Positions 1 to 64,000 of a stretch of 64,000 bases of DNA are shown here, one piece after another. The position numbers were made by a program, and so were the translations under genes. Every line of letters starts with the position of its first letter. Positions within the stretch are counted from its first letter, which is position 1. Source of the DNA: a virus; IMG/VR virus record IMGVR_UViG_3300015263_000599, positions 30,453 to 94,452 of that record, one strand, 5' to 3'. The notes below the pieces were generated by a model, which worked only from the letters and a program-made list of their open reading frames with translations, did no database searches and was not told the DNA's origin.

Positions 1-534
1 AGAAACCAATACAGTTGGTTCTTGTTTCTCGACAGCGATGCGTTTCCCATTCGCAAGAACTGGCTGTCAATACTTCAAGCCAAAATGACAGGCTATGATG
101 TGGCAGTGCCCATTCGGTTCGAAAATCTCGAACAACGACTACACGCATCCATTCTGCTTTCTCGGAAAGAAGGCTTAGAGAACCTTAACTTTGGCTCTCG
201 TAAAATTGGCACAGATCTTCTTAGAGGAGTCGAGAACGATGTGACTATTGGAAAGTATCAGGATGAATTCCGTAGTAAGGCTTATGTGCTTATGAGATCA
301 AACCAATACAACGTCAACCCTCTTCTTTGCGGCGTTTACTATGATATGTTCTACCACCATTGTTGCGGATCGGGTCGATCTTACAACATGCGTGGCAGGA
401 ATTATTGGAATCATGTGGCCCCAATGGGCACAGATGTCGGCAAGTTTACTGATGAGTTGATGGAAAACCCCAAGAAGTTCATTGCTAAGTTGGCCGGATG
501 GAATCCCGGAAGTTACCCTGCGGAGGAAAATTGA
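1..534 (+). CDS. Glycosyltransferase-like protein, 5' end outside the window
   Basis: The reading frame is open from the first base, so the N-terminus is missing; at least 177 residues are visible. Near the left edge the hydrophobic strand FLFLDSDAFPI ends in Asp-Ser-Asp, the type of DxD motif that holds metal and nucleotide sugar in GT-A glycosyltransferases. The rest (many aromatic residues, a Cys-Cys-Gly near residue 118) matches no family I can name. The next gene starts inside its stop codon and encodes a sugar aminotransferase, which supports a role in glycan decoration. Specific donor and acceptor are unknown. Confidence 0.6.
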   Translation, partial: RNQYSWFLFLDSDAFPIRKNWLSILQAKMTGYDVAVPIRFENLEQRLHASILLSRKEGLENLNFGSRKIGTDLLRGVENDVTIGKYQDEFRSKAYVLMRSNQYNVNPLLCGVYYDMFYHHCCGSGRSYNMRGRNYWNHVAPMGTDVGKFTDELMENPKKFIAKLAGWNPGSYPAEEN

Positions 535-1655
535 ATATCCCAATGTTTAAGGTCTTCATGGCCGACGATGCCCCAGACCTCGTGAGAGATGTCCTTGTGT
601 CTGGGTATGTTGGACAGGGACCAAAAGTCGAAGAGTTTGAAGAGGGTCTGCGAGCATTCACCGGCAACCCTTATGTCTGCACCGTCAATTCCGGCACATC
701 CGCATTGCACTTGGCTCTACATCTGATCAAAGATGATAAAGAGCCTTGGCGTGACGAAGTTCTAACCACCCCTCTTACATGTACAGCCACAAACTTTCCG
801 ATCCTAGCAAATGGATTGAAGCTCAAGTGGGTGGACATCAACACCGAAACATACAATCTTGATCTCGATGATTTAAGACGCAAAATTTCAGAACGAACCC
901 GAGCCATCATGGTCGTCCATTGGGGCGGCTATCCGTTGGATCTCGACGAACTGCGAGACATCCAAGATGATTGTGAGCGGTTGTACGGTTTCCGCCCACC
1001 AATCATAGAAGACTGTGCCCACGCAATGGGGGCCACCTACAAGCGGAAGGTAGTCGGCAACCACGGCAACATCTGCATGTTCAGCTTTCAAGCCATCAAA
1101 CATCTCACAACCGTCGATGGCGGAATGCTTGTGTTGCCCAGCGACGATCTGTACCAGCGATCCAAGCTACTGCGGTGGTTTGGTCTGGACAGAACTCGGA
1201 GTGCTGACTTCCGCTGCGAACAGAACATCAAAGAGTGGGGATACAAGTTCCAGATGAATGACATGACGGCAGCAGTTGGCATTCGCAACCTTGTTCATCT
1301 TCCATGGATCTTACAACAACATCGAACCAACGGTCACTTCTTTGACGAACAACTGAAGTCGATCCCCGGCATCATGGGTGTGCAAGAGCACAAGCCTGAC
1401 AGAGAGTCAGCGTACTGGGTTTACACGATGTTGATCGATGACCGAGATGGGTTCATGCGAAAGATGAAAGAGAAGGGTATCGCTGTCAGTCGAGTTCATG
1501 ATCGCAACGACAAGCACGAGTGTCTTCGTGAGTATCGCACGTTGTTGCCCAACACTGATTACGTCTGTCGAAATATGTGCTGCATCCCGAGTGGTTGGTG
1601 GGTCGGCCAAGAAGAACGGGAATACATCTTGGATTGCATCAAGCAGGGGTGGTGA
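531..1655 (+). CDS. DegT/DnrJ/EryC1/StrS-type sugar aminotransferase
   Basis: A 374-residue PLP-dependent aminotransferase of the family that aminates keto-sugar nucleotides. Seen: the phosphate-binding NSGTSALHLAL stretch, PPIIEDCAHAMGA with the cofactor-contacting Asp, and FSFQAIKHLTTVDGGM with Lys190 as the expected Schiff-base lysine. Length is usual for the family. I chose the TTG at 531 because GGAGG lies 4 nt upstream and the codon overlaps the preceding stop (TTGA); the next in-frame ATG (543) is too far from that ribosome-binding site. It probably makes an amino sugar for the neighbouring glycosyltransferase and acetyltransferase. Family is secure; substrate is unknown. Confidence 0.9.
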   Translation: MNIPMFKVFMADDAPDLVRDVLVSGYVGQGPKVEEFEEGLRAFTGNPYVCTVNSGTSALHLALHLIKDDKEPWRDEVLTTPLTCTATNFPILANGLKLKWVDINTETYNLDLDDLRRKISERTRAIMVVHWGGYPLDLDELRDIQDDCERLYGFRPPIIEDCAHAMGATYKRKVVGNHGNICMFSFQAIKHLTTVDGGMLVLPSDDLYQRSKLLRWFGLDRTRSADFRCEQNIKEWGYKFQMNDMTAAVGIRNLVHLPWILQQHRTNGHFFDEQLKSIPGIMGVQEHKPDRESAYWVYTMLIDDRDGFMRKMKEKGIAVSRVHDRNDKHECLREYRTLLPNTDYVCRNMCCIPSGWWVGQEEREYILDCIKQGW

Positions 1656-2146
1656 TGGTTTCATTCCGAAAATTGGAACGGGCCGACTTACCCCGACTTC
1701 TGAGCCTCAAGCTGGAGAGTTTTGAGACGACACACCATGTCACGATTGCGAACATGGAAGATCAGGAACGCTGGTTCAATTCTCTCGACCATCACGTTCA
1801 CACACCACGCAGTCTTGCGTTGATTGGTTCCTCAGAAGAGGCGTCTGATTTCGGTCTCATCAAAGTCACGGGAATCGACTGGGTAAGCCGCTCGGCTGAT
1901 CTGGCTTGGGATGTGTTCAAGGAGCACCGTGGCAAAGGTCTTGGCAAGCCACTTGTCACGGCTGGCGTCCGGTACTGCTTCGACATCCTCAATCTCAGAA
2001 GACTGACGGCGGAAGTGCTGGAAAACAACCCTGCCTCCACAAAGTGCGCACTTGCGGCTGGTTTTGTGCAAGAAGGCGTAAAAAGGGCTGCTGTCTTCAA
2101 AGGCAATGTCTACCTCAACAGCGTCGTTTACGGAGTTCTGAGGTAA
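1655..2146 (+). CDS. GNAT-family N-acetyltransferase
   Basis: A 163-residue GCN5-type acetyltransferase. The acetyl-CoA loop is visible as EHRGKGLGKPLV (R/Q-x-x-G-x-G/A pattern), followed by the usual NNPASTKCALAAGF helix seen in RimJ/RimL-like members. Its ATG overlaps the stop of the aminotransferase by one base (TGATG), so the two are translationally coupled. Acetylation of the amino sugar made by the upstream enzyme is a reasonable inference, giving a small aminotransferase/acetyltransferase/glycosyltransferase pathway. Protein acetylation (as in RimJ) is the alternative. Confidence 0.85.
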   Translation: MVSFRKLERADLPRLLSLKLESFETTHHVTIANMEDQERWFNSLDHHVHTPRSLALIGSSEEASDFGLIKVTGIDWVSRSADLAWDVFKEHRGKGLGKPLVTAGVRYCFDILNLRRLTAEVLENNPASTKCALAAGFVQEGVKRAAVFKGNVYLNSVVYGVLR

Positions 2147-2160
2147 GTCAAAAATTTGGC

Positions 2161-2189
2161 TTTACAACCAAATCTCTTTCGGCTATAAC
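2161..2189 (+). promoter_or_regulatory. Sigma70-like promoter for pyrE
   Basis: TTTACA at 2161-2166 and TATAAC at 2184-2189 are separated by exactly 17 nt, in the 74-nt gap before pyrE. Expected start of transcription is near 2196, leaving a leader of about 25 nt. Confidence 0.7.
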
Positions 2190-2220
2190 ATGTGCGACCC
2201 CTTCCTCACGGAGTTGGAAC

Positions 2221-2790
2221 ATGATCGAGACGCCGAAGAAAGACAAGCTGATCGCCGCTGTCAAAGAGTACGCTCTGGAGTTTGCCCCAGAGGGTCAACC
2301 CTTCATTCTGAAGAGCGGGGCTTCGTCGATGTTCTACCTCGACTGCCGCAATCTGCATCTCACCCCGGTTGGTCTGCATCTGGTCGTCTGCACGCTGTGG
2401 CAGATGATGTCATCGTTGAAGTTCGATGCTTTTGGTGGCCCATGTGTGGGGGCCGATCCGATCATCGGTGGACTCACCTTCTTTGCTGGGATGGCTCCCA
2501 GTCCTCAACGCTACACGGGCTTCATGATTCGTCCCGAATCCAAGGACCACGGCAAAGGTGGTCGGATTGTCGGGCCACTGAAGGAAGATGCACGTTGCAT
2601 CATCATTGAAGACGTGGTAACATCCGGTGGCTCATCAATTGGAGCCATTGAAGCAGTCGAAGATTTCGGGGCCAAAGTTGTCCACGTTTTCTCAGTAGTA
2701 GATCGACTGCAAGGAGGAGCGGAGCGTTTTGCAGAGAAGGGAATCCCGTACACACCGCTTCTTACAATCAACGATCTGGGAATTGCCTGA
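2221..2790 (+). CDS. pyrE: Orotate phosphoribosyltransferase
   Basis: A 189-residue PRTase of the PyrE type that joins orotate to PRPP to give OMP. The PRPP-binding loop is clear: CIIIEDVVTSGGSSIGAI around residues 126-142. FVLKSG-like FILKSGASSMFYLDCRN near residues 26-41 is typical of orotate PRTases, and RPESKDHGKGGRIVG carries the flexible catalytic loop. Length fits bacterial and archaeal PyrE. GGAG lies about 8 nt before the ATG and a good promoter precedes it. The next pathway enzyme, PyrF, is encoded 33 kb downstream in the same window. Confidence 0.93.
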   Translation: MIETPKKDKLIAAVKEYALEFAPEGQPFILKSGASSMFYLDCRNLHLTPVGLHLVVCTLWQMMSSLKFDAFGGPCVGADPIIGGLTFFAGMAPSPQRYTGFMIRPESKDHGKGGRIVGPLKEDARCIIIEDVVTSGGSSIGAIEAVEDFGAKVVHVFSVVDRLQGGAERFAEKGIPYTPLLTINDLGIA

Positions 2791-2802
2791 ACAGGAGCAA
2801 GG

Positions 2803-3291
2803 ATGCTTAAAAAGATCATATCAGGCGGTCAGACCGGAGCCGACATTGCTGGCTTAGAAGTCGCCAAGAAGTTTGGGTTACAAACTGGCGGCTGGATGCC
2901 CTTCGGCTTCAAGACTCTGGATGGCTGCAAACCAGAGTATGCGGAGATGTATGGCATCGTTCCGCACCACTCCTCAAGCTACGTCCCACGCACCCGGCTG
3001 AACGCCAAGACGGGAGACGGGACGATCCGCCTTGCCTACGACTTCGATTCAAAGGGAGAGGTGTGTACCTTACGAGCGATCAAAGATTTTGGAAAACCAC
3101 ATTTTGATGTCGATTTGAATGATCCGCCGCCCGTCGCTGACGTTATTGCATGGTTGGAAGAGCACAACATCGAGACATTGAATGTGGCAGGGAACTCGGA
3201 ACAAACTGCCGAGGGGACGCACGAGGCTGTCTCAGCGTACCTAACGGAATTACTGTCAGAATTAGGTCTCACGGATGCCAGAGGAAATTGA
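2803..3291 (+). CDS. Putative molybdenum-carrier / YpsA-like (SLOG-type) Rossmann protein
   Basis: A 162-residue protein beginning KKIISGGQTGADIAGLEVAKKFGL, the diagnostic nucleotide-binding start of the family annotated as putative molybdenum carrier (related to the YpsA/SLOG superfamily that binds nucleotides). GWMPFGFKTLDG and the late LNVAGNSEQTAEGT also match the family. It follows pyrE by 12 nt with an AGGAG ribosome-binding site and is probably co-transcribed. SLOG-type proteins often sense or cleave nucleotide derivatives; the molybdenum role is a structural inference, not something seen here. Confidence 0.8.
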   Translation: MLKKIISGGQTGADIAGLEVAKKFGLQTGGWMPFGFKTLDGCKPEYAEMYGIVPHHSSSYVPRTRLNAKTGDGTIRLAYDFDSKGEVCTLRAIKDFGKPHFDVDLNDPPPVADVIAWLEEHNIETLNVAGNSEQTAEGTHEAVSAYLTELLSELGLTDARGN

Positions 3292-3439
3292 TGAAACATG
3301 CTCACATTGCGGAAAACGATACAACATCGAATGGACTGGCTACCGCCGAGACGGTCGGCACTTTTGCGGGAAACCTGAGTGCGAAGAGGATATGGAGAAG
3401 AGAGGCTTGAAAGAGCCAAAAAAGAAAGATAGGCGGTGA
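3275..3439 (+). CDS. Small zinc-ribbon protein
   Basis: A 54-residue basic/acidic protein with Cys-x2-Cys (CSHCG, residues 9-13) and Cys-x4-Cys (CGKPEC), a likely four-cysteine zinc ribbon, ending in a lysine/arginine-rich tail. The ATG lies inside the last 17 nt of the preceding gene in another frame, a typical translationally coupled overlap. No family recognised; nucleic-acid or protein binding is likely. Confidence 0.6.
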   Translation: MPEEIDETCSHCGKRYNIEWTGYRRDGRHFCGKPECEEDMEKRGLKEPKKKDRR

Positions 3440-3452
3440 ACTGATTCGCCGC

Positions 3453-3478
3453 AGTCGTGTCATGGATAAGACACGACT
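3453..3478 (+). promoter_or_regulatory. Perfect 9-bp stem-loop in the leader of the P-loop kinase gene
   Basis: AGTCGTGTC at 3453-3461 and GACACGACT at 3470-3478 are perfect inverted repeats around an 8-nt loop, 21 nt before the kinase ATG. No T-run follows, so it is not a standard terminator; an mRNA element or operator are both possible. Confidence 0.45.
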
Positions 3479-3499
3479 TCATCCACATGGACGTGAACA

Positions 3500-4030
3500 A
3501 TGGACAAAACACTGATCATCATGCGGGGACTCCCGTGGACCGGGAAATCCTATCGAGCAAAAGAACTGGCAGGCGACGACGGACTGATTTTCAGTACCGA
3601 TGACTATTGGTACGAAGTCAATAAACCGGACAAGCCCGACGAATACTCCTTCAACCCCCGGTTTTTGGGAGCCGCACACAAATGGAACATCCTGCGAGCA
3701 CAGCGGGCAATCGACATTGCCACTCCGCTCATTATCATTGACAATACGAATACCACGGCATCGGAGCCTCAGCCCTACGTCCAGTATGCTGACTGGCAGG
3801 AATACAAAATTTGTATTGAGGAGCCGACCAGTGAACGGTGGCAAGAGATTGCACAACTGCTCACCCGGAAACGTGACAACAAGAAGGAACTCAAGCAGTG
3901 GGCCGAAAAGCTCGCTGAAGGAAGCAAGGAAACCCACAAAGTTCCAGCGTGGGCAATCGAACGAATGATGTGGCGGTGGCAATGTGGCCTTACCGTCGAA
4001 CAAATTCTGGAATCCAAACCACCTCAGTAA
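3500..4030 (+). CDS. P-loop kinase of the polynucleotide-kinase/AAA_33 type
   Basis: A 176-residue single-domain kinase. Walker A is GLPWTGKS (residues 10-17); FSTDDYW supplies the acidic residues typical of T4 polynucleotide kinase-like and N4BP2-like enzymes, and IIIDNTNTT is the hallmark strand of that group. A basic lid region RKRDNKKELKQWAEKL follows. It stands alone, without the phosphatase domain found in the enzyme encoded at 15.2 kb. Phosphorylation of RNA/DNA 5' ends or of a small nucleoside is likely; the substrate cannot be told. Confidence 0.8.
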   Translation: MDKTLIIMRGLPWTGKSYRAKELAGDDGLIFSTDDYWYEVNKPDKPDEYSFNPRFLGAAHKWNILRAQRAIDIATPLIIIDNTNTTASEPQPYVQYADWQEYKICIEEPTSERWQEIAQLLTRKRDNKKELKQWAEKLAEGSKETHKVPAWAIERMMWRWQCGLTVEQILESKPPQ

Positions 4031-4047
4031 ACCAAGGGAGGGAAGTC

Positions 4048-5910
4048 ATGAAGCGACTAACATCCGTTGTCGCAATGCTCGTCGCATTGTTCTGCGTGGG
4101 CAATGCCCAAGCACAACAGCAAACCGCCAAGGGCCTCATCGGTGATGTGGCTGTTGGGCCACCGCCGACAACCACAGGGGAAGTCAACGTCCCGATCATT
4201 CTGTGGGGCGGCGAAGCTGCAACTTTCTGGGCCAATGGTGGAGTTTCAACAACCAACGACTCCATCTATGGTCAGTCCGGTCTCAAGATCAAGTTGACGC
4301 CGGGCGACGATTCCATTCAACAGGCGAGGGACTACATCAGCGGCAAGTCGCCAATGTATCGTGGCACCTATCGCATGGCGTGTCTCTTCGCCGAGCAATT
4401 CAACGCCGATGCTCGCACGAAACCCGTGATGATCATGCAACTCAGCTACAGTCTGGGCGATCACATGGTTGCCGTTGAACAGATCAAGACGTTGAACGAT
4501 TTGCTCAAGCCGCTCAATGGGAAGAAGGTGCGTGTCGCTCTGCAACAAGGCGGGCCGCACTTGGGACTCGTTGAAGACTCACTGAAGTCAGTTGGCGGCA
4601 AGTGGTCAGACATCGAAGTTGTCTGGACGAAGAACCTCACAGGGGATGACAGCCCGGCTGCTGCGTTGCGAGAAGGCAAATGCGATGTGGCTTGTGTTGT
4701 CACGCCTGACATGATCGGCCTTTGCTCTGGCATCGACCAGAAAGGTTCTGGTGCTGAAGGTACTGTCAAGGGATCGCATGTCGTTAACTCGACAGCCACG
4801 ATGAGCCGCTCGATTGCCGACGTGTACCTTGTCCGCAAGGACTTCTTTGATGCCAACAAGGAGTGGGTGCAGAAATTCGTCACCGGCTACTTGAAGGCAA
4901 CCGAAGCTGTCGTCACGGCTCGCAAGGATTACAGCGAGAGCAAGAAGGTTCCTCAGTACACAACCGTCATGACTCAGATGCAGACGTTCTTTGGAGCGGA
5001 AGCTCTGCCGACGATTGAAGAAGATGTTCACGGATTGATTCTGGACTGTGCCTTCGCACGCATCCCCGGCAACGAAGTCTTCTTCAACGACTCCAACAAT
5101 CTGACCGGCTTCGCTGCCAAGCAGACTTCTGGTTTGCAACTCGCCGTCGATCTCGGGTACTCGACTCAGAAGTTGGGATTCGAGACTGCTGGGTGGGATT
5201 ACAAGGCAATCTCAGAAGCGGCTGGCGTGAAGTACGTCAAACCCGTCTATGCGACAGGCCGTATTCGAGCCGAGGTTGCGGACTTTGGGAACGACTTGGA
5301 TAGCTCGACGATTTTCTCGTTCGAGATCAACTTCCAGCCTGAACAGACGACGTTCTCGCTGGAGACATACGCTTCCGACTTCAAGCGGTTCTGTGAAGCA
5401 CAGGCCACTTACGGAAACGCAGCCATCATCATCGAAGGCCACTCCGACCCTACGCTGGCACTCCAGCACTTCTATTGGTCGGCTCGGGCGGCAGGTTTGT
5501 TGACTGGCGACAACGGCCAGTACAAATTCAACGGACAACCTCTATCGCTGACGGAAACGTCTGCCATCATCAATGCCATCCAGAACACCAATCTGGCAGG
5601 TCAGAGACGTGTGGATAGTGATGGCAAGACGGTAGAAATTCCTGATCCGAAGACAACCGTTGCGGCGGCTCTGACACTTTCTCAATCACGAGCGACTTCT
5701 GTGAAGAAAGCGATTGAGGAGTTCGCCAAGAACAGTGGCTACCAAATTGACCTGTCGGCAGTGTTGCCGCACGGCGTCGGCATTGCTCAGCCCATCAACG
5801 CTCGTCCTCGAAACATGGCTCAGGCCAAGGAAAACATGCGAGTGGTTTTCCGAGTGGTTCGTGTCAAGGCTGAAGCTCTGTCCGAAGATGACTTCAACTT
5901 CGACAAATAA
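4048..5910 (+). CDS. Periplasmic NMT1-type substrate-binding protein fused to an OmpA domain
   Basis: A 620-residue exported protein. A signal peptide (MKRLTSVVAMLVALFCVGNAQA) is followed by a binding-protein fold of the NitT/TauT (NMT1/THI5-like) ABC-transporter class to about residue 400, then an OmpA/MotB-like peptidoglycan-binding domain at about 415-610 (IIIEGHSDPT, LSQSRATSVKKAIEEF). GGGAGGGAAG before the ATG at 4048 decides the start; upstream in-frame codons overlap the previous gene. The fusion suggests a binding protein tethered to the cell wall rather than a free carrier. Two related binding proteins, a permease and an ATPase follow in the same block. Confidence 0.85.
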   Translation: MKRLTSVVAMLVALFCVGNAQAQQQTAKGLIGDVAVGPPPTTTGEVNVPIILWGGEAATFWANGGVSTTNDSIYGQSGLKIKLTPGDDSIQQARDYISGKSPMYRGTYRMACLFAEQFNADARTKPVMIMQLSYSLGDHMVAVEQIKTLNDLLKPLNGKKVRVALQQGGPHLGLVEDSLKSVGGKWSDIEVVWTKNLTGDDSPAAALREGKCDVACVVTPDMIGLCSGIDQKGSGAEGTVKGSHVVNSTATMSRSIADVYLVRKDFFDANKEWVQKFVTGYLKATEAVVTARKDYSESKKVPQYTTVMTQMQTFFGAEALPTIEEDVHGLILDCAFARIPGNEVFFNDSNNLTGFAAKQTSGLQLAVDLGYSTQKLGFETAGWDYKAISEAAGVKYVKPVYATGRIRAEVADFGNDLDSSTIFSFEINFQPEQTTFSLETYASDFKRFCEAQATYGNAAIIIEGHSDPTLALQHFYWSARAAGLLTGDNGQYKFNGQPLSLTETSAIINAIQNTNLAGQRRVDSDGKTVEIPDPKTTVAAALTLSQSRATSVKKAIEEFAKNSGYQIDLSAVLPHGVGIAQPINARPRNMAQAKENMRVVFRVVRVKAEALSEDDFNFDK

Positions 5911-5916
5911 TCATTC

Positions 5917-5967
5917 CTGTCCCCGTGCCGCAGTCACCCGCACGATTAGCTGCGGCACGGAGGACAG
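5917..5967 (+). promoter_or_regulatory. Long stem-loop between two genes of the envelope module
   Basis: CTGTCCCCGTGCCGCAG (5917-5933) pairs with CTGCGGCACGGAGGACAG (5950-5967), 17 pairs with one bulge and a 16-nt loop. No T-run follows and the next gene's AGGAG lies just beyond, so it looks like an mRNA processing or stability element that sets the level of the downstream genes rather than a terminator. Confidence 0.6.
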
Positions 5968-5982
5968 TTTCAGGAGACCCAC

Positions 5983-6390
5983 ATGGCAACTTCAACCAAA
6001 CCTATGATCCCCACCAAAGTCAAGCTGATTGGCGGCGGCATTCTGCTGGTCTTGCTGATCGGCTTGGGATATATCAAACTCGGCAACGTCACCTATTCAG
6101 AGGGCGAGCGGTCGGGCGTCATCACCAAGTTTTCCCACAAAGGGATGATGGTCAAAACGTGGGAAGGCGAACTGAACATGGGCGGCTTCGATCAAGGTGG
6201 AGTCGCAAGCGTGTGGCAGTTCAGTGTTGATGACCCTGAAGTTGTCACAAAGCTTCAAGAAGCTCAACGGGCCGGTGGTCGATGGACCCTGCATTACCGC
6301 CAACAGTTCATGGCTCAATCATGGAAGGGACAAACCGACTATTTCGTCATCGGGGTTGAACCCGCTGGCAATAACCCGAACCAACGCTAA
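5983..6390 (+). CDS. Small membrane-anchored protein of a conserved uncharacterised family
   Basis: A 135-residue protein with one transmembrane segment (about residues 15-32) and a soluble tail containing YSEGERSGVITKFSHKG, KTWEGELNMGG and WKGQTDYFVIGV. I recall this pattern from a widespread bacterial family that databases often mislabel as 6-phosphogluconate dehydrogenase; nothing here looks like that enzyme. It sits between a cell-wall-bound binding protein and a vWA protein, so an envelope role is likely. Confidence 0.7.
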   Translation: MATSTKPMIPTKVKLIGGGILLVLLIGLGYIKLGNVTYSEGERSGVITKFSHKGMMVKTWEGELNMGGFDQGGVASVWQFSVDDPEVVTKLQEAQRAGGRWTLHYRQQFMAQSWKGQTDYFVIGVEPAGNNPNQR

Positions 6391-6405
6391 GGAAGGGAGT
6401 TCGAC

Positions 6406-7335
6406 ATGAGAAGTCTGATCCTCGCCGCCTTGGTGGTTTTAACTACCAGCGTGGCTCAAGCTCAGCAAACCGATTCAATCGTCATCGTGCTCGACACCTC
6501 GGGTTCGATGGGCGATTCAATGAGTGGTGGCAAGACTCGAATGCAGGTGGCTCAGGATTCACTGATCACCGTGTTGAAGAATACGCCACCCACTACAAAA
6601 GTTGGAATCCTCACCTTCGAGGGGTGGATTTATGATCTCCAGAAGGTCAACCAGCAACAACTTGAAGCGGCGATCCGAAGCACACGACCGGGCGGCGGAA
6701 CACCGTTGTATGAGTACCTTCGAGCGGGCGCAACCCGGTTGCTTGAAGAGCGACAGTCGCAGAATAACACCGGTTACTACAAGTTGATTGTCGTCACCGA
6801 TGGACAGGCTGGTGATGATAGCCTGAACCGTGAGAGTCGGTTCTCAGATGGATCGACAAAGCCCGGCGTTCTGACAGACATCATCAGCCGCAATCTGATC
6901 GTGGATGTCATTGCACTCGACATGGGCGAAGACCATGACCTGATGAGGCTGAACAACGGTGCCGACATGAAGGGGAACGACCCTGCCAGTCTCACTTCAT
7001 CGATCCGTAAGGCCGTCGCTGAGGTTGGTTTCGGCAACCAGAAAGACACGTCCGAATCTGCCTTCAAGGAATTGGACGGACTGCCTGACGATTTCTGTCT
7101 GGCTGCCATCAAAGGACTGACGACATTCCGCAATCATCCGATTGGAGAGAAGCCGCCAGTTCCGATTGTGCAAGCAGATGGAACAGTGACGATGCAGCCC
7201 GATCCTGCCAACGAAGCTGTTCCACCGCCCGGAGAGGGTGGGGGAATCGGAGGCATCCTTTTGATTGTCCTTGTCGCAGGGGTAGGAATTGTCTTCTTCC
7301 TTGTGATCCTCACCAAAGCAGGCCGGGGGTACTAA
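6406..7335 (+). CDS. Membrane-anchored von Willebrand factor A (vWA) domain protein
   Basis: A 309-residue exported protein: signal peptide at residues 1-19, then a vWA domain starting SIVIVLDTSGSMGDS with an intact metal-ion-dependent adhesion motif (DxSxS), a conserved GGGTPLYEYL region and VTDGQAGDD. A proline-rich linker leads to a C-terminal transmembrane helix (about 282-303). The topology puts the vWA domain in the periplasm. In bacteria such proteins assemble or regulate partner complexes through metal-bridged contacts; the neighbours (binding proteins, PspA-like protein) are the obvious candidates. Confidence 0.85.
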   Translation: MRSLILAALVVLTTSVAQAQQTDSIVIVLDTSGSMGDSMSGGKTRMQVAQDSLITVLKNTPPTTKVGILTFEGWIYDLQKVNQQQLEAAIRSTRPGGGTPLYEYLRAGATRLLEERQSQNNTGYYKLIVVTDGQAGDDSLNRESRFSDGSTKPGVLTDIISRNLIVDVIALDMGEDHDLMRLNNGADMKGNDPASLTSSIRKAVAEVGFGNQKDTSESAFKELDGLPDDFCLAAIKGLTTFRNHPIGEKPPVPIVQADGTVTMQPDPANEAVPPPGEGGGIGGILLIVLVAGVGIVFFLVILTKAGRGY

Positions 7336-7338
7336 ACC

Positions 7339-8895
7339 ATGAGCGATGACACGACGATGACGAAAGCACGCATCGTGGCAATGGCGATGATCTGGTTTTT
7401 CATCCTCGGTATCGTCGTGGTGGCGTGGAAGTTCTGGTGGGCTCCTCGACAGCAGGAGATTGCTCAGAACGAACAGGAGCAGCACGAGCAAGAAGTGCTG
7501 GACAGAACCAGTTCACAAAGCCGCTACAAGTACGAACTCAACTGGGCGATGGACGGGTTTTCCGGCTACGCCCCGTTCCGAAGCCAGATGTTTCGTGATG
7601 AGATGGGTCGCTTCGGCGGCAAAGTCAACATCATTGATGACAAGGCCAACTACACCGAACGTCTGGGCAACCTCCAGAGCGGCAAGGTGGACATGGCTGT
7701 CTTTACCATCGACGCCCTTTACAAAGCATCCGCAGAGTTGGGAGACATCCCGGCCACGATTGTCGATTTCATCGATGAGACCAAGGGCGCAGATGCCATG
7801 GTCGGGCCGGGAGGATTATTCCCCAACATTGACTCCCTCAACGATCCTGATTTGAAGATTGTTTGCACTCCCGATTCGCCATCGGAGACGCTGGCACGGG
7901 TGGTGATGGCATACTTCAACCTGACCCACATCTCGGACAAGAACTTCGAGTTCGTTGATGGGGCAGCAGCGGTGTTCGACGCATACAAGAATTCGAAACC
8001 CACAGACAAGAAAGTCTTCGTGTTGTGGGAACCTTACGTCAGCCGCATTGTGTCCAACCCTGACTACCATGTCATTGTGGACTCATCGAAATTCCGTGGC
8101 TACATCGTCGATGTCATTGTGGTCAACAGAGACTTTCTGGTGAAGCACGAAGACATGGTGACGGAAGCCGTTAAGGCATATCGAACAACGATCTTCAACA
8201 ACCGTCGTTCGCCCGACATGGTTGCATTGGTGCAAGCAGATGCTCAACAAATTGGTGAGCCGGTGACTCAGGATCAGGCTGTGAAGTTGGTTGGAAACAT
8301 TTGGTGGAAGAACACACAAGAGAGTTTCGGCCACTTCGGTTTGACCAGCGGCACAGGGCTGCAACACATCGAGGATATCTGCAACAACATTGCTCGTGTG
8401 CTGGTGCGAACTGGTGCCATCCAAAGTGATCCGACAGGTGGGCAACCCAACAAGTTGTACTACGATGGCATCATGCGGAAGTTGTTCGACTCATCATGGC
8501 ATCCCGGATTCGCTCAAGAGACGGTGCGGAAAGAGAAGACTCTTGCCGTGCTGTCGGACGACGAATGGAAAGCCTTGAAGCCAGTCGGAACCTTACAAGT
8601 TCCACGACTGGTGTTTGCCAGAGGAACGGAACGCCTCTCAGATCGCAGCTTTGCGACACTCGACGAACTGGCAAACAAGCTGGAGTCGTGGCCGCAATAC
8701 TACTTGGTTGTGAGAGGCAACGTGTCTTCCGAAGGAGATGTGGATGCCAACCGCCAGTTGGCCCAATCTCGTGCAGATGCTACTATCGAGTATCTGGTTG
8801 GGAAGGGCGTGGCCCGACAGCGAATCCATGCTGAAACCAGTCATCCCAACGGTTCTTCTACAGTGGCCTTCATTCTGGGCGAAGTGCCGTACTAG
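7339..8895 (+). CDS. Membrane-anchored NMT1-type substrate-binding protein fused to an OmpA domain
   Basis: A 518-residue paralogue of the protein at 4.0 kb. Instead of a cleavable signal it has an N-terminal transmembrane anchor (about residues 12-30). A NitT/TauT-type binding fold follows (FSGYAPFRSQMFRDEM, KVDMAVFTIDAL, VFVLWEPYV), and an OmpA-like domain occupies about 420-518 (RLVFARGTERLSDRSF, NRQLAQSRADATIEYLVGKGV). It starts 3 nt after the vWA gene's stop. The doubling of the OmpA fusion within one operon argues for a structural, cell-wall-linked assembly. Confidence 0.85.
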   Translation: MSDDTTMTKARIVAMAMIWFFILGIVVVAWKFWWAPRQQEIAQNEQEQHEQEVLDRTSSQSRYKYELNWAMDGFSGYAPFRSQMFRDEMGRFGGKVNIIDDKANYTERLGNLQSGKVDMAVFTIDALYKASAELGDIPATIVDFIDETKGADAMVGPGGLFPNIDSLNDPDLKIVCTPDSPSETLARVVMAYFNLTHISDKNFEFVDGAAAVFDAYKNSKPTDKKVFVLWEPYVSRIVSNPDYHVIVDSSKFRGYIVDVIVVNRDFLVKHEDMVTEAVKAYRTTIFNNRRSPDMVALVQADAQQIGEPVTQDQAVKLVGNIWWKNTQESFGHFGLTSGTGLQHIEDICNNIARVLVRTGAIQSDPTGGQPNKLYYDGIMRKLFDSSWHPGFAQETVRKEKTLAVLSDDEWKALKPVGTLQVPRLVFARGTERLSDRSFATLDELANKLESWPQYYLVVRGNVSSEGDVDANRQLAQSRADATIEYLVGKGVARQRIHAETSHPNGSSTVAFILGEVPY

Positions 8896-8912
8896 GAGTT
8901 TGGGGATGTTCA

Positions 8913-9650
8913 ATGAGCAAAGATTTACGCAAGCAGATTCTACTCGACCTGTTTATCACGCCAGCGACGGTGATCCCATTCCTGATCGGAGGGACGCTGT
9001 TGATGCTGTCGGCGATACTGGGCGGGTACTCGGCATTCCTTGGGTTTGTCGGGATTCTCCTGTCTTTTGGAGCTTTGTTGACTAACTGGGTATTCAACCT
9101 CGGAAAGATCAGCCGCAACGCCGTGAAGCGGTTGCACCAACAGGAGAAACAACAACGAGAAGCGGAACTAGATGCCCTCGATGCAAAACTCGTAACGAAT
9201 AAAGATCCACGGGATCAAACGGCTCTGCGAAATCTGCGAGCTTTATACAACTCGTTCTGTGACGATTTGCATGACGGCAAGGTCACTCGCAATGTGCCTC
9301 CAAAGCTGTTGCAGTTGATCGAAGAAATTTTCGGCGAGTGTGTGACCAATCTGAGTCGTGCATGGGACATCTGGAACACCTCTCGCAGCCTTCAAGGCGA
9401 TCTCAAAGAGAAGCTCTTGGAGCAGCGAGAAAACCTGATCGTAGAAGTTGAGAGCAGTGTCCACATCTTGGCAGAAACGATCAACGAAGTTCGGGCGTTG
9501 AAGCTGAAGACTGATGCGGGTGAAATGGAGCGTTTGAGGCAGAAACTTGTGTCTCAATTGCAGGTCGCTAAAGCGACAGAAGAAAGCGTGGCGTCACTCG
9601 ACGCAGAACTCAACTCGAAGAGTTACGACGAGTACGCCGATTACAAATGA
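8913..9650 (+). CDS. Membrane protein with cytoplasmic coiled coil
   Basis: A 245-residue protein: two closely spaced transmembrane helices (about 18-38 and 41-62) followed by a long charged, mostly helical region with heptad-like character (residues 75-240). No family recognised. Between an envelope binding protein and a PspA-like protein, it could be the membrane receptor for the latter, by analogy with PspB/PspC; that is inference only. Confidence 0.65.
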   Translation: MSKDLRKQILLDLFITPATVIPFLIGGTLLMLSAILGGYSAFLGFVGILLSFGALLTNWVFNLGKISRNAVKRLHQQEKQQREAELDALDAKLVTNKDPRDQTALRNLRALYNSFCDDLHDGKVTRNVPPKLLQLIEEIFGECVTNLSRAWDIWNTSRSLQGDLKEKLLEQRENLIVEVESSVHILAETINEVRALKLKTDAGEMERLRQKLVSQLQVAKATEESVASLDAELNSKSYDEYADYK

Positions 9651-9657
9651 GTTGACC

Positions 9658-9685
9658 TTTACAGGCCAGTCTCGATCCCTACAAT
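9658..9685 (+). promoter_or_regulatory. Promoter before the PspA-like gene
   Basis: TTTACA (9658-9663) and TACAAT (9680-9685) with a 16-nt spacer in the 74-nt gap before the PspA-like gene; a second entry point into the module, matching the -10 variant TACAAT seen at 11955, 25510 and 36513. Confidence 0.55.
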
Positions 9686-9724
9686 GGATCGGATGGCATC
9701 GCACGACAAAAGGAGATTGCGACG

Positions 9725-10516
9725 ATGGGACGATACTTCAAAGCCCTCTGGTACATGTTGACCGGGCGATTCAGTGCAGCAGCCGACGCACTGCAAAGCA
9801 ACAAGTATGTGATGGCGGCGACCTACGACAAGTCGATTGAGAAAGGTGCGGATCGTTTCAATACGGTGAAAGACGCCGTAGCGAAGCTGATGAGCATCGA
9901 GCAAGATCGGGTGGCTACCATCAAGACGCTCTCGGGGGATGTCGAGAGTCTGACGAAGAAGATGAATGGCGCACAAGTCGCCATGCAGAAGCGAATCAAC
10001 GCTCTCAAAGCCGAGGGCAAGACCAAGGAACAAATCGAGGCCGATGCCGAGTTCATCAAGCATCGTGGGGCCTTCATGGATATGAAGTCCACGATTGCTG
10101 AGAAGGATGCCCGGATCGGCGAACTCGAAGAAGACCTGAAGAACCGTCGCCAGCAGATCGCCACCTACAAGGCAGAACTGCAACAGATGCAACGTCAGCA
10201 AGCTTCTCTCAAAGAAGAGAAACACGAAGCTCTGGCCGACGTGGCGATTGCCGAACAGGCAGAAGCCATCAACTCTGTGCTGGCCGGTATCTCAGAAGAC
10301 ACTACAGACAAGGATTTGCAAGCAGCACGAGAAGCTCGTAAGGCAGCCAAAGCCAAAGCGGCAATCACCTCCGAACTGGCAGGTAACGATGCACGGCTGG
10401 CCGAGAACGAGTACCTTCAGTATGCTGCTGAATCTGAAGCTGACAGCGAGCTTGATGATCTGCTCGACTGGGGCGAGAGCGATTCGGAAATGAAGGATGT
10501 GCAAATCCCCGAGTAA
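9725..10516 (+). CDS. PspA/IM30-like coiled-coil protein
   Basis: A 263-residue almost entirely helical protein starting with an amphipathic segment (GRYFKALWYMLTGRFSAAADAL), then long coiled coils and an acidic tail, as in phage-shock-protein-A/ESCRT-III-like proteins that coat and repair the inner membrane. Length is slightly above E. coli PspA (about 222). It does not carry enough canonical PspA signatures for certainty; another coiled-coil membrane scaffold is possible. The neighbouring two-helix membrane protein and ABC genes fit a membrane-stress role. GGAG precedes the ATG by 9 nt. Confidence 0.65.
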   Translation: MGRYFKALWYMLTGRFSAAADALQSNKYVMAATYDKSIEKGADRFNTVKDAVAKLMSIEQDRVATIKTLSGDVESLTKKMNGAQVAMQKRINALKAEGKTKEQIEADAEFIKHRGAFMDMKSTIAEKDARIGELEEDLKNRRQQIATYKAELQQMQRQQASLKEEKHEALADVAIAEQAEAINSVLAGISEDTTDKDLQAAREARKAAKAKAAITSELAGNDARLAENEYLQYAAESEADSELDDLLDWGESDSEMKDVQIPE

Positions 10517-10580
10517 CTCAAGCCCAATCGACACGACCGGATGTTCCGGTCGAAACATCACCTACAAGGAGTGAAGGACA

Positions 10581-11705
10581 ATGAAGCGAATTGCAATTTT
10601 TGGAATGTTGCTCGCTGTGACAACCCTCATCGGTTGCGGCGGCAACGACGGTGGCGATGCTGCCCCCGACAACAGCGGAGAACAGGCCAGCGGCCAAACC
10701 GGACAAACCAGCAACGACAGCTATCCAGCGTTTGTCCACACAGCGTCAGAGTATCCCTCGTGGTCAACCTTCATGGTGGCCGCAAAAGCAGGGCTCATCA
10801 ATCCCGAGCAGGGCGGTCAGCACGGCACTCTGGAAACCAAGTACGGCGTCGATGTCGTGCTTCAGGTGAAGGACTACGATCCGTGCATCACCCTCTATGC
10901 CAACGGCACCTGTGATTCAACGTGTATCACCAACATGGATGCCCTGAATCCCGCCATGGGACGCAAGACAACGATCATCATGCCGACCAGCACCTCAGCC
11001 GGTGCCGACAAGGTGATTGCTGTGGGCGCAACATCCATTGACGATCTGAAGGGATTGACCACCTACGGTCTGGCGAAGAGTGTCAGCCAATACTGCTTTG
11101 TGCGAGGTTTGCAGACGCAAGGTCTCAATCCGGCTGATTTCCAGTTCAAGAATCTCGATCCTGCCCCGGCTGCTACTGCTTTGCAGACTGGCAGCGGCGA
11201 CGTGAAGGCGATCTCTGTCTGGAATCCGTTTGCCCTTCAGACTCTCCGCACCAACAAGGACGCCAAGGAAATCTTCTCGTCCACGACGATCCCAGAAGAG
11301 ATCATCGACTGCGTGGTGATCGGCAATGATTCGTTGGAGAAGCCCAAGGGCAAGGAGTATGCTGCCTGCCTTTGCGAAATCTTCTATGAAGTCAACAAGC
11401 GTCTGAACTCTTCGGACAGCAGTGTCTCTGACGCCACACTGACGGCGTTGGGCGAAGACTTCTCGAAGCTACCTCTCGAAGACATGCGAATCGTCGTGCA
11501 GGAAACTCGATTCTACGGAACGCCTGCTGCCGGTATCGCTCTGTTCGAGAATCAGAAGTTCCAGACGCAGACCATGCCCACTGTGATCACGACATGCCAG
11601 CAGATCGGCGTGCTCGAAGAAGGACAGCAGCCTACTGTCGGCTTCAATGACGACAGCAAGCAACTCAACTTCACGACGGAGTTCATGCGTCAGGCATCTC
11701 AGTAA
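10581..11705 (+). CDS. NMT1-type substrate-binding lipoprotein
   Basis: A 374-residue protein with a lipoprotein signal (lipobox LIGC at about residues 17-20) and a Gly/Ser/Gln linker before a NitT/TauT-type binding domain (SYPAFVHTASEYPSWSTFMVA, DALNPAMGRKTTIIMPTST, FQFKNLDPAPAATALQTG, ISVWNPFALQTL). Unlike the two paralogues upstream it has no OmpA domain, so it resembles a conventional binding protein for the permease and ATPase encoded just downstream. Ligand unknown. Its stop codon abuts the composite tRNA structure directly. Confidence 0.85.
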   Translation: MKRIAIFGMLLAVTTLIGCGGNDGGDAAPDNSGEQASGQTGQTSNDSYPAFVHTASEYPSWSTFMVAAKAGLINPEQGGQHGTLETKYGVDVVLQVKDYDPCITLYANGTCDSTCITNMDALNPAMGRKTTIIMPTSTSAGADKVIAVGATSIDDLKGLTTYGLAKSVSQYCFVRGLQTQGLNPADFQFKNLDPAPAATALQTGSGDVKAISVWNPFALQTLRTNKDAKEIFSSTTIPEEIIDCVVIGNDSLEKPKGKEYAACLCEIFYEVNKRLNSSDSSVSDATLTALGEDFSKLPLEDMRIVVQETRFYGTPAAGIALFENQKFQTQTMPTVITTCQQIGVLEEGQQPTVGFNDDSKQLNFTTEFMRQASQ

Positions 11706-11887
11706 GGGCCAATAGCTCAGCGGTAGAGCACTCGTTGATTTCGTGGAGTATGCGTGACCGAGCTTGGTAAGGTGCGTGATTCTTCACGGTACGGACTTAA
11801 AAAGCCGTGGGAAGTTCGAATCTTCTCGCCAATGCTGTGCGAAATCGATGAGAAGGGGGTGGGTTCGAGCCTCACCTTGGTCCACCA
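11706..11887 (+). tRNA. Composite tRNA: outer tRNA whose anticodon arm is extended by an inserted tRNA-like domain
   Basis: Outer halves: acceptor strand GGGCCAA (11706-11712) pairs with TTGGTCC (11877-11883), followed by A and an encoded CCA (11885-11887). A D arm GCTC-AGCGGTA-GAGC (11715-11729) and a T arm with TTCGAGC loop (11864-11870) are both normal. In place of a 7-nt anticodon loop, CTCGTTGATTTCG (11731-11743) pairs with CGAAATCGATGAG (11840-11852), 13 pairs, and this helix runs on into a second tRNA-like fold. No anticodon for the outer tRNA can be read. The gene begins immediately after the stop of the lipoprotein gene. Confidence 0.6.
11748..11835 (+). tRNA. Inner tRNA-like domain nested in the composite tRNA
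   Basis: Inside the outer anticodon arm lie a D arm (ACC/GGT around GAGCTTGGTAA, 11757-11773), a hairpin CGTGA-TTCT-TCACG (11775-11788), a hairpin ACGG/CCGT with a 10-nt loop containing CTTAAAA (11791-11808) and a T arm with TTCGAAT loop (11809-11827). The two strands GAGTATGCG and CGCCAATGC form an imperfect acceptor stem with bulges. The first hairpin has too small a loop for a normal anticodon; the second contains UAA in the context usual for tRNA-Leu(UAA), but in the variable-arm position. It may be a degenerate class II tRNA. Confidence 0.4.
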
Positions 11888-11894
11888 AACACCA

Positions 11895-11929
11895 AGCCCG
11901 TCCGTCCCAAGCGACGGGCGGGCTTTTTT
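11895..11929 (+). terminator. Rho-independent terminator after the composite tRNA
   Basis: AGCCCGTCCGTC (11895-11906) pairs over 12 bp with GACGGGCGGGCT (11913-11924) around a 6-nt loop, followed by six T. It ends the transcript 8 nt after the encoded CCA. Confidence 0.9.
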
Positions 11930-11931
11930 GC

Positions 11932-11960
11932 TAAACCCCTCTCCAAATTATCCTTACAAT
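11932..11960 (+). promoter_or_regulatory. Promoter for the ABC permease/ATPase pair
   Basis: TACAAT at 11955-11960 lies 17 nt after a weak -35 (TAAACC, 11932-11937), just past the terminator and 31 nt before the permease ATG. The -10 matches other promoters in the window; the -35 is poor. Confidence 0.45.
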
Positions 11961-11991
11961 GCTGATGACCTCATAACGAAGGAAACCGGAT

Positions 11992-12939
11992 ATGTTGGGC
12001 GGCTTACTCGCAGGGATTGTTCTCATCCTTTTGGGATGGCTGCTCGTTGTGTTCAGCGGTTCTGGACGGATCAAGCAACATCTTACGACTCGCAGCAAAA
12101 TCATTTGGGGAGTCGCAGGTGTCTCTGTGCTGGCTGTGACCTATAGCTGGCTCTCTTTTCGCCAACACGAACGCAACCCCGACGACACCACGATTCCGAC
12201 ATTCAGTCAGTTGGCACATGGGTTCATGCGAACCGTCACGCCATCTTCCGACGACAAAGAGAACGCTTTACGAGTGGCCTTCGGCCAACCCACGCAAGAG
12301 AAAACTTTCTGGCAGAAAGTTCAATCGACTTGGCTCTATCAAGACTCTGTGGCGACTTATGGTCGTCTCATCAAAGGTCTAGTGTGGGGCTGCATGTTGT
12401 CCATTGTTCTCGGCACACTCATGGGATGCTACGAGTGGCTAGGGAGTTTCCTGTTGCCTCCGCTTGCTCTGCTTGCCAAGACGCCGGGGACAGCCATGCT
12501 GGCCGTCTTCTTTGTGATCGTCGGCACTGGCGAGCCAATGTTCATTACGATGATTGGCTTCGGGGTTCTCCCGACGCTGACACAAACGATCTACTTGGCG
12601 GCGAAGGACGATCTTCATAGAGAGCAGATCGATAAGGCATATACGCTCGGTGCGGACAACACTGAACTTGTATGCAATGTCGTGTTTCCTCAGATACTTC
12701 CGAAGGTGATCGACAGCGTGCGATTGCAAATCGGGCCAGCTATGGTATTCTTGATTGCCGCCGAAATGTTGGTCGGCGATGTCGGCATGGGATACCAAAT
12801 CCGAATGCAGCAAAGGCTGCAACAGATGAACATCGTTTACAACTACTTGTTCTTGCTAGGGATCACCGGTCTGCTTATGGATCAAGCCATGATTCGTCTG
12901 CGGCAATGGTTGTGCCCGTGGTTCGACATCAAAAGGTAG
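11992..12939 (+). CDS. ABC transporter permease, NitT/TauT (SsuC/TauC) type
   Basis: A 315-residue inner-membrane protein with an N-terminal pair of hydrophobic segments and a BPD_transp_1-type core of about five helices. The coupling loop is visible as DKAYTLGADNTELVCNVVFPQILPKVIDSVR (EAA-like motif contacting the ATPase; shown here in part). It is somewhat longer than SsuC because of the extra N-terminal region. It partners with the ATPase gene 3 nt downstream and probably with the binding proteins upstream. Substrates of relatives are nitrate, sulfonates or thiamine precursors; the real one is unknown. Confidence 0.88.
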   Translation: MLGGLLAGIVLILLGWLLVVFSGSGRIKQHLTTRSKIIWGVAGVSVLAVTYSWLSFRQHERNPDDTTIPTFSQLAHGFMRTVTPSSDDKENALRVAFGQPTQEKTFWQKVQSTWLYQDSVATYGRLIKGLVWGCMLSIVLGTLMGCYEWLGSFLLPPLALLAKTPGTAMLAVFFVIVGTGEPMFITMIGFGVLPTLTQTIYLAAKDDLHREQIDKAYTLGADNTELVCNVVFPQILPKVIDSVRLQIGPAMVFLIAAEMLVGDVGMGYQIRMQQRLQQMNIVYNYLFLLGITGLLMDQAMIRLRQWLCPWFDIKR

Positions 12940-12942
12940 GTC

Positions 12943-13905
12943 ATGTCGGTGAACAACATAGCGTTAAACATCAAAGGTGTCAGTCAGTGGTTCGGCGATA
13001 ACCGTGTGCTGTACGACATCAATCTGAAAATCGTGCAAGGTCAGTTCGTCGCACTCGTAGGAGAAAGCGGATGCGGAAAGAGCACTTTGCTTCGTGCCAT
13101 TCTCGGGACTCTCCCGCCCAAGGAAGGCACCATCGAAACTGACGGAATTCCCGTCACTGGCCCCAACCACAACGTCGGCGTCGTCTACCAGCATTACGAC
13201 TTGTATGATTGGATGACAGCCGAGAAGAACGTCGCCTTCGGCCCCATGCTGCATCAGACCAGCATTTGGAATCGCACGTTCGGGTTCTTGAAATGGATGA
13301 AGTTGCGAAAGCAACACTTGGCGCAAGCGAGGGACATGCTGACTCGCTTCCGACTTGGCAACGCATATGATCGCTATCCTGCCGAGCTTTCGGGCGGGAT
13401 GCAACAGCGGGTGGCGATTGCCCAAGCCCTCATCATGAAGCCGAAGATTTTGCTTCTTGACGAGCCCTTTGGGGCTTTGGATGAGGCGACCAGAGAGGAA
13501 CTGCAAGGGGTTCTTCTCATGCTCTATGCCGAAAACATGGAAGCTCGCAAGCGTGGTGAGATGCCGCCGTGGACGGTGATGATCATCACACATGAGCTTG
13601 ATGAAGCCTTCTATGTGTCTGATCGAGTGATAGGACTCTCTCGACAGTGGTATGAAGACACCGACACGGGCCGCAAGGAAGGCAAGGCGTGCGGTGCAAC
13701 TAAAGTCTGGGACAAATCCGCTCCCGTTTATCACCCTGACGATGAGCGTGACTTCAGCAGGTTCCACGATGCCAAGCTGGAGTTGCGAAGCAAGGTGATC
13801 AAAGCGGAGGCTCCCATGGAACGATCCGAACATGTCTCATTTTGGTCCGACCTAGAAAACGGAGTCGGATCAGGAGTCGCATTCACAAGGAGTCCTCATG
13901 TCTGA
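12943..13905 (+). CDS. ABC transporter ATPase, NitT/TauT type
   Basis: A 320-residue nucleotide-binding subunit. Walker A GESGCGKST (residues 40-48), Q-loop around VVYQHYDLYDW, signature LSGGMQQR near residue 148, Walker B ILLLDEPFGALDE near 168 and the switch His in IITHELDEAF are all intact, so it should be an active ATPase. A C-terminal extension of about 80 residues beyond the core has no recognised fold. It follows the permease by 3 nt and overlaps the CinA-like gene by 8 nt. Confidence 0.93.
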   Translation: MSVNNIALNIKGVSQWFGDNRVLYDINLKIVQGQFVALVGESGCGKSTLLRAILGTLPPKEGTIETDGIPVTGPNHNVGVVYQHYDLYDWMTAEKNVAFGPMLHQTSIWNRTFGFLKWMKLRKQHLAQARDMLTRFRLGNAYDRYPAELSGGMQQRVAIAQALIMKPKILLLDEPFGALDEATREELQGVLLMLYAENMEARKRGEMPPWTVMIITHELDEAFYVSDRVIGLSRQWYEDTDTGRKEGKACGATKVWDKSAPVYHPDDERDFSRFHDAKLELRSKVIKAEAPMERSEHVSFWSDLENGVGSGVAFTRSPHV

Positions 13906-14458
13906 TTCAGTCGCCACGCCCGAAAGTTCCCTCAAATCGTTCGCAGAATCGTGTGCGAATCTATTGGTGGAACTCAATGAGCGAGTCGTGTTCGCTGAAA
14001 GCTGCACGGGTGGAATGTTGAGTTCCACACTGGCCGGGGTTCCCGGCATTTCGAGTTACCACTGTGGTTCATTGGTGACTTATCGTCCAAATTCAAAGAG
14101 ACGCTGGTTGGGAGTCAACAAGTCCACCATCAACCAGTACACCACCGAAAGCAATGAAGTGGTGGAAGAGATGGCGTTGGGGGCTCTCAAGATGACTCCC
14201 GAGGCCAGTTGGTCGGTCGCCATCGTCGGACATCTGGGGCCAGATGCGCCCAAAGACAAGGACGGCCATGTGTGGATCGCCATTGGTCGTCGTTCACGGA
14301 AAGGCAACCTCAAGGTGAAGTCGATTTCCGAGCATGTCCTCGCTGGCACAGATCGCATTCTGCGTCAACGGGCTGCCACAGAGACCGCTCTCACCCTGTT
14401 TTCGAGAGCCTTGGTGAACAAGTCGAGCAAAGACAATGGCAAGCGTCGGACGGCTTAA
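13898..14458 (+). CDS. CinA C-terminal-domain nicotinamide-nucleotide amidase (PncC-like)
   Basis: A 186-residue stand-alone CinA C-domain. VVFAESCTGGMLSSTLAGVPGISSY carries the diagnostic AESCTGG motif, followed by GSLVTY and the late GP-x-DKD region. Enzymes of this family deamidate nicotinamide mononucleotide to nicotinate mononucleotide and so feed NAD recycling. The gene overlaps the ABC ATPase by 8 nt and the following acetyltransferase by 23 nt. It fits a set of nucleotide-cofactor enzymes in this window (pyrE, pyrF, CoaB-like, ADP-ribosylglycohydrolase). Confidence 0.88.
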   Translation: MSDSVATPESSLKSFAESCANLLVELNERVVFAESCTGGMLSSTLAGVPGISSYHCGSLVTYRPNSKRRWLGVNKSTINQYTTESNEVVEEMALGALKMTPEASWSVAIVGHLGPDAPKDKDGHVWIAIGRRSRKGNLKVKSISEHVLAGTDRILRQRAATETALTLFSRALVNKSSKDNGKRRTA

Positions 14459-14846
14459 AGAGATCGCCGAGCGGCAAATCCGCTCATGGCCTTTGTACGC
14501 CGACCGTCACAAAATTTGTGTTCGTGACATTGGGAACGGTGTCTGGCTGGGGTATCGAACATCCCCGTCCAACATCACCCATGGGACAAGCCATTTCGAT
14601 GTCAACATCATTGGCAATGTCTTCTATGTCCTGTCTATCGCCGTCGCCCCAGAGGGGCGTGGCAAGGGGCACGGAGCGGCCCTCTACAGGGTCTTAGAAG
14701 ACATCGCCTCGGAATGGGGTTGTCGAAGAGTCCAGATGACTCCCTCTGGATGTACATCAACTGGCGAAAGCCGAAAGGATTATCTGCTGCGACGAGGCTA
14801 CAAGCCCTACGGCGACAGCGAAGTGATAAAGGTGCTGCATGACTGA
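14436..14846 (+). CDS. GNAT-family N-acetyltransferase
   Basis: A 136-residue acetyltransferase; VLSIAVAPEGRGKGHGAALYRVLE is a textbook acetyl-CoA-binding motif A, followed by YLLRRGYKPYGD (motif B). Its start lies within the end of the amidase gene, 23 nt overlap. Substrate unknown. A start a few codons later cannot be excluded because no strong ribosome-binding site is seen. Confidence 0.82.
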   Translation: MASVGRLKEIAERQIRSWPLYADRHKICVRDIGNGVWLGYRTSPSNITHGTSHFDVNIIGNVFYVLSIAVAPEGRGKGHGAALYRVLEDIASEWGCRRVQMTPSGCTSTGESRKDYLLRRGYKPYGDSEVIKVLHD

Positions 14847-15162
14847 GCAACGCAAACCCTTCACGCCCAAGCAGGCGGAAGACAAGAAGATCGAGGTCAT
14901 TCCCCCTCAAGTCATCGAGGCTTTCGAGGAACTGATCGTCGAGAATCTCAGAGGCGGCACCGCCACCATCAAACAAGATGATGTGGTCAATCGGATTCAC
15001 GAGAAGATGACAGGCGTGAAGACCCAAGAGATGTTCGACAAAGGATGGCTGGATGTCGAAGATCTCTTTCGCAAGGCTGGGTGGGAGGTCGAGTATGACA
15101 AACCCGGTTTCAATGAATCGTACCCGGCCACCTTCACCTTCTCGAAAAAGAGGAAACGATGA
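14839..15162 (+). CDS. Uncharacterised 107-residue protein
   Basis: Charged, mainly helical protein with a basic C-terminus (KKRKR) and no recognised family. The middle (IKQDDVVNRIHEKM, FDKGWLDVEDLFRKAGWEVEYDKPGF) reads like a small winged-helix-type fold, but this is only an impression. It overlaps the genes on both sides by 4-8 nt, so it is translated as part of this operon and precedes the end-healing enzyme directly. Confidence 0.65.
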   Translation: MTEQRKPFTPKQAEDKKIEVIPPQVIEAFEELIVENLRGGTATIKQDDVVNRIHEKMTGVKTQEMFDKGWLDVEDLFRKAGWEVEYDKPGFNESYPATFTFSKKRKR

Positions 15163-16130
15163 GTAAGGAAATCGCAATCGTCATCGGCTACAATGCTGCC
15201 GGGAAAAGTACACTCGTGCGAGAGTTCGAGCAGGACGGATATCATCGAATCAATCGTGACCTAACGGGCGGGACCATCGAGGCGCAGGTCGAGCTTGCTC
15301 GCAAAGCGTTAACGACCCATGACAGGGTTGTATTGGACAACACCTACCCCACGATTGAGAGTCGTGAGTCAATCGTGGCCCTCGGCCAACAAATGGGAAT
15401 TCCCGTTCGCTGCGTTTGGCTCACGACATCTTTTGAAGACGCCCAACTCAATGCTTGTCTTCGCATGATGGAGCAGAGAGATCAGCTTCTCATGCCAGAG
15501 GATTTCAAGAAAGAGAAGAGTCCCAATCTCTTCCCGCCTGTCGCCCTCTTCACCTACAAGAACAAGTTCGAGAACAAGAAGGGCGAGCAGAAGCATCCCG
15601 GCAAGCAAGACCCCAAGAAAGAACACGGGTTCTTTGTGGTCGAAAAACGCCCGTTCGTTCGCCAGTGGCCTGCGGAGTTCTGCAACAAGGCTTTGTTGCT
15701 CGACTACGACGATACGTTAAGGCGAAGCAAGGGCGATAAGAACTGGCCCGAGAAACCAGAAGATGTGGAGATCCTTCCGAACCGCAAAGAGGTTCTGGAC
15801 GAGTATGTGGCTAATGGATGGAGGTTGCTGGGCGTCAGCAATCAGTCGGCCATTGCCAAGGGTCTTAAACGAGAAGACGCCGTTGCGTGCTTCGAGCGGA
15901 CCAACGAACTTCTGGGGCACGACATCGAATACATGTTCTGTCCTCATCAAGTGCCGCCTGTGAATTGCTACTGTCGCAAACCACATCCGGGGATGGGAGC
16001 ACACTTCATCTGGAAGTATAAGTTGCTGCCGAGTGCTTGTATTATGGTCGGCGACCAAACTTCTGACAAAACATTTGCGTCCCGATGCGGATTCGTGTAT
16101 AAAGAAGCCGAAGAGTTCTTCGCTCTTTAA
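15159..16130 (+). CDS. Bifunctional polynucleotide 5'-kinase / 3'-phosphatase
   Basis: A 323-residue end-healing enzyme with the same domain order as T4 Pnkp. N-terminal kinase: Walker A GYNAAGKST (residues 10-18) and VLDNTYPTIESR near 58. C-terminal HAD phosphatase: LLLDYDDTL with the nucleophile Asp near residue 180, GVSNQSAI, and the late CRKPHPG and MVGDQTSDK motifs. It would phosphorylate 5'-OH ends and remove 3' or 2',3' phosphates to prepare RNA for a ligase such as the one at 27.8 kb. The region between the domains carries many Lys/Glu residues. Confidence 0.9.
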   Translation: MSKEIAIVIGYNAAGKSTLVREFEQDGYHRINRDLTGGTIEAQVELARKALTTHDRVVLDNTYPTIESRESIVALGQQMGIPVRCVWLTTSFEDAQLNACLRMMEQRDQLLMPEDFKKEKSPNLFPPVALFTYKNKFENKKGEQKHPGKQDPKKEHGFFVVEKRPFVRQWPAEFCNKALLLDYDDTLRRSKGDKNWPEKPEDVEILPNRKEVLDEYVANGWRLLGVSNQSAIAKGLKREDAVACFERTNELLGHDIEYMFCPHQVPPVNCYCRKPHPGMGAHFIWKYKLLPSACIMVGDQTSDKTFASRCGFVYKEAEEFFAL

Positions 16131-16180
16131 CACGGGTCAGTCGTCAGGGATAAGACCTTTGCGCCGTTCAGGGATTCGGA

Positions 16181-16204
16181 AGGCGGGCTGGCCCGCCTTT
16201 TTTC
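16181..16204 (+). terminator. Rho-independent terminator after the end-healing operon
   Basis: AGGCGGGC and GCCCGCCT form an 8-bp stem with a TG loop (16181-16198), followed by six T. It ends the 11.9-16.1 kb transcript. Confidence 0.88.
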
Positions 16205-16216
16205 ATGGAGACTCGC

Positions 16217-16357
16217 ATGATTAAAGGAATCGTTGCACTTCTGGTGTTCATCGCCGTGGTCTGGGGAGCCAGCCACTTCTTGCACCTTTCCTACTTCTGG
16301 AGTCTCGTGATTGCTTTTGGCGGCGTTTTTGCTCTGCGATCTGTAAGGAAACGCTGA
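16217..16357 (+). CDS. Small membrane protein (46 residues)
   Basis: Short open frame (MIKGIVALLVFIAVVWGASH...) with one long or two short hydrophobic helices and a basic end (RSVRKR). GGAG lies 8 nt before the ATG, and its stop overlaps the ATG of the AAA ATPase (TGATG), so it is translationally coupled to that gene. No family recognised. Confidence 0.6.
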   Translation: MIKGIVALLVFIAVVWGASHFLHLSYFWSLVIAFGGVFALRSVRKR

Positions 16358-18084
16358 TGGAATTCGTCGCCGAACTCAAGCGAATCATCAATAGCGGCCT
16401 GTCCCGCTCTATCATTCTCACAGGCAACATCTACGACATCTTCTTTGATGGCGAAGACTATGTGCCCGTGCTTAATCTTTTGGGCACAAAACTCAAAGCC
16501 GAGCCTAAAGAAGATCAGCGTGGCCTCACGCACATTGTATATGAACTCAACAACCCGATTGAGATCAGAGGGGAAGCTGCCCCCGGATCATATACGGGGG
16601 CCGATCTCCATGCGGCTTGGAACGTCATCCACTCGCCAGAGAAGAAGAAGCTGGCAGATCGACTCCTTGAGTCCAACGGCAACTCCACCTATGCTCTGGA
16701 ACTTCTCAGACAACTCTCAGAAGTCAATCGTCGCTCCAGTAAGACGAGGAACAACCTGCTGATCATGGTTGAGTCGGCAGACATGCTCATCCCAGACTGC
16801 GAGATCAGCCGGATGAACATGCAGGATCGCCGCCGTGTCGCCATCGTCTATGACTGGTTCTCCGATCCAAAGTTTCTCAATAACGGCGATACCGCCATCT
16901 TTCTCTCGGAGTCACGATCCAGCTTGCACCACAGAGTCGCACGGCTTCCGCAAGTTGTTTCGGTCGAGATTCCTCTGCCTGACATGGAATCTCGAAAGGC
17001 GTTCCTCAAGTGGTTCGCCAAGAAGAAGAACATCACCGGTCTGAAGTACGACGACATCGCCACAAAGACTTCTGGCCTGTCGCTGCACGCTCTGCGTCAA
17101 TTGGTGCTGACCGGAGAAATCTCAGATGAAGCCATCGCCAAGAAGGTCGAAGAGTACATGATCTCACAACTCGGCGAAGGCGTCGTCGAGTTCAAGCGTC
17201 CTAAGCATAAAATGAAGGATGTGATCGGGAACCACAGAATCAAACAGTTCATGAAGAACGAACTGATCCCCGGCTTCCTCGATGGAGAGATCAGCGGCGC
17301 AGCCGTAGGTGGTCCTATTGGTGGCGGTAAGACATTCATCTGTGAAGCCGTCGCTGCCGAACTGGGCGTACCTGTCATCACCTTGAAGAATATCCGCTCG
17401 AAGTGGTTTGGTGAGACAGACAAGATCTTCGAACGTCTGGAACGATTGCTGGAGTGTTTCCACAAGATCGTCATCTTCGTCGATGAGGCCGACACTCAGT
17501 TTGGTAGCATCGAGGGTGGACATGAGACCGAACGGCGGCTCACTGGTAAGATTCAAGCCATGATGAGCGATGTGCGACTCAAAGGCCAGATTGTCTGGTT
17601 CCTGATGACGGCACGCATCCATCTGTTGAGCCCAGACATTCGGCGACCGGGCCGCATGGATTTGATCATTCCTATTCTGGACCCAGAGGGCGATGATCGT
17701 AGAGAGTTTCTGGCGTGGGTTGGCGAGTCACTACCCAACACATCGCCGAACTTACCTGCGGACACAAAGAAGTTAGCCAGCATCGAACTGTTGGATCGGT
17801 TGATCCCTCAAAACGCATCTGCTGCCATGTTTGCCATGATCCGGGCTCGGATCAAACGCTGTGCCGACTATGAAGAAGTGAAGGCCGCAGTCCACGATAT
17901 GGTGTTGCCAGACATCGCTGAGGCCCGAGAATATCAGACCTTGCAGGCCAAGGTGAACTGCACTCGCAAGTCGCTTCTCTTTGACGAAGAGATGTTGGCG
18001 AAAATGGAAGACACACACTTCGAGGAGACTCGCAAGGGCTGGCGTGAACAAATCCAAAAGTTGGAACGGAAGGGGATAGCATGA
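16357..18084 (+). CDS. AAA+ ATPase with a degenerate N-terminal and an intact C-terminal ATPase domain
   Basis: A 575-residue protein. The C-terminal module has Walker A GGPIGGGKT (about 318-326), Walker B IVIFVDEAD (about 371-379), and the second-region RRPGRMD arginine-finger motif of classical AAA (VCP/FtsH/katanin-like) enzymes. The N-terminal half resembles an AAA fold that has lost Walker A (SIILTGNIYDIFF; LLIMVESADML) and is probably regulatory. A long charged C-terminal helix (LQAKVNCTRKS onward) may recruit substrate. Likely acts as an unfoldase or remodeler of a phage or host complex. Followed by two small unknown genes with overlapping starts. Confidence 0.8.
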   Translation: MEFVAELKRIINSGLSRSIILTGNIYDIFFDGEDYVPVLNLLGTKLKAEPKEDQRGLTHIVYELNNPIEIRGEAAPGSYTGADLHAAWNVIHSPEKKKLADRLLESNGNSTYALELLRQLSEVNRRSSKTRNNLLIMVESADMLIPDCEISRMNMQDRRRVAIVYDWFSDPKFLNNGDTAIFLSESRSSLHHRVARLPQVVSVEIPLPDMESRKAFLKWFAKKKNITGLKYDDIATKTSGLSLHALRQLVLTGEISDEAIAKKVEEYMISQLGEGVVEFKRPKHKMKDVIGNHRIKQFMKNELIPGFLDGEISGAAVGGPIGGGKTFICEAVAAELGVPVITLKNIRSKWFGETDKIFERLERLLECFHKIVIFVDEADTQFGSIEGGHETERRLTGKIQAMMSDVRLKGQIVWFLMTARIHLLSPDIRRPGRMDLIIPILDPEGDDRREFLAWVGESLPNTSPNLPADTKKLASIELLDRLIPQNASAAMFAMIRARIKRCADYEEVKAAVHDMVLPDIAEAREYQTLQAKVNCTRKSLLFDEEMLAKMEDTHFEETRKGWREQIQKLERKGIA

Positions 18085-18425
18085 GCGACGACGCAAAGGA
18101 CGCCATACCTGCCGGTTACTATCTCGAACAAGACAAACCCGGAAAGGTCTATCGAGCCTTCCGTCAAGGCCCGCCAATGCGGGTTACAGAATGTCAAGAT
18201 TGGGAACAAGGAGATGCCATCGTCGTCGAGTATGAGGACATGGTGAAGTTGATGGAACGTGACATGTTCAATGCAGATGTGGACCCCACCGTGCGAATCT
18301 GCTTGGCTGTCAGTGATGCCCGCTTTCTGGTCGTTGGCTTGATACAAGCTCTCGCTGGTGGCGGTGACGTTGTGGCAAAGAAACTGGAAGAAGCACTGAT
18401 TGAGGTCAGGGAAGATGACATCTGA
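18081..18425 (+). CDS. Uncharacterised 114-residue protein
   Basis: Starts within the stop of the AAA ATPase gene (ATGA overlap) behind GGAAGGGG, so it is clearly translated in the same operon. Acidic, with no signal peptide or membrane segment. No family recognised; a partner or adaptor of the ATPase is possible from position only. Confidence 0.65.
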   Translation: MSDDAKDAIPAGYYLEQDKPGKVYRAFRQGPPMRVTECQDWEQGDAIVVEYEDMVKLMERDMFNADVDPTVRICLAVSDARFLVVGLIQALAGGGDVVAKKLEEALIEVREDDI

Positions 18426-18675
18426 ATTCACGAAAGCTCAAAAAGTTTGGCAGGGCTTGAAGTATTTGGAAAATCAAGCCGCCATGCTCACAGGACGAGT
18501 GGACATCTGCGCCGAGCATGACACAATCTACTCCATGATCAACTATGATCACCAGAATCCCACTGCGGAGCCAAAGGTTGCCGAGGTTCAACGGGACATG
18601 GTTGAGACCTTCGATTGGATGATTGACGAAGAAAACACATATACAGGCACACTGGCTTTCAAAATCTTCGTCTAG
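18415..18675 (+). CDS. Uncharacterised 86-residue protein
   Basis: The ATG at 18415 is preceded by AGGGAAG and overlaps the previous gene by 11 nt. Soluble, mostly helical, with no recognised motif. It is the last gene of this rightward operon and converges on the HNH gene with a 4-nt overlap at the stops. Confidence 0.6.
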   Translation: MTSEFTKAQKVWQGLKYLENQAAMLTGRVDICAEHDTIYSMINYDHQNPTAEPKVAEVQRDMVETFDWMIDEENTYTGTLAFKIFV

Positions 18676-19463
18676 GTCCGCCGCTTCTGGTCTCGGAGCC
18701 TTCGAGGAATCCATGTGGACTCCGAATCCCTGTCGATCTTCCACGCATCCGGCATGTGCTGCGGCTTCATCGTCTTGATGAAATGGATGCGCCAGTCTTT
18801 GGCAAACTCGTTGTAGTCGTCCACGCTGTAGGCGACGGTCTTTGATATGTTGAAGTAGTCTGGCCGCTCCTTGATCTTGTGATCTCGAACGGTCTGCAAA
18901 TCTTCAGCAGTGATCTCGTCTTTCCCAACGAACTCACAAACGATTTGTGTGAGTTCTTGCTTGCGATCTTCGGGAATCTTCTCGCTGTATTTCTGCAAGG
19001 CGGCAGCGGCCCCCATGGCTCGACGGATGTTGCGAAGCTCTTCGTCGGCCACACCGCAAACGGGGATGCCGAGATCTTTGGCCCATTGTTTTTTTCTTTC
19101 GAAGGCGATGCGTTCGTATTCGCCGTGGCAGTCCTCGCAGAGCAAGAAGATGTCTCGAACGACATCTACCTTATACTTCACTTCCATGTACTTGATGTAG
19201 CAGTACGGAATGATGTGATGCCGGGTCAAATCTTCTGTGCATCCACAGACAACACAGAGATTCGGTTTGCCGTTCATCAGAAGGGGGTCGTTTGTTCCCT
19301 CTCGCCCTCTGGGTTCGAATCTGAGACGGATCGTTAGCGGGTCGTAATCGACAATATCAGCCAAGTTCCGGCTGACGTACCAATCGACCTTTTTCTTGCC
19401 GCACCTACTGAGATTCTGTCCATCGGGTGCTTGGATGAGACAGTTATCGAATGAAACGCCCAT
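18672..19463 (-). CDS. HNH endonuclease-like protein
   Basis: A 263-residue protein with a zinc-supported HNH core at about residues 69-118: CVVCGCTEDLTRHHIIPYCY, then LLCEDCHGEYE (two CxxC pairs with the catalytic His-His between them). The long helical C-terminal region is not recognised. It lies directly downstream of the helicase on the same strand (they share a base), so the pair may act together in DNA processing; a mobile (homing-type) nuclease is the other reading. Confidence 0.78.
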   Translation of the reverse strand: MGVSFDNCLIQAPDGQNLSRCGKKKVDWYVSRNLADIVDYDPLTIRLRFEPRGREGTNDPLLMNGKPNLCVVCGCTEDLTRHHIIPYCYIKYMEVKYKVDVVRDIFLLCEDCHGEYERIAFERKKQWAKDLGIPVCGVADEELRNIRRAMGAAAALQKYSEKIPEDRKQELTQIVCEFVGKDEITAEDLQTVRDHKIKERPDYFNISKTVAYSVDDYNEFAKDWRIHFIKTMKPQHMPDAWKIDRDSESTWIPRRLRDQKRRT

Positions 19464-20908
19464 CAGAAGTCAATCTTTTCTTTGATGGTAACGCTGTGTC
19501 CTTCTTGTTGCAACACTTCGATTCTCCATTCAGAATGTTTTCTGAGGTAGTCATTGATGACGAACAAGAAGTCATAGTATTTGAGGACTTCTTTGTCATC
19601 AGCAGTTCTGAGTCCACGACCCATTTGCTGGATGACGTTGTGTGCGCCTTCGCCGCCAGCGGCATTGATGAGATTGTGAATCTTGACATCGATGCCAGCC
19701 GTGATGATCGGCTTCATGATGATCGCAATGCACGACTCGCCTTTCTTGAGTGCGTTGATGACCGGCTCCCGTTCCTTCAGGGAGTTCTTGCCCTGAATCC
19801 AGTGAGCCTCGGGCAGCAACGACTTGAGATATTCACCCTGCTCGATTCGCTCGACGACGATGAGCGTGCGACCTTCTAGTGAGCGTGCCAGTCGCTTAAC
19901 GATGTCGTGAAAGTGGAAGTTCTGTTCGATCCCCAGTTTGACTGCATCTTGGTAAGGCTCATATGCCAGATTGGGCCGGTCAATGGGATAGATCGTGCAA
20001 TCGCTGTGGGCGAGGTCTCCACGATCCTGAAGTTCCTTCGTGGTCAACAGACCTGATGATGTGACTTGCGTTTTGAAGACGGGGCCAAAGTAACCCTTCA
20101 CGGTGTACTTGTGGCATTCATCGATCTTCTTCTTGTTCCATTTGAAAGGCGTGGCAGAGAAGCCGATTCTCACAGCCGCACTGCTCATCTTCTTATATGC
20201 TCGCATCGGGATGTCCGAGATACAGTCGTGAACTTCGTCCACAACCAAAGCTCGGAACTTCGGCAGCAACTTCTTGATTGAATCGAAGGTTTGTTTGTGT
20301 GCCGTGCAGCACATCACATAGTTGGGTTCTTTGTATCCGCCATACCAACGACCCAGACCTTCTACGCCCCACTCTTTCATTTGCTGCCAGTTCTGATGAA
20401 CCAAGCTGGCGTTCTTAGTGATAAACAGAGTTGGAGTTTTGGGAGGCAAAGATTTGAGTACAGAGATGAGAATGAATGTTTTGCCCGCACCGGTCGGAGC
20501 TTGTACGATTCCCCGGTTATACTTTAAGCACATGTTGACCAGATCAGATTGGAAGTCACGCAGTGTGATCGGATCAAAGTCAGGCGGAAGCCATTCATTA
20601 AGAAACTGTTGATCGATGGAGTCGTATCGCCATTGAACGGCGTTTCTCTCGTCGATGAATGTATATGGCTTCTTTAAGAAACGGAGAGCGGCCCGGACTT
20701 CTGGGAGAAGTCCAGTCATGAATCGACCAGATTTTTTGTCGAAGAACTCCTTCCATCCGTCCCACTTCTTCCGCTTGTATGCAGCGTTGTGCCAATAGTT
20801 CTTTGGCCTGAAGCGAAGCTTGCGATGGAGGATATCGACCAGATCTGTGTCGGTAGTGATAAGTCGGCTGAAAACATTTTCAGCGTGCAAAACCGTCGTG
20901 GTTGTCAT
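19463..20908 (-). CDS. UvsW-like superfamily 2 DNA helicase
   Basis: A 481-residue helicase. Seen: motif I APTGAGKT (residues 137-144), Walker B VVDEVHD (about 223-229), motif III FSATPF and motif VI QQMGRGLRT; the N-terminal approx. 110 residues before the helicase core resemble the extra domain of T4 UvsW-type enzymes. Such helicases unwind branched DNA and R-loops during phage replication and recombination. Of two nearby ATG codons I chose the one at 20908, which lies 6 nt after AAGGAAGG; the other (20914) is too close to it. Confidence 0.87.
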   Translation of the reverse strand: MTTTTVLHAENVFSRLITTDTDLVDILHRKLRFRPKNYWHNAAYKRKKWDGWKEFFDKKSGRFMTGLLPEVRAALRFLKKPYTFIDERNAVQWRYDSIDQQFLNEWLPPDFDPITLRDFQSDLVNMCLKYNRGIVQAPTGAGKTFILISVLKSLPPKTPTLFITKNASLVHQNWQQMKEWGVEGLGRWYGGYKEPNYVMCCTAHKQTFDSIKKLLPKFRALVVDEVHDCISDIPMRAYKKMSSAAVRIGFSATPFKWNKKKIDECHKYTVKGYFGPVFKTQVTSSGLLTTKELQDRGDLAHSDCTIYPIDRPNLAYEPYQDAVKLGIEQNFHFHDIVKRLARSLEGRTLIVVERIEQGEYLKSLLPEAHWIQGKNSLKEREPVINALKKGESCIAIIMKPIITAGIDVKIHNLINAAGGEGAHNVIQQMGRGLRTADDKEVLKYYDFLFVINDYLRKHSEWRIEVLQQEGHSVTIKEKIDF

Positions 20909-20935
20909 CGCCATCCTTCCTTGGATATGTATGAC

Positions 20936-20964
20936 AGTGTACCCGAAAACGGCTTTCTTGGGAA
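20936..20964 (-). promoter_or_regulatory. Possible helicase promoter (minus strand)
   Basis: Reading leftward, TACACT (complement of 20936-20941) could serve as -10, 27 nt before the helicase start; the -35 (TTCCCA, complement of 20959-20964) is weak. It would lie back to back with the ArgRS promoter. Confidence 0.3.
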
Positions 20965-20978
20965 AGAGGAATGCAGCT

Positions 20979-21007
20979 TTGACCGACCGCAAAAACTGCC
21001 GTATAAT
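20979..21007 (+). promoter_or_regulatory. Near-consensus sigma70 promoter for the ArgRS gene
   Basis: TTGACC (20979-20984), 17-nt spacer, TATAAT (21002-21007). One of the strongest promoters in the window. Confidence 0.8.
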
Positions 21008-21039
21008 GAGGGAAATTCCTTTTGTGCGGAGATGGCACC

Positions 21040-22326
21040 ATGCTGCGACCCATGCCTGCGAAATACGGTATCGGATTCACCTCACCAGAGCCCGTGGCTC
21101 CCGATCTGGTGGAAGGCTACCGGTATGAGCAGACAGGAAATCACCACAACTACTTCGTCACCCCTCAGCGGTGGGATTGGCCCGAGAGATTCGATTTCGG
21201 GTCCGTCGCTCCGGTCATTGATGGGTTCTCTCCGAACCTCAATAAACAGTTGCACGTTGGGCACTTACGCAACCTTGCCCTCGCCAACTCCCTCTCTCGC
21301 ATCCTGAAGAACGCAAAATTTGTATCGCTGCTTGGATGCAGTCTTGGAGTGCGTTTCGCAGCCCTCGAAGGCTGGAAGTATTGGACGGAATTCTTGGGGT
21401 TCCAGCCGGAAGTCTACTATGACTGTGCTCTGCCCGACGATCTGATCCCAACCAGAGAGCCAACAGTTGCCGAGGTTGAATCAGACCTAATCGATCCCAA
21501 TGAAGGCGACGATCTGACATTGCCGGAATTATGGGATGGCCCCAATGGTCCGGTGATCGTTAAGCGATCCGACAAGCGACCACTCTATGCCTATCACGAT
21601 CTGGCGTTCGCTCAGATCGTTGGTCCCGATCACTACATCACAGGCGAAGAACAAAAGATTCATTTCGCTTCGTTAGGTCTGGGTGACAAACACTTGCCAA
21701 TGGGTTTGGTGTTGGGACTTGACGGCAAGAAGATGAAGTCTCGTGAAGGCGATGTCCTTCTGGCAACCGAGGCTGTGCAGATGGTTAAAGAGCATTTGCG
21801 ACAAACACAGCACGCTGATCAACTGGCGTGGAACATTCTTGCTTGGAACTTTTTACACACGGCCCGAAAGTCGAATCTGAAGTTTGAGGCTGAAAAATGG
21901 ACGCAGCCAGATTCACCGGGAATGTACATCAGCTACACTTACGCTCGGACGTGGAACGCATTGGAAGAAGCGGTCCCCCTTCGCAACCCCATTCCGATTG
22001 GCCCCTTTTATGGATTCGACCCGGATTACTTGAAAATCCTGAAGCGTTCGGGTTCCACTGTTGATACGGAAATCACAGAGATCGATCTCGACCTGTTAGG
22101 TCTTTCTGAGCAATACATCTTCTACTACCAGCAAGCCATCGAACGACTCGATCCGGCACCGGTTGCGAATTACGCTCATGACTTAGCCCGCCTAATCGGC
22201 GTGGCGTATGAGAGGGAGCGAATTCAAGAGGGTCGCCCTGTCTTCCAGCGTGCAATGGCACATGCGATCTGGCGTCTGGAACACTGCTTGCAAGATCTTG
22301 GCATGTTCAAGCTCCAAACAGTCTGA
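21040..22326 (+). CDS. argS: Arginyl-tRNA synthetase, short form
   Basis: A 428-residue class I synthetase. The HIGH-type motif sits in FSPNLNKQLHVGHLRNL (HVGH at 72-75), preceded as usual in ArgRS by the SPN signature; YAYHDLAFAQ is the ArgRS YLYTTRDIA-like strand; the KMSKS-type motif is KKMKSREGD (231-237). The C-terminal helices (YAHDLARLIGVAYERERI) resemble the DALR anticodon-binding domain. Cellular ArgRS is usually 550-600 residues and has an N-terminal tRNA-contacting domain; here only about 50 residues precede the catalytic core. Start chosen at the ATG 7 nt after CGGAG; an upstream TTG is just a frame extension. Confidence 0.85.
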   Translation: MLRPMPAKYGIGFTSPEPVAPDLVEGYRYEQTGNHHNYFVTPQRWDWPERFDFGSVAPVIDGFSPNLNKQLHVGHLRNLALANSLSRILKNAKFVSLLGCSLGVRFAALEGWKYWTEFLGFQPEVYYDCALPDDLIPTREPTVAEVESDLIDPNEGDDLTLPELWDGPNGPVIVKRSDKRPLYAYHDLAFAQIVGPDHYITGEEQKIHFASLGLGDKHLPMGLVLGLDGKKMKSREGDVLLATEAVQMVKEHLRQTQHADQLAWNILAWNFLHTARKSNLKFEAEKWTQPDSPGMYISYTYARTWNALEEAVPLRNPIPIGPFYGFDPDYLKILKRSGSTVDTEITEIDLDLLGLSEQYIFYYQQAIERLDPAPVANYAHDLARLIGVAYERERIQEGRPVFQRAMAHAIWRLEHCLQDLGMFKLQTV

Positions 22327-22332
22327 CTGATC

Positions 22333-22360
22333 TTGACTCCGGTGGTACTTCTCCTATAAA
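22333..22360 (+). promoter_or_regulatory. Promoter for the SKPP-repeat protein
   Basis: TTGACT (22333-22338), 16-nt spacer, TATAAA (22355-22360), 50 nt before the start codon. Confidence 0.7.
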
Positions 22361-22409
22361 TTGGGTTGCGTCGTTCACGGACGAAACCCCATAGAAAGGA
22401 GTCGTGACC

Positions 22410-23573
22410 ATGTTTCGATTCGGCAAACCTCTTGCTCTAGTGGTTGCCCTGCTTTTTCTCGGAGCAACGTGCTTCGAACATGGTGCGTATGCACAAAAGC
22501 GAAGCAGCGGTAGCAGCAGGCCCAGTTCGGGCAGCAGTCGGCCTTCTTCATCATCATCGAAGCCCAAGTACGGGTCTCCCAACAGCGGCAGCAAGCCGCC
22601 TTCTTCCAAGCCCCCATCGAGCAAGCCGCCTTCGACCAGCAGCGGTTCCAAGCCCAAGTTCGGTTCGCCAAACAGCGGCCAGTCTTCCAAGCCACCTGCA
22701 AGCAACAGCGGTTCCAAACCGCCTTCGACCAGCAGCGGCAGCAAGCCCAAATTCGGTTCGCCCAACAGTGGTCAGACCCCCTCGACAGGCAGTGGTTCCA
22801 AGCCGCCTTCGACCAGCAATAGTTCCAAACCCAAGTTCGGCTCGCCGAATGCAGGGAACCCTTCTTCTCCCACTACTTCTCGGAATCCCAACACCAGCAG
22901 TCGCCCTCCCACTTCATCCAGCGGAGCCAAGGAGCGGGCTAATCAAGCGGCGACAAGCAAGCGGGTTTATCAGGAAACGCAGCGTGCAACTGCACCTCCG
23001 AAGCCGTCCTACACTACGTCGGATGGGCATACGGTCAATGTGCGGACAAATTCCGCTCATGTGCAAGCGATGCGAAGCAAACCATCCTCGTATTACACGC
23101 CCGCCGCACGACAGACTCGGATCACCAATCACATTCATCATTACCATTACGCCCACGACTATAACTGGTACTACAGCCAGCCGCACTACTATGTCGGCGG
23201 TGGGTACAGTTCGTCATTCTGGTGGATGATGATGGAGTGGTCGGCTGAGCGACGAGCCAGATGGCTATACCATAATCGGTATAGCATCGAAGCGGCTGCA
23301 TACCAACGTGGTTTGCAGGATGCCGCTGTTGCTGCACAGATTCAGCAGCTTGAGGCACAAAACGTGGCCCGTAACACGGACTATGTTGACCCCGAGTTTG
23401 CTGAAAATCCCAGCATGATGTATAGCCAAGAGTACATCGAAGCTGCTTACAACCCCACGGTGCTATCACCGGGGTCAGATGCAGCATTGACAGTCCTTCT
23501 GTGGATAATCATCATTGGGGTGGTCGGGTATGCCATCTTCCTCTTCATGACGAAGGTGAGATTCGGCAGGTAA
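22410..23573 (+). CDS. Exported low-complexity protein with SKPP / KPKFGSPNSG repeats and C-terminal membrane anchor
   Basis: A 387-residue protein: signal peptide (cleavage near AYAQ), then about 140 residues of Ser/Pro/Lys/Gly repeats, a Tyr/His-rich block (HIHHYHYAHDYNWYYSQPHYY), a Trp/Met patch (SSFWWMMMEW) and a transmembrane helix near residues 358-378. The layout suggests a stalk projecting into the periplasm or from the surface, anchored at its C-terminus. No family recognised. AAAGGAG precedes the ATG by 8 nt. Confidence 0.75.
   Translation: MFRFGKPLALVVALLFLGATCFEHGAYAQKRSSGSSRPSSGSSRPSSSSSKPKYGSPNSGSKPPSSKPPSSKPPSTSSGSKPKFGSPNSGQSSKPPASNSGSKPPSTSSGSKPKFGSPNSGQTPSTGSGSKPPSTSNSSKPKFGSPNAGNPSSPTTSRNPNTSSRPPTSSSGAKERANQAATSKRVYQETQRATAPPKPSYTTSDGHTVNVRTNSAHVQAMRSKPSSYYTPAARQTRITNHIHHYHYAHDYNWYYSQPHYYVGGGYSSSFWWMMMEWSAERRARWLYHNRYSIEAAAYQRGLQDAAVAAQIQQLEAQNVARNTDYVDPEFAENPSMMYSQEYIEAAYNPTVLSPGSDAALTVLLWIIIIGVVGYAIFLFMTKVRFGR
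22560..22860 (+). repeat. Imperfect tandem repeats encoding SKPPSTSSGS and KPKFGSPNSG units
   Basis: Alternating units encoding KPK(Y/F)GSPNSG (four clear copies) and SKPPSTSSGS-like blocks. Codons differ between copies in third positions, so the repeat is kept at protein level; the DNA is still repetitive enough to expand or contract. Confidence 0.7.
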
Positions 23574-23622
23574 CATCCTCAGTGTCAGGATGACAGGTTG
23601 TTGTCACACGAAAGGACTAAAC

Positions 23623-24354
23623 ATGACTTCGGCAGATGGCAGAGGGCGAACGCTGTTCGAAATCCTCACCGGTCGAAACAAGAAAGACATGCGGCCTCTG
23701 GAATTCCAGTATCACAATCCACTGGAAGCCAAGGTCGGATGTACGATCAGTTTCGACCACGAACCTGAGATCAGCGGCATCAATTTTGTGATCGAGAAAA
23801 TCTCGGTTTACAAGACGACGATTGACCGCAAAGACTTCTACCACACAGACTATCACCTCAAGGGGATTAGCCTCGACCACAACAAACCGGTCAGAATGAG
23901 GCTGCGTCTGATTCCCGACGAGAACGTCATCGATCAACTCGGTCACAAGGTGCAGTTGATGTACCTGTACGACGAGGTGCCCTATGACGAAGGCTTGCAC
24001 AAAACGGTGCTGGCCGATCCCTCGGGTGAGTTCTGGGTGAACTACGACGATGAAGGCAACGAGCTTCAGGAGCCACGCACCTACTGGCGTGTCGGTTCCA
24101 ACGAGCATTGCCCTTGTCCCGATCCTTACAGTGCTCGTTGCACTATCCTCTCAGACGTGGATGGCGACGGCACGGTCGAAGACGACGAACTGGAACACTA
24201 CAGCACGACGTACTGGGAGTTCAGCCGCATGACTGACGACCAGAACGGACAAGAGTTCGAAGAGTTCCTGACCGTCGAGATGAATGACGACTCTGGCTTC
24301 TTCACGTTCCTGCGTGGATCGGAAGTCAAGCCTTCTCAGATCATGGTGTTCTAA
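23623..24354 (+). CDS. Uncharacterised protein with an EF-hand-like calcium loop
   Basis: A 243-residue soluble acidic protein. ILSDVDGDGTVEDDELEHY (about 183-201) is an EF-hand/dockerin-like loop (DxDxDGxxxxxE). The remainder is beta-rich; YWEFSRMTDDQNGQEFEEFLTVEM recalls the DUF4178 family often encoded beside PspA-like genes, but I hold that loosely. A second in-frame ATG 11 codons upstream lacks a ribosome-binding site; GAAAGG supports the start used here. It is followed by a terminator. Confidence 0.65.
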   Translation: MTSADGRGRTLFEILTGRNKKDMRPLEFQYHNPLEAKVGCTISFDHEPEISGINFVIEKISVYKTTIDRKDFYHTDYHLKGISLDHNKPVRMRLRLIPDENVIDQLGHKVQLMYLYDEVPYDEGLHKTVLADPSGEFWVNYDDEGNELQEPRTYWRVGSNEHCPCPDPYSARCTILSDVDGDGTVEDDELEHYSTTYWEFSRMTDDQNGQEFEEFLTVEMNDDSGFFTFLRGSEVKPSQIMVF

Positions 24355-24377
24355 CAACGGCAGTAGCCGTCCCCAAA

Positions 24378-24413
24378 GGGGGCGCAGGCGACATCACCCT
24401 GCGTCCCCTTTTT
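24378..24413 (+). terminator. Rho-independent terminator
   Basis: GGGGGCGCAGG (24378-24388) and CCTGCGTCCCC (24398-24408) form an 11-position stem with one mismatch, followed by TTTTT. Confidence 0.85.
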
Positions 24414-24447
24414 CATTCAATGGAGGCTTACGTTCAGGGAGGAAGTC

Positions 24448-25482
24448 ATGGACGTACTATATTTGCTGGGCGGATCGTTCGCTGTTGGATTTCTGGCCTT
24501 CTCTGCCGTCACGGCCTTCAAGGCTTCTCGCCGCAAACCCGCCGTCGCTGTTCCCAAGGAAGAACCACTCATACTTGCTGGCGATGTGCCGCCTGAATTT
24601 CAGGCTGCTGCCTCTCGTATGGAAAATGTGGTTGTCCAATCAGAACCGGAACCAACCAAACAAGAAGAGGACAAGCCCAAGTTCGTCGATCCAAAATTTG
24701 GACTGCACGAATATCCTCCTCCTTTCCCCAACGGTTTCTTGCAGCTTGAGCACGGAGTCAACAAGATCAGGTTGTTGCCTCCAGTCAAAGGGCACCCATT
24801 CTTCGTGGCCCGACGCCAGCACTACAATTTGGAAGACAGGAAAAATTCTGTCGTCCAGTGCAACAAAGAGAAGGAGTCAGGCAAGGACTGGAAAGGGAAC
24901 TGCCCCATTTGTGATGCGTGGAAGGCCCTCTGGAAAGAGGCTCAAGCCGCAGAAGAAAAGGGAAACTGGCAACGAGCCAATGAACTCAGCAGTCAAGCTC
25001 GCCAAATCAAGCCGGTCGAGCGGTATTACTACAACGCCATCGCCAGAGACAGAGGAACTGGGCAGCCACAAATTCTGGCTGTTCCGAAGGCGATCCATCA
25101 AGAGATTGTTCGCATCGTCATTGGAGATGAAGAACAAGGCGAAGAAGGGTACGGCGACATTTCTGATGTTCATACTGGCCGAGACATCAAGATTATCAAA
25201 GAGACGCTGGGAAGATCTCAGTGGCCTCGCTACACAGTGATGCCGGTCTACAAAGAATCTGTGATCAGTGAATCTGTGGAAGCCGCCAACGAATTTCTGA
25301 CCACTCTGTGGAATCTGGAAGCGGCAGCCCATTCATGGGAGAAGGATCAATCGATCATCCAGCGTGTCGCCGCAAGAGTCATGGCTCGTAGCAACGTCCA
25401 ACAGCGAGAGAACGACGCCGAGTTGTGCGATGAAGAGTTTCTTGCTGAATTGAACAATCTGTCTGCCAACTACCTTCAGTGA
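24448..25482 (+). CDS. gp32-like single-stranded DNA-binding protein with an N-terminal membrane anchor
   Basis: A 344-residue protein. The core resembles T4 gp32: KIRLLPPVKGHPFFVARRQHY leads into a zinc site of the form H-x12-C-x13-C-x2-C (His125, Cys138, Cys152, Cys155), close to the His-x12-Cys-x9-Cys-x2-Cys of T4 gp32, and the C-terminus ends in acidic helices. T4 gp32 coats replication intermediates. The odd part is the first 30 residues: a hydrophobic helix (LYLLGGSFAVGFLAFSAVTAF) followed by KASRRK, a classic membrane anchor, and a 50-residue linker. GGGAGGAAG before the ATG at 24448 supports that start. Confidence 0.75.
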   Translation: MDVLYLLGGSFAVGFLAFSAVTAFKASRRKPAVAVPKEEPLILAGDVPPEFQAAASRMENVVVQSEPEPTKQEEDKPKFVDPKFGLHEYPPPFPNGFLQLEHGVNKIRLLPPVKGHPFFVARRQHYNLEDRKNSVVQCNKEKESGKDWKGNCPICDAWKALWKEAQAAEEKGNWQRANELSSQARQIKPVERYYYNAIARDRGTGQPQILAVPKAIHQEIVRIVIGDEEQGEEGYGDISDVHTGRDIKIIKETLGRSQWPRYTVMPVYKESVISESVEAANEFLTTLWNLEAAAHSWEKDQSIIQRVAARVMARSNVQQRENDAELCDEEFLAELNNLSANYLQ

Positions 25483-25486
25483 AAGC

Positions 25487-25515
25487 TTTACCCGCCCTCT
25501 AAACTGTCATACAAT
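25487..25515 (+). promoter_or_regulatory. Promoter upstream of the ADP-ribosylglycohydrolase gene
   Basis: TTTACC (25487-25492), 17-nt spacer, TACAAT (25510-25515). Transcription would begin near 25522, just before a terminator hairpin. Confidence 0.6.
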
Positions 25516-25544
25516 GGCATAGGAGGGTTGATCGCACGTCGCAC

Positions 25545-25571
25545 AGCCCCCGCAAACACGGGGGCTTTTTT
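25545..25571 (+). terminator. Terminator hairpin between promoter and gene (possible attenuator)
   Basis: AGCCCCCG / CGGGGGCT stem with a CAAACA loop followed by TTTTTT. Placed downstream of a promoter and 15 nt upstream of the next start codon, so it either ends a tiny RNA of about 50 nt, attenuates the downstream gene, or simply terminates the gp32-like transcript. Confidence 0.85.
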
Positions 25572-25586
25572 GTTGGAGAGGTATGA

Positions 25587-26690
25587 ATGCTCACACGAGA
25601 CAAGATCAAAGGTATGCTCATTGGCGGGGCCATCGGGGACGCATGGGGCATGGGCGTAGAGACTTGGACGCCCGAGAAGATCCTAGAAGTGCATCCCAAT
25701 GGTCTTCCTCGTTTTGTTGCGCCCATCGGCCACAAGTGGTTCGATCCAGAAAAACATCCACCGGGAACCACCACCGACGACACACAACTCACAATTGCTA
25801 CCATGCGGGGACTGCTGGATGGAAAGGCCGCTGCGGACCAGTCCCGCAGCTTCGATGATTTCATGGACGCCATCGCCAAAGCCCACTGCGAAGCCATGCA
25901 GGAAACGGATGCTGGGTGGGGCAACACAACCCGTGAGGCCATCAGGCGGCTCCAGAACGGCGTCAGTTGGCGTGTATCTGGCAAGACCAGTGAGCGGCAT
26001 CGAGGCACCGGCAATGGCATCCCCATGAAGATCTCTCCACTCGGAGCGTGGTATGCGACCCCTTATGGGGCTGATCTTTGTGACGCAAAGCAGGGTTTCA
26101 ATCAACGCTGCGTCGAATACTCGGCGATGACCCATTACACACAGATGTCGGCTCAGGCTGGAATCATCCATGCCCACGCCGTCTTCTTCTGTCTGTGGTC
26201 TTCGCCAGAGCGATTCCACCGTGACGACTTCTTCGATCTCGTTTCGGATTGCGTCTGGGAATGGGGCGAAGGCAAAACAGAGGCAGATCGCAACGATCAC
26301 ACCTTCTACGATGTCTCGCACCTCAATGAGACCGAAGACAATCTGAAGGATCAGTTCGTCAAGTTGTGGCAGTTCCGGGACGAAATGACCGACGAGAAGA
26401 TTCACGAACTCTTCGGTCCCGGCTCGTGCTATGTCTATGAGAGCCTGCCGTTCAGTTACGCATGGTTCTTGCGTGACTGGTCGTCAATGCAAATTTTGCA
26501 ACGGGTCGTTGAGGCTGGGGGAGACACCGATACCAACGCCAAAATGGTCGGGGAAATGCTGGGAGCGTTGCACGGCATGTCCTTGTTCGAGCGAGAAGAA
26601 AACAAGTGGGCCATCGAAGATCTCGATGACACCGTTTACACGCTTGTCGATCTCGCCGACGAATTCTGTGACGCTTTCGGGATTGAATGA
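25587..26690 (+). CDS. ADP-ribosylglycohydrolase (DraG/ARH family)
   Basis: A 367-residue hydrolase that removes ADP-ribose from proteins or nucleic acids. Metal-binding signatures are in place: GAIGDAWGMGVE near the start, TTTDDTQLT at about 60-68, and GGDTDTNAKMVGEMLGALHG near the C-terminus, supplying the paired Asp/Thr ligands of the two-metal site. Phages use such enzymes to undo host or phage ADP-ribosylation. GGAGAGG lies 6 nt before the ATG at 25587. Three small genes follow with overlapping or near-overlapping starts. Confidence 0.92.
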   Translation: MLTRDKIKGMLIGGAIGDAWGMGVETWTPEKILEVHPNGLPRFVAPIGHKWFDPEKHPPGTTTDDTQLTIATMRGLLDGKAAADQSRSFDDFMDAIAKAHCEAMQETDAGWGNTTREAIRRLQNGVSWRVSGKTSERHRGTGNGIPMKISPLGAWYATPYGADLCDAKQGFNQRCVEYSAMTHYTQMSAQAGIIHAHAVFFCLWSSPERFHRDDFFDLVSDCVWEWGEGKTEADRNDHTFYDVSHLNETEDNLKDQFVKLWQFRDEMTDEKIHELFGPGSCYVYESLPFSYAWFLRDWSSMQILQRVVEAGGDTDTNAKMVGEMLGALHGMSLFEREENKWAIEDLDDTVYTLVDLADEFCDAFGIE

Positions 26691-26875
26691 TGGAAGTCGG
26701 AGACAAGGTGGTCGATTCGCCGGTCGGATGCGGCCAAATCACAGATTTTACCGAACGAGGGTTTCCGAGAGTGAACCATGTGGCAGTCGCATGGCTCCAA
26801 TTGGAGGATGGTCGAGTGTTCGACCCATGGGGTGCCCGCCAACAAAGCCTAGATCAAAATCCAGAAAATGGTTAG
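26687..26875 (+). CDS. Small uncharacterised protein (62 residues)
   Basis: Starts inside the stop codon of the hydrolase gene (ATGATGG). VGDKVVDSPVGCGQITDF reads like a KOW/SH3-type beta-barrel opening, as in small domains that bind nucleic acid or protein tails. No further evidence. Confidence 0.55.
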   Translation: MMEVGDKVVDSPVGCGQITDFTERGFPRVNHVAVAWLQLEDGRVFDPWGARQQSLDQNPENG

Positions 26876-26884
26876 AATGCACAC

Positions 26885-27172
26885 ATGAATGAACAACAAC
26901 CACAAGGATGTGAGTTGTGCGACCGTGACAAACCTTTGACAGAACACCATCTGATTCCCCGAGCGGTACATTCGAAGAAGAGATTCATCAACCGGTTCGG
27001 CAAGGAAGAAATGAAGAAGCGAAAGCTGATGTGTTGTAAGGAATGTCATGACGGAATACACGACATCATCCCCGACGAGAAGGAGTTGGCCGACAAGTTT
27101 AACACGAAGGAACTCTTGATGGCCGATGAACGAATCCAGAAACACGTTGAATGGGCAAGGAAGCAGAAATGA
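26885..27172 (+). CDS. Small HNH nuclease-like protein
   Basis: A 95-residue stand-alone HNH domain: CELCDRDKPLTEHHLIPRAVH, then LMCCKECHDGIHD supplying the second Cys pair and the third His-bearing strand. Length is that of the bare domain, so it may be a nicking enzyme or a domesticated zinc fold. It is followed by a lipoprotein gene that starts within its stop codon. Confidence 0.75.
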   Translation: MNEQQPQGCELCDRDKPLTEHHLIPRAVHSKKRFINRFGKEEMKKRKLMCCKECHDGIHDIIPDEKELADKFNTKELLMADERIQKHVEWARKQK

Positions 27173-27462
27173 AGAAGCTGATTTTGATCGCCGCCTGTCT
27201 CGCCGTCGCCGGATGTAAGCAAGAGCCTGCGCCGCCACCGCCGAAACCGTCGATTGAAGTTGAGATGACGGACAACACCGAATGGACTGGAATGACGGTG
27301 TATTTCCGGCATCACACGGTTGGACAGCAGACTGGGCCATACGTCACCCTGAACACACCACAAGACATTCAGGATTACAAGAAACAAGTCGAGTTTCTCT
27401 TGAAGCGACTCGACGAAGCTGAAACGAAGATGAATATCCATGAGCCAGTTCAAGACCCGTGA
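27169..27462 (+). CDS. Small lipoprotein
   Basis: A 97-residue protein beginning MKKLILIAACLAVAGC, a lipoprotein signal with lipobox AVAGC, then a short proline run and a helical tail. The ATG overlaps the stop of the HNH gene. Size and proline-rich start recall outer-membrane spanin lipoproteins, but no matching inner-membrane spanin is next to it (the neighbour is a polytopic protein), so the role is open. Confidence 0.75.
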   Translation: MKKLILIAACLAVAGCKQEPAPPPPKPSIEVEMTDNTEWTGMTVYFRHHTVGQQTGPYVTLNTPQDIQDYKKQVEFLLKRLDEAETKMNIHEPVQDP

Positions 27463-27856
27463 CTTGAAGGTCGCATTTGGGATGGGGATGATGGTAGCCG
27501 TTTTCCTCAAGGCTTTCTTCTCCATCGCCTTCGGGACGGGTTTTGCGCCGATGCTGGTGGCTCTGAATGGAATAGGATTCATCATCGGATTGTTTCTTGC
27601 GGTGTGGGGAACCAGCGGGTCACGCTATCTCGGGCAAGTTGCCGCCGCATCGCTCATGGCCCCGGTGTCCGCACTGTGGGCTCTTTACGTTTTCCAACAT
27701 TACCCTTTGGGTATTCGGGACAAGGTGGACGGCCTGACGTATGCTTGGGTCCATCTGCAAGTTCATCGGGACTTGTACATTTTTCCGATCCTCATGTTCT
27801 CAGGAGCCTTATTGCTCGCTGCTTGGAAGCCAAAGTCAAATGAAACGGTTCAGTGA
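27440..27856 (+). CDS. Polytopic membrane protein (138 residues)
   Basis: About four transmembrane helices (roughly 9-30, 37-55, 65-85, 110-131) with short loops; no recognised family. It overlaps the lipoprotein gene by 23 nt and the RNA ligase gene by 17 nt. Holin-like function is conceivable for a small polytopic phage protein but nothing specific supports it. Confidence 0.65.
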   Translation: MSQFKTRDLKVAFGMGMMVAVFLKAFFSIAFGTGFAPMLVALNGIGFIIGLFLAVWGTSGSRYLGQVAAASLMAPVSALWALYVFQHYPLGIRDKVDGLTYAWVHLQVHRDLYIFPILMFSGALLLAAWKPKSNETVQ

Positions 27857-28547
27857 TCAAAAACGAGTTCTGCCAGCGTTCCCCCGAACGCCGCATCTTC
27901 CGTGGAGCCAAAACACAGAAGATGACGATCTCATTGCGGAACAAGCTGAACTTCAACCGTTGTTCGATAATCCGGTCAACGTCGAAGAGAAAATCGATGG
28001 TGCCAGCGTTGGTATGACATTCTGGCAAGGCCACCCCCTCATTCGTAACCGTGACCACATACTTCGTAAGGGGTATGTGAAAGACACACCGGCGAAGAAG
28101 CAATTCGCCCCCATCTGGAACTGGTTCTACGATAACCAGAAAAAGTTTGAGTACATTCTGAGCCATGGGCCGCTTAGTGTGTATGGGGAGTGGATGGTCG
28201 CTCGCCACGGCATCTACTATGACCGGCTTCCAGATTTGTTCATCGCCTACGATGTGTACAACTACGAGGCCGACTACTTCCTCTCGCCAACCATCGCTCG
28301 TCCAATGCTCGAAGAGTGCGGCTTCGCCATCCCTCGCCTGTTTCATCAAGGCGACCCCCTTCCCTCGGAACTTCCCGACTGGATCAACTCACAAGGGCAG
28401 TGGTGCGATAGCGTCGTAGAAGGTCTGTACTTCAAGGTTCACAATGGCGAACGAATCACTCACCGATTCAAACAAGTGAGTGATCAGTTTGTGCGTGGGC
28501 AGTTTTGGGACGGAAAGACGTTGCTCAAGAACGGAGTCGCCAAATGA
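27840..28547 (+). CDS. ATP-dependent RNA ligase
   Basis: A 235-residue nucleotidyltransferase-fold ligase. Motif I is VEEKIDGASVG with Lys51 as the adenylated residue; GEWMVARHGIYYDRLPDLFIAYDVYN is the motif III/IIIa block seen in small RNA ligases, and VVEGLYFKVHNGERITHRFKQV holds motifs IV and V. Only the catalytic domain is present. It seals 5'-phosphate/3'-OH ends of the kind produced by the kinase/phosphatase at 15.2 kb, so the two form a repair pair like T4 Pnkp and Rnl1. Confidence 0.88.
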   Translation: MKRFSDQKRVLPAFPRTPHLPWSQNTEDDDLIAEQAELQPLFDNPVNVEEKIDGASVGMTFWQGHPLIRNRDHILRKGYVKDTPAKKQFAPIWNWFYDNQKKFEYILSHGPLSVYGEWMVARHGIYYDRLPDLFIAYDVYNYEADYFLSPTIARPMLEECGFAIPRLFHQGDPLPSELPDWINSQGQWCDSVVEGLYFKVHNGERITHRFKQVSDQFVRGQFWDGKTLLKNGVAK

Positions 28548-29122
28548 GCGATACTACCAGAAGAGTCATTCATCCCGATTGCTGCGAAGAGATGCGGAAA
28601 TACCAATCCATCTCTCTTTCGCTTCCTGACTCCTTCTATGGTGGAGATATTGAGACACCGCCCATCTGGCGTGTGGCTGGTTGGCGATCTTTCCGCATCG
28701 ACATGATTAAGGTCGAAAAGGATGGTCAAGTTGATTTCCAATGGCCCCCAGAGAAGGACTGGCCGGTTCCTGATGTCGATGATGAATTGACCCGATGGGC
28801 TTTTGAGGCCAAGTATTGTCCGTACTGTGGCGAACATGTGCCACCCATCGTGCCTCGCACTATTTGCGTCCCAGAACGTATTGCGATCTGTTCTGATGGT
28901 GGGTACTATTGCGACACTTGTTCTGAGAGGCTCATGTGCTGTCAGTGCTATCCGCCGCAATGGCGTTGGATGCCATACAAGTATTACCCGGAGTTCGGTG
29001 ACAACAAATTGTGTCGATGTGGACACCACTACTATCGACACTTCGATCCGTTCGACGATCCTCCCAACAGGGCTGTGGGATGCAAGTATTGCGATTGCCA
29101 CATCTTTGAGGAACAAAAATGA
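28544..29122 (+). CDS. Cysteine-rich multi-zinc-ribbon protein
   Basis: A 192-residue protein whose C-terminal two thirds hold several metal knuckles: CPYCGEHVP, CDTCSERLMCCQC, CRCGHHYYRHF and CKYCDCH. The ATG overlaps the stop of the RNA ligase gene (ATGA), so the two are coupled. Likely binds two or three zinc ions; RNA or DNA binding next to a ligase is a reasonable guess. No family recognised. Confidence 0.7.
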   Translation: MSDTTRRVIHPDCCEEMRKYQSISLSLPDSFYGGDIETPPIWRVAGWRSFRIDMIKVEKDGQVDFQWPPEKDWPVPDVDDELTRWAFEAKYCPYCGEHVPPIVPRTICVPERIAICSDGGYYCDTCSERLMCCQCYPPQWRWMPYKYYPEFGDNKLCRCGHHYYRHFDPFDDPPNRAVGCKYCDCHIFEEQK

Positions 29123-29745
29123 GCATCAACATGACACAAGCGTTGGTATTCGAAACCGACGACTTGCAATCGTTCGGAAAGTTGTTAGAACCTGTGTCTC
29201 AGATTCTCTTCGAAACGAAGAGCGGGAAGTACAAGCCGAAAGTGATCCTGAAGCCACCGAGCTATTGGGAAGACGGCCAGTACGAGGACTACGACCATCA
29301 TTCTGCTCAGCCCATGATGTTGCCCATCATGGACACAGAGACAGATGTACTTCTGGTCGAGCCATGTGCAACCTTCGGCGGGGCAACGCAACTGAAGGTT
29401 GTGGACAACGCCGCCACTCTCGATGAAGCGGCTCGCAAAGCTTGTGCCAAACGGCAAAAGCCACTGCCCAAAAGGCAGTGGATTTGTACAATTGAAAATT
29501 ACGTCGAACAAAGGGACTTCAAACGAGGTGAGTATGTGTCGCCCAAGAACCATCAGGAACTTGTGGGCGTCGTTCTGGAACTCTGTAGCAACGTAGACAA
29601 GGAGAAATTCCGCCATGATTTTGCCGACATAGAAGATCGCTACTTCGATGGTAGCGTTGGTGTGGGCTATCGGATGCAATGGAGACCCAACGGAGGTTGG
29701 AATGTCCTCGACATTTCGATGGTCCATGCGTATTACGGAAAGTAA
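29119..29745 (+). CDS. Uncharacterised 208-residue protein
   Basis: Soluble protein, coupled to the zinc-ribbon gene by an ATGA overlap. Mixed alpha/beta composition with no motif I recognise. Its position in an RNA-ligase operon is the only hint of role. Confidence 0.6.
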   Translation: MSINMTQALVFETDDLQSFGKLLEPVSQILFETKSGKYKPKVILKPPSYWEDGQYEDYDHHSAQPMMLPIMDTETDVLLVEPCATFGGATQLKVVDNAATLDEAARKACAKRQKPLPKRQWICTIENYVEQRDFKRGEYVSPKNHQELVGVVLELCSNVDKEKFRHDFADIEDRYFDGSVGVGYRMQWRPNGGWNVLDISMVHAYYGK

Positions 29746-29789
29746 TGTCATGCCCTTTCGAGGAAGGGTCTACACGGAGGGGATACTCC

Positions 29790-30302
29790 ATGGGATTGTA
29801 TCTGAGCCACTATGTCGGTCCCGTGCTGTTGGCAAAGCAGCACCCCGAGGAAGAGGACAGCAAATTCAAAGCCTGCTCAAACACTCAATGCGATTTATAT
29901 CGCAAACCAGATCGAGCTAAAGGCAAACACTGTCACGAGTGCGGCAGTGAAATCAAAGAGTACAAAGGCAAACCCCAGCGAATCAAGAAGCCCAAGTGGT
30001 TCGATGTCCAAGAAGAACTGGTCCGCAACAGCCTGAACTCCGAAGCTCTCTGGTGCAACGACTTTGCTGAGACTCCTGAAGGGTTCGATGTTCTGCTCTT
30101 CCCCAACAACTATCTCGGAATCGAACCGCCGAGAGACTTTCAGCCCGAAAACGCATCGCACTGCACGACGCTTCTAAGTAGCGTCGATCCGAAGGGCGAG
30201 ATCGCATGGTTCAAGACAACCTATGCGGCGCACATCAAGACGCTTACGCAACTCTATGATGAAGTTGTGGTCGAGTGGGGAGTGTTCAACTACCAAAGTT
30301 AA
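29790..30302 (+). CDS. Uncharacterised protein with a zinc knuckle (170 residues)
   Basis: An N-terminal CSNTQC / CHECG pair (about residues 29-54) looks like a four-cysteine zinc ribbon; the rest is acidic and unrecognised. GGAGGGG lies 7 nt before the ATG at 29790, which decides the start over a longer upstream frame. Confidence 0.65.
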   Translation: MGLYLSHYVGPVLLAKQHPEEEDSKFKACSNTQCDLYRKPDRAKGKHCHECGSEIKEYKGKPQRIKKPKWFDVQEELVRNSLNSEALWCNDFAETPEGFDVLLFPNNYLGIEPPRDFQPENASHCTTLLSSVDPKGEIAWFKTTYAAHIKTLTQLYDEVVVEWGVFNYQS

Positions 30303-30304
30303 TG

Positions 30305-30333
30305 TTGACGACTCATTTCTGAGACGTTAGCAT
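30305..30333 (+). promoter_or_regulatory. Promoter for the two-helix membrane protein
   Basis: TTGACG (30305-30310), 17-nt spacer, TAGCAT (30328-30333), beginning 3 nt after the previous stop and 49 nt before the next start. Confidence 0.55.
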
Positions 30334-30381
30334 TTATTGGTTGAGTTTTTCATTTCCGACACTTTCTGGAGGGATTCTCGC

Positions 30382-31500
30382 ATGACAACTACGCTGGAAC
30401 CAATTCGTACAACTCTCGCAACACAACTGCCGCCGCCGACTGAAGCAAGTCGGCCCAAGTTCCATGAGGCGTATTGGGCCGTCCTCAACAACAGCCGCCT
30501 CAAACGCATCATCGATGGTTTGGAGCCAGCGACCAACTGGACCAATGCCATCAACGAAGATGTGGCGAATGCTCATCAGTTCATTCGCAACTTCGCCGCC
30601 GACATGTCCCGGATCACCGGGCGTCGAATGGACATCGAAGGCACCCAACGGTTGTTCTCTGTCAAACAGCCAGAACACTCCTGCGGCAGCCTGAAGGAAC
30701 GGCTGGAAAAGGTTCATTCCGAATTCGAGTCTTCGTTCCGATCCGCCGTGCTCGGGATGAAGAAGAACCTGAAATCCATTCGGGAGAAAGAGTGGGGCTT
30801 CATCAAGACGAAGAACCACTTCCTGCCGATCTCCAAGATCGAGATCACCGGCACACCATCGACCGGCGAGACTCTGCTTGAGTCTGGCGGTGCTGTGGCT
30901 GGTTTCACGCACCTCGGCGTCGATCACGTCGTTCGCTCCATCCAGTTCGCCGAACCTTGCTTCAAGCCGGTGGACGACTTCACACGTTCGATTCCCAAGC
31001 ACGCCCAGCGGAAGCTGAAGGTGCTGGAATCGACTCACTACGACTACGAGCCGAAGATCCTCGACGGCGTGCTGGTCTCCGAGAAGGAAGAACAGCGTGC
31101 TACGCCGTTCCAAGACTGGTGTGAGTGGATGCAAGACCCTGCTCTCGCCATCCGTATCGACGGCCCTACTCAGGGATCATACCGGGACGACACGGCTGCG
31201 GCCTTTGACCGCTATGCCATCGACTTCTGGCGTGAGCCCTATCAGGGCGATCTCCAGCGAACTTGGACATGGGCCAAGAACAACCCCATCATGAAGGCGT
31301 TGTTCGTCTGGATGCCGCTGGCCGTCGCCATGTTCTTCGTCGCCTTCGTGCTCGGCAAAATGCCATGGAATGCCGAGGCGTCGTTCCTCCAAGGAACCAT
31401 CGGTGTTCTCGGTGTCCTCGCTATGCTGGGCGTGGTCATCGCCACGGTGATCAAGTGCTGGTCACACACTTATCTTCGCAACTGCCGCTGGCGGCTGTAA
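30382..31500 (+). CDS. Membrane protein with large soluble N-terminal region (372 residues)
   Basis: The first approx. 300 residues are soluble and unrecognised; two transmembrane helices lie near the C-terminus (about 306-330 and 338-360). GGAGGG before the ATG and a private promoter and terminator mark it as a single-gene transcript. The topology suggests a cytoplasmic domain held at the inner membrane. No family recognised. Confidence 0.7.
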   Translation: MTTTLEPIRTTLATQLPPPTEASRPKFHEAYWAVLNNSRLKRIIDGLEPATNWTNAINEDVANAHQFIRNFAADMSRITGRRMDIEGTQRLFSVKQPEHSCGSLKERLEKVHSEFESSFRSAVLGMKKNLKSIREKEWGFIKTKNHFLPISKIEITGTPSTGETLLESGGAVAGFTHLGVDHVVRSIQFAEPCFKPVDDFTRSIPKHAQRKLKVLESTHYDYEPKILDGVLVSEKEEQRATPFQDWCEWMQDPALAIRIDGPTQGSYRDDTAAAFDRYAIDFWREPYQGDLQRTWTWAKNNPIMKALFVWMPLAVAMFFVAFVLGKMPWNAEASFLQGTIGVLGVLAMLGVVIATVIKCWSHTYLRNCRWRL

Positions 31501-31529
31501 GGTTGGGGGGTCGGAACTGGGGAAGACGA

Positions 31530-31562
31530 GCCCTCGGTGATGGGGATCACCGGGGGCTTTTT
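31530..31562 (+). terminator. Rho-independent terminator
   Basis: GCCCTCGGTGAT (31530-31541) pairs over 12 bp with ATCACCGGGGGC (31546-31557) around GGGG, then TTTTT. It separates the rightward gene from the convergent repeat protein. Confidence 0.88.
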
Positions 31563-31564
31563 AT

Positions 31565-33127
31565 TTACCCTTCAAACGTGAGAGCAAAGCCTCTTCGGTT
31601 TTTGGCGTCGTTTAGAATCAATGTATGTCCGGTGCCAATTTTGTTCATGTATCCGATGATATCGTTTCCAGCATCGGCGACATAAATCAGGTCGGTTGCC
31701 AGATCCAACGAAATGTCATCTGGGAGAGCCCACACATCGCTATCGACGGCAAAAGCGTTACTTCCATCGGTGTCCATTCTATAGATGTAGAAAGGGATTC
31801 CCACATAGATGTGGCCGTTGGCTAGGTCCAACGTGATGCCTCGCACATTGTTGATCCCAGAATCTTTCACCACGGTTGGTGTGCCGCCAGCCGTACTGAG
31901 CTTCACCACCCTGCCCGTGCTGCTGTTGTTGGATTCCGTCCAATAGACAATGCCGTCAGATCCAACTGCGATTCTTTTGAGTTGGAATACTGTGTTGGCA
32001 AACAAGGCGTCATTTGAACCATCCAGATCACATCGACGGATTTGAGTTCCTGTTCCATAGTAAAGCTTGCCATTCGCCAAATCTAAGGTGATGCCCAAAG
32101 GAGATGTTGTTGTAAGAAGAGTGACTTGTCCAGTGCCAGCAGTCGTGGCCCGGCGAATAGCTCCGGTGTCGTACTCACACCAATACAAGTAACCGTTTGT
32201 TGAATCCAGTGCGATCTCATCAATGTTGTTGACGCCCGAAATCAGGGTTGAGACCGAATACGATTCTGTCATTCTTTCCAAAATCAAATCATCGCTGTTA
32301 GCCATATACATGAGGATGTCGTTGGCGACAGCAACATGAGCCGTTCCTGCGGCCACTACGCCGCCAGAAGTAACTTCGTAGAATGGAGTCACAATAGCTT
32401 CGCCACCCACCACAACACCACCAGATGTCGGTGGTGTTGCTGTATAAGACCGATCTGCCGCCCCAGCCGCCACGACGCCACCAGATGTTGGCATGTTGCT
32501 GATGAACAAGGCCGAACCACCAGCCACAACACCGCCGCCAACAGTGGTTTTTACTGTCACGCTGGCCGAACCACCGACCACGACGCCGCCAGATGGATAC
32601 TCGTTGAAGGGTCGCACTTTGGCTTCGCCGCCGACCACAGCACCACCAGATGGATACGCATATTGGTTGTAAGGTGCGTGCCCGCCAGCTACGACGCCAC
32701 CCTCTCGGCCCTTGTTGATCCACGATTCTTCAGCCGTGCCACCAACCACGACGCCGCCCCGAGGGTAATCGGTCAGATACAGGCCGCAGACTCTTGGAAC
32801 GCTCTGGAAGGCTTTGATCGTCTCCCGGACATTATCCTTGATGGCCCGTTGCTCAATCTTGATGATGATGTCGTATAACGTCACCAGATCGTCGAAGACA
32901 TCTGAGCTATAGGTGGTCAGACGAACGCAGTTCTTGAAGAGATCGAGGTAGATCACCGAGTTGATTTTGGTGATGACGAAATCGTACTCGTACTTATCAG
33001 ACGTGTATTGTGCAGGCTGGAGAGTTTTGCTCCATACCATACAACACTGCTCTGTGTTTTTGATGAGTTCGAGAAAGAGTCTTCTTTTGCGAACATTCTT
33101 GATTTCGACCAGATTGTTTTCAGCCAT
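31565..33127 (-). CDS. Modular protein: shared N-domain, eight GGVVVGG repeats, beta-propeller
   Basis: A 520-residue protein. Residues 1-110 form a domain shared with the next gene upstream (LFLELIKNTE-CCMVWS...). Then come eight GGVV(V/A)(G/A)GxA units about 18 residues apart (about 124-263). The last approx. 250 residues are YWTD/LDLR- or NHL-like propeller blades (GYLYWCEYDTGAIRRA, GKLYYGTGTQIRRCDLDGSN, GIVYWTESNN). This looks like a displayed, ligand-binding protein: fibre, capsid decoration or host-binding factor. Start chosen at the ATG (33127) behind GAGGTG rather than the GTG two codons earlier. Confidence 0.75.
   Translation of the reverse strand: MAENNLVEIKNVRKRRLFLELIKNTEQCCMVWSKTLQPAQYTSDKYEYDFVITKINSVIYLDLFKNCVRLTTYSSDVFDDLVTLYDIIIKIEQRAIKDNVRETIKAFQSVPRVCGLYLTDYPRGGVVVGGTAEESWINKGREGGVVAGGHAPYNQYAYPSGGAVVGGEAKVRPFNEYPSGGVVVGGSASVTVKTTVGGGVVAGGSALFISNMPTSGGVVAAGAADRSYTATPPTSGGVVVGGEAIVTPFYEVTSGGVVAAGTAHVAVANDILMYMANSDDLILERMTESYSVSTLISGVNNIDEIALDSTNGYLYWCEYDTGAIRRATTAGTGQVTLLTTTSPLGITLDLANGKLYYGTGTQIRRCDLDGSNDALFANTVFQLKRIAVGSDGIVYWTESNNSSTGRVVKLSTAGGTPTVVKDSGINNVRGITLDLANGHIYVGIPFYIYRMDTDGSNAFAVDSDVWALPDDISLDLATDLIYVADAGNDIIGYMNKIGTGHTLILNDAKNRRGFALTFEG
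32339..32758 (-). repeat. Eight GGVVVGGxA-encoding repeats
   Basis: Eight units with cores GGVVVGGTA, GGVVAGGHA, GGAVVGGEA, GGVVVGGSA, GGVVAGGSA, GGVVAAGAA, GGVVVGGEA and GGVVAAGTA, each followed by 9-11 variable residues. Regular spacing suggests a repeating beta or turn structure used as a stalk. Confidence 0.85.
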
Positions 33128-33166
33128 GCTCACCTCGGTTGGACATGGTATTTACGGTTTGCATGG

Positions 33167-34297
33167 TCATCTTACAGAGAATCCCAATTCTTCCAGTGCT
33201 GTGAGAATCTCTTCCAGATAATAGGATGGAGTGGCTCCGTCCGGGGTGTCGTACTTATAGGCAAACTCATCTCTGTCAGAAAGCCCGTTGGGAGGAGCAT
33301 AAAATCCCGTTCCGTTTTCCACAGCTTGAATAAGCTGCTTAAATCCAGCATATGGCTCCACTTGGAAAATCACCGCTCGATAGAAATATGTAGGAAACGT
33401 GTCCAGCCTCGCTCTCAATGCCGTCATATCTGTAATGAATCTTGAATTTGGCATTGGTGGAAACGTGAGATCTGCTGAATAGTAGCTCGATTCATCTTGA
33501 AACAGCAAAACCACGACATTACCAGCATCTTCCGGGAACTCATTCGATGGCAGAAGTTTATGATGAATCGCTTGAAATGTTGCTTCGTTGGACCAAGTGT
33601 CAACGATGATCACATGGTCGTCGTAAGCTGTTGAGTCGTTGTTGTAGAATCCTATTAAGGCATCTTTGAGGATCGTGTCTCGCATTGTCCTCAAAGGAGC
33701 CAACGTGCTGTTCATCGAACCGCTGGCATCGAAGTAAATGTAGATGTATGTGTTCTCGCCGATCACCAAGTTTTCTGCCGATCCACCAACAACCACGCCG
33801 CCAGAGCCAAATTCTTTGTATCGTTCTGGGACAAATGCTGCTCCACCAACAACCACGCCACCCGAGAATTCTTCTGCGTATCGTTCTGGGACGTGAACGA
33901 TTGGATCGCCAGCGACAACCACGCCACCAGAACCAACTTCGTCGTAGTAGATGGGGCAGTGGCACGGTCCCAAAATTTGTATTAGCCGCTCTTCTTCTTC
34001 AGGCAATCGAGTGAATTGCTTTTCGAGAATCAAGAAGATCGATTCGTACAGTGTGGTAACGTCTTCGTAGACCAACGAACTGTAGGACGCAGACAGTTTA
34101 CAGTTTTTGTAGACATCGAGCGTGATGCCGGTCCCTGTCTTGGTGATGATGAAACTGAATTGGTCTTTCTCAGCACTGTACTGGCCGGGCGCAATCTCGC
34201 TCCAGACCATACAACACGATTCAGTGTTCTTGATCAGTTCGAGGAAGATCTCCCTCTTGCGAATTGCTTTGATTTCCGTCAGGTTGTTGTCGGCCAT
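33167..34297 (-). CDS. Modular protein: shared N-domain, three GGVVVGG repeats, vWA domain
   Basis: A 376-residue paralogue of the downstream protein. Residues 1-110 match its N-terminal domain (LFLELIKNTE pattern as IFLELIKNTESCCMVWSE), followed by three GGVVV(G/A)G units (124-174). The C-terminal domain, however, is vWA: YIYIYFDASGSMNS carries the DxSxS metal site. Two products therefore share a base and stalk and differ in the head. A membrane or secretion signal is absent, in keeping with a virion or cytoplasmic assembly protein. Confidence 0.75.
   Translation of the reverse strand: MADNNLTEIKAIRKREIFLELIKNTESCCMVWSEIAPGQYSAEKDQFSFIITKTGTGITLDVYKNCKLSASYSSLVYEDVTTLYESIFLILEKQFTRLPEEEERLIQILGPCHCPIYYDEVGSGGVVVAGDPIVHVPERYAEEFSGGVVVGGAAFVPERYKEFGSGGVVVGGSAENLVIGENTYIYIYFDASGSMNSTLAPLRTMRDTILKDALIGFYNNDSTAYDDHVIIVDTWSNEATFQAIHHKLLPSNEFPEDAGNVVVLLFQDESSYYSADLTFPPMPNSRFITDMTALRARLDTFPTYFYRAVIFQVEPYAGFKQLIQAVENGTGFYAPPNGLSDRDEFAYKYDTPDGATPSYYLEEILTALEELGFSVR
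33776..33928 (-). repeat. Three GGVVVGG-encoding repeats
   Basis: Cores GGVVVAGDP, GGVVVGGAA and GGVVVGGSA, separated by 13-14 residues that themselves repeat (HVPERYAEEFS, FVPERYKEFGS). Confidence 0.8.
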
Positions 34298-34427
34298 CTG
34301 GTCCTGCGTTCCTGTATGGGCAGTGGCGGCAACCGCTGAAGCAGCAGTGGCCTCGTCTTATTAGAAATTGGGCGGTAAGTACGATCCTCCCATTCTCTAT
34401 GTAGCAGTCTCCGGGTCTAAGATTCAT
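34221..34427 (-). CDS. Small DUF5522-like cysteine protein
   Basis: A 68-residue frame opening with LRPGDCYIENGRIVLTAQFLIRRGHCCFSGCRHCPYRN, which fits the small bacterial family (DUF5522 as I recall it) marked by GDYYIE, LKRGYCC and GCRHCPY. The match covers the first 40 residues; the tail overlaps the start of the next gene by 77 nt. Cysteine pattern suggests metal binding. No strong ribosome-binding site is seen. Confidence 0.55.
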   Translation of the reverse strand: MNLRPGDCYIENGRIVLTAQFLIRRGHCCFSGCRHCPYRNAGPDGRQQPDGNQSNSQEGDLPRTDQEH

Positions 34428-34444
34428 GATGGGCGAAAAGCTCC

Positions 34445-34473
34445 TTGCTGATAATTGAGTTGGCAGCTATACT
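34445..34473 (+). promoter_or_regulatory. Promoter for the 34.5-35.6 kb genes
   Basis: TTGCTG (34445-34450), 17-nt spacer, TATACT (34468-34473), 26 nt before the start codon; divergent from the minus-strand modular proteins. Confidence 0.6.
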
Positions 34474-34498
34474 TAAGATTGATAAGGAGAAGTCTCAT

Positions 34499-34849
34499 AT
34501 GGCACCATGGGTATTGAATGAATACATCCACTTAGATGAAGCAGAATTGACGGAAATTGGCTGGTGGGCAGAATATGAGCCTTTTGATTATCCGGTTCGC
34601 CCTTTCACGTTAAGAGGGCATATATACATAGATGGCGAACCAATTTGTTCGATCAGATGCGGCACCAGCGGCGAACATTTGTTGTTGGTCGGCTCTGACG
34701 ACATTCAGCACGCCGGATTCAAAAACAACGCAGTTTGCCTTTTATGGAAATCCGATCCCGGAGAACACTTTCTTTGTATATCTTATGAAGTGATGGGAGC
34801 GGAGATCGAGATAACTCCACAATGGAGTTGGATGCAGGAGGGATTTTGA
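34499..34849 (+). CDS. Uncharacterised 116-residue protein
   Basis: Beta-rich acidic protein with several Trp residues and no recognised family. AAGGAG lies 9 nt before the ATG at 34499; an upstream in-frame start falls inside the promoter and is rejected. The next gene starts in its stop codon. Confidence 0.6.
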   Translation: MAPWVLNEYIHLDEAELTEIGWWAEYEPFDYPVRPFTLRGHIYIDGEPICSIRCGTSGEHLLLVGSDDIQHAGFKNNAVCLLWKSDPGEHFLCISYEVMGAEIEITPQWSWMQEGF

Positions 34850-35367
34850 TCTCAACAAATGACACAACAATCTTGGCGATGCTGAGTAGGTTCCCGGATA
34901 TCAGCCCAGAGGAAGCCGATGAGCATATTTCCAAGATTGAATTTGAGGAGAACGTCGCTGTCTGTCACGCAGTGATCGGTCGCATCTCTCCAGATGAACT
35001 TTCTGGAGATGCACGACAGACATATAACGAGTTCCATCGTTGGAGCATGGATAGAACAAGAAGATTCAGAAACGAACAACTGACGGCGAGACAACAGGGG
35101 AAAAGAACCCGAGAGTCGATCCGGCTAACACAACTGCATCAGCGTGGACTTGTCTCAGATGAGTTCATGTTGCTTTACGGGATTCAAGGAGAATTGCCAG
35201 AAAGGAATCTGTACTACCGGCTCTCCGACGAGGAGAAGCAGGCGATTTTTGCAGAACGCATGGAAAACCGATTTGGCCCGAACTGGAGAAGAAGGTTTCG
35301 CAACCTTCCAGCATTCTTAAAAGAAATTGACAACGCCAAGATCAATTGGCTTGAAGAAGGATTCTAA
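34846..35367 (+). CDS. Uncharacterised 173-residue protein, TTG start
   Basis: Helical, strongly charged protein (RWSMDRTRRFRNEQLTARQ) with no recognised family. The TTG at 34846 overlaps the preceding stop (TTGA) with GGAGG 4 nt upstream, the same arrangement as the aminotransferase at 531; the ATG at 34822 has no ribosome-binding site. Confidence 0.55.
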   Translation: MISTNDTTILAMLSRFPDISPEEADEHISKIEFEENVAVCHAVIGRISPDELSGDARQTYNEFHRWSMDRTRRFRNEQLTARQQGKRTRESIRLTQLHQRGLVSDEFMLLYGIQGELPERNLYYRLSDEEKQAIFAERMENRFGPNWRRRFRNLPAFLKEIDNAKINWLEEGF

Positions 35368-35390
35368 CAATTTCAACTCTTGGAGGTCTC

Positions 35391-35561
35391 ATGGATAAGC
35401 ATCGAGAAACCCAAATGGCTCTGAAGATCAGAAGTATCACCGGAAAGAAGCTCCGAACATGTTACTTTTGTGTGAGGTATCACAACGGTAACTATTCGAG
35501 AGCCCTCTCCATGTGTGCAGGTGAAACTGCGGAGGGTGATAGGCTGCGACAAGCAACGTAA
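35391..35561 (+). CDS. Small basic protein with a CxxC motif (56 residues)
   Basis: MDKHRETQMALKIRSITGKK followed by CYFC and a later Cys; GGAGG precedes the ATG by 4-5 nt. Too short for family assignment; possibly a half zinc ribbon. Confidence 0.45.
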   Translation: MDKHRETQMALKIRSITGKKLRTCYFCVRYHNGNYSRALSMCAGETAEGDRLRQAT

Positions 35562-35632
35562 ATTCAACCCTCTCAAAATCCTCAGTTGGATTCGACAAAG
35601 CAGACTGCTGACACTTCTTCATCGAAATGATG

Positions 35633-35661
35633 TTGAATAAGCGGCCAAAAACATCTACACT
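35633..35661 (+). promoter_or_regulatory. Promoter for pyrF
   Basis: TTGAAT (35633-35638), 17-nt spacer, TACACT (35656-35661), 39 nt before the pyrF start; it lies in a 139-nt intergenic gap that otherwise holds nothing I recognise. Confidence 0.6.
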
Positions 35662-35700
35662 ACTACCAGTCCCCAAGTCACTTCTCACGGAGAACCGATC

Positions 35701-36492
35701 ATGGAACTGGTAGTAGCTCTTGATATGCCAACACCAGAAGACAACCTCAATCTGGTCGATGAATTCTCTGGCTCCGGGGTGGACGTTCACTTCAAGATCG
35801 GTCTCAATACCTTCACGGCGGCTGGGCCGGATATCGTCAAGAAAATCAAAGATGCTGGCTTCAAGGTCGTTTTAGACCTCAAACTTTACGACATTCCAAA
35901 CACCATGGCAGGTGCCGCCACTCGCATCTGTGAATTGGGCGTCGATCTCTTCACCATTCATGCCTCTGCTGGTGAGCAGGGCATGAAAGCTGTCATGACA
36001 GCAATCACCGACTTCAAACGTGAGCACAAAACCGATGTAGCTCCAAAGGTGCTTGCCGTCACCATTCTCACATCGTTCACACACGACCACTGCATGAGTG
36101 TCTATGGCATTGGCCGATCTGACGGCACTGCACGACTGGTGGGCGAAGCCACAAAAGGTCTGGTGGATGGTGTTGTCTGTGCTGCTCCTGACCTTCCAAG
36201 CATCGATGTGTGGCAAACACAAATTTTGGAACGAAGTGCGCCACGCCCCAAACTCATCAAGTTCGTGCCGGGAATCGAACTGAAACCTCGTGCCGATGAT
36301 CAGAGCCGAAAGGGAACGCTCAGAGATGTCGTACTCGGCGGTGCCGATTACATCGTCGTAGGTCGCCCAATTTACCAGTTCGATGAACCAGTGAAGATGG
36401 CTGCTCTGATCAAGGAGAAAGTAGCGGCCATCGAAAAGGCGTGGGAAACTATCCAACGTCTCAAAGACTGGGAAGATCCACCACCAGCATAG
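35701..36492 (+). CDS. pyrF: Orotidine 5'-phosphate decarboxylase
   Basis: A 263-residue TIM-barrel decarboxylase that converts OMP to UMP. LVVALDMP opens the barrel; VVLDLKLYDIPNTMAGA holds the catalytic Lys-Asp tetrad (DxKxxDI), and YIVVGRPIYQ is the C-terminal phosphate-gripper strand. Length and order match bacterial PyrF. With pyrE at 2.2 kb the window encodes both last steps of UMP synthesis. It is followed after 42 nt by the kinase operon with its own promoter. Confidence 0.95.
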   Translation: MELVVALDMPTPEDNLNLVDEFSGSGVDVHFKIGLNTFTAAGPDIVKKIKDAGFKVVLDLKLYDIPNTMAGAATRICELGVDLFTIHASAGEQGMKAVMTAITDFKREHKTDVAPKVLAVTILTSFTHDHCMSVYGIGRSDGTARLVGEATKGLVDGVVCAAPDLPSIDVWQTQILERSAPRPKLIKFVPGIELKPRADDQSRKGTLRDVVLGGADYIVVGRPIYQFDEPVKMAALIKEKVAAIEKAWETIQRLKDWEDPPPA

Positions 36493-36518
36493 ACTCCTCG
36501 AAAAAACTGCCATACAAT
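36490..36518 (+). promoter_or_regulatory. Promoter for the J-domain/kinase operon
   Basis: TAGACT (36490-36495), 17-nt spacer, TACAAT (36513-36518). The -10 covers an in-frame ATG at 36517, which therefore cannot be the translation start. Confidence 0.6.
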
Positions 36519-36534
36519 GTCAACGGAGGACAAA

Positions 36535-37536
36535 ATGGCTACTGACGACCATTACAAAACGCTTGAAGTGGATCGGCGTGCTTCCGACGCCGTGATCAGT
36601 GCAGCTTACAAAGCACTCGTCAAACAGGCCCATGACGCCAAGGACGAGGAGCGTTGGAAGAGACTGAACGCAGCCTATGAAGTCCTGTCGGACACAGCCA
36701 AACGCAAAAAGCATGACCGCACTGCCGCTGATTCCATCAAGCGAGGCAAGGTCATCGGTGACTACCGCATTCTCGAACAGATTGCGGAAGGCGGTTTCGG
36801 CACGACATACAAAGCCGAACACCGTCTGACCGGCAAACTTGTGTGCATCAAGCACGCCTCTCACGTCTCGGCCCATGACGAGCAAATCTTGCTCGATGAG
36901 GCACGCAGTTGTTGGGACTTGCGGCACTGGGGCATCCCGGCGATGCGAGACATTCTCAGAATGCCCGACGACAGCATGGCTCTCGTGATGAGTTATGTCC
37001 CCGGCCCAACACTCGCAGAAGTGTTGGAGAAGAAGGAATACAACAACGGCCTCGATGCCGAACACGTCGCATGGATCGTTGACCGAACGCTCAACATCCT
37101 GAAGTACCTTCACTTCAACGGCGTCGTGCATGGCGATATGAAGCCTCAGAACATGATCATCCAGCCGGAAGACCACACTGTCGTTCTGGTGGATTACGGC
37201 TTGTCGAAAGTGAAGCCTACTCGGAAAGATGGTGCATTGGGATACACTCCCTTTTTCGCCTCTCCCGAACAGGAGTCAGGACGAGTGCCGTTGCCTGAAT
37301 CCGACTTCTTCGGGTTGGGCAAGACGATGATTTTCGCACTGGGCGGCGATGTCGAATTCATCAAGGTGCCCGAGCATACCCCGGATGCCATGTGTGAATT
37401 CATCAAGCACCTGATCAAACAAGATCCGCTGGCAAGGCCAAACTGGCAGGACGTTGATCTGTGCGAAGAGTTCCGAAAGATTCGGAAAGCGTGTTTTGGC
37501 CGAACATTCAGCAACATGAAACCTTTGAAGATTTGA
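36535..37536 (+). CDS. Degenerate J-domain fused to a Ser/Thr protein kinase
   Basis: A 333-residue protein. Residues 4-62 follow the J-domain pattern (HYKTLEVDRRASDAVISAAYKALVKQAHD..., LNAAYEVLSDTAKRKKHD), but the HPD tripeptide needed to stimulate Hsp70 is replaced by HDA. A Hanks-type kinase occupies about 74-310: glycine loop AEGGFGTTY, Lys in VCIKHAS, catalytic HGDMKPQN (about 199-206) and DYG in place of DFG. All core catalytic residues are present, so activity is plausible. GGAGGA 5 nt before the ATG at 36535 sets the start. It heads an operon of five genes. Confidence 0.85.
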   Translation: MATDDHYKTLEVDRRASDAVISAAYKALVKQAHDAKDEERWKRLNAAYEVLSDTAKRKKHDRTAADSIKRGKVIGDYRILEQIAEGGFGTTYKAEHRLTGKLVCIKHASHVSAHDEQILLDEARSCWDLRHWGIPAMRDILRMPDDSMALVMSYVPGPTLAEVLEKKEYNNGLDAEHVAWIVDRTLNILKYLHFNGVVHGDMKPQNMIIQPEDHTVVLVDYGLSKVKPTRKDGALGYTPFFASPEQESGRVPLPESDFFGLGKTMIFALGGDVEFIKVPEHTPDAMCEFIKHLIKQDPLARPNWQDVDLCEEFRKIRKACFGRTFSNMKPLKI

Positions 37537-37543
37537 GAGAGCC

Positions 37544-38875
37544 ATGGGCGACAAGAAACGGATCGAGATCATCGGCGGCGGAACGGTCTCTTGGATCGGA
37601 AGCCATCTGGCACTGACAGCCCCAGCATACGGCGGAACGGCTCGTGCCCTTCACCGACTCGCTTTCAACTTGGCTCCCACAATGGAGCCGGTGATCCGAC
37701 TCACGAAGATGGCCGGTGGCATGACCATCATTGGCACCACGCCCGCTGCCGAGCAACTCGAAACCAACGAAGACATTTCTGCTCTGGTTGACCTGTTGGT
37801 TGCCGATGACAGAACAAAGATTGTCTTTTTCACGGCAGCGATGGTGGATTTCAACGGCGAGATCGATTGCCCAATCTTCACGCCCGGCAAATATGGTACT
37901 CGGCTTTCCTCGAAGGAAGAGCCATACATCCTGAAACTCACTCCTGCTGAGAAGATCATCAGGAAGGTCCGCAAGACACGGAAAGACATCTTCCTTGTGG
38001 GATTCAAGCAGACCTGCGGAAAGACCGAAGACGAACAGTACATCGAAGGTCTGGAACTCTGCAAGAAGGCGTCATGCAACCTCGTTCTGGCAAACGACAC
38101 CAAGACCCGCCTGAACATGGTCATCACGCCGGAAGAGGCCCGCTATCACGTCACCACCAACCGGCAGGAAGCGTTGCATGGTTTGATGGAGATGGCGTTG
38201 ATGCGATCCCATCTGACGTTCACCCGTTCAACGGTCGTGGACGGCCAGCCTATCGAATGGACCTCGCCAGAAGTCCCAGAATCGCTGAGGACGGTCGTGG
38301 ATTGGTGCGTGCAGCAAGGAGCCTACAAACCGTTCAACGGCGTCACAGTGGGCCACTTCGCCTGCAAGCTGGACGAACAGACGTTCTTGACCAGCATCCG
38401 CCGCTCGAACTTCAACAACATCTATGAAACTGGTCTGGTCAAGGTGAAGACTGATGGGCCGGATTCAGTGATGGCCTACGGTGCCAAGCCATCCGTGGGC
38501 GGACAGTCGCAACGCATTGTGTTCCACGAGCACACTGATTACGACTGCATCGTACACTTCCACTGCCCGATCAAACCGGGAAGCGAAGTGCCAATTGCAT
38601 CTCAACGAGAGTTTGAGTGTGGGTCGCATGAGTGCGGACAAAACACCTCGACGCATCTCAAGCGATTCGGTAATCTGAGTGCAGTGTTCCTCGAAGAGCA
38701 TGGGCCAAACATTGTGTTTCACCGCACAATCGACCCACAAGAAGTCATCGACTTCATCGAGGCCAATTTCGAACTGTCAAGGAAGACTGGTGGCTTCGTG
38801 AGCATCCAGTCACGTCTCGACACCAACAACACGTTGCAAGACGCAACCAAGCTTCTAGGAGAGTCCCATGAGTGA
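37544..38875 (+). CDS. CoaB/DFP-like domain fused to a class II aldolase domain
   Basis: A 443-residue fusion. The N-terminal approx. 230 residues resemble the phosphopantothenoylcysteine synthetase (DFP) fold: IEIIGGGTVSWIGSH, KIVFFTAAMVDF, FLVGFKQTCG and LVLANDTKTR match the GGT, AAVADY, GFxAET and VANxx stations of CoaB. From about 240 the class II aldolase/adducin fold follows, with HFHCP (about 338-342) as the zinc site and EHGPNIVF near the end. The CoaA/CoaC decarboxylase part is absent. I know no standard enzyme with this pairing; CoaB-like ligation followed by aldol chemistry on an unknown metabolite is inference. Confidence 0.72.
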   Translation: MGDKKRIEIIGGGTVSWIGSHLALTAPAYGGTARALHRLAFNLAPTMEPVIRLTKMAGGMTIIGTTPAAEQLETNEDISALVDLLVADDRTKIVFFTAAMVDFNGEIDCPIFTPGKYGTRLSSKEEPYILKLTPAEKIIRKVRKTRKDIFLVGFKQTCGKTEDEQYIEGLELCKKASCNLVLANDTKTRLNMVITPEEARYHVTTNRQEALHGLMEMALMRSHLTFTRSTVVDGQPIEWTSPEVPESLRTVVDWCVQQGAYKPFNGVTVGHFACKLDEQTFLTSIRRSNFNNIYETGLVKVKTDGPDSVMAYGAKPSVGGQSQRIVFHEHTDYDCIVHFHCPIKPGSEVPIASQREFECGSHECGQNTSTHLKRFGNLSAVFLEEHGPNIVFHRTIDPQEVIDFIEANFELSRKTGGFVSIQSRLDTNNTLQDATKLLGESHE

Positions 38876-39884
38876 AGCAGGCGATTATGTACCAGCAGCA
38901 CATTGGGGAGGCCATGACTTCGTTTCCGCTCGTCGTTCTTACGCCGATCACGTCGATGTGAGCCGACAGGAAGCCATCGCCAAAGGGGTCGATCCCAAAG
39001 ACCTCGTTCCCGACAAGATCACCACAGACGCCGAATCACCTTTGGTGATCGCCGTCGATGTCACCGGGAGCATGGGCGAATGGCCCGCCACGATGTTCTC
39101 GAAGCTCCCGTACCTCGAATTCGAGGGCCAAGAGTATCTCGGGGACGACATGCAGATCTCGTTCTGCGCCATCGGCGACTCAGGCTTCGACCGGCACCCG
39201 TTGCAGGTCCGTCCGTTCGTCAAGGGCGGCGATCTCAAGGAATCCCTTGAAGCCCTGATCCACGATAAGGGCGGCGGCGGCAATGCCGAAGAGAGCTACG
39301 ATCTCGCCGCTCTCTACTACTCCCGAAACTGCGAGATGACCGGAGCGATCCGCAAGCCGATCTTCATCTTCATCGGTGACGAAGGCATCTACCATCCCGA
39401 CTTCAGCCCGAACGCCGAAGGTTGGGCTCGCACGAAGGTTGATGGTCGGTCTAGCGTGGACAGTGCCTTCAACCAGTTGAGGCAGAAGTTCAACGTCTAC
39501 TGCATCCGCAAACCGTATGGTGGCAGCGAGAAGAAGATCCACGCCCAGTGGGTCGAGTATCTCGGAGCCGATCATGTGGTGATGCTGCAAGACCCGAATC
39601 GAGTCGTCGATGTGATCTTCGGTTTGCTCGCCAACGAGACGGGCCGCATCGAATACTTCGAGGACGAGCTTCGTGAACGACAGGGCAAGGATCGTGACGG
39701 CGACGAGAAGATCGACAAGGTTCTCAAGTCGCTGATGACGGTCCACCGAATCGGCAAGGACAAAGACAAGTCCTTGAAGAAGATCGCTGGACCAAAGGGC
39801 GGCGGCAAGAGCAAGTCGGTTGCTGTCGATGATGGTCCCGGCCCGAAGGGAGGAAAGGCCAAGAGCAAGTCGCTTTTGGACTGA
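38868..39884 (+). CDS. vWA-like domain protein with basic C-terminal tail
   Basis: A 338-residue cytoplasmic protein. SPLVIAVDVTGSMGEW (about 60-75) carries a vWA metal site, FIFIGDEGIYHPD corresponds to the later Asp-bearing strand, and GGGGNAEESYDLAALYY to the Thr/Glu loop. The tail (KGGGKSKSVAVDDGPGPKGGKAKSKS) is highly basic and could touch nucleic acid or acidic partners. It overlaps the CoaB-aldolase gene by 8 nt. No signal peptide, unlike the vWA protein at 6.4 kb. Confidence 0.78.
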   Translation: MSEAGDYVPAAHWGGHDFVSARRSYADHVDVSRQEAIAKGVDPKDLVPDKITTDAESPLVIAVDVTGSMGEWPATMFSKLPYLEFEGQEYLGDDMQISFCAIGDSGFDRHPLQVRPFVKGGDLKESLEALIHDKGGGGNAEESYDLAALYYSRNCEMTGAIRKPIFIFIGDEGIYHPDFSPNAEGWARTKVDGRSSVDSAFNQLRQKFNVYCIRKPYGGSEKKIHAQWVEYLGADHVVMLQDPNRVVDVIFGLLANETGRIEYFEDELRERQGKDRDGDEKIDKVLKSLMTVHRIGKDKDKSLKKIAGPKGGGKSKSVAVDDGPGPKGGKAKSKSLLD

Positions 39885-39888
39885 CGCA

Positions 39889-40413
39889 ATGAACCTAGAC
39901 AACCTTCATCTGACACAGGACGGATTCCGACACAATCGCCTGAACATGCTGTCGATGATCCGGTTTGTGTCAGATGGGGGACGGTTTGATCACGAATCGC
40001 TCGCACGACACAATCCCGAACACACCAGTCTGATTGCAATCACGGAGTTCCCGGACGGCCAATGGTACATTCGAGACGGCCTGCATCGCACCATCTCGAT
40101 CTATCTGGGTCGTTCAGAACGGGTGCTTTATGAGGATGAATATCAGATTGAGCATATGGGTTATGAGATGTATCTCGAACCCGCAGTTCAACATGGTTGG
40201 TACACGCCCTTTGATCCTCGAACTGAAGTCCGACTGGCGGACTTCTTTGAGTTCAAAAACAAGGTGCTGGGATTGATCGATGGCGGCGACGATGTGGAAG
40301 CGTTCATTCGCTCTAACAAACACATGTACGCCACTCCTCGTTCTCACAAGCACACAATTGCCAAACTGGCAGAGGAGTTGAGTCATGAGCTTGCTCGATG
40401 TCTTGCTGGGTAG
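39889..40413 (+). CDS. ParB/sulfiredoxin-fold-like protein
   Basis: A 174-residue protein in which WYIRDGLHRTISIYL resembles the nucleotide-binding GxxR/DGHHR box of ParB-nuclease-domain proteins, preceded by ITEFPDGQ. Proteins of this fold bind or hydrolyse CTP/ATP. There is no helix-turn-helix typical of partition ParB, so plasmid or prophage partition is unlikely. It overlaps the pyruvate-kinase-like gene by 29 nt. Confidence 0.6.
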   Translation: MNLDNLHLTQDGFRHNRLNMLSMIRFVSDGGRFDHESLARHNPEHTSLIAITEFPDGQWYIRDGLHRTISIYLGRSERVLYEDEYQIEHMGYEMYLEPAVQHGWYTPFDPRTEVRLADFFEFKNKVLGLIDGGDDVEAFIRSNKHMYATPRSHKHTIAKLAEELSHELARCLAG

Positions 40414-41383
40414 AAAGCCCGTCCAACCTTTGTTGGCTCGACCGAACTTTCATGTGACGCTCTGGCCTGCCTTCCCGCATTTTCCTCGCTTCTCGCAGGA
40501 CGACCGGCTGGATGGCATCCGGCTCAACAGTGCCATGATGGATGCCGCCGAGATCGACGACGACTTCAACACGAAAGTCGAAGCCGCCACCGTTCCACTC
40601 TGGTTCGACATCAAGGGGATGCAGCTTCGCATCCGGGAAGTGTTGACCGATCACAAGACGGACAAGCATTTGGAGATCATTCTCAACCGGCCCATCATTC
40701 TCGATAGGAAAGTCTCACACTTTCAGCCGTGCATTATCGAGTTCAAAGCGGGAGAGGACGCCGCCAAGTGTATTGCCATGGAAGACGGCGGTAAGCGTCT
40801 GGTCTTTGAGTCATGGCCGAAGTTTGAAGTCCGTGCCGGGGAAAGCATTCACGTTCGAGAACCCCACACCACTGACGGCCCAGTATTCTTGCCTTACGAA
40901 ATCGAGAAAATCGAAAAGATCGTAGCCCTCGGATTCAACAACTTCTACCTGTCCTATGTCTGGGACCAGCGGCACGTCGATGAATTTCGAGAGTACATCG
41001 GCAAAGACGCCCAACTTCGTCTGAAGATCGAGAACCCCCGAGGGCTCAATTGGGTTTCCTCTGGCTGGCGTCCGCAGGCCAACACCAACCTCGTCGCCGC
41101 CAGAGGCGATCTGTATGTCGAGATTGATTATCCGCACCAGATCATGCAGGCGTGCAAGTTGATCATTGGGGCCGATCCGGGAGCCACAGTTGGCTCACGA
41201 ATGCTGCTGTCGCTCGTCACGCAGAACTATCCTCGTTGTGCTGATTTGAGTGATCTGTCGTGGTTGTATGACATCGGTTACAGGAATTTCCTGTTGTGTG
41301 ACGAACTGTGCCTCAAGGAAAACCTGATGGCAACTTGCGTCAACATCTTCGACGCTTTCCGAAACGACTACTGTTTGTCGTAG
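40385..41383 (+). CDS. Pyruvate-kinase-like TIM-barrel protein
   Basis: A 332-residue protein with a recognisable pyruvate kinase backbone: VPLWFDIKGMQLRI (compare the LDTKGPEIR strand), then a small beta domain, LGFNNFYLSYVWDQRHVDEFREYIG, RLKIENPRGLNWV (compare AKIEN-x-EG) and NLVAARGDLYVEI (compare MVARGDLGVE). The Lys, Glu and Asp that hold metal and enolate are in place. The N-terminal first barrel strand is altered and the regulatory C-domain missing (true enzymes are about 470 residues). Either a trimmed kinase or an enzyme of related enolate chemistry. Confidence 0.65.
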   Translation: MSLLDVLLGRKPVQPLLARPNFHVTLWPAFPHFPRFSQDDRLDGIRLNSAMMDAAEIDDDFNTKVEAATVPLWFDIKGMQLRIREVLTDHKTDKHLEIILNRPIILDRKVSHFQPCIIEFKAGEDAAKCIAMEDGGKRLVFESWPKFEVRAGESIHVREPHTTDGPVFLPYEIEKIEKIVALGFNNFYLSYVWDQRHVDEFREYIGKDAQLRLKIENPRGLNWVSSGWRPQANTNLVAARGDLYVEIDYPHQIMQACKLIIGADPGATVGSRMLLSLVTQNYPRCADLSDLSWLYDIGYRNFLLCDELCLKENLMATCVNIFDAFRNDYCLS

Positions 41384-41393
41384 GAAAGTAACC

Positions 41394-41423
41394 TTGGGTT
41401 AAGAAGGCTATCTATGGTAGAAT
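41394..41423 (+). promoter_or_regulatory. Promoter for the small membrane protein/HNH pair
   Basis: TTGGGT (41394-41399), 18-nt spacer, TAGAAT (41418-41423), 21 nt before the start codon. Confidence 0.45.
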
Positions 41424-41444
41424 CTTAGATAGCAGGAGCAACCC

Positions 41445-41732
41445 ATGGTGCGTATTCTCGGCAATATCTTTCGATCCACCCTGTACCTTGCGATGGGCGG
41501 ATTGATGGGATACTACAACTACCAAGCTGGCGGACTGATCAGCGTCCTCACCGCCATCTTTTTCTTTGCATTGGGCGTTTTGATGGTGACGACGTGGCGA
41601 AAGAAGCCAAACGTGCAATTCGAGCAGCTTTCCGTTCAGCCGTCTTCGGACGAGCCGGATACCGCTGTGAGTGCTGCGGAAGGCTCGGATATGACCGTCA
41701 AGGGACCGGAGACCCTCAACGAGTCCCTTTAG
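41445..41732 (+). CDS. Small membrane protein (95 residues)
   Basis: Two transmembrane helices (about 10-27 and 31-49) followed by an acidic soluble tail. AGGAG lies 6 nt before the ATG. The last 139 nt also encode the N-terminus of an HNH protein in another frame; here the tail sequence (FEQLSVQPSSDEPDT...) is probably the passive partner of that overlap. Confidence 0.6.
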   Translation: MVRILGNIFRSTLYLAMGGLMGYYNYQAGGLISVLTAIFFFALGVLMVTTWRKKPNVQFEQLSVQPSSDEPDTAVSAAEGSDMTVKGPETLNESL

Positions 41733-41920
41733 ACGCACACCACATCACCAATCGCAAGGAGATGCCCAACGGCGGCTACGTCAAAGAGAACGGCATCTCT
41801 GTCTGTGACGATTGCCATTTGTTGGCCGAAGACGCTGCTCCCGGCTTTGAGCCCGAAGTGCTTTACGAGAAGATCGGCTCAAGTCACGAAGCTGCACTGA
41901 AAGCCAGCACTGATTTGTAG
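41594..41920 (+). CDS. HNH endonuclease, out-of-frame overlap with a membrane protein
   Basis: A 108-residue HNH protein starting at GTG: AVFGRAGYRCECCGR (first Cys pair), PLDAHHITNRKEM (His-His core) and ISVCDDCHLLAED (second Cys pair). The first Cys pair lies inside the membrane-protein gene, so the overlap is real and not a misplaced start. Its end overlaps the convergent glycosyltransferase gene by 37 nt. Confidence 0.75.
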   Translation: MAKEAKRAIRAAFRSAVFGRAGYRCECCGRLGYDRQGTGDPQRVPLDAHHITNRKEMPNGGYVKENGISVCDDCHLLAEDAAPGFEPEVLYEKIGSSHEAALKASTDL

Positions 41921-44900
41921 GTCCACTCAGGGCTACCATCAGGCACCGGCACGCCTTTCATGTTTAGCTCACGGGCCACCTTCTTTGGGCTTGATTTCGT
42001 CAACAAGACCTTCAATTTCTCTGACAGTGGTGGCTCTATCGAATAGTGCTTGTGTTCTGTGTATAGCCCATGCAGGTACTCCAACCAACGATGGGCAGTT
42101 GTGATTCCGTTGAATCGATACAACACATGTCCTTTGATCTCAAGCAGTTCTTCCGGGGTCATTTCCAATGCCGCTTTGATTTTATGAGACATCACGTCGC
42201 CACCATCATGAGGGTCAATAACCTGTCCGAACGGGAACCCGAACATCTGGTACATGTCTTTGAACACTCCAACATTTGTACTGACAACCGGAACTCCCGC
42301 CGCCCAAGCTTCAATTAACACAAGACAGAACCCTTCTTTCTCTGACGGCATCAACAACACATCAATGCCCTTCATGGTGTCGCCGATCTTGTGTTGAACA
42401 TCGATATACTTCAGCCGTCTTTCCTGATCTTCACGGCTGAGGAATTTGTCCATGTCTTCTTTGTAATGTTCTTCTTCGCAAGACCATGGACCCGAATGCG
42501 TCACGCCGACATACACACCTTTGTACTCCTCTGGCAGAGCAGAGATGACTTTCCCTAGTGCCAAAGGGTTCTTCTCTTTACACCATCGTCCCACAAACCC
42601 AATCACGATGTCATCTTTCGATAACCCCCACGCCTGCTTCTGCTCTTCTTTTGATTTGTCAGAGAATGTGTGGTCGGGCAGAAATCCATTGGGAATAATG
42701 TTGACCGACTTGCGAATGATCTCCGGGTAGGCATTCATGGCTTCACAACTGACAGCGGCAAAGCGGGTCGCTAACGGAGCGTTTTTCTCCAGAATATCTG
42801 CATGAAATGTGTCTTCTGGGTGGCACTTTGATATCACCACAATCGGCTTGTCGATTTTGGGGAACCAGTTAGCAAAATCTTCAATGCCCCAAACCACAAT
42901 GACATCAGAGTTCAAAAACACCTTGTTCATTTCTGGCTTGTTTTTGTAAGTGAACAGATTTGGGTGTTCCATATCGATCTCTTCTTCGAGATGAAATTTC
43001 CCGTATGGCAAAAGTTCTTCAAGAATCTTTGGATTGGTTTTTAACTCTCCCGCTGGCTTCACCAGACTCCACTCAATCAAACATCTTTGGGAGCACTTCA
43101 TCAAGGTTGAAAGCCAAACCTCTGTGCCACCGAAGTCAAGATTCGGAAGCAGCACACATGCCTTCAACTTCTTGTGAGGCTGAAACTGCTTGTAGAGATC
43201 TTCGATTGCCTGCTCCCAAGCTCTGGCACTTTTTTCAATCGTGAATTCATCCCTGATGATCTTTCCAATCTTTTCAACATTGGGCTTGTTTGCTTCGCCC
43301 ATTGCCTCTCTGATGTAATTAGAAAGATCTCTTGGTGTGACGCCAAGATTGGTGGAGATGCCAATGTTCCCGTACTTGTTTTCAAGTTCCATGACTGCGC
43401 CGCATCTGGAGAAAACAGCCGGAACATCCATCATCCATGCTTCGGCCAGAGAGTTTGAAAACCCTTCGTACTCTGACACAAGGACAAAACAATCCAGACC
43501 CGACAAAGCATCTCCGACGTGATGCGACCATTCGTCTACAACGTAACGTCCGGGAAGATATTGTTCCAACATAGATTGAACCTCTTCAAACACAACTCTC
43601 ACGGGTTGGCCGACGAAAGCTAGTTTGTATTCTTCTGGAAGAAGCGACACTGCTTTGATGACTGTGCCGAGGTTCTTGTTCATATCGACTCGACCGGTGT
43701 ATCCGATTACTTTGTCTTCAGGTCCGAATCCCCATTTTTCTCGCTGCTTCTCTCGACCCAATTGTGTTTGCAGTCTTTCGATAGCGTGGCCGCTATAGAT
43801 GGTTCTCGCTCGGCCATTCCAGAACAATGTGCCAGAATGGTCAGAGTTTCCTACTTGCATGTTCGACCGAATCTTCTTGTACTCATTCAAGACCCATCTT
43901 CCAAAAGCATTGGATAAGGCGATTGAAGGATGTGGCAGAACTTCGACCATAGGATGGCATAAGTGCCATTTCACAACCACATCTGCGTCCTGACAAGCTC
44001 TTAGAACAGCTTCTTCGAACGTGTCACAAACATGAATTCCGTCGAGGTCAATGGCTTCGTCCTCATGTTTCTTATTGACGTAAACTGGCGGAAATTTTTC
44101 TTTGTAGAGAGGAGAGATCTCAAACTGAAAAGCCGACTCCACAGCCAGTCCTACCCATTGCACCTTTTGGGGATCAAGTCGTGTCAACATCTCATTGAAT
44201 TCAACTTCGGCCCCGCCTCGCTTGAAATTATTGACGATCATGGCACATTTGATGGGAGTCTCCACCTCTGTTTCAGGCACAATTTCTGGAAACATAAAGT
44301 AGTCGTGTCTTCGAACAGCGGCGATTCGCTTGGGGAAGATAACTTCTTTCCCTTGGAGCCATTCTTCGATTGTGCCTTCATGCTCCAACAAGCTATCGAA
44401 CCATTCAGAATGAATTCCTAGTCCAGAAAATTTCCTGACCCCCGACGATTTAACCGTGTTGGTGGTGTGCCAGTGACCTCGCTGAGCTTCCGCACCGAGA
44501 GCCATCAATCGCCAGTCTCGAACATCTCTGAAGAGATATCGTGCTAGATTGCGTGCGTGAAATTTGAAAACATCTTGATCGGTTAAGATCAAAATCCTTT
44601 CGGCGTTACAAATTTTGGAATCACGCACAGCGTCTTTGATATCCCCCTCGAATGGCGTCACGAGATGCACAATGTCGGCATCCTGAAGCTGGCTGATCAT
44701 CTCGTCATGCCTACGCACGTCCGATTGAAGCCAATAGATTTTGTCGAAAACGTGAAAGGGATTGATGTCAATGTCGGCTTCCCTGATCTGATCTGGGCTG
44801 AGCTTGTGAGATGTTGTGACTCTGTTGTGATCCCTACTGATGGGCCGCACGATTTCTTCATGTCCCATTTGAAATCGTGTATTGTATTTTGGCTCGATCC

Positions 44901-46041
44901 CAGCATCGTGCATGATGCGACCCATCATTTGGTCGCTCCATCGGCACTTGATGTGTTCGCCATCCTGCGGATAATCAACCACGGCTTGCACAGCACGGGG
45001 GCTCAAAAAGATACCGGCTCCTCCTTGAACATAGAACGGTTCTCCGTGCATATCCACAGGCCCGCCTCCGTAATAATCATGTTCTGCAAAGTCGCAATCG
45101 AGCATTCTGCTGACCATGATGTAAGTGTCGTCGTCGCAACAAAACAATCGATCAAACTCAAAATGCTGAGCCACATACTTGATGGAGAGGTATTGTTTGA
45201 TTGGGCAATCCAGATAGGTGTCTCCGCAGTCAATGTACAAGATATCGCCAACCACCTCTGTCGGGGCTCCCGGTCTGCCAACAACGAAGTAATACTGGTG
45301 ATCCAAGTCTTTCAACCATGTTTGTCGCAAAGCCCTTCGTGCCTCATCGTTTTTCTGGCAACTTGTAATCAAGAATAGAAGTTTCATCGATTTGCCTTTT
45401 AGCTGTTTGTATCTTTCATAGTATTGGGAAGACAACAGAAGCTTGTTTGTCTCTTCAGAGATGTTTCCCAGATTCAAATTCTCTTGATAGGAGAGGTGTG
45501 TGACAGCGTTGATTCTTCGCTTCAAAGGACGCTGTACGTCGAAGTATCGTTGAAGGATGGGAAACATCTCTTCTTCGTGGTGAAGAATGATGTCGATTTC
45601 CTTCCACCATTCAGGGACAGCCCAATGCTCGCAATCAATGTTCAGAGATGTTTGGCTGGTAACTTGCTGCTTGATGAACTCATCCAGTGACGGGTTTTCA
45701 ATATCTTCAGATTTTTTGAGTTGGAACCCATAGAGAGAGCAGAGTTGCTCTCTGGGATCACGAACAATCGAGAATGTGAGCCAGCCGTTTTGTTTGAATT
45801 TTTTGAGAAGATTGTGATTCCAGTTCACGATGTGGTTGTGAAAAACAACAGGCGTATGATGCTCGGCCATACAGATTTCTTCCGCTTCTTCTTGCGTCCA
45901 ATCTCTGTTGAGAAGGTATGGCGCACGCCATGAATCGATAAGTTCATATCCATCGCACTTCAACTGCGAGACCGTGTAGACCCCGCTGGTACGCATATGA
46001 TGGATGAAGGCAAGTTTTAAGTGTCTGTTTCTGGATTGCAT
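41884..46041 (-). CDS. Multidomain sulfotransferase-like / GT31-like / tandem GT4 glycosyltransferase
   Basis: A 1385-residue protein in one uninterrupted frame. Domains: 1-215 sulfotransferase-like (FIHHMRTSG start; SIVRDPREQLCSLY at 92-104 matches the PAPS 3'-phosphate motif); 219-400 GT31/galactosyltransferase-like (LLFLITSCQKN, RLFCCDDDTYIM with the DxD, GGAGIFLSPRAV); about 400-600 unrecognised; about 605-960 GT4-type (RGGAEVEFNEML, IGYTGRVDMNKN, SEYEGFSNSLAEAWMM); about 970-1340 a second GT4 (GGTEVWLSTL, IGFVGRWCKEKN, SEKEGFCLVLIEAWAAGVPVV). It probably builds a sulfated or complex glycan in successive steps. The C-terminal 40 residues may form a separate small helix-turn motif. Confidence 0.82.
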   Translation of the reverse strand: MQSRNRHLKLAFIHHMRTSGVYTVSQLKCDGYELIDSWRAPYLLNRDWTQEEAEEICMAEHHTPVVFHNHIVNWNHNLLKKFKQNGWLTFSIVRDPREQLCSLYGFQLKKSEDIENPSLDEFIKQQVTSQTSLNIDCEHWAVPEWWKEIDIILHHEEEMFPILQRYFDVQRPLKRRINAVTHLSYQENLNLGNISEETNKLLLSSQYYERYKQLKGKSMKLLFLITSCQKNDEARRALRQTWLKDLDHQYYFVVGRPGAPTEVVGDILYIDCGDTYLDCPIKQYLSIKYVAQHFEFDRLFCCDDDTYIMVSRMLDCDFAEHDYYGGGPVDMHGEPFYVQGGAGIFLSPRAVQAVVDYPQDGEHIKCRWSDQMMGRIMHDAGIEPKYNTRFQMGHEEIVRPISRDHNRVTTSHKLSPDQIREADIDINPFHVFDKIYWLQSDVRRHDEMISQLQDADIVHLVTPFEGDIKDAVRDSKICNAERILILTDQDVFKFHARNLARYLFRDVRDWRLMALGAEAQRGHWHTTNTVKSSGVRKFSGLGIHSEWFDSLLEHEGTIEEWLQGKEVIFPKRIAAVRRHDYFMFPEIVPETEVETPIKCAMIVNNFKRGGAEVEFNEMLTRLDPQKVQWVGLAVESAFQFEISPLYKEKFPPVYVNKKHEDEAIDLDGIHVCDTFEEAVLRACQDADVVVKWHLCHPMVEVLPHPSIALSNAFGRWVLNEYKKIRSNMQVGNSDHSGTLFWNGRARTIYSGHAIERLQTQLGREKQREKWGFGPEDKVIGYTGRVDMNKNLGTVIKAVSLLPEEYKLAFVGQPVRVVFEEVQSMLEQYLPGRYVVDEWSHHVGDALSGLDCFVLVSEYEGFSNSLAEAWMMDVPAVFSRCGAVMELENKYGNIGISTNLGVTPRDLSNYIREAMGEANKPNVEKIGKIIRDEFTIEKSARAWEQAIEDLYKQFQPHKKLKACVLLPNLDFGGTEVWLSTLMKCSQRCLIEWSLVKPAGELKTNPKILEELLPYGKFHLEEEIDMEHPNLFTYKNKPEMNKVFLNSDVIVVWGIEDFANWFPKIDKPIVVISKCHPEDTFHADILEKNAPLATRFAAVSCEAMNAYPEIIRKSVNIIPNGFLPDHTFSDKSKEEQKQAWGLSKDDIVIGFVGRWCKEKNPLALGKVISALPEEYKGVYVGVTHSGPWSCEEEHYKEDMDKFLSREDQERRLKYIDVQHKIGDTMKGIDVLLMPSEKEGFCLVLIEAWAAGVPVVSTNVGVFKDMYQMFGFPFGQVIDPHDGGDVMSHKIKAALEMTPEELLEIKGHVLYRFNGITTAHRWLEYLHGLYTEHKHYSIEPPLSEKLKVLLTKSSPKKVARELNMKGVPVPDGSPEWTYKSVLAFSAAS

Positions 46042-46490
46042 AATGGCTGAAAGTATTGAATCCCGGCAGGGGAGTTCTCCTCATACAGCTTTAACAGAGC
46101 GGACTTTTTCGCAAATTCCTCATACCGTTCCTGTTCTGGCGATTTCGGTCGGCACTTTGCGGCTTCATCATAGTAGAGTTTGTCTTGAGGGTGGCAGACA
46201 TAGATGTCATCGCCTCTGTCTTTGGGCGTGTTGTTTTCATACAAAAGACAGACTTGGCTTTCGTCAACGCCCACAATGGCGGCAAACATCTCAATCAACC
46301 ATGCCACATTCTTCGGGCTGTAGTCCGCATTTGACGGAACTGGAGCGTTCTCGACCTCTGGAAGCGGGAACTCGTAGCGAGAACCGAATCCATGTGAGAA
46401 TTCTCGGTTGCGTGGGGCATCTTCGCAGACCCCATCGCAGTGAAACCAGTTTTCGTGGCCCGGCACATGTTCTGATCCTGATTGTGGCAT
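46017..46490 (-). CDS. Uncharacterised 157-residue protein
   Basis: Soluble acidic protein, no recognised family; several His/Cys near the N-terminus (HCDGVCEDA). GGAGGAG precedes the ATG at 46490 by 6 nt, which corrects a longer upstream frame. It overlaps the glycosyltransferase fusion by 25 nt and is probably co-transcribed with it. Confidence 0.6.
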   Translation of the reverse strand: MPQSGSEHVPGHENWFHCDGVCEDAPRNREFSHGFGSRYEFPLPEVENAPVPSNADYSPKNVAWLIEMFAAIVGVDESQVCLLYENNTPKDRGDDIYVCHPQDKLYYDEAAKCRPKSPEQERYEEFAKKSALLKLYEENSPAGIQYFQPLCNPETDT

Positions 46491-46518
46491 AATAATCTCC
46501 TCCAACGGTATATAGGTT

Positions 46519-46959
46519 ATGCGATTCAAGGAATGGTTACAGAACGAAGCCGGTCATTTCATGCTGGCAAACCCAGCCAACATCTGGGTTCTCTATCACG
46601 GTCGTCCCGCCATGCTTCAAGGTGTGACGATGGTAGACCCCCGCTTTGAGTTCATGAATGTGCCAAATCCAACATTCGATTTGGATGATCCAAGAGCGAG
46701 AATGGCGCAGGGGAGAAAGTTCTTGGGCCAATTCACTTTCTCATTGCCGGTTGTCGATCCAGAAGGAAAGCGAATCATTCGCTGGATCGTGGTGCCCCGA
46801 GAGAACGGCACAATGCTTGGCGGCGGACAGAAAGCCCATATCGCCGCCAGCCCAGAGGGCGTCAAGGCTCCTCTGGACTGGGCAGATCACGCCGACATCA
46901 TGGATGACAGTGGTGCCATCCCTGCCACTTATGGCGGCAATGTCGCCGATGCAGGATAA
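46519..46959 (+). CDS. Uncharacterised protein with MRFKEWL start (146 residues)
   Basis: Soluble, beta-rich protein of unknown family. Its first residues, MRFKEWLQNEAG, resemble those of the unrelated protein at 59145 (MRFKTWLEKSED), hinting at a shared targeting or processing tag. It is divergent from the preceding gene and convergent with the RNase P RNA gene. A typical ribosome-binding site is not evident. Confidence 0.55.
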   Translation: MRFKEWLQNEAGHFMLANPANIWVLYHGRPAMLQGVTMVDPRFEFMNVPNPTFDLDDPRARMAQGRKFLGQFTFSLPVVDPEGKRIIRWIVVPRENGTMLGGGQKAHIAASPEGVKAPLDWADHADIMDDSGAIPATYGGNVADAG

Positions 46960-46961
46960 AA

Positions 46962-47218
46962 GGACTGGTCCCCTGTAGCCGGGATTCTGTCGAGCGTCGT
47001 CATTTATCTCAGTCTTTCGACTGGCGGTTTCCCGCTGCCACAACCCGGCCTCAAAGCACTGCTCACCTGCTCAGCCTGCTCGTGTTGCATCCTCGGTGGT
47101 GAAAGCGACTCCAGCGAAATTTTACTCCCGCCTTCCCAGTCTCCCACCTTAAGCAGAGATGTCCCGAACTTCCTCAAAGGGCCTGTGACGCCCCCTGCGA
47201 CGACGTAGGGACCAGTCC
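46962..47218 (-). ncRNA. rnpB: Compact RNase P RNA
   Basis: On the minus strand the RNA starts GGACTGGTCCC and ends GGGGACCAGTCC, a perfect closing helix P1. Near the 5' end stands GAGGAAGTTCGGGA (bacterial consensus GAGGAAAGTCCGGGC) and near the 3' end ACAGAATCCCGGCTA (consensus ACAGAACCCGGCTTA). The pairing TCGGGA/TCCCGG between them is kept although both strands differ from consensus, which is covariation. About 257 nt, shorter than the usual 350-400 nt, so peripheral helices are trimmed; I do not see a clear GGU loop for binding the tRNA CCA end. It cleaves 5' leaders from pre-tRNA with a host or phage protein. Confidence 0.85.
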
Positions 47219-47270
47219 AATTTTTGTATTGCACTTTATTAGACGGCAAAAATCAATCCACGGTTCAACC

Positions 47271-47299
47271 TTTACTGAGAATTTTTTGTGCCATAAAAT
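47271..47299 (+). promoter_or_regulatory. Promoter for the 1031-residue protein and sigma factor
   Basis: TTTACT (47271-47276), 17-nt spacer, TAAAAT (47294-47299). Transcription should start near 47306. Confidence 0.6.
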
Positions 47300-47337
47300 G
47301 AGGATACGCAATGGCCCCGTCTCAAGGGAGAATCCCA

Positions 47338-50300
47338 ATGGAACCCGGTTACTACCGCCTCATCAAGCCGTACAAAGAAGATGACGACGCTGATGATGCG
47401 TGGGTGGTCGGGCAGCTTGTGTACTTCGTCGGTTGGCATGGTGATCAAGTCCATGTCGTCTATGGAGATTCCGGCTGGTATCTCAGCGAAGAAGAGTTCG
47501 TCGATCATTTCGAATTCGCTCCCGAGGGCCTGCAAGAGCGTCAGCAGAGGATGGCTGATCTCATGTCTGGGCTACACAACCTTGGGGGTCGGACGGACCA
47601 CCTGTTGACGGAACAGCAGTCCCTTCCGGCCCTCACATTTCAAGACCCGGACGAAATCGAAGCCGAATTTGAGGTAGTCTCCACTGAGGAAACCGAAGAG
47701 GCTCCTGAGCAAGAGCAGTTCAACGCTCTCAGCACCACAATGTCTGACCAAATCGCACATGCGGCGGGCGGCATCAAGAAGGTGAAAACTCGGTTGGCGA
47801 CGGTTCGCAAGCAGATTGCTCGACGCAACAAAGAACTCCAGCTTCTCATCAGAGAGCAGGAATTGATTCTGCGTGAAAAGGTCAACGCTCTCACCGAACA
47901 GATGGAGATGGCCGGTGAAGCCATCTACATTCTCAACGCCTATCTCGGCAAGGACGAAGAACTCGTTCGCATCAAGAACGGAAAGCGTGCCGACGCCGAC
48001 GAAAAGCTCGTCATTCGCCAGTTGATTCTGTACATGGATGAAGAGGCTGCGGCGGCTGAGCAGTGGGCGGAACGAGGCGGCATCGACTTCCAGAAGATCG
48101 AAGAGTTCGACAAGTGGGTGGTCAAACCACAGAACCTCGATCAAGTCTGCCCAGAGAAGAAGGGTATCGTGGCAATCAAACCACGACGCAACGACAAATT
48201 CTATTCCGACAATCCGTTCGAAAATGCCGAACTCAACCGGGCCAACAAGTGTCTGTACTTGTTGGTACGGAACGGCGATCTCGTTTACCGCATCTACACT
48301 AGCCTGTGGTTGCAGGATGTGCTCTTCCCTCGCAAAGACGAGTTCGAGGGGTACTTCTACGAACGAGACTACGATTGGGACACACACGAGCGAGTGCGGA
48401 AGCCGATGCGGCCCGGTAGTGCGAAGTACATGGAAGCCATGAAAGCGTCGGACAAGCACCGTCGCCGCTTCTACGCCGCATTACTGCTGATCCAAGGCAT
48501 TCTGGATCGCACTAAGGTTTTGCAGCCGTTGCCGGTCGAAGGTCGGCTCAATATCGTAGACATCCACGAGTCGGTGAAGTATTGCACCTTCCTGCAAGAC
48601 GCCGAGAACCTGTTGGGCGATGGACGGCCCAAGTTCCGAGACTGGCTGGATCAGGTGAATTCCACCATCGGCGTCGGCTCCCGAATCATCGGGAACTTCG
48701 GCGGATACAGCAACGACGAATACACTGCCAGTTGGACACGGGAAGAACGTCGGAAACATCCTCGTTCAGCGAGAAGCCCACGAGACGACTCCATTTACGT
48801 TTTGGAGACGAAGGACGGCGGATACTTCAAATTCTACTACTCCCGTGAAGGCGAGACTGTTTATCACGGTTGGGACGATTGGGGTGGCCGTCCAGCGAGA
48901 AACCGAGCGAGCTTCAAGATCGAGTCGAGTGACCGATTCATTTTGAACTTCGACGCCGCCACCATCGGCGATCTGGAATACTACATCAACTCACGATTGC
49001 ACCGGCATCAGTATGAGACCATGCTGCCGTTGATGAATGTTGCCGTGAAGATGAAGCGACGTGAGGCCAAAGAAGAAGAGCCTTTCCGTTATTTGCTCGT
49101 CGGCAGTATCATGGGTGCTCACGGCGTGAGTCAAACTGTCGCTGAAGATCGCATTGACCTGCTCATCAGTTGGTACAAGTTCAAAAACAAGTACCACCGT
49201 GCTTTGACGACGGACGACTCCAAGGCGTTGCGAATGATCGTCAAGGAGTTCGGACGCCGCTGGAAGCTGGAAAAGCAGCAGGTCGAGATGAAGGAAGATC
49301 TCGATGAGGCCGTCGAAGTTTTGTTGGACGACGAGCCAAACACGCTTGCCATCTTCCATCGTCGAGACAATCAGTACGTCGTGCTCAAGTGGCACAACGA
49401 ACAGAACATCTTTGTGCGGGAAGAGCACTGGGAAGATATCGACAATGATCTCAAGTGCGTGAAGGTCGTCGAGTGGAAGACACTTGACGCTCGGCACAAG
49501 AGTTGGACGATTCTGTGGAACCATCCTCGCTGGGACGAATGGGATGCTCAAGCCAGTGAGAATGAGCACATGTCCGACCCTGAGCGTGAGCAGGCCATGG
49601 CGTATGGCATCAAGGCTTTGGGGAACAAAACCCAGCTACGGAAGAAGGTGTTCGGTTGGTACGACAAACCTTCTCGCAAGGAAGAATGGCTCGCACCGCT
49701 GGCTGCTGTTTTTCTGGATAGCGGGAAAGCGTGTGTCTACTTCTTAGAAGTTCATGCGAAGTTCCCCAAGGAAGGCAGCCTGACAGAGAAAGCCAAGTCT
49801 CCCGTTATGGGGAGATTGATCGTTGGCTTTAAGAAATCAAGCAAGGGGATTGAATTTTCAGTCGAAAACGTCAACACTGTGTCTTGTGGCTATGAGGGCA
49901 AAAAGGCACCATGGAACTTCGAGTACAGCGAATCTTTGGACTCAGGCCGCAGTCTCGCCGTCTGCAAGAAGCTTTGGCAGGAGAACATTGATGCTGCCAT
50001 CGCAGAAGTCCGAGAAGTCAAGGCGTTCAACGATGCCATTCGTGAGAAGCTGAAGCCTGTTGACCGCATTGAAAGACAGTGCCACAAGGTTATCGAGGCC
50101 AAGTGGTGGGAGGACGAATACCGGCGATTCCACGAAGAGTACGATGATCCCGATGACGAACTGTGGGAAGACCACAAGGAGGAAATCAGAGAGCCCGGTT
50201 ATCACAACATTCACCCTCATTGGGTTGAGGGGGTTTTGGTCGCCTTGCTCGAAAATGGAATTGAGATCGACGGCATCACCATCGAAGAGGCCGTGAAGAC

Positions 50301-50433
50301 GGCGAAGAAGTTCAAGGTGAAGCTCGAAGATCGTCACCAAGAGAGCTACGAGGCATTGAAAGATGTTGTGTGCGATGCGTCTTTCGGGGTCAAAGAAGAG
50401 GAAGAAGATGATTGCGATTATGACGACGACTGA
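47338..50433 (+). CDS. Large uncharacterised protein with central coiled coil (1031 residues)
   Basis: A cytoplasmic protein with no recognised family. Residues 1-60 form a Trp/Tyr-rich beta region (WVVGQLVYFVGWHGDQVHVVYGDSGWY), about 120-210 a coiled coil (TRLATVRKQIARRNKELQLLIREQELI), then a long mixed region and a very acidic C-terminus (EEEEDDCDYDDD). An ATG nine codons upstream (47311) lies only about 5 nt past the predicted transcript start; the ATG at 47338 has GGGAG at a workable distance. The size, acidity and linkage to a sigma factor suggest a protein needed in quantity, perhaps transcription- or virion-associated; unproven. Confidence 0.7.
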   Translation: MEPGYYRLIKPYKEDDDADDAWVVGQLVYFVGWHGDQVHVVYGDSGWYLSEEEFVDHFEFAPEGLQERQQRMADLMSGLHNLGGRTDHLLTEQQSLPALTFQDPDEIEAEFEVVSTEETEEAPEQEQFNALSTTMSDQIAHAAGGIKKVKTRLATVRKQIARRNKELQLLIREQELILREKVNALTEQMEMAGEAIYILNAYLGKDEELVRIKNGKRADADEKLVIRQLILYMDEEAAAAEQWAERGGIDFQKIEEFDKWVVKPQNLDQVCPEKKGIVAIKPRRNDKFYSDNPFENAELNRANKCLYLLVRNGDLVYRIYTSLWLQDVLFPRKDEFEGYFYERDYDWDTHERVRKPMRPGSAKYMEAMKASDKHRRRFYAALLLIQGILDRTKVLQPLPVEGRLNIVDIHESVKYCTFLQDAENLLGDGRPKFRDWLDQVNSTIGVGSRIIGNFGGYSNDEYTASWTREERRKHPRSARSPRDDSIYVLETKDGGYFKFYYSREGETVYHGWDDWGGRPARNRASFKIESSDRFILNFDAATIGDLEYYINSRLHRHQYETMLPLMNVAVKMKRREAKEEEPFRYLLVGSIMGAHGVSQTVAEDRIDLLISWYKFKNKYHRALTTDDSKALRMIVKEFGRRWKLEKQQVEMKEDLDEAVEVLLDDEPNTLAIFHRRDNQYVVLKWHNEQNIFVREEHWEDIDNDLKCVKVVEWKTLDARHKSWTILWNHPRWDEWDAQASENEHMSDPEREQAMAYGIKALGNKTQLRKKVFGWYDKPSRKEEWLAPLAAVFLDSGKACVYFLEVHAKFPKEGSLTEKAKSPVMGRLIVGFKKSSKGIEFSVENVNTVSCGYEGKKAPWNFEYSESLDSGRSLAVCKKLWQENIDAAIAEVREVKAFNDAIREKLKPVDRIERQCHKVIEAKWWEDEYRRFHEEYDDPDDELWEDHKEEIREPGYHNIHPHWVEGVLVALLENGIEIDGITIEEAVKTAKKFKVKLEDRHQESYEALKDVVCDASFGVKEEEEDDCDYDDD

Positions 50434-50446
50434 CAAGGAAGTGTCT

Positions 50447-51307
50447 ATGCCTTCTCCCAGAGTGAAGAAGGTCTTGGATGCCACATCCAAGATCTTTGAT
50501 CACCCTACGTTTTATACAGCCAAGGGTCGTCAGGAAATCTTGCTCGATATGCCGGGGCAGGAACTCTATCACAAACGATCCTCCAAGTTGGCGACCGAAA
50601 GGTCCAACAATGGCTTTGAGCCCGAATTGCTGCCATGCTATGAGCAACCGCTTCTGACTGCCGAGCAGGAATACCATCTGTTTCGTCAGTACAATTTTTG
50701 GAAGCATCGGGCTCGCCAAGCGGCCAAGAGGTCGCACGCCACCTACGCAGAACACTGTCTGAAACAAGCCTATGGCGTCAGATCGGTTCTGGCTTGTGCC
50801 AACATGCGTCTGGCTCGCAATCTCTGGAAGAAGATCCATTCATCCCACAAGAGCGAAGTGCTCTCAGAAGGCTACATGAGCGTCCTACAGGCCCTTGAAG
50901 GGTTTGATTACCGGAAGGGCGTCAAGTTCTCGACCTACGCTACCTATGTCCTCCGCAGCCAAATGATGCGTGAGGCTCAAAGTTGGTTCCGAAAGACTCC
51001 TGCCCCGTTGCTAGGGGAGGAGCAAATTGTTGGAGGAGACGCTGGTGTTCTGAGAGAGAACCAGCAGGAGAGAAATGTCGATATCGTTGAAGATCTCCTT
51101 CGACGCACCGAAGATGAAAGAGAGCGGACGATTCTGATCTTGCGATTTGGATTGCAAGGAGAGCCCGCTCACACTCTCGAAGAAGTTGGCAAGAAGCTGA
51201 AGATCACAAAGGAACGTGTTCGCCAACTTCAGGACCGAACAATTGGCCGTCTCCGGGCGGCGGTTGATGAAGAAGGTTTGGAGTTCATTTTCGATGAAGT
51301 GGCATAA
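50447..51307 (+). CDS. Sigma70-family RNA polymerase sigma factor
   Basis: A 286-residue sigma factor. Region 2 (about 100-190): ACANMRLARNLWKK, EGYMSVLQALEGFDYRKGVKFSTYATYVLRSQMMRE, which holds the -10-binding and core-binding helices. Region 4 (about 235-275): HTLEEVGKKLKITKERVRQLQDRTIGRLR, the -35 helix-turn-helix in RpoD-like form. Region 1.1 and the large non-conserved region are absent. Start chosen 13 nt after the previous stop, behind AAGGAA. It should steer host polymerase; the RpoD-like region 4 fits the sigma70-type promoters seen throughout. Confidence 0.9.
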   Translation: MPSPRVKKVLDATSKIFDHPTFYTAKGRQEILLDMPGQELYHKRSSKLATERSNNGFEPELLPCYEQPLLTAEQEYHLFRQYNFWKHRARQAAKRSHATYAEHCLKQAYGVRSVLACANMRLARNLWKKIHSSHKSEVLSEGYMSVLQALEGFDYRKGVKFSTYATYVLRSQMMREAQSWFRKTPAPLLGEEQIVGGDAGVLRENQQERNVDIVEDLLRRTEDERERTILILRFGLQGEPAHTLEEVGKKLKITKERVRQLQDRTIGRLRAAVDEEGLEFIFDEVA

Positions 51308-51318
51308 AGGAGTCCGCC

Positions 51319-51636
51319 ATGCAATTCAGAACCAACCATCTCACGCTCGAACAGAAGCGTGATCTGTGTCAACGTGCGCACGACAAGTGCTTCAACTGGT
51401 GGGCCGACATTCTGGATTGCTCCCAGAGTTTCTGCCGTCAGAAAATCGATCTCACGTTCGAGGAGATCATGGCGAAGTTGGATAACCAAGCCTTCTTCAC
51501 TGTGATCCATCGCAACAACGGCTCCGAGGACCACTTGGAGATCGGGTTCCGCACGTCGGGCGACCCGGACTACTTCTTGTGGATGCAGTTGTTGCCAGAG
51601 CACATCCCTGAATTCACAGAGGGCCTTACGACTTGA
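51319..51636 (+). CDS. Uncharacterised 105-residue protein
   Basis: Follows the sigma factor by 11 nt behind a strong AAAGGAG. Soluble, with two Cys-x-x-x-Cys-like pairs (CQRAHDKC, CSQSFC) and no recognised family. It could be a sigma partner or anti-sigma by position only. Its end overlaps the convergent methyltransferase by 11 nt. Confidence 0.6.
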   Translation: MQFRTNHLTLEQKRDLCQRAHDKCFNWWADILDCSQSFCRQKIDLTFEEIMAKLDNQAFFTVIHRNNGSEDHLEIGFRTSGDPDYFLWMQLLPEHIPEFTEGLTT

Positions 51637-52270
51637 GCAGGTAGACGATGACTTGGGTTGACTCAGAGAGTTGATCCAAGGCGATCTGGCTCGTCAGTGT
51701 GAGGCAGAACGCAAGGATGTCTGTGGGGTTGTAGTAGTACAGCCCCTCTTGCTGCGATTGCTCGGGCACCAGCGAAGATGAGGTGAGCGTAAAAGCGGCA
51801 CCTTTCTTGGCGAGAGCGAACATCTTGCGGATGTTCTTGCGGATATACCGCATCTGCAATCGTTCGGCAGATTCCTTGTCGATCCCCATCGCAATGTCGA
51901 GGTTGAATGGCCCAACAGCAAGCACCCAGTCGTGGGCCGTGTTGTAGGACTTCAGATCGGCCAACATGACGTTGGCATCGTTCCGTCGCTTGGCTGCCTC
52001 GATCATCTTCTCGCTGATGTCGATACCAGTGTAGAGCACGTCTTGGCCGGTGTAAGACTTCAGCCAAGGATAGAGGTCAGCGTGGCCGCATCCCACATCG
52101 AGGATACTGCCTTTGGAGAGGTCTCCTAGAGCCGTCATCGCCATGAACAGCCGTCGCTGATTCTGGATGGAATTCCACGCCGCAGCGGCCCAGCCTTCGT
52201 CAGAAACTTCGCAGGACGCATCAAATACTGTGGCGACATATTCGCTCTCAGAAAATTCGTGTTGCTCCAT
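51626..52270 (-). CDS. Class I SAM-dependent methyltransferase
   Basis: A 214-residue Rossmann methyltransferase: GSILDVGCGHADLYPWL is motif I (SAM binding), YTGIDISEKMIEAA motif II, and NVMLADLKSY the adenine-contacting acidic loop. No catalytic NPPY or target-recognition domain, so a small-molecule or sugar substrate is more likely than DNA. GAGG lies 7 nt before the ATG at 52270. It overlaps the HAD gene upstream by 23 nt and ends the minus-strand operon begun at 53.2 kb. Confidence 0.85.
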   Translation of the reverse strand: MEQHEFSESEYVATVFDASCEVSDEGWAAAAWNSIQNQRRLFMAMTALGDLSKGSILDVGCGHADLYPWLKSYTGQDVLYTGIDISEKMIEAAKRRNDANVMLADLKSYNTAHDWVLAVGPFNLDIAMGIDKESAERLQMRYIRKNIRKMFALAKKGAAFTLTSSSLVPEQSQQEGLYYYNPTDILAFCLTLTSQIALDQLSESTQVIVYLLKS

Positions 52271-52922
52271 CAACTGGCCTCACTTTCATTTCCACGAACC
52301 GATCCTTCGGGTGCGGTTTCAAGACATCTTCTTTGGTGAAGTCGGAAGACACTTCGAGCACCAAGTATTCTGTTTGGTCGAGCAACAGGGTGTCGCCGGG
52401 TTTGACAGCCTCGCTCAAATGGCTCATCTTGATGAACAGCTTGTCTCCAATCAAACCGAACTCTGAAACCCGAGAGAGCTTGCGGCTTTCCGGGAAGCGA
52501 TCATCGAGAAGCTCGTAGAGACGATGCTCCCAATGTTCGTTAGGCTCGACCGACAGGTAAGCCATTCCAAGGATGCGGCCACCTCCGTCGCAGTGCTGGC
52601 TGTCACCGACCATCACGGCCTTTTGTGGATCGATCTCCATGAAGTCTACAGCCTTCTGGAAGATCCTCACGTCGGGCTTGTGGTAGCCGTACAAGGCACT
52701 GGAGATGATGCACTCGAAGTAGCGGGCACACTTGATGTGCTCAAGGCTGCGTCGAATGTAGTGAGCGTCTTGATACCGTGATGTGTTCGAGATGATCCCG
52801 AGACGGTACGACTTCTCATAGAGACGCTGAAGCATCTGGGCAACCCAACCATTGGGATCGCCGGTGCCAGCATTATTGGAGAGCGTGTCTCCCCAGTCAA
52901 AAAGAACGGTGCTGTATTTCAA
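52248..52922 (-). CDS. HAD-superfamily phosphatase with C-terminal extension
   Basis: A 224-residue HAD hydrolase: VLFDWGDTLSN (motif I; the second Asp of DxDGT is retained as DWGDT), IISNTSRY (motif II), HKPDVRIF (Lys of motif III) and AVMVGDSQHCDGGG (motif IV). About 70 extra residues at the C-terminus form a small beta-rich domain (SEAVKPGDTLLLDQTEYLVLEV). It overlaps both neighbours on the minus strand. A sugar- or nucleotide-phosphatase role is likely; substrate unknown. Confidence 0.85.
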   Translation of the reverse strand: MKYSTVLFDWGDTLSNNAGTGDPNGWVAQMLQRLYEKSYRLGIISNTSRYQDAHYIRRSLEHIKCARYFECIISSALYGYHKPDVRIFQKAVDFMEIDPQKAVMVGDSQHCDGGGRILGMAYLSVEPNEHWEHRLYELLDDRFPESRKLSRVSEFGLIGDKLFIKMSHLSEAVKPGDTLLLDQTEYLVLEVSSDFTKEDVLKPHPKDRFVEMKVRPVDGATRIF

Positions 52923-53197
52923 TCGTCGAACTCCAGTAGGTAATCACCCTCTTCAAGTAATCCCTTGCTGCACAGATCGCACATGAGGGCTTCGAGATCT
53001 TCGAGTTTTCCCATGTGATCTCGGTTCAAGTCTTGCCATGCTTCGATTGTTTCTTGGAGATCGTCTTCTGGTCCAATGCCGAAGACTTCCATGTATCTTT
53101 GGCCTTCCATGAAGTAGGGCACTTCGAACTTCTTGCCGTAGTTGGCTTGAATGAGGCGGTCAAGATCGCAAGCGTTGTATTTGATGTACTCTGACAT
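52919..53197 (-). CDS. Uncharacterised 92-residue acidic protein
   Basis: Soluble, helical and acidic; no recognised family. GAAAGG 7 nt upstream supports the ATG at 53197. It is the first gene after the folded intergenic region at 53.2-53.3 kb and overlaps the HAD gene by 4 nt. Confidence 0.6.
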   Translation of the reverse strand: MSEYIKYNACDLDRLIQANYGKKFEVPYFMEGQRYMEVFGIGPEDDLQETIEAWQDLNRDHMGKLEDLEALMCDLCSKGLLEEGDYLLEFDD

Positions 53198-53215
53198 GTG
53201 GCATCCTTTCACACA

Positions 53216-53334
53216 TATAAGAGAGTTGGCGGCGCAAAAGGAGGGCCTCCTTTGAAATTATCTCTGGAGGCCCAAAGCGGCAGTAGTTCACCTTATTGAC
53301 CTATGCCAAGTTTTGACTCTCTTCTGCCGCTATC
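53216..53334 (-). ncRNA. Candidate structured RNA with pseudoknot (leader of the 53197-51626 operon)
   Basis: The 179-nt gap 53198-53376 has no gene but three interlocking pairings. AAGAGAGT (53219-53226) pairs with ACTCTCTT (53316-53323); GGGCCTCC (53243-53250) with GGAGGCCC (53266-53273); AGCGGCAG (53276-53283) with CTGCCGCT (53324-53331). The third crosses the first, and the first and third partner strands are adjacent, so the two helices could stack as an H-type pseudoknot. On the minus strand it forms the leader just upstream of the GAAAGG ribosome-binding site of the 92-residue gene, which suits cis-regulation. Confidence 0.4.
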
Positions 53335-53376
53335 TTTGCTCTTCGTGAGGCTAAAGCTCGTTGAAGGTCTTTTACC

Positions 53377-54147
53377 TTATGCGAGAGTCACTCCATCGAC
53401 ACGAGGTGTACTATATCTACACGCCAACTCGTAAAAATGGTTAGCATATTCTACCCTGTTGGGACGGAATGTGGGAAGTCCTTTTGTATAAGAACCACGC
53501 ATCACATGGATCGCCACCGGCGTATTTTCATGCCAGAAAGTAGTTGGCGGCATCCCCGACCAGTTCACCGGCCCCAAATCTTTCCCGACGTAAGCCCCTA
53601 CCCTGAACGAAGTAAAGGGTTTTCCGCTCAACGCCACTCGCATCCTCCAGCCAACATCTTTCCCGTTTGTCTCTGTAGACCCTGCCATTTCAAAACTGAG
53701 TTCTTTAATTTCTGAGAGGCGAAAAGCACAGCCCCAACAAGCAGGGAAAGTTGGATCGCAGTCATAGCCATCCACGGAGACGCCTCCCGGATACTCGGCA
53801 CCCACAGCCACATCATTCTCCAAGAATGATTCGAGCCAAGCCAGATGGCCTTTGTGAAGCCAGAAGAAATCAGGATCTTGAGTGAGAAGAAATTCGCTGT
53901 TGGCGTTGTGAAGTACACGATCCAGTGAAGGGCCGTGTCCGTTTTGTGAGCGAGGCCATATCTCAAGGTTCTTATATCTGGTGTAAAACCTTCGTTTCAA
54001 CTCGTTCGAATTGTCGATGACGACAATTCGAAATTGATCAACCGGGTTGGACTCATAAAGAAAACGCAATTGGCATTGAAGGAAATCTTCCGACTCCCAG
54101 TTGACCATGGCGATTGTCCAGCGTTTTTTCTCGGAATAGAACAGCAC
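53377..54147 (-). CDS. GT2-type glycosyltransferase
   Basis: A 256-residue GT-A glycosyltransferase: WTIAMVNWESEDFLQCQL opens the fold, RIVVIDNSNE is the nucleotide-binding strand, and FLLTQDPDFFWL carries the DxD-type motif; DVGWRMR supplies the acidic base region. Starts at GTG sharing one base with the stop of the methionine aminopeptidase gene. It may act with the other glycan genes at 1-2 kb and 42-46 kb. Confidence 0.75.
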   Translation of the reverse strand: MLFYSEKKRWTIAMVNWESEDFLQCQLRFLYESNPVDQFRIVVIDNSNELKRRFYTRYKNLEIWPRSQNGHGPSLDRVLHNANSEFLLTQDPDFFWLHKGHLAWLESFLENDVAVGAEYPGGVSVDGYDCDPTFPACWGCAFRLSEIKELSFEMAGSTETNGKDVGWRMRVALSGKPFTSFRVGAYVGKDLGPVNWSGMPPTTFWHENTPVAIHVMRGSYTKGLPTFRPNRVEYANHFYELACRYSTPRVDGVTLA

Positions 54148-54908
54148 TATCTAGTTAGCACTTCTACGCCTCGATCTGTGATCAGTACGGTGTGCTCGAA
54201 CTGAGCAGACAGCTTTCCGTCTTTCGTGCGTGCTGTCCACTTGTCTGCGGCATCGACATAGGCTTCAGCCACTCCCTTGTTGATCATTGGCTCGATGGTG
54301 AAGATCATGCCGGGCTCCATTTTCCTTTGTTCAAGTGCCCGTGACATATTGAAGGAGTGATCGATCTGGGGTTCTTCGTGGAACTCGACGCCCACACCGT
54401 GACCACAGAACTGATGAACCACGGAGCAGCCTCGACTCTTGGCATATTCTGTGATGGCTTTTCCGATCACAAAGAACGGTTGCCCTGATCGGCACTGAGA
54501 GATACCAATGTCCAAACAATCTTGAGTGATGGCAATCAACTCGCTGGCTTCATCTGAAACTGGCTGCACCTTATACATCTTGCTGGTATCGCCATAGTAT
54601 CCGTTAAGAATTGTCGTGACATCGATGTTGATGATGTCCCCTTCTTTGAGGATGTCCTTCTCGCTCGGAATTCCATGACACACCACCTCATTGAGCGAGG
54701 TGCAGATTGACTTTGGGAATCCCATGTAGTTTAGAGGGGCTGGGGTGGCACCATGATCACGGATGTAGGTTTCTGCCAAGCCGTTCAGATGTTCGGTTGA
54801 CACTCCTGCCTGAACGTGATCTTCAAGAAATCTTAGAGTATCTGCGGCCAACCAACAGCTTTTTCTAATGCCTTCGATTTGCTCCTCGTTCTTTATGATG
54901 ATTCCCAT
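54147..54908 (-). CDS. map: Methionine aminopeptidase, type I
   Basis: A 253-residue pita-bread metallopeptidase that removes initiator methionine. Metal ligands and surroundings are intact: NIDVTTILNGYYGDTSKMY (two Asp), HQFCGHGVGVEFHE (His), FTIEPMI (Glu) and SAQFEHTVLITD (Glu). NEVVCHGIP carries the substrate-binding His. Length equals that of bacterial MetAP. Unusual in a phage-like genome; it would process proteins carrying a new start during infection. Coupled to the glycosyltransferase downstream by a shared base. Confidence 0.95.
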   Translation of the reverse strand: MGIIIKNEEQIEGIRKSCWLAADTLRFLEDHVQAGVSTEHLNGLAETYIRDHGATPAPLNYMGFPKSICTSLNEVVCHGIPSEKDILKEGDIINIDVTTILNGYYGDTSKMYKVQPVSDEASELIAITQDCLDIGISQCRSGQPFFVIGKAITEYAKSRGCSVVHQFCGHGVGVEFHEEPQIDHSFNMSRALEQRKMEPGMIFTIEPMINKGVAEAYVDAADKWTARTKDGKLSAQFEHTVLITDRGVEVLTR

Positions 54909-54975
54909 CGTCCATTTTCCAATCTAATAAGTGAGTGACTCTCATAAATAGAGTGTACCAAAAGGAGGAACAACT

Positions 54976-55275
54976 ATGAAAGGCATTCTTTTTGCTTTCG
55001 TTGCGGCGTTGGTGTTTTGTTTCGCTGGAGTCGCAGAAGCAGGACATCCTGCTCCGTGCCCTAACGGGAAGTGTCATGTGACACCTCATCATCACCATGG
55101 CGTGCAGCTTCATGTGCATCGGGGCTATGTGCATTTGCACTGGCAGCACCATCACTGGGGCCATCACCATTGGGGTCATTGGGGTCATCATCACCATTGG
55201 GGACACCACCATTGGGGACACCACGGACATCACCATGGGCACCATCATGGACACCATGGTCATCACCATCGCTAA
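54976..55275 (+). CDS. Exported histidine-rich protein
   Basis: A 99-residue protein: signal peptide (cleavage near EAG at about 22-24), one CPNGKC pair, then about 65 residues dominated by histidine with regular HHWGH/HHGHH units. Such sequences bind nickel, zinc or copper. AAAGGAGGAA precedes the ATG. It is a single-gene transcript ending in a strong terminator. No enzymatic domain; metal buffering or sequestration in the periplasm is inferred from composition. Confidence 0.75.
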   Translation: MKGILFAFVAALVFCFAGVAEAGHPAPCPNGKCHVTPHHHHGVQLHVHRGYVHLHWQHHHWGHHHWGHWGHHHHWGHHHWGHHGHHHGHHHGHHGHHHR

Positions 55276-55285
55276 GGGCGCAAAG

Positions 55286-55317
55286 AAAAAGCCCGGTCAT
55301 TTTTGACCGGGCTTTTT
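55286..55317. terminator. Bidirectional terminator
   Basis: AAAAAGCCCGGTCA (55286-55299) and TGACCGGGCTTTTT (55304-55317), 14 bp around TTTT; the flanking A and T runs let it stop transcription from both the histidine-rich gene and the convergent protease gene. Confidence 0.92.
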
Positions 55318-55330
55318 CGCCTTTGGCTTC

Positions 55331-56824
55331 TTACTCTTTCGGAGCAGGAGGCTTGCCGACATCTGACGGACGCCGCTGGCCCGGCAGAAGCTCACCACTG
55401 TCTGTGGGCGGCTTGGCTTCAGCAGGAGCCGTTGCCGGTGCAGCCGGGATCTCTCCGGGCCGTCTGGTGGCTCCGAACACTGTTCTTCGCAATTCATCCA
55501 CATCGGCTCTCAAGCTCGCCAAGTTTGTGCCGGGAACATTGATTGGCACGTTGGGGTTGGGAGACCATGGTGGCGGTGCATTCTCGGCCCCGTACTGTCG
55601 CTCAGGCAACAATGTCCAGTCGCCGCAGTCAGCGAGAGCATCTTTATTCTCGTTCAAGAAGGCAACGACCTCGTGATGACTCACGGCGTACATTCGCTTG
55701 GATTGGTACAAGCAGTTGCCTTGCTGAGTGTAGTAGACGGCATCTCGTTGAGATGTGACACCGCAGCAAGCGTCTCCAAGGAAGACACCGCCGCCGCTGG
55801 CCCCGTTCCAGATCGTTCCATCTGTGAGCGAAACCTGCCACATGTATTTGTTGTTGGCATTCCGGTACTGGGAGCCGTATGAGATATTGTTGAGGTTCGG
55901 CCCTTGTCCATTCGAGTAGCCGACACAGGTGAACTCAGATGATTCTGGCATCTCATTGGGAACATAAGAGTGCCCCAAGATTGTCTCTGCGTCCACCTTT
56001 GCCAGAGCAAGGTCTCGTTTCGTGTCGAAAGCAATCAGGGTCGCTTTCGTGAAAGAGCCGTCCGGGTAGTAGACCCAGAACTCTCCTCCGATGTTCCCTT
56101 TGAAGTTGTGTGCCGCAGTGAGAACCGCCGCATATTTTTCTCCACGAGAGATCACCGTTCCTGAACCTTGAGTTCCTCCGTTGTAAACAAGCACAGACGC
56201 CAGAACATGGGCCGGTGTAGCTTGCATGGTGCCGCTGGTTGGCACTCGGGGGACGAACTGTGGTTCGTTGTTGTTGCGTGTTGCCAGCATGATCGTAGTT
56301 GTGATGGTCATTGTGACCATCAGTACGGCTGCAATGCCTGCGGCAACGAGGCAGGCGTTCTTCCACCACTTTCGCATTTCAACCTCCTGTTTGTGTCTTT
56401 TACGCCAGTGTTTTATCTCCCGAGCCTTCTTCTCAATCTCCTCTGATTTCGATTTGGCTTCGGCCAGAAGTTCACCGGCTCGCTTGTGGTATTTGATGGC
56501 GGCAGCTTTCCACTTCTCTTTTCTCTGGTAGACGTACTCAATGGTGCCTTGAGGATCTTCGTAACGAACTTCTTCAAGGTTCATTGGTTGAGAGCGGAGC
56601 TTTATGGTACGGGTGGGATCGTATTGACCCTTCAGTACCACATCTTCTTGCTGCTCATCTTCAAGAACAGATGACGAGGCGGTTTGCCAAGACAACGAGT
56701 TGAAATACTCATCCGTCTTCTTAGACTTCCTCGGTTCATCAGGAACCGATTCATCACGGACGGTGTGAAAGCCAGAAGCTTCCACAGTGCGTCGTTCATC
56801 GTGGTTTTCGCTCATCGACGACAT
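55331..56824 (-). CDS. Membrane-anchored trypsin-like serine protease
   Basis: A 497-residue protein. A cytoplasmic N-terminal region (1-156) with a coiled coil at about 112-150 precedes one transmembrane helix (157-181). The trypsin-like domain follows: His239 in LTAAHNF, Asp271 in KRDLALAKVD, Ser343 in GASGGGVF. A proline-rich tail ends it. The layout resembles DegS-type anchored proteases but without a PDZ domain. It ends a minus-strand operon with a phosphatase, a small membrane protein and a lipoprotein. The start is uncertain by three codons (56815 also possible). Confidence 0.82.
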   Translation of the reverse strand: MSSMSENHDERRTVEASGFHTVRDESVPDEPRKSKKTDEYFNSLSWQTASSSVLEDEQQEDVVLKGQYDPTRTIKLRSQPMNLEEVRYEDPQGTIEYVYQRKEKWKAAAIKYHKRAGELLAEAKSKSEEIEKKAREIKHWRKRHKQEVEMRKWWKNACLVAAGIAAVLMVTMTITTTIMLATRNNNEPQFVPRVPTSGTMQATPAHVLASVLVYNGGTQGSGTVISRGEKYAAVLTAAHNFKGNIGGEFWVYYPDGSFTKATLIAFDTKRDLALAKVDAETILGHSYVPNEMPESSEFTCVGYSNGQGPNLNNISYGSQYRNANNKYMWQVSLTDGTIWNGASGGGVFLGDACCGVTSQRDAVYYTQQGNCLYQSKRMYAVSHHEVVAFLNENKDALADCGDWTLLPERQYGAENAPPPWSPNPNVPINVPGTNLASLRADVDELRRTVFGATRRPGEIPAAPATAPAEAKPPTDSGELLPGQRRPSDVGKPPAPKE

Positions 56825-56916
56825 CCGTATCTTGAGGCGTAGTTACAGTATTTTCAGACTCAGACATTGTATCTGAATCTGTTAATACTGCAACCTCTTT
56901 ATGCCTCAAAGATGGC

Positions 56917-57303
56917 TCATCGAGATACCTCAGACCTATGATCCCCCGGTTGCTGTAGATCGGGAGCGAAGGTCTGGGGAGCGTCGTCATCGGGCCAGTA
57001 GCATTGGGTGGTGTGACGGACTGGTTCATTTTCCACTCGAAAAATGGGTTCTCTGACCAACTTGACCTGCTGGTTTCGTTCCGCACAATACTTACAGTTT
57101 CCCTTGTGTGCGAAACTGCTGAGGTTGAATCGGCTGTAAACGTATTCACAACCGTCAAATTCAACCACCTTAAGATTCCCTTCTTGAAAGGCTCTGGGCA
57201 CTTCCGGGGCAGTTGCTTGTCTTGGCTGGCTGTCTCCACAACCGATGCCGATCAACACAATGGCAAGAGGGAGAGCGGCCAATGCCCAAAAGCAGATCTT
57301 CAT
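56917..57303 (-). CDS. Cysteine-containing lipoprotein (128 residues)
   Basis: Lipoprotein signal with lipobox IGIGC (about residues 18-22); the mature part has FDGCEYVYSR and HKGNCKYCAERNQ, a CxxC pair, and ends in a Pro/Asp-rich tail. AAGGATATT precedes the ATG. No recognised family. The gap of 92 nt to the protease gene holds no gene I can support. Confidence 0.68.
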   Translation of the reverse strand: MKICFWALAALPLAIVLIGIGCGDSQPRQATAPEVPRAFQEGNLKVVEFDGCEYVYSRFNLSSFAHKGNCKYCAERNQQVKLVREPIFRVENEPVRHTTQCYWPDDDAPQTFAPDLQQPGDHRSEVSR

Positions 57304-57314
57304 CCGTAATATCC

Positions 57315-57416
57315 TTATTCGGGATGATCAGATGCAACGGCAAGCACAAATGCCACGACGATAGCCGCCGTTGCCAACAGATGTGCTCCCACTACAATTT
57401 TTGTGATGCGGTTCAT
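57315..57416 (-). CDS. Tiny membrane protein (33 residues)
   Basis: MNRITKIVVGAHLLATAAIV... is one transmembrane helix with a positive start. GGAAGG lies 6 nt upstream, inside the end of the phosphatase gene, and the ATG overlaps that gene's stop (ATGA), strong signs of coupled translation. Confidence 0.55.
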   Translation of the reverse strand: MNRITKIVVGAHLLATAAIVVAFVLAVASDHPE

Positions 57417-58021
57417 AGAAGTTCCTTCCAGTGCTGTTTCTCTTCCCGATCATAGGCGGCTTGGAGAGCAGCAGTGACTTCTTCGAGATTGTCAGTGTAG
57501 CGGATGACGTTCTCGTGAGTAAAGTGCGAATTGTATGAGTGTGCTGGCATGATAGCGAGACCACGAGGTCGGTGCTTCAGCCACTTCTCCAGATAGTCTG
57601 GGAAGTCATCAACCAAGACACGGCCATATGTGCCGCCCTTGTGTTTGCCCACGATGTCGATGGGCATTTCGTCGCCGAAGTGATCGTGGATACACTGGAC
57701 TTTCTCCATCCATGCTATCGGTTTTGATCTCGGTCCTTTGGTCAGGACTTTGCAACAGAAACCGATGGTCTTGACGACTTCATAGATCTGCCAGCCGGGT
57801 TCCCAGCGAGGCAGGTTTCTCCACCATCCCGGAGATGTACGAATCAGGTCTGCTAAGTTCTTGGCCCATTCGCCAGTGTCTTCGAACTTATGCAGATCGT
57901 CGCAGTTTCCGATGTAGTCGTGCCATTCTTCCGGCGTGACCTTGAGCAGACTTTCTTTCAACGATCCGTTGTGATCGAAGAGGGTGCCGTCCATGTCGAA
58001 AAGTGCAACTCGTCCTTCCAT
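57413..58021 (-). CDS. 5'(3')-deoxyribonucleotidase-type HAD phosphatase
   Basis: A 202-residue HAD enzyme of the NT5C type: VALFDMDGTLFD (motif I with nucleophile), CKVLTKGPRSKP (motif II/III region), GRVLVDDFPDYLEKWLKHRPRGLAIMPAH (motif IV and the RP-G-LIMP strand typical of this family). Such enzymes dephosphorylate nucleotides and are common in large phages for nucleotide pool control. AGGAG precedes the ATG. The gene is followed by coupled small membrane and lipoprotein genes. Confidence 0.88.
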   Translation of the reverse strand: MEGRVALFDMDGTLFDHNGSLKESLLKVTPEEWHDYIGNCDDLHKFEDTGEWAKNLADLIRTSPGWWRNLPRWEPGWQIYEVVKTIGFCCKVLTKGPRSKPIAWMEKVQCIHDHFGDEMPIDIVGKHKGGTYGRVLVDDFPDYLEKWLKHRPRGLAIMPAHSYNSHFTHENVIRYTDNLEEVTAALQAAYDREEKQHWKELL

Positions 58022-58025
58022 TTCC

Positions 58026-58328
58026 CTAGCTCCTTGGGATTACGCCAAGCTGAACACCAATGGTGTTGATGGCTTCGTCGAGTGATTGACCGGTCGCCTC
58101 CATTGAGGTTTCTCCCCGAAAGGCGATCACCTTGTAGTACAAGATTTTCCGTTCGTTGATGTCTGGATTACTCTTTCTAACAGGAAGTTCTTTAATTTGC
58201 CAGCCCAGTCCTGTCAGGCGGGCCTTGATCGAATTTGTGTCCACGTTCCTCCTTATCCGGTTGTGCGGATGCACATCCGAAGGTTCTGGTTTGTGTCTTG
58301 AGAATAGTTGCTTCAGCCATTTCAGCAT
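58026..58328 (-). CDS. Uncharacterised 100-residue protein
   Basis: Basic N-terminus (MLKWLKQLFSRHKPEP) and a compact alpha/beta remainder; no recognised family. First gene of the minus-strand operon leading to the protease. Confidence 0.55.
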   Translation of the reverse strand: MLKWLKQLFSRHKPEPSDVHPHNRIRRNVDTNSIKARLTGLGWQIKELPVRKSNPDINERKILYYKVIAFRGETSMEATGQSLDEAINTIGVQLGVIPRS

Positions 58329-58422
58329 TAAAAGAGTCCGCCTTCCCCATTATTTAGAGTAATGGCGGCTAATACATCTACATACAAACAGAAGCAAGTT
58401 CTAACACAAACGGAGGTTTCAA

Positions 58423-58587
58423 ATGGATTTGATTCGTGTCATTTGCGCCATCTTCTTGCCGCCACTTGGTGTGGCTCTGCAAGTCGGACTGGGCCTGCAT
58501 TTCTGGCTCAACATCGTCCTCACACTGTTCGGGTACTTCCCCGGTGTGATTCATGCCTTGTATGTCATTCTCAGAGAGAACGACTAA
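58423..58587 (+). CDS. PMP3/UPF0057 (YqaE-type) small membrane protein
   Basis: A 54-residue protein (MDLIRVICAIFLPPLGVALQ...) with two transmembrane helices, matching the Pmp3 family almost throughout: CAIFLPPLGV, GLHFWLNIVLT and GYFPGVIHALYVI. Yeast Pmp3 and bacterial YqaE affect membrane potential and stress tolerance. CGGAGG lies 5-6 nt before the ATG. Its stop overlaps the convergent amidase gene by 4 nt. Confidence 0.9.
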   Translation: MDLIRVICAIFLPPLGVALQVGLGLHFWLNIVLTLFGYFPGVIHALYVILREND

Positions 58588-59111
58588 AGCATCCGAGGCT
58601 CATGGTAATAAGGACGACACAGGTTCATGATTCCCTGCGGCGATTTCGTACAAGGGTTCCCATGAACCTGCATCGTTCCTGCCAGCATAGTGCGAGCCGT
58701 CAACTCACCACAATGAATGTGGTTCTTTCTCGGCTCGCCGGTCAAGTAACTGCTGATACTGTACTTGGTCCCCAACATCTTCTCTGAGTATTCTCTCATC
58801 GCCTTTGTGTCTATTGGCACCTTCGGGCGTCTGATCCAGACCTTCATCAGCTTCTCTGATTCTTCATTCTCTTTCTGGATCTCTTTCATGTAATCGTCCA
58901 GCTTGATTTTACGCACTCGGGGCTTGATTGCTTCGTAGACCCAAGGCTCACCGTCGATGTTGAAGATCACAGCCACATGTGAGTATGGGCTGTCGGTGAA
59001 GTCTCGCACGAGCTTGTTTCCCCCTTCAACGAAGAGAAGGGTTCCGTCTGGAATGTCTGTTTCTTGGTGTCCGGGGGCACAGAGGCCCAGCATAATCATC
59101 AGGTAAATCAT
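58584..59111 (-). CDS. YiiX/permuted papain-like (NlpC/P60 superfamily) hydrolase
   Basis: A 175-residue protein with a hydrophobic N-terminus (possible signal). DGTLLFVEGGNKLVRDFTDSPYSHVAVIF carries the catalytic His of permuted papain-like amidases (YaeF/YiiX type), and HIHCGELTARTML the nucleophilic Cys. These enzymes cleave amide or thioester bonds in lipids or peptidoglycan. An envelope-directed role fits the exported start. Divergent from the gene at 59145. Confidence 0.72.
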   Translation of the reverse strand: MIYLMIMLGLCAPGHQETDIPDGTLLFVEGGNKLVRDFTDSPYSHVAVIFNIDGEPWVYEAIKPRVRKIKLDDYMKEIQKENEESEKLMKVWIRRPKVPIDTKAMREYSEKMLGTKYSISSYLTGEPRKNHIHCGELTARTMLAGTMQVHGNPCTKSPQGIMNLCRPYYHEPRML

Positions 59112-59144
59112 ACAAGTATCTATCTAAATAACGTGGAGATAGAT

Positions 59145-59399
59145 ATGAGATTCAAAACGTGGCTAGAAAAAAGTGAAGATGGTGTGTCGCAATCGCACCC
59201 AGATCCCGGTAGCTTTGGAAAACCCAAAAAGCCGCCGAAGACCTCTTCAGACACAAAGATCAAAGTTTCGAAACATGACGAGAAAAGCGACAAGGATGGC
59301 GTGCCCTCGACATCTGCACCATGGAAGAACTACACACAAAAATGTGATCATGGGTTCAAAGATGATGGCAAATGTCGGCCTGCTGGCAAAGAAGCTTGA
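59145..59399 (+). CDS. Small basic, disordered protein with MRFKTWL start (84 residues)
   Basis: Low-complexity Lys/Ser/Asp/Pro sequence with a CDHGFKDDGKC pair near the end; probably disordered. GTGGAG precedes the ATG. The first residues match those of the protein at 46519 although the rest differ. No recognised family. Confidence 0.55.
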   Translation: MRFKTWLEKSEDGVSQSHPDPGSFGKPKKPPKTSSDTKIKVSKHDEKSDKDGVPSTSAPWKNYTQKCDHGFKDDGKCRPAGKEA

Positions 59400-59407
59400 A
59401 ACCACCC

Positions 59408-59435
59408 TTGCCAGCTTCCACGCACTCTCTATAAT
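59408..59435 (+). promoter_or_regulatory. Promoter for the exported Cys-rich protein
   Basis: TTGCCA (59408-59413), 16-nt spacer, TATAAT (59430-59435), 43 nt before the start codon. Confidence 0.7.
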
Positions 59436-59477
59436 GAGCCCTGTATCTGTGTGACCTTTCACGAAGGAGTTCTGGTC

Positions 59478-59804
59478 ATGAAGAAGTTTCTTGCTGTTGT
59501 GGCCCTTGTTGGTGCCACGCTTGTCCTTTCCTCGCAGTCTGCTGAGGCTGGTGGATGCAGGGTCGTCCGGTGCAATCCGGGGCCTGTTCGTTGTGCCGCA
59601 CGAAATGTCGTGTGGCGTGTCACGCATCCTTTTCAGTCTTCAGCCTGTCGGCCTTGCAAGGTCGTCCGCACCTGTCAGCCTGTTGTGTCGTCGTGCTGCG
59701 GTACAACGACAACATCGACAGCCGTGCGAACCTATCCGGCTCCGACAACCGCTGCCCCCTCTGCGCCGCCTGTGCTTCCGAAAGCACCCGTCGAGTCGCC
59801 GTAA
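59478..59804 (+). CDS. Exported cysteine-rich protein (108 residues)
   Basis: Signal peptide (MKKFLAVVALVGATLVLSSQ, cleavage near AEA) followed by a region with eight or more Cys (GGCRVVRCNPGPVRCAARN, CRPCKVVRTCQPVVSSCCG) and a Pro/Thr/Ala tail. GAAGGAG precedes the ATG. Likely disulfide-bonded in the periplasm. No recognised family; single-gene transcript with its own promoter and terminator. Confidence 0.7.
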   Translation: MKKFLAVVALVGATLVLSSQSAEAGGCRVVRCNPGPVRCAARNVVWRVTHPFQSSACRPCKVVRTCQPVVSSCCGTTTTSTAVRTYPAPTTAAPSAPPVLPKAPVESP

Positions 59805-59828
59805 CGAGGCGGACAAGCCAATTCAAGC

Positions 59829-59866
59829 AAAAACCCCGACAAGAGATGGCTCTTGTCGGGGTTTTT
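59829..59866. terminator. Bidirectional terminator
   Basis: AAAAACCCCGACAAGAG (59829-59845) and CTCTTGTCGGGGTTTTT (59850-59866), a perfect 17-bp stem around ATGG; serves the gene at 59478 and the convergent gene at 59901. Confidence 0.93.
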
Positions 59867-59900
59867 GTGTTACAAAATTTGGAAAGCCGGTTAGGGCTGC

Positions 59901-60215
59901 TCAGTTTCCTGCCTGACCCGGTTCCCGGCCCGGAACATCATCGACCTTGCGGCCAGACGACTGTTCCTTGATTCGTTTGAGTCCTCGCTCGATGGACTCT
60001 GAGAAATCGCTCTCTCGAATGACTCGTTTGAGCCTGATCTCGACTTCTACGATACCGCACTCTTTCGTGCAAGGCTTGTTCTTTTCGAGATCTTTGATGG
60101 ACGGGAACACCTTGTTTCCACCCAAAGCGGCCCCAACTTCATAGTCGAAGTCCACTTTGTCCATGTAGACTGTGATCACGCCATCTTCGTCTGAATTGCT
60201 TGTGACATAAGGCAT
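59901..60215 (-). CDS. Uncharacterised 104-residue protein
   Basis: Acidic N-terminal half with alternating strands (GVITVYMDKVDFDYEVG) and a basic tail; no recognised family. Last gene of the minus-strand operon before the terminator. Confidence 0.55.
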   Translation of the reverse strand: MPYVTSNSDEDGVITVYMDKVDFDYEVGAALGGNKVFPSIKDLEKNKPCTKECGIVEVEIRLKRVIRESDFSESIERGLKRIKEQSSGRKVDDVPGREPGQAGN

Positions 60216-60266
60216 CTCGATACGGCTTGGATCTGGTTGCCGTTACCAGCTTAGCGACCACGACGG

Positions 60267-60494
60267 TCATTGTTGCAATCGTTTTTTTAGATCTTCGATG
60301 ATCTCTGGCATTTCCTGATCGGAGAAATCCGCAGGCCCATATGCTTCCTGCCGATAAGTCTTGTCACGGATAGGGTCCAGATCAGTAGCTATCAGCATTC
60401 GTCGAGTCCCAACCTGAGCCAATTCAATCTGAACTTCTTCTGTTTTTTCGAGGATCTCGATTTCAAATTGTTTGAACTTGGTGGAGTCGATCAT
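60267..60494 (-). CDS. Uncharacterised 75-residue protein
   Basis: The ATG at 60494 is supported by AGGAAG 4 nt upstream. Helical and charged with one central strand (RMLIATDLDP). No recognised family. Confidence 0.5.
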   Translation of the reverse strand: MIDSTKFKQFEIEILEKTEEVQIELAQVGTRRMLIATDLDPIRDKTYRQEAYGPADFSDQEMPEIIEDLKKRLQQ

Positions 60495-60501
60495 TTGCTT
60501 C

Positions 60502-60588
60502 CTAACGACCACGACGGGTCAATAGTTTCCACATGAAGTGCCAGACACGCCACAGCCAAAAACCAATTGGATTGTTTCCTTTACCCAT
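60502..60588 (-). CDS. Possible 28-residue aromatic peptide gene
   Basis: MGKGNNPIGFWLWRVWHFMW... ends in a basic tail; it would be a single short membrane helix. Its stop lies 8 nt before the next start. No clear ribosome-binding site, so this is tentative. Confidence 0.3.
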   Translation of the reverse strand: MGKGNNPIGFWLWRVWHFMWKLLTRRGR

Positions 60589-60596
60589 ACTGGTAT

Positions 60597-61427
60597 CTAT
60601 GCGGCTGCTGACTCGTCCATTTTATACTTCTTGCGAAGTTTTGCAATCTCTTTCCCGTTGGCCGATTCCTTCGCCACGCAGTACCAGTATTTGTCATTGG
60701 TGCTGAGGCCGTACTTGGTCTTCAGTTCCCGAGTCAACGACCATGTGTTCGAAGTCCAGTTATCGCTCATGCCGAATGCTTCACGGAGTGGGTTCTCCCA
60801 GTCCTGATACTTGTAGCGATAGTTGATCTGGCCGGTGCGGTAGTTGCGGACGTAGCGGGTTCGCTCGATCTTTCGCAACTCTTTCATCTGGACTCGATAC
60901 CAGAGTCCTTCGTGTTCGTGATACAGCACGCCATCCATCTCGAAGACCTTCTGGGCCTCGTCCTCACGGTGCCACTTACGGTGTGGCTGGATGTAATGGA
61001 GGATGCCGGTCTCAGGATGGACATAGAAGCAATCGAACCAACGTCCGATCTTGTGGCCGTGTTCATTGACCACCTCGCCGTCCTGAATGAAACAGTTCTG
61101 TTCGACGGCGAATTCCATCCAAGAGCGAACCTCATAGCCTTCATAGGTGCGAGGATCGTATTCCGAGCAGATGGCTTGCCAGACTTCATCCCACGACTTG
61201 CCAACATGCTTGCGGAGCAGGCGGCGGATCATGGCGTGGTCAACCCACGCATAGCGGCCATCATCGAACTTGTTGGCGACCTGATGGACCTTGCGAGTTC
61301 CCATCTTCACATCGATGGGCATTCCGTCTTCGTCACAACCTGCTTGCAGGAATTTCTTCGAGTTGCGGGGGTAATGTCCCTTCTTCCCCGAGCGGCTTTT
61401 CAGCATCTTTTTCTTGCGTCTTCTCAT
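60597..61427 (-). CDS. Uncharacterised 276-residue protein with basic N-terminus
   Basis: Begins with a strongly basic stretch (MRRRKKKMLKSRSGKKGHYPR) and continues with Trp/Tyr/His-rich sequence (YRVQMKELRKIERTRYVRNYR). The basic N-terminus suggests nucleic-acid or ribosome binding. GGAG precedes the ATG and the start overlaps the stop of the methyltransferase-like gene (ATGA). No recognised family. Confidence 0.62.
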   Translation of the reverse strand: MRRRKKKMLKSRSGKKGHYPRNSKKFLQAGCDEDGMPIDVKMGTRKVHQVANKFDDGRYAWVDHAMIRRLLRKHVGKSWDEVWQAICSEYDPRTYEGYEVRSWMEFAVEQNCFIQDGEVVNEHGHKIGRWFDCFYVHPETGILHYIQPHRKWHREDEAQKVFEMDGVLYHEHEGLWYRVQMKELRKIERTRYVRNYRTGQINYRYKYQDWENPLREAFGMSDNWTSNTWSLTRELKTKYGLSTNDKYWYCVAKESANGKEIAKLRKKYKMDESAAA

Positions 61428-61933
61428 GTTTTCTCCAACACGCACAAACGGTCCCGTTCAGAAATTTGCAAAGAGAATCGGTCGGCGATGGTCTTTGCTA
61501 ATCTCATCTCAGGCTCTCGATTTGTGTCATCGATGACAAAGATTGTGTGAGGGTGTGCAAGTGTGTCAAGGTGACTCAGAATCCCTTCTCGGCCAATGTG
61601 TCCCGGAGGACCATCAATGAAGATTAAGTCCTTGGGGCCATCAGGCTCCCAGTTGTACCACAAGGGCCTGCCATACAAACTGCGATGAAACAGTTGGACA
61701 TTGGGAAGATCTCTGGTCAGCACCCGCTTGTAGGAATCTTCATGATTCTCTAAGGCAATGTGTTGACAAGGCAGTGTGCCGAACAACCACGTTGAGAGGC
61801 CGCTCCCTGTTTCAAGGGTTCGGAATCCCGGACGCACGAGTTCGGCAAGGCAGTTCCAGCATTGTTGGGTGATTACCCAACCGTTGGTCCCGCTGATCTG
61901 GACCCACTGTGCCAAAGTCTCTTGATAACTCAC
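61424..61933 (-). CDS. Class I methyltransferase-like protein
   Basis: A 169-residue Rossmann protein of the methyltransferase-24 type: FRTLETGSGLSTWLF is the SAM-binding motif I, IALENHEDSYKRV motif II, and DLIFIDGPPGHIGREG the later Asp-bearing strand. Starts at GTG 3 nt after the metallopeptidase stop. Homologues modify sugars or small molecules; substrate unknown. Confidence 0.78.
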   Translation of the reverse strand: MSYQETLAQWVQISGTNGWVITQQCWNCLAELVRPGFRTLETGSGLSTWLFGTLPCQHIALENHEDSYKRVLTRDLPNVQLFHRSLYGRPLWYNWEPDGPKDLIFIDGPPGHIGREGILSHLDTLAHPHTIFVIDDTNREPEMRLAKTIADRFSLQISERDRLCVLEKT

Positions 61934-61936
61934 ACT

Positions 61937-62428
61937 CTAGTTATCGTTGCCGCTGGCATTCTGCTTGAGTGCAGCGTCAACAAATGCTTGTATGTCATCA
62001 CGCCAGAGGCCGTGTCGCCGCACGACGCAGGAGAATTCCTCAAGATCGTGGGGTCTCAAGGACAGTTTGACGACATCTTCGCTTCCATCTGTCTCTTCGT
62101 CCTGCTGAGCCTCGGCCCACGCATGACAAAGCTCGTGATCGACCAGTGCGACCTTAGACTTAGGAGGCAAAACCTCCCACACAGGTTCGCTGATTGTGAT
62201 CACAAAAAATGGATCGGAGCCATCTTGTCCGTTCGCCAGAAAGGCGTTGAGATTGGAGATCTTGCGACAAGTTCCCCAAACTTCACGGCCTTTGGCCTTG
62301 GGCGTCTTGTCGATGAAGACGTACTCGATTCGCACGTCGAAGTCGATGAGGTGTTGGTGGTATTTGGGAATCAGATCTTCAGCGATCTGTTTCACTTCCG
62401 GGGCTGGGGTGTAAATTGCTGTCGCCAT
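61937..62428 (-). CDS. Phage-type putative metallopeptidase
   Basis: A 163-residue protein with a zincin-like helix ALVDHELCHAWAEA (HExxH form, His-Glu-Leu-Cys-His) preceded by an edge strand PFFVITISEPVWEVL; LRPHDLEEFSCVVRRHGLW offers a third ligand. This matches the small putative phage metallopeptidase family. GGGAG lies 8-9 nt before the ATG. It might free ubiquitin-like or host proteins from conjugates as related JAB-independent zincins do, but the target is unknown. Confidence 0.78.
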   Translation of the reverse strand: MATAIYTPAPEVKQIAEDLIPKYHQHLIDFDVRIEYVFIDKTPKAKGREVWGTCRKISNLNAFLANGQDGSDPFFVITISEPVWEVLPPKSKVALVDHELCHAWAEAQQDEETDGSEDVVKLSLRPHDLEEFSCVVRRHGLWRDDIQAFVDAALKQNASGNDN

Positions 62429-62642
62429 CCTTGGGTCTCCCTCGTGAACAAACTTCCGTGTAATGTTCTTCCAGATCGGCCAGCGTTGCCCTCAGTTGTG
62501 CAAACTGGAAAGGATCATCGCTGTTCGCCATGATGTTCAAAGCACGAAGCGTATCTCCCTGCACGACCAGTCCCGGAAAGCTCCTGCCGGGCACGAGCAC
62601 GACGACTCGGTTGGTTGTGTTGTCAAGGATTTCGGCTTTCAT
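62379..62642 (-). CDS. Small uncharacterised protein (87 residues)
   Basis: MKAEILDNTTNRVVVLVPGRSFPGLVVQGDTLRAL is a compact conserved-looking core (N-x-V, PGR-x-FPG, QGD) that I associate with a small bacterial family (possibly DUF6959). The tail overlaps the metallopeptidase gene by 50 nt. Start uncertain (62648 also possible). Confidence 0.55.
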   Translation of the reverse strand: MKAEILDNTTNRVVVLVPGRSFPGLVVQGDTLRALNIMANSDDPFQFAQLRATLADLEEHYTEVCSRGRPKDGDSNLHPSPGSETDR

Positions 62643-62648
62643 GGTCAT

Positions 62649-62900
62649 GGCATCACAAGAAAAAGCGGAGGGGCCTCTGGAAATCCCGTATTTCGAAGGC
62701 AGAGTCGCCCGGCGAAGGAATCCCAAAGAAAGATAAAATGAGGCTTACGTCGTTCTTCGTGAGACTTGCAACTAGATGAAGCTTGAGTCGTGAGTACACG
62801 GCATATGTCAGTTCGTTAACAATGCGATTGTTGGTACTGGTTCAACCCAATAAGTTGCATCTTCTTCCGAGATCCGACTTCCTTCAGCCCCTCCTGATTC
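62649..62900. other. Intergenic gap without a recognised gene
   Basis: About 250 nt between two minus-strand genes. I see no tRNA, terminator or open frame above 15 codons with a ribosome-binding site on either strand. Confidence 0.5.
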
Positions 62901-63362
62901 TTATGGAAGCTGCGGGTCCGCAACTTCCACATTGTTCGTGGCGTTGTGAGCGTCGATCTTCGTCTGAAGCTCGTCCACTCGCTTCTGCAAAGTGTCGGTC
63001 ATCGTGTCCACTTCCGGCTTCGTGATCTCAGCCGTATAGGTGGTCGTGGTTTCTTCACGATACCGGCCCTTGATCTGACCCTTTGTGGTCGGGATGCGTT
63101 GCAGGAAAGCCAGTTCCGCCTTGGCTTCAGCCAACTCGAAGACGAGTTGCTGGATCGGCTGGGTGGCCTTCTGGAGAGCCAGCTTGAACTGGACCAAGTG
63201 TTTGACCCACGCTTCACGCTGCTTGAGGCAGAGGCGGACATCGGCGTCCCGCTCTTCTCCCTCGATCTTGCTGTTGTTGCTCTGGATGTCCGATTCGAGC
63301 TTTCGAATCTTCTCGACGATCCGCTTCTTGTACCGCAAGGCACGGGAAAGTGTCATCTGCAT
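62901..63362 (-). CDS. Coiled-coil protein resembling the DIP1984 family
   Basis: A 153-residue helical protein: TLSRALRYKKRIVEKIRKLESDIQSNN opens a long coiled coil, a central glycine/threonine break (RIPTTKGQIKGRYREETTTTY) and a second coiled coil follow. The start resembles small DIP1984-like proteins, but I am not certain. GGAGG lies 7 nt before the ATG. Confidence 0.6.
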   Translation of the reverse strand: MQMTLSRALRYKKRIVEKIRKLESDIQSNNSKIEGEERDADVRLCLKQREAWVKHLVQFKLALQKATQPIQQLVFELAEAKAELAFLQRIPTTKGQIKGRYREETTTTYTAEITKPEVDTMTDTLQKRVDELQTKIDAHNATNNVEVADPQLP

Positions 63363-63414
63363 ATTGGTTCCTCCTTGTGTGAGCCGAGTAGTTTACCAAT
63401 CTGGCGATTTGAAG

Positions 63415-63603
63415 TCAAGTCCAAGTAAGATGAGATGCTAACCACGCACAAAGAACACCAGCAGCCAACCAACAGAGCAAGGAATAGATGATTGCCCAGA
63501 AATAGTCGGCTTGGATGGTTCTCGATTTGTAGAGACCTAGCTTCGTGAGAATTGCAAGTATTACAATCCCCGGAATACACAAGATGACATAGAAGAAGTC
63601 CAT
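63415..63603 (-). CDS. Small membrane protein (62 residues)
   Basis: Two transmembrane helices (about 3-19 and 34-55). Starts 2 nt after the stop of the preceding gene; a longer upstream frame is just read-through of that gene. No recognised family. Confidence 0.6.
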   Translation of the reverse strand: MDFFYVILCIPGIVILAILTKLGLYKSRTIQADYFWAIIYSLLCWLAAGVLCAWLASHLTWT

Positions 63604-63605
63604 CC

Positions 63606-63911
63606 TTAGCGAACCGTAAACTTCGGTCCTCCCGGCCCCTTCAGGTCTGGCCCGAGTTCGCTCATCAGCTTCATTCGCTGCATAGCTTCTCGTTCCATTT
63701 CTTTCTGTGCGAAAGTTCGAGCGATCAACCACTTGCGGTAGTCATCGTTGAGCTTCATGACCTCAGAAGGAGGCCAGTTGTAGTGATACATGAGGAAGAA
63801 CATCTCTTCGTCCGCCTCGGTAGGCTGGAACTTCAGTTCTTCTTCTTGATTTTCGGCTGCGTTTTCTGCGTTCTCGTTTTGAACGTCTTCGGGTAGCAAA
63901 ATTTCTGACAT
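63606..63911 (-). CDS. Uncharacterised 101-residue acidic protein
   Basis: Glu/Asn-rich N-terminal third, then MFFLMYHYNWPPSEVMKLNDDYRKWLIAR, a pattern reminiscent of small phage tail-assembly-chaperone-type proteins, though the match is weak. Its ribosome-binding site (GGAGG) is locked in a hairpin at 63919-63943. Confidence 0.6.
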   Translation of the reverse strand: MSEILLPEDVQNENAENAAENQEEELKFQPTEADEEMFFLMYHYNWPPSEVMKLNDDYRKWLIARTFAQKEMEREAMQRMKLMSELGPDLKGPGGPKFTVR

Positions 63912-63918
63912 GAGAATA

Positions 63919-63943
63919 CCTCCGCACTATAACAGTACGGAGG
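63919..63943 (-). promoter_or_regulatory. Hairpin sequestering the ribosome-binding site
   Basis: Reading leftward, CCTCCG and CGGAGG pair (6 bp), then one mismatch, then ACT/AGT with a 5-nt loop. The 3' arm contains the GGAGG that lies 7 nt before the ATG at 63911, so folding would block initiation. Confidence 0.5.
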
Positions 63944-63959
63944 CGGCGATTTTCTAAGG

Positions 63960-64000
63960 TAGCCTCGGCGGGAGTCGAACCCGCAACGTCACTGAGGACC
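63960..64000 (-). tRNA. Partial tRNA, 5' part outside the window, class II-like
   Basis: The complement shows a T arm (GCGGG, loop TTCGACT, CCCGC), the 3' acceptor strand CGAGGCT and discriminator A. Upstream GGTCCTCAGTGACGTT looks like a long variable arm, as in tRNA-Leu or tRNA-Ser. The bases after the discriminator are CCT, so CCA is not fully encoded, in contrast to the composite tRNA. Anticodon lies beyond the window. Confidence 0.8.

Follow-up and report, generated by a model that had tools for sequence, protein, structure and literature searches.

The window analysed here, a stretch of 64,000 nt corresponding to bases 30453-94452 of a 94,452-base IMG/VR virus record, contains a 182-nt RNA gene (11706-11887) in which a tRNA-like domain is inserted into the anticodon arm of a tRNA body (Table 1). 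The contig encodes homologues of UvsX, DnaB, single-strand-binding protein, UvsW, DNA polymerase, sigma factor, polynucleotide kinase (15159-16130) and RNA ligase (27741-28547), and this set marks it as part of a large phage; the kinase and ligase also have homologues in related phages. The upstream gene, which has planctomycete and verrucomicrobial homologues, ends in a stop codon that directly abuts the 5' end of the RNA. The initial annotation had described a discrete unit set between this stop codon and a strong terminator, and that position is confirmed. No promoter-like site was found on the plus strand between 10400 and 12100. The surrounding region (3949-13905) is a planctomycete-type operon carried by several related huge phages, coding for substrate-binding proteins (some with OmpA-like parts), a VWA protein, a PspA-like protein, an ABC permease and an ATPase. 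The RNA is the sole tRNA-like gene detected on the 94-kb contig, where ARAGORN (with and without introns) and a search with the Rfam tRNA model found no second tRNA gene.

Table 1. Coordinates in the window of the nested RNA and its flanking features (P, pair probability)
Feature	Position	Strand	Evidence
Upstream gene, ABC substrate-binding lipoprotein	10581-11705	+	ORF; homologue 48% identical in LR756511
Outer acceptor stem, 5' strand GGGCCAA	11706-11712	+	pairs with 11877-11883; first five pairs P 1.00; G3·U70 wobble
Outer D arm GCTC-AGCGGTA-GAGC	11715-11729	+	P 0.99
Extended anticodon helix, 5' strand	11731-11745	+	15 contiguous pairs with 11838-11852
Inner acceptor-like stem, 5' side AGUAU + GCG	11747-11754	+	AGUAU pairs with 11832-11836, P 0.82-1.00; GCG/CGC 8-14%
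Inner D-like arm ACC-GAGCTTGGTAA-GGT	11757-11773	+	sequence; part of Rfam tRNA match; stem 8% in ensemble
Inner hairpin GTGA-TTCT-TCAC, 4-nt loop, at the place of the anticodon arm	11776-11787	+	P 0.94-0.98
Inner hairpin ACGG-A-CTT-AAA-AAG-CCGT, variable-arm-like	11791-11808	+	P about 0.25-0.6
Inner T arm GGGAAG-TTCGAAT-CTTCTC, 6-bp stem	11809-11827	+	P 0.74-0.94; Rfam tRNA match
Extended anticodon helix, 3' strand	11838-11852	+	pairs with 11731-11745
Outer T arm GGTGGG-TTCGAGC-CTCACC, 6-bp stem	11858-11876	+	outer four pairs P 0.94-0.96; inner two read from sequence
Outer acceptor 3' strand TTGGTCC, A73 and CCA	11877-11887	+	sequence; A73 and CCA at 11884-11887
Intrinsic terminator	11894-11931	+	stem 11894-11925, 13 pairs, plus T run

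Structure of the nested RNA

The outer tRNA landmarks (acceptor, D arm, T arm and encoded CCA) are borne out, and the coordinates originally given for the RNA are correct: the acceptor is paired at 7 of 7 positions with one G·U, and U8-A9 and A26 are also present. By sequence, the acceptor and T stems together comprise 13 bp (7 + 6), compared with the 12-bp stack of a canonical elongator tRNA. The stretch around the outer D arm shows a 94% match to cyanophage tRNA-Val genes, and comparison of the outer halves with known isotypes gave no clear isotype. The anticodon arm had been described as a 13-bp helix; it is indeed continuous, but its length is 15 contiguous pairs (P 0.93-1.00, four of the 15 being G·U), followed by a G·G mismatch and five further pairs that lead into the second domain. 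Given the first five pairs of the anticodon stem, shuffled sequences reached eight or more further pairs at a frequency of only 8.6e-4, so that a chance origin of the extended helix is unlikely.

The second domain had been read as a D-like arm, two hairpins and a T arm. Its derivation from a tRNA stands: the Rfam tRNA model matches 11748-11834 with 21.9 bits, a score short of the family cut-off of 29 (E = 0.035 when corrected for 4227 families, with 401 bases searched), and U8, G9, A14, G15, G18, G19 and A21 are all at their canonical places. Two of its stems are less sound: the D stem is weak in the ensemble because another hairpin competes with it, and the acceptor is broken into 3 bp, a 2-nt bulge and 5 bp, partly of low probability. 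The inner domain contains neither a 7-nt anticodon loop nor CCA. A class I reading, in which the second hairpin would be a Leu(UAA)-like anticodon arm, leaves almost no variable loop and was not preferred. No group I intron was matched in Rfam at E values up to 5, the only matches being tRNA and two weak sRNA matches.

The minimum free energy (MFE) of the whole 182-nt RNA is -72.2 kcal/mol (z = -3.4), and none of 200 shuffled sequences was equally stable. The MFE fold is consistent with an outer cloverleaf and an extended arm, as the initial annotation had proposed, and also supports the likeness it drew to a scaffold, i.e., a tRNA body with an insert in the anticodon arm. ARAGORN made no call in the region by default and one call when introns were allowed. 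In the latter mode there was a single call with an insert of up to 150 nt in 30 x 64 kb (1.9 Mb) of shuffled sequence, and no call with a comparable insert among 80 bacterial loci. The nested tRNA-like architecture at this locus is thus confirmed.

Distribution among related phages

Phage relatives were found when aligned proteins from two or three phages served as queries; neither the substrate-binding protein nor the permease detected them as a single query. The relatives are L180/L181, L182-L184, the 436-kb phage G022 and the 595-kb phage LR756511. In L180/L181, UvsW is 71% identical and the same ABC operon is present at 55-66% identity. This operon is also present in many Planctomycetota and Verrucomicrobiota, and because it is widespread in these phyla a host of planctomycete or verrucomicrobial type may be inferred; the phage probably infects planctomycetes.

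In all three syntenic relatives examined at this locus (L180, G022 and LR756511) the junction after the substrate-binding gene carries a terminator and no tRNA-like RNA, the entire RNA being absent rather than present as a degraded copy. Because the three share the junction without the RNA, we regard the RNA as a lineage-specific insertion. It was not found elsewhere in about 40 huge-phage records searched whole, and no relatives in IMG/VR matched exact DNA patterns drawn from its outer 5' and 3' portions. A distant blastn search of INPHARED gave no match over most of the RNA, the best-supported matches being to ordinary tRNA D arms. Since no homologue was found, nothing shows that the RNA is maintained by selection.

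Decoding and charging

None of eight possible closures on the CTCGT/ATGAG stem yields a spliced 7-nt anticodon loop with U33. The bulge-helix-bulge motif of archaeal-type tRNA introns is absent at the borders, where the 15-bp helix is uninterrupted, and ARAGORN -m detected no tmRNA with a tag frame on the contig. We found no decoding route for either the outer or the inner domain, and the lack of a U33 splice product together with the 13-bp acceptor/T stack argues that the RNA is not used in elongation. Two roles suggested earlier are affected by these results. As a precursor releasing an inner tRNA the RNA finds no support, for the inner part has no 7-nt anticodon loop and no CCA and its acceptor is broken. 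As an intron-like element it keeps the kinship, in that the tRNA introns of Lak megaphages hold tRNA-like structures (see below), and loses the splicing, as no U33 loop is restored. The mimic or decoy suggested alongside them may still apply.

The main alanine identity elements recognized by alanyl-tRNA synthetase (AlaRS) are G3·U70 and A73. Both are present in the outer acceptor next to CCA, and because of them charging by AlaRS is predicted to be possible; the nested RNA is a plausible AlaRS substrate, although G3·U70 could be there by chance.

Interrupted tRNA genes in other huge phages

The tRNA-inside-tRNA kind is already known from giant phages and was published in 2019, when Devoto et al. 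(PMC6784885) described tRNA introns in Lak megaphages, one of which, in tRNA-Thr(TGT), may encode a tRNA. We examined three Lak records (MK250015, MK250020 and MK250029) and located two nested tRNA genes in Lak-A1. By comparison with an intron-free allele in Lak-C1, whose anticodon loop is CTTGTAA, a 114-nt insert lies exactly between positions 36 and 37 of the Lak-A1 tRNA-Thr(TGT). In both Lak inner tRNA-like domains the acceptor is 7 bp and the T stem 6 bp long, and a normal anticodon loop is lacking. The other Lak-A1 insert (L350 22004-22168, minus strand) is 97% identical to one in an unrelated outer tRNA of Lak-B1 (L353 107-322), the inner anticodon arm being about 50 nt longer in Lak-B. 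Because the same insert sits in two unrelated outer tRNAs, the Lak tRNA-like intron is evidently mobile.

Interrupted tRNAs are frequent in related huge phages. In a sample of 374 ARAGORN calls from them, 28 had inserts of 5-150 nt, some of them in the variable arm or D loop, and the commonest insert length was 21 nt (six cases). In tRNAs of several huge phages, hairpins of 21 or 22 nt in the anticodon loop leave a normal 7-nt loop with U33 upon removal, and their positions vary (31/32, 34/35 and 35/36); they are located at L055 21137-21230 (minus), L187 7345-7452, L205 198-301 (minus), L170 8777-8873, L304 13184-13278 and L313 16755-16850.

LR756511.1 (L050 and L056; about 287999-291371, minus strand) carries about a dozen examples of an element of roughly 55 nt, within and between tRNAs, with the consensus ACTTGGAC-hairpin-GTCCCC-N10-14-AGC[A/T]TACAAAC; one example lies between the D and anticodon arms of tRNA-Arg(TCG) (L056 40258-40133, minus). 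No Rfam family was found for this element, which has the look of a tRNA intron family not yet described. By eye, the element (ACTTGGAC..GTCCCC..TACAAAC) is absent from the nested RNA. The same genome contains an apparently circularly permuted tRNA-Lys(TTT) (L050 about 700-830, minus), in which the T arm and acceptor 3' strand come before the 5' half; on its flanks are TTGACTGTCT/AGACAGTCAA as well as the two halves of the 55-nt element in exchanged positions. Nearby (L050 about 300-560, minus), CTGACGGTCATAAGGTAGCGAG follows a copy of the element and, on visual inspection, is similar to a conserved stretch of 23S rRNA, which Rfam did not report. Inserts of 50-60 nt in tRNAs of phages G036 and G041 (L304 4872-4971, 6212-6337 and 14780-14905; L305 14759-14889; L310 11889-12016) have the form ATTTGTCC-TTCG-GGAATG..GGGATTACAT or a variant ending in TTGGAACTACAT, and possibly belong to the same family.

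Two further arrangements were seen. In a family of phage tRNA clusters (L004, L010, L017, L020, L021, L022 and L028) a tRNA with a D-loop hairpin insert lies between separate D-arm and T-arm halves, the outer acceptor halves of these clusters being unpaired. Near position 1500 of L357 (G032 about 61830-61990) there is a tandem tRNA-like dimer, in which a single acceptor stem (TTTAATT/AATTAAA) surrounds two D arms and a pair of T arms. These tRNA interruptions in related huge phages are apparently undescribed.

Possible origin and role

We tentatively propose that the RNA is tRNA-derived, a phage tRNA whose anticodon arm has received a tRNA-like insertion element of the megaphage kind, and that, when active, it is most likely a stable tRNA-like RNA that does not decode and may be alanylated. 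The transcript would arise as the tail of the ABC-transporter operon, RNase P would generate its 5' end immediately behind the stop codon, and the mature 3' end would be formed by the encoded CCA; the outer acceptor may then be alanylated and the molecule would be excluded from elongation. The proposal is favoured by the fold and its significance, the inner Rfam match, the clean junctions in L180, LR756511 and G022 and the lack of a U33 product, and, on the Lak side, by the interrupted Lak-A1 tRNA versus the intact Lak-C1 tRNA, the 6-bp T stems and the mobility of the element. It is weakened by signs of the sort seen when a gene decays, namely the break in the inner acceptor and the low probability of the inner D stem, and by the long helix and absent 5' leader, which are unlike Lak introns.

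Nearly as likely, if itself rather doubtful, is a relic, i.e., a phage tRNA that took in a tRNA-like intron or second tRNA, lost splicing or decoding, and now drifts without function. Occurrence in a single lineage, the damaged inner acceptor and D stem and the lack of a usable anticodon agree with decay, and casualties are expected in phages whose relatives hold at least 60 tRNAs with frequent rearrangements. In a long-decayed gene, however, breaks would be expected, whereas here the acceptor is paired throughout, the D and T arms and CCA are intact, the 15-bp helix is free of mismatches and the fold keeps its low z score. It is unlikely, though conceivable, that the RNA is an alanylated, elongation-excluded double tRNA-like molecule, a two-storey scaffold that came from a mobile intron and was reused as a decoy, aminoacyl donor or regulator.

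A functional intron is a distinctly improbable explanation. An endonuclease would excise the inner domain, and the phage PNK/phosphatase and RNA ligase would seal the halves into a working tRNA; the phage and its relatives do encode such kinase and ligase homologues, anticodon-arm inserts of related phages leave normal loops once removed, and Lak-C1 carries an exact intron-free allele of the Lak tRNA. Yet all eight loop closures lack U33, the strands of the 15-bp helix would pair again into a hairpin once the insert was removed, and the 13-bp acceptor/T stack is not elongator-like. Little more can be said for a decoy that ties up a host enzyme or a defence nuclease that cuts tRNAs, which we consider improbable as well: phage tRNAs are known to counter tRNA-targeting defences (PMC10264068, PMC11555353), and the RNA offers two tRNA-like elbows and an anticodon helix with no loop to cut, but the targets of anticodon nucleases are anticodon loops, which it does not have. 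A precursor releasing a functional inner tRNA is very improbable, since the domain that scores as a tRNA in Rfam has a 4-nt hairpin loop, no CCA and a broken acceptor. Equally hard to credit is a chance fold in which one or both domains have no tRNA ancestry: the inner score does lie under the gathering cut-off, but the family-corrected E value was obtained in only 401 bases, the outer D-arm region matches real phage tRNAs, and shuffles rarely reproduce the helix.

Comparison with known systems

Engineered tRNA scaffolds carry an insert in the anticodon arm, and their topology of an intact body with a prolonged anticodon stem is like that of the nested RNA, which differs in being natural and in having an insert that is itself tRNA-like. 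In tmRNA an alanine-type acceptor (G3·U70, A73, CCA) is combined with a long helix that replaces the anticodon stem. The nested RNA shares both features but has a D stem and received no tmRNA call from ARAGORN, and because that search did not recognize it we consider it to have no tag frame.

The closest structural analogue in a related phage is the lone tRNA-like RNA of G022 (255207-255333; L172 17607-17733), in which the anticodon arm has 5 + 8 bp and a domain with the T-loop-like GGTTCGATTCC. Unlike the nested RNA, it has 12 bp in acceptor plus T stem, a C·A mismatch at 3:70, no CCA and no full inner domain.

A 2026 survey of 262 jumbo phage genomes with alternative codes (PMC13037316) reported tRNA introns said to encode another tRNA; set beside the nested RNA by their description, they represent the same general phenomenon in phages with reassigned stop codons.

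The Lak introns resemble the nested RNA in that a tRNA-like domain is inserted in the anticodon arm of a huge-phage tRNA, that the inner T arm has a 6-bp stem and a consensus-type T loop (GGGAAG/CTTCTC here, CTGAAG/CTTCAG in Lak), and that the inner anticodon hairpin lacks a 7-nt loop (GTGA-TTCT-TCAC here, AATTGG/CCAATT in Lak). They differ in several respects: the Lak outer tRNAs give a normal U33 loop after removal of the insert, compared with none of eight closures here; the Lak inner acceptor is an intact 7-bp stem, while that of the nested RNA is broken; in Lak a leader of some 30 nt precedes the inner acceptor and the 15-bp anticodon helix is lacking, whereas here such a helix reaches the inner acceptor after one mismatch; and the Lak tRNAs lie among other tRNAs, whereas this RNA stands alone and encodes CCA. 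On account of the splice product, inner acceptor and leader, we do not file it as a Lak-type member.

Why megaphages have tRNA introns that resemble tRNAs is unexplained, and the known examples come from Lak-type phages and from jumbo phages with alternative codes; a stand-alone non-decoding version in another phage group suggests a wider spread and an escape from the intron role. It opens to experiment the questions of tRNA splicing by phage kinase and ligase enzymes and of roles outside decoding for some phage tRNAs. The nested RNA is a divergent, free-standing, non-decoding variant of this kind, and would be either a relic or a tRNA-like RNA that has been exapted.
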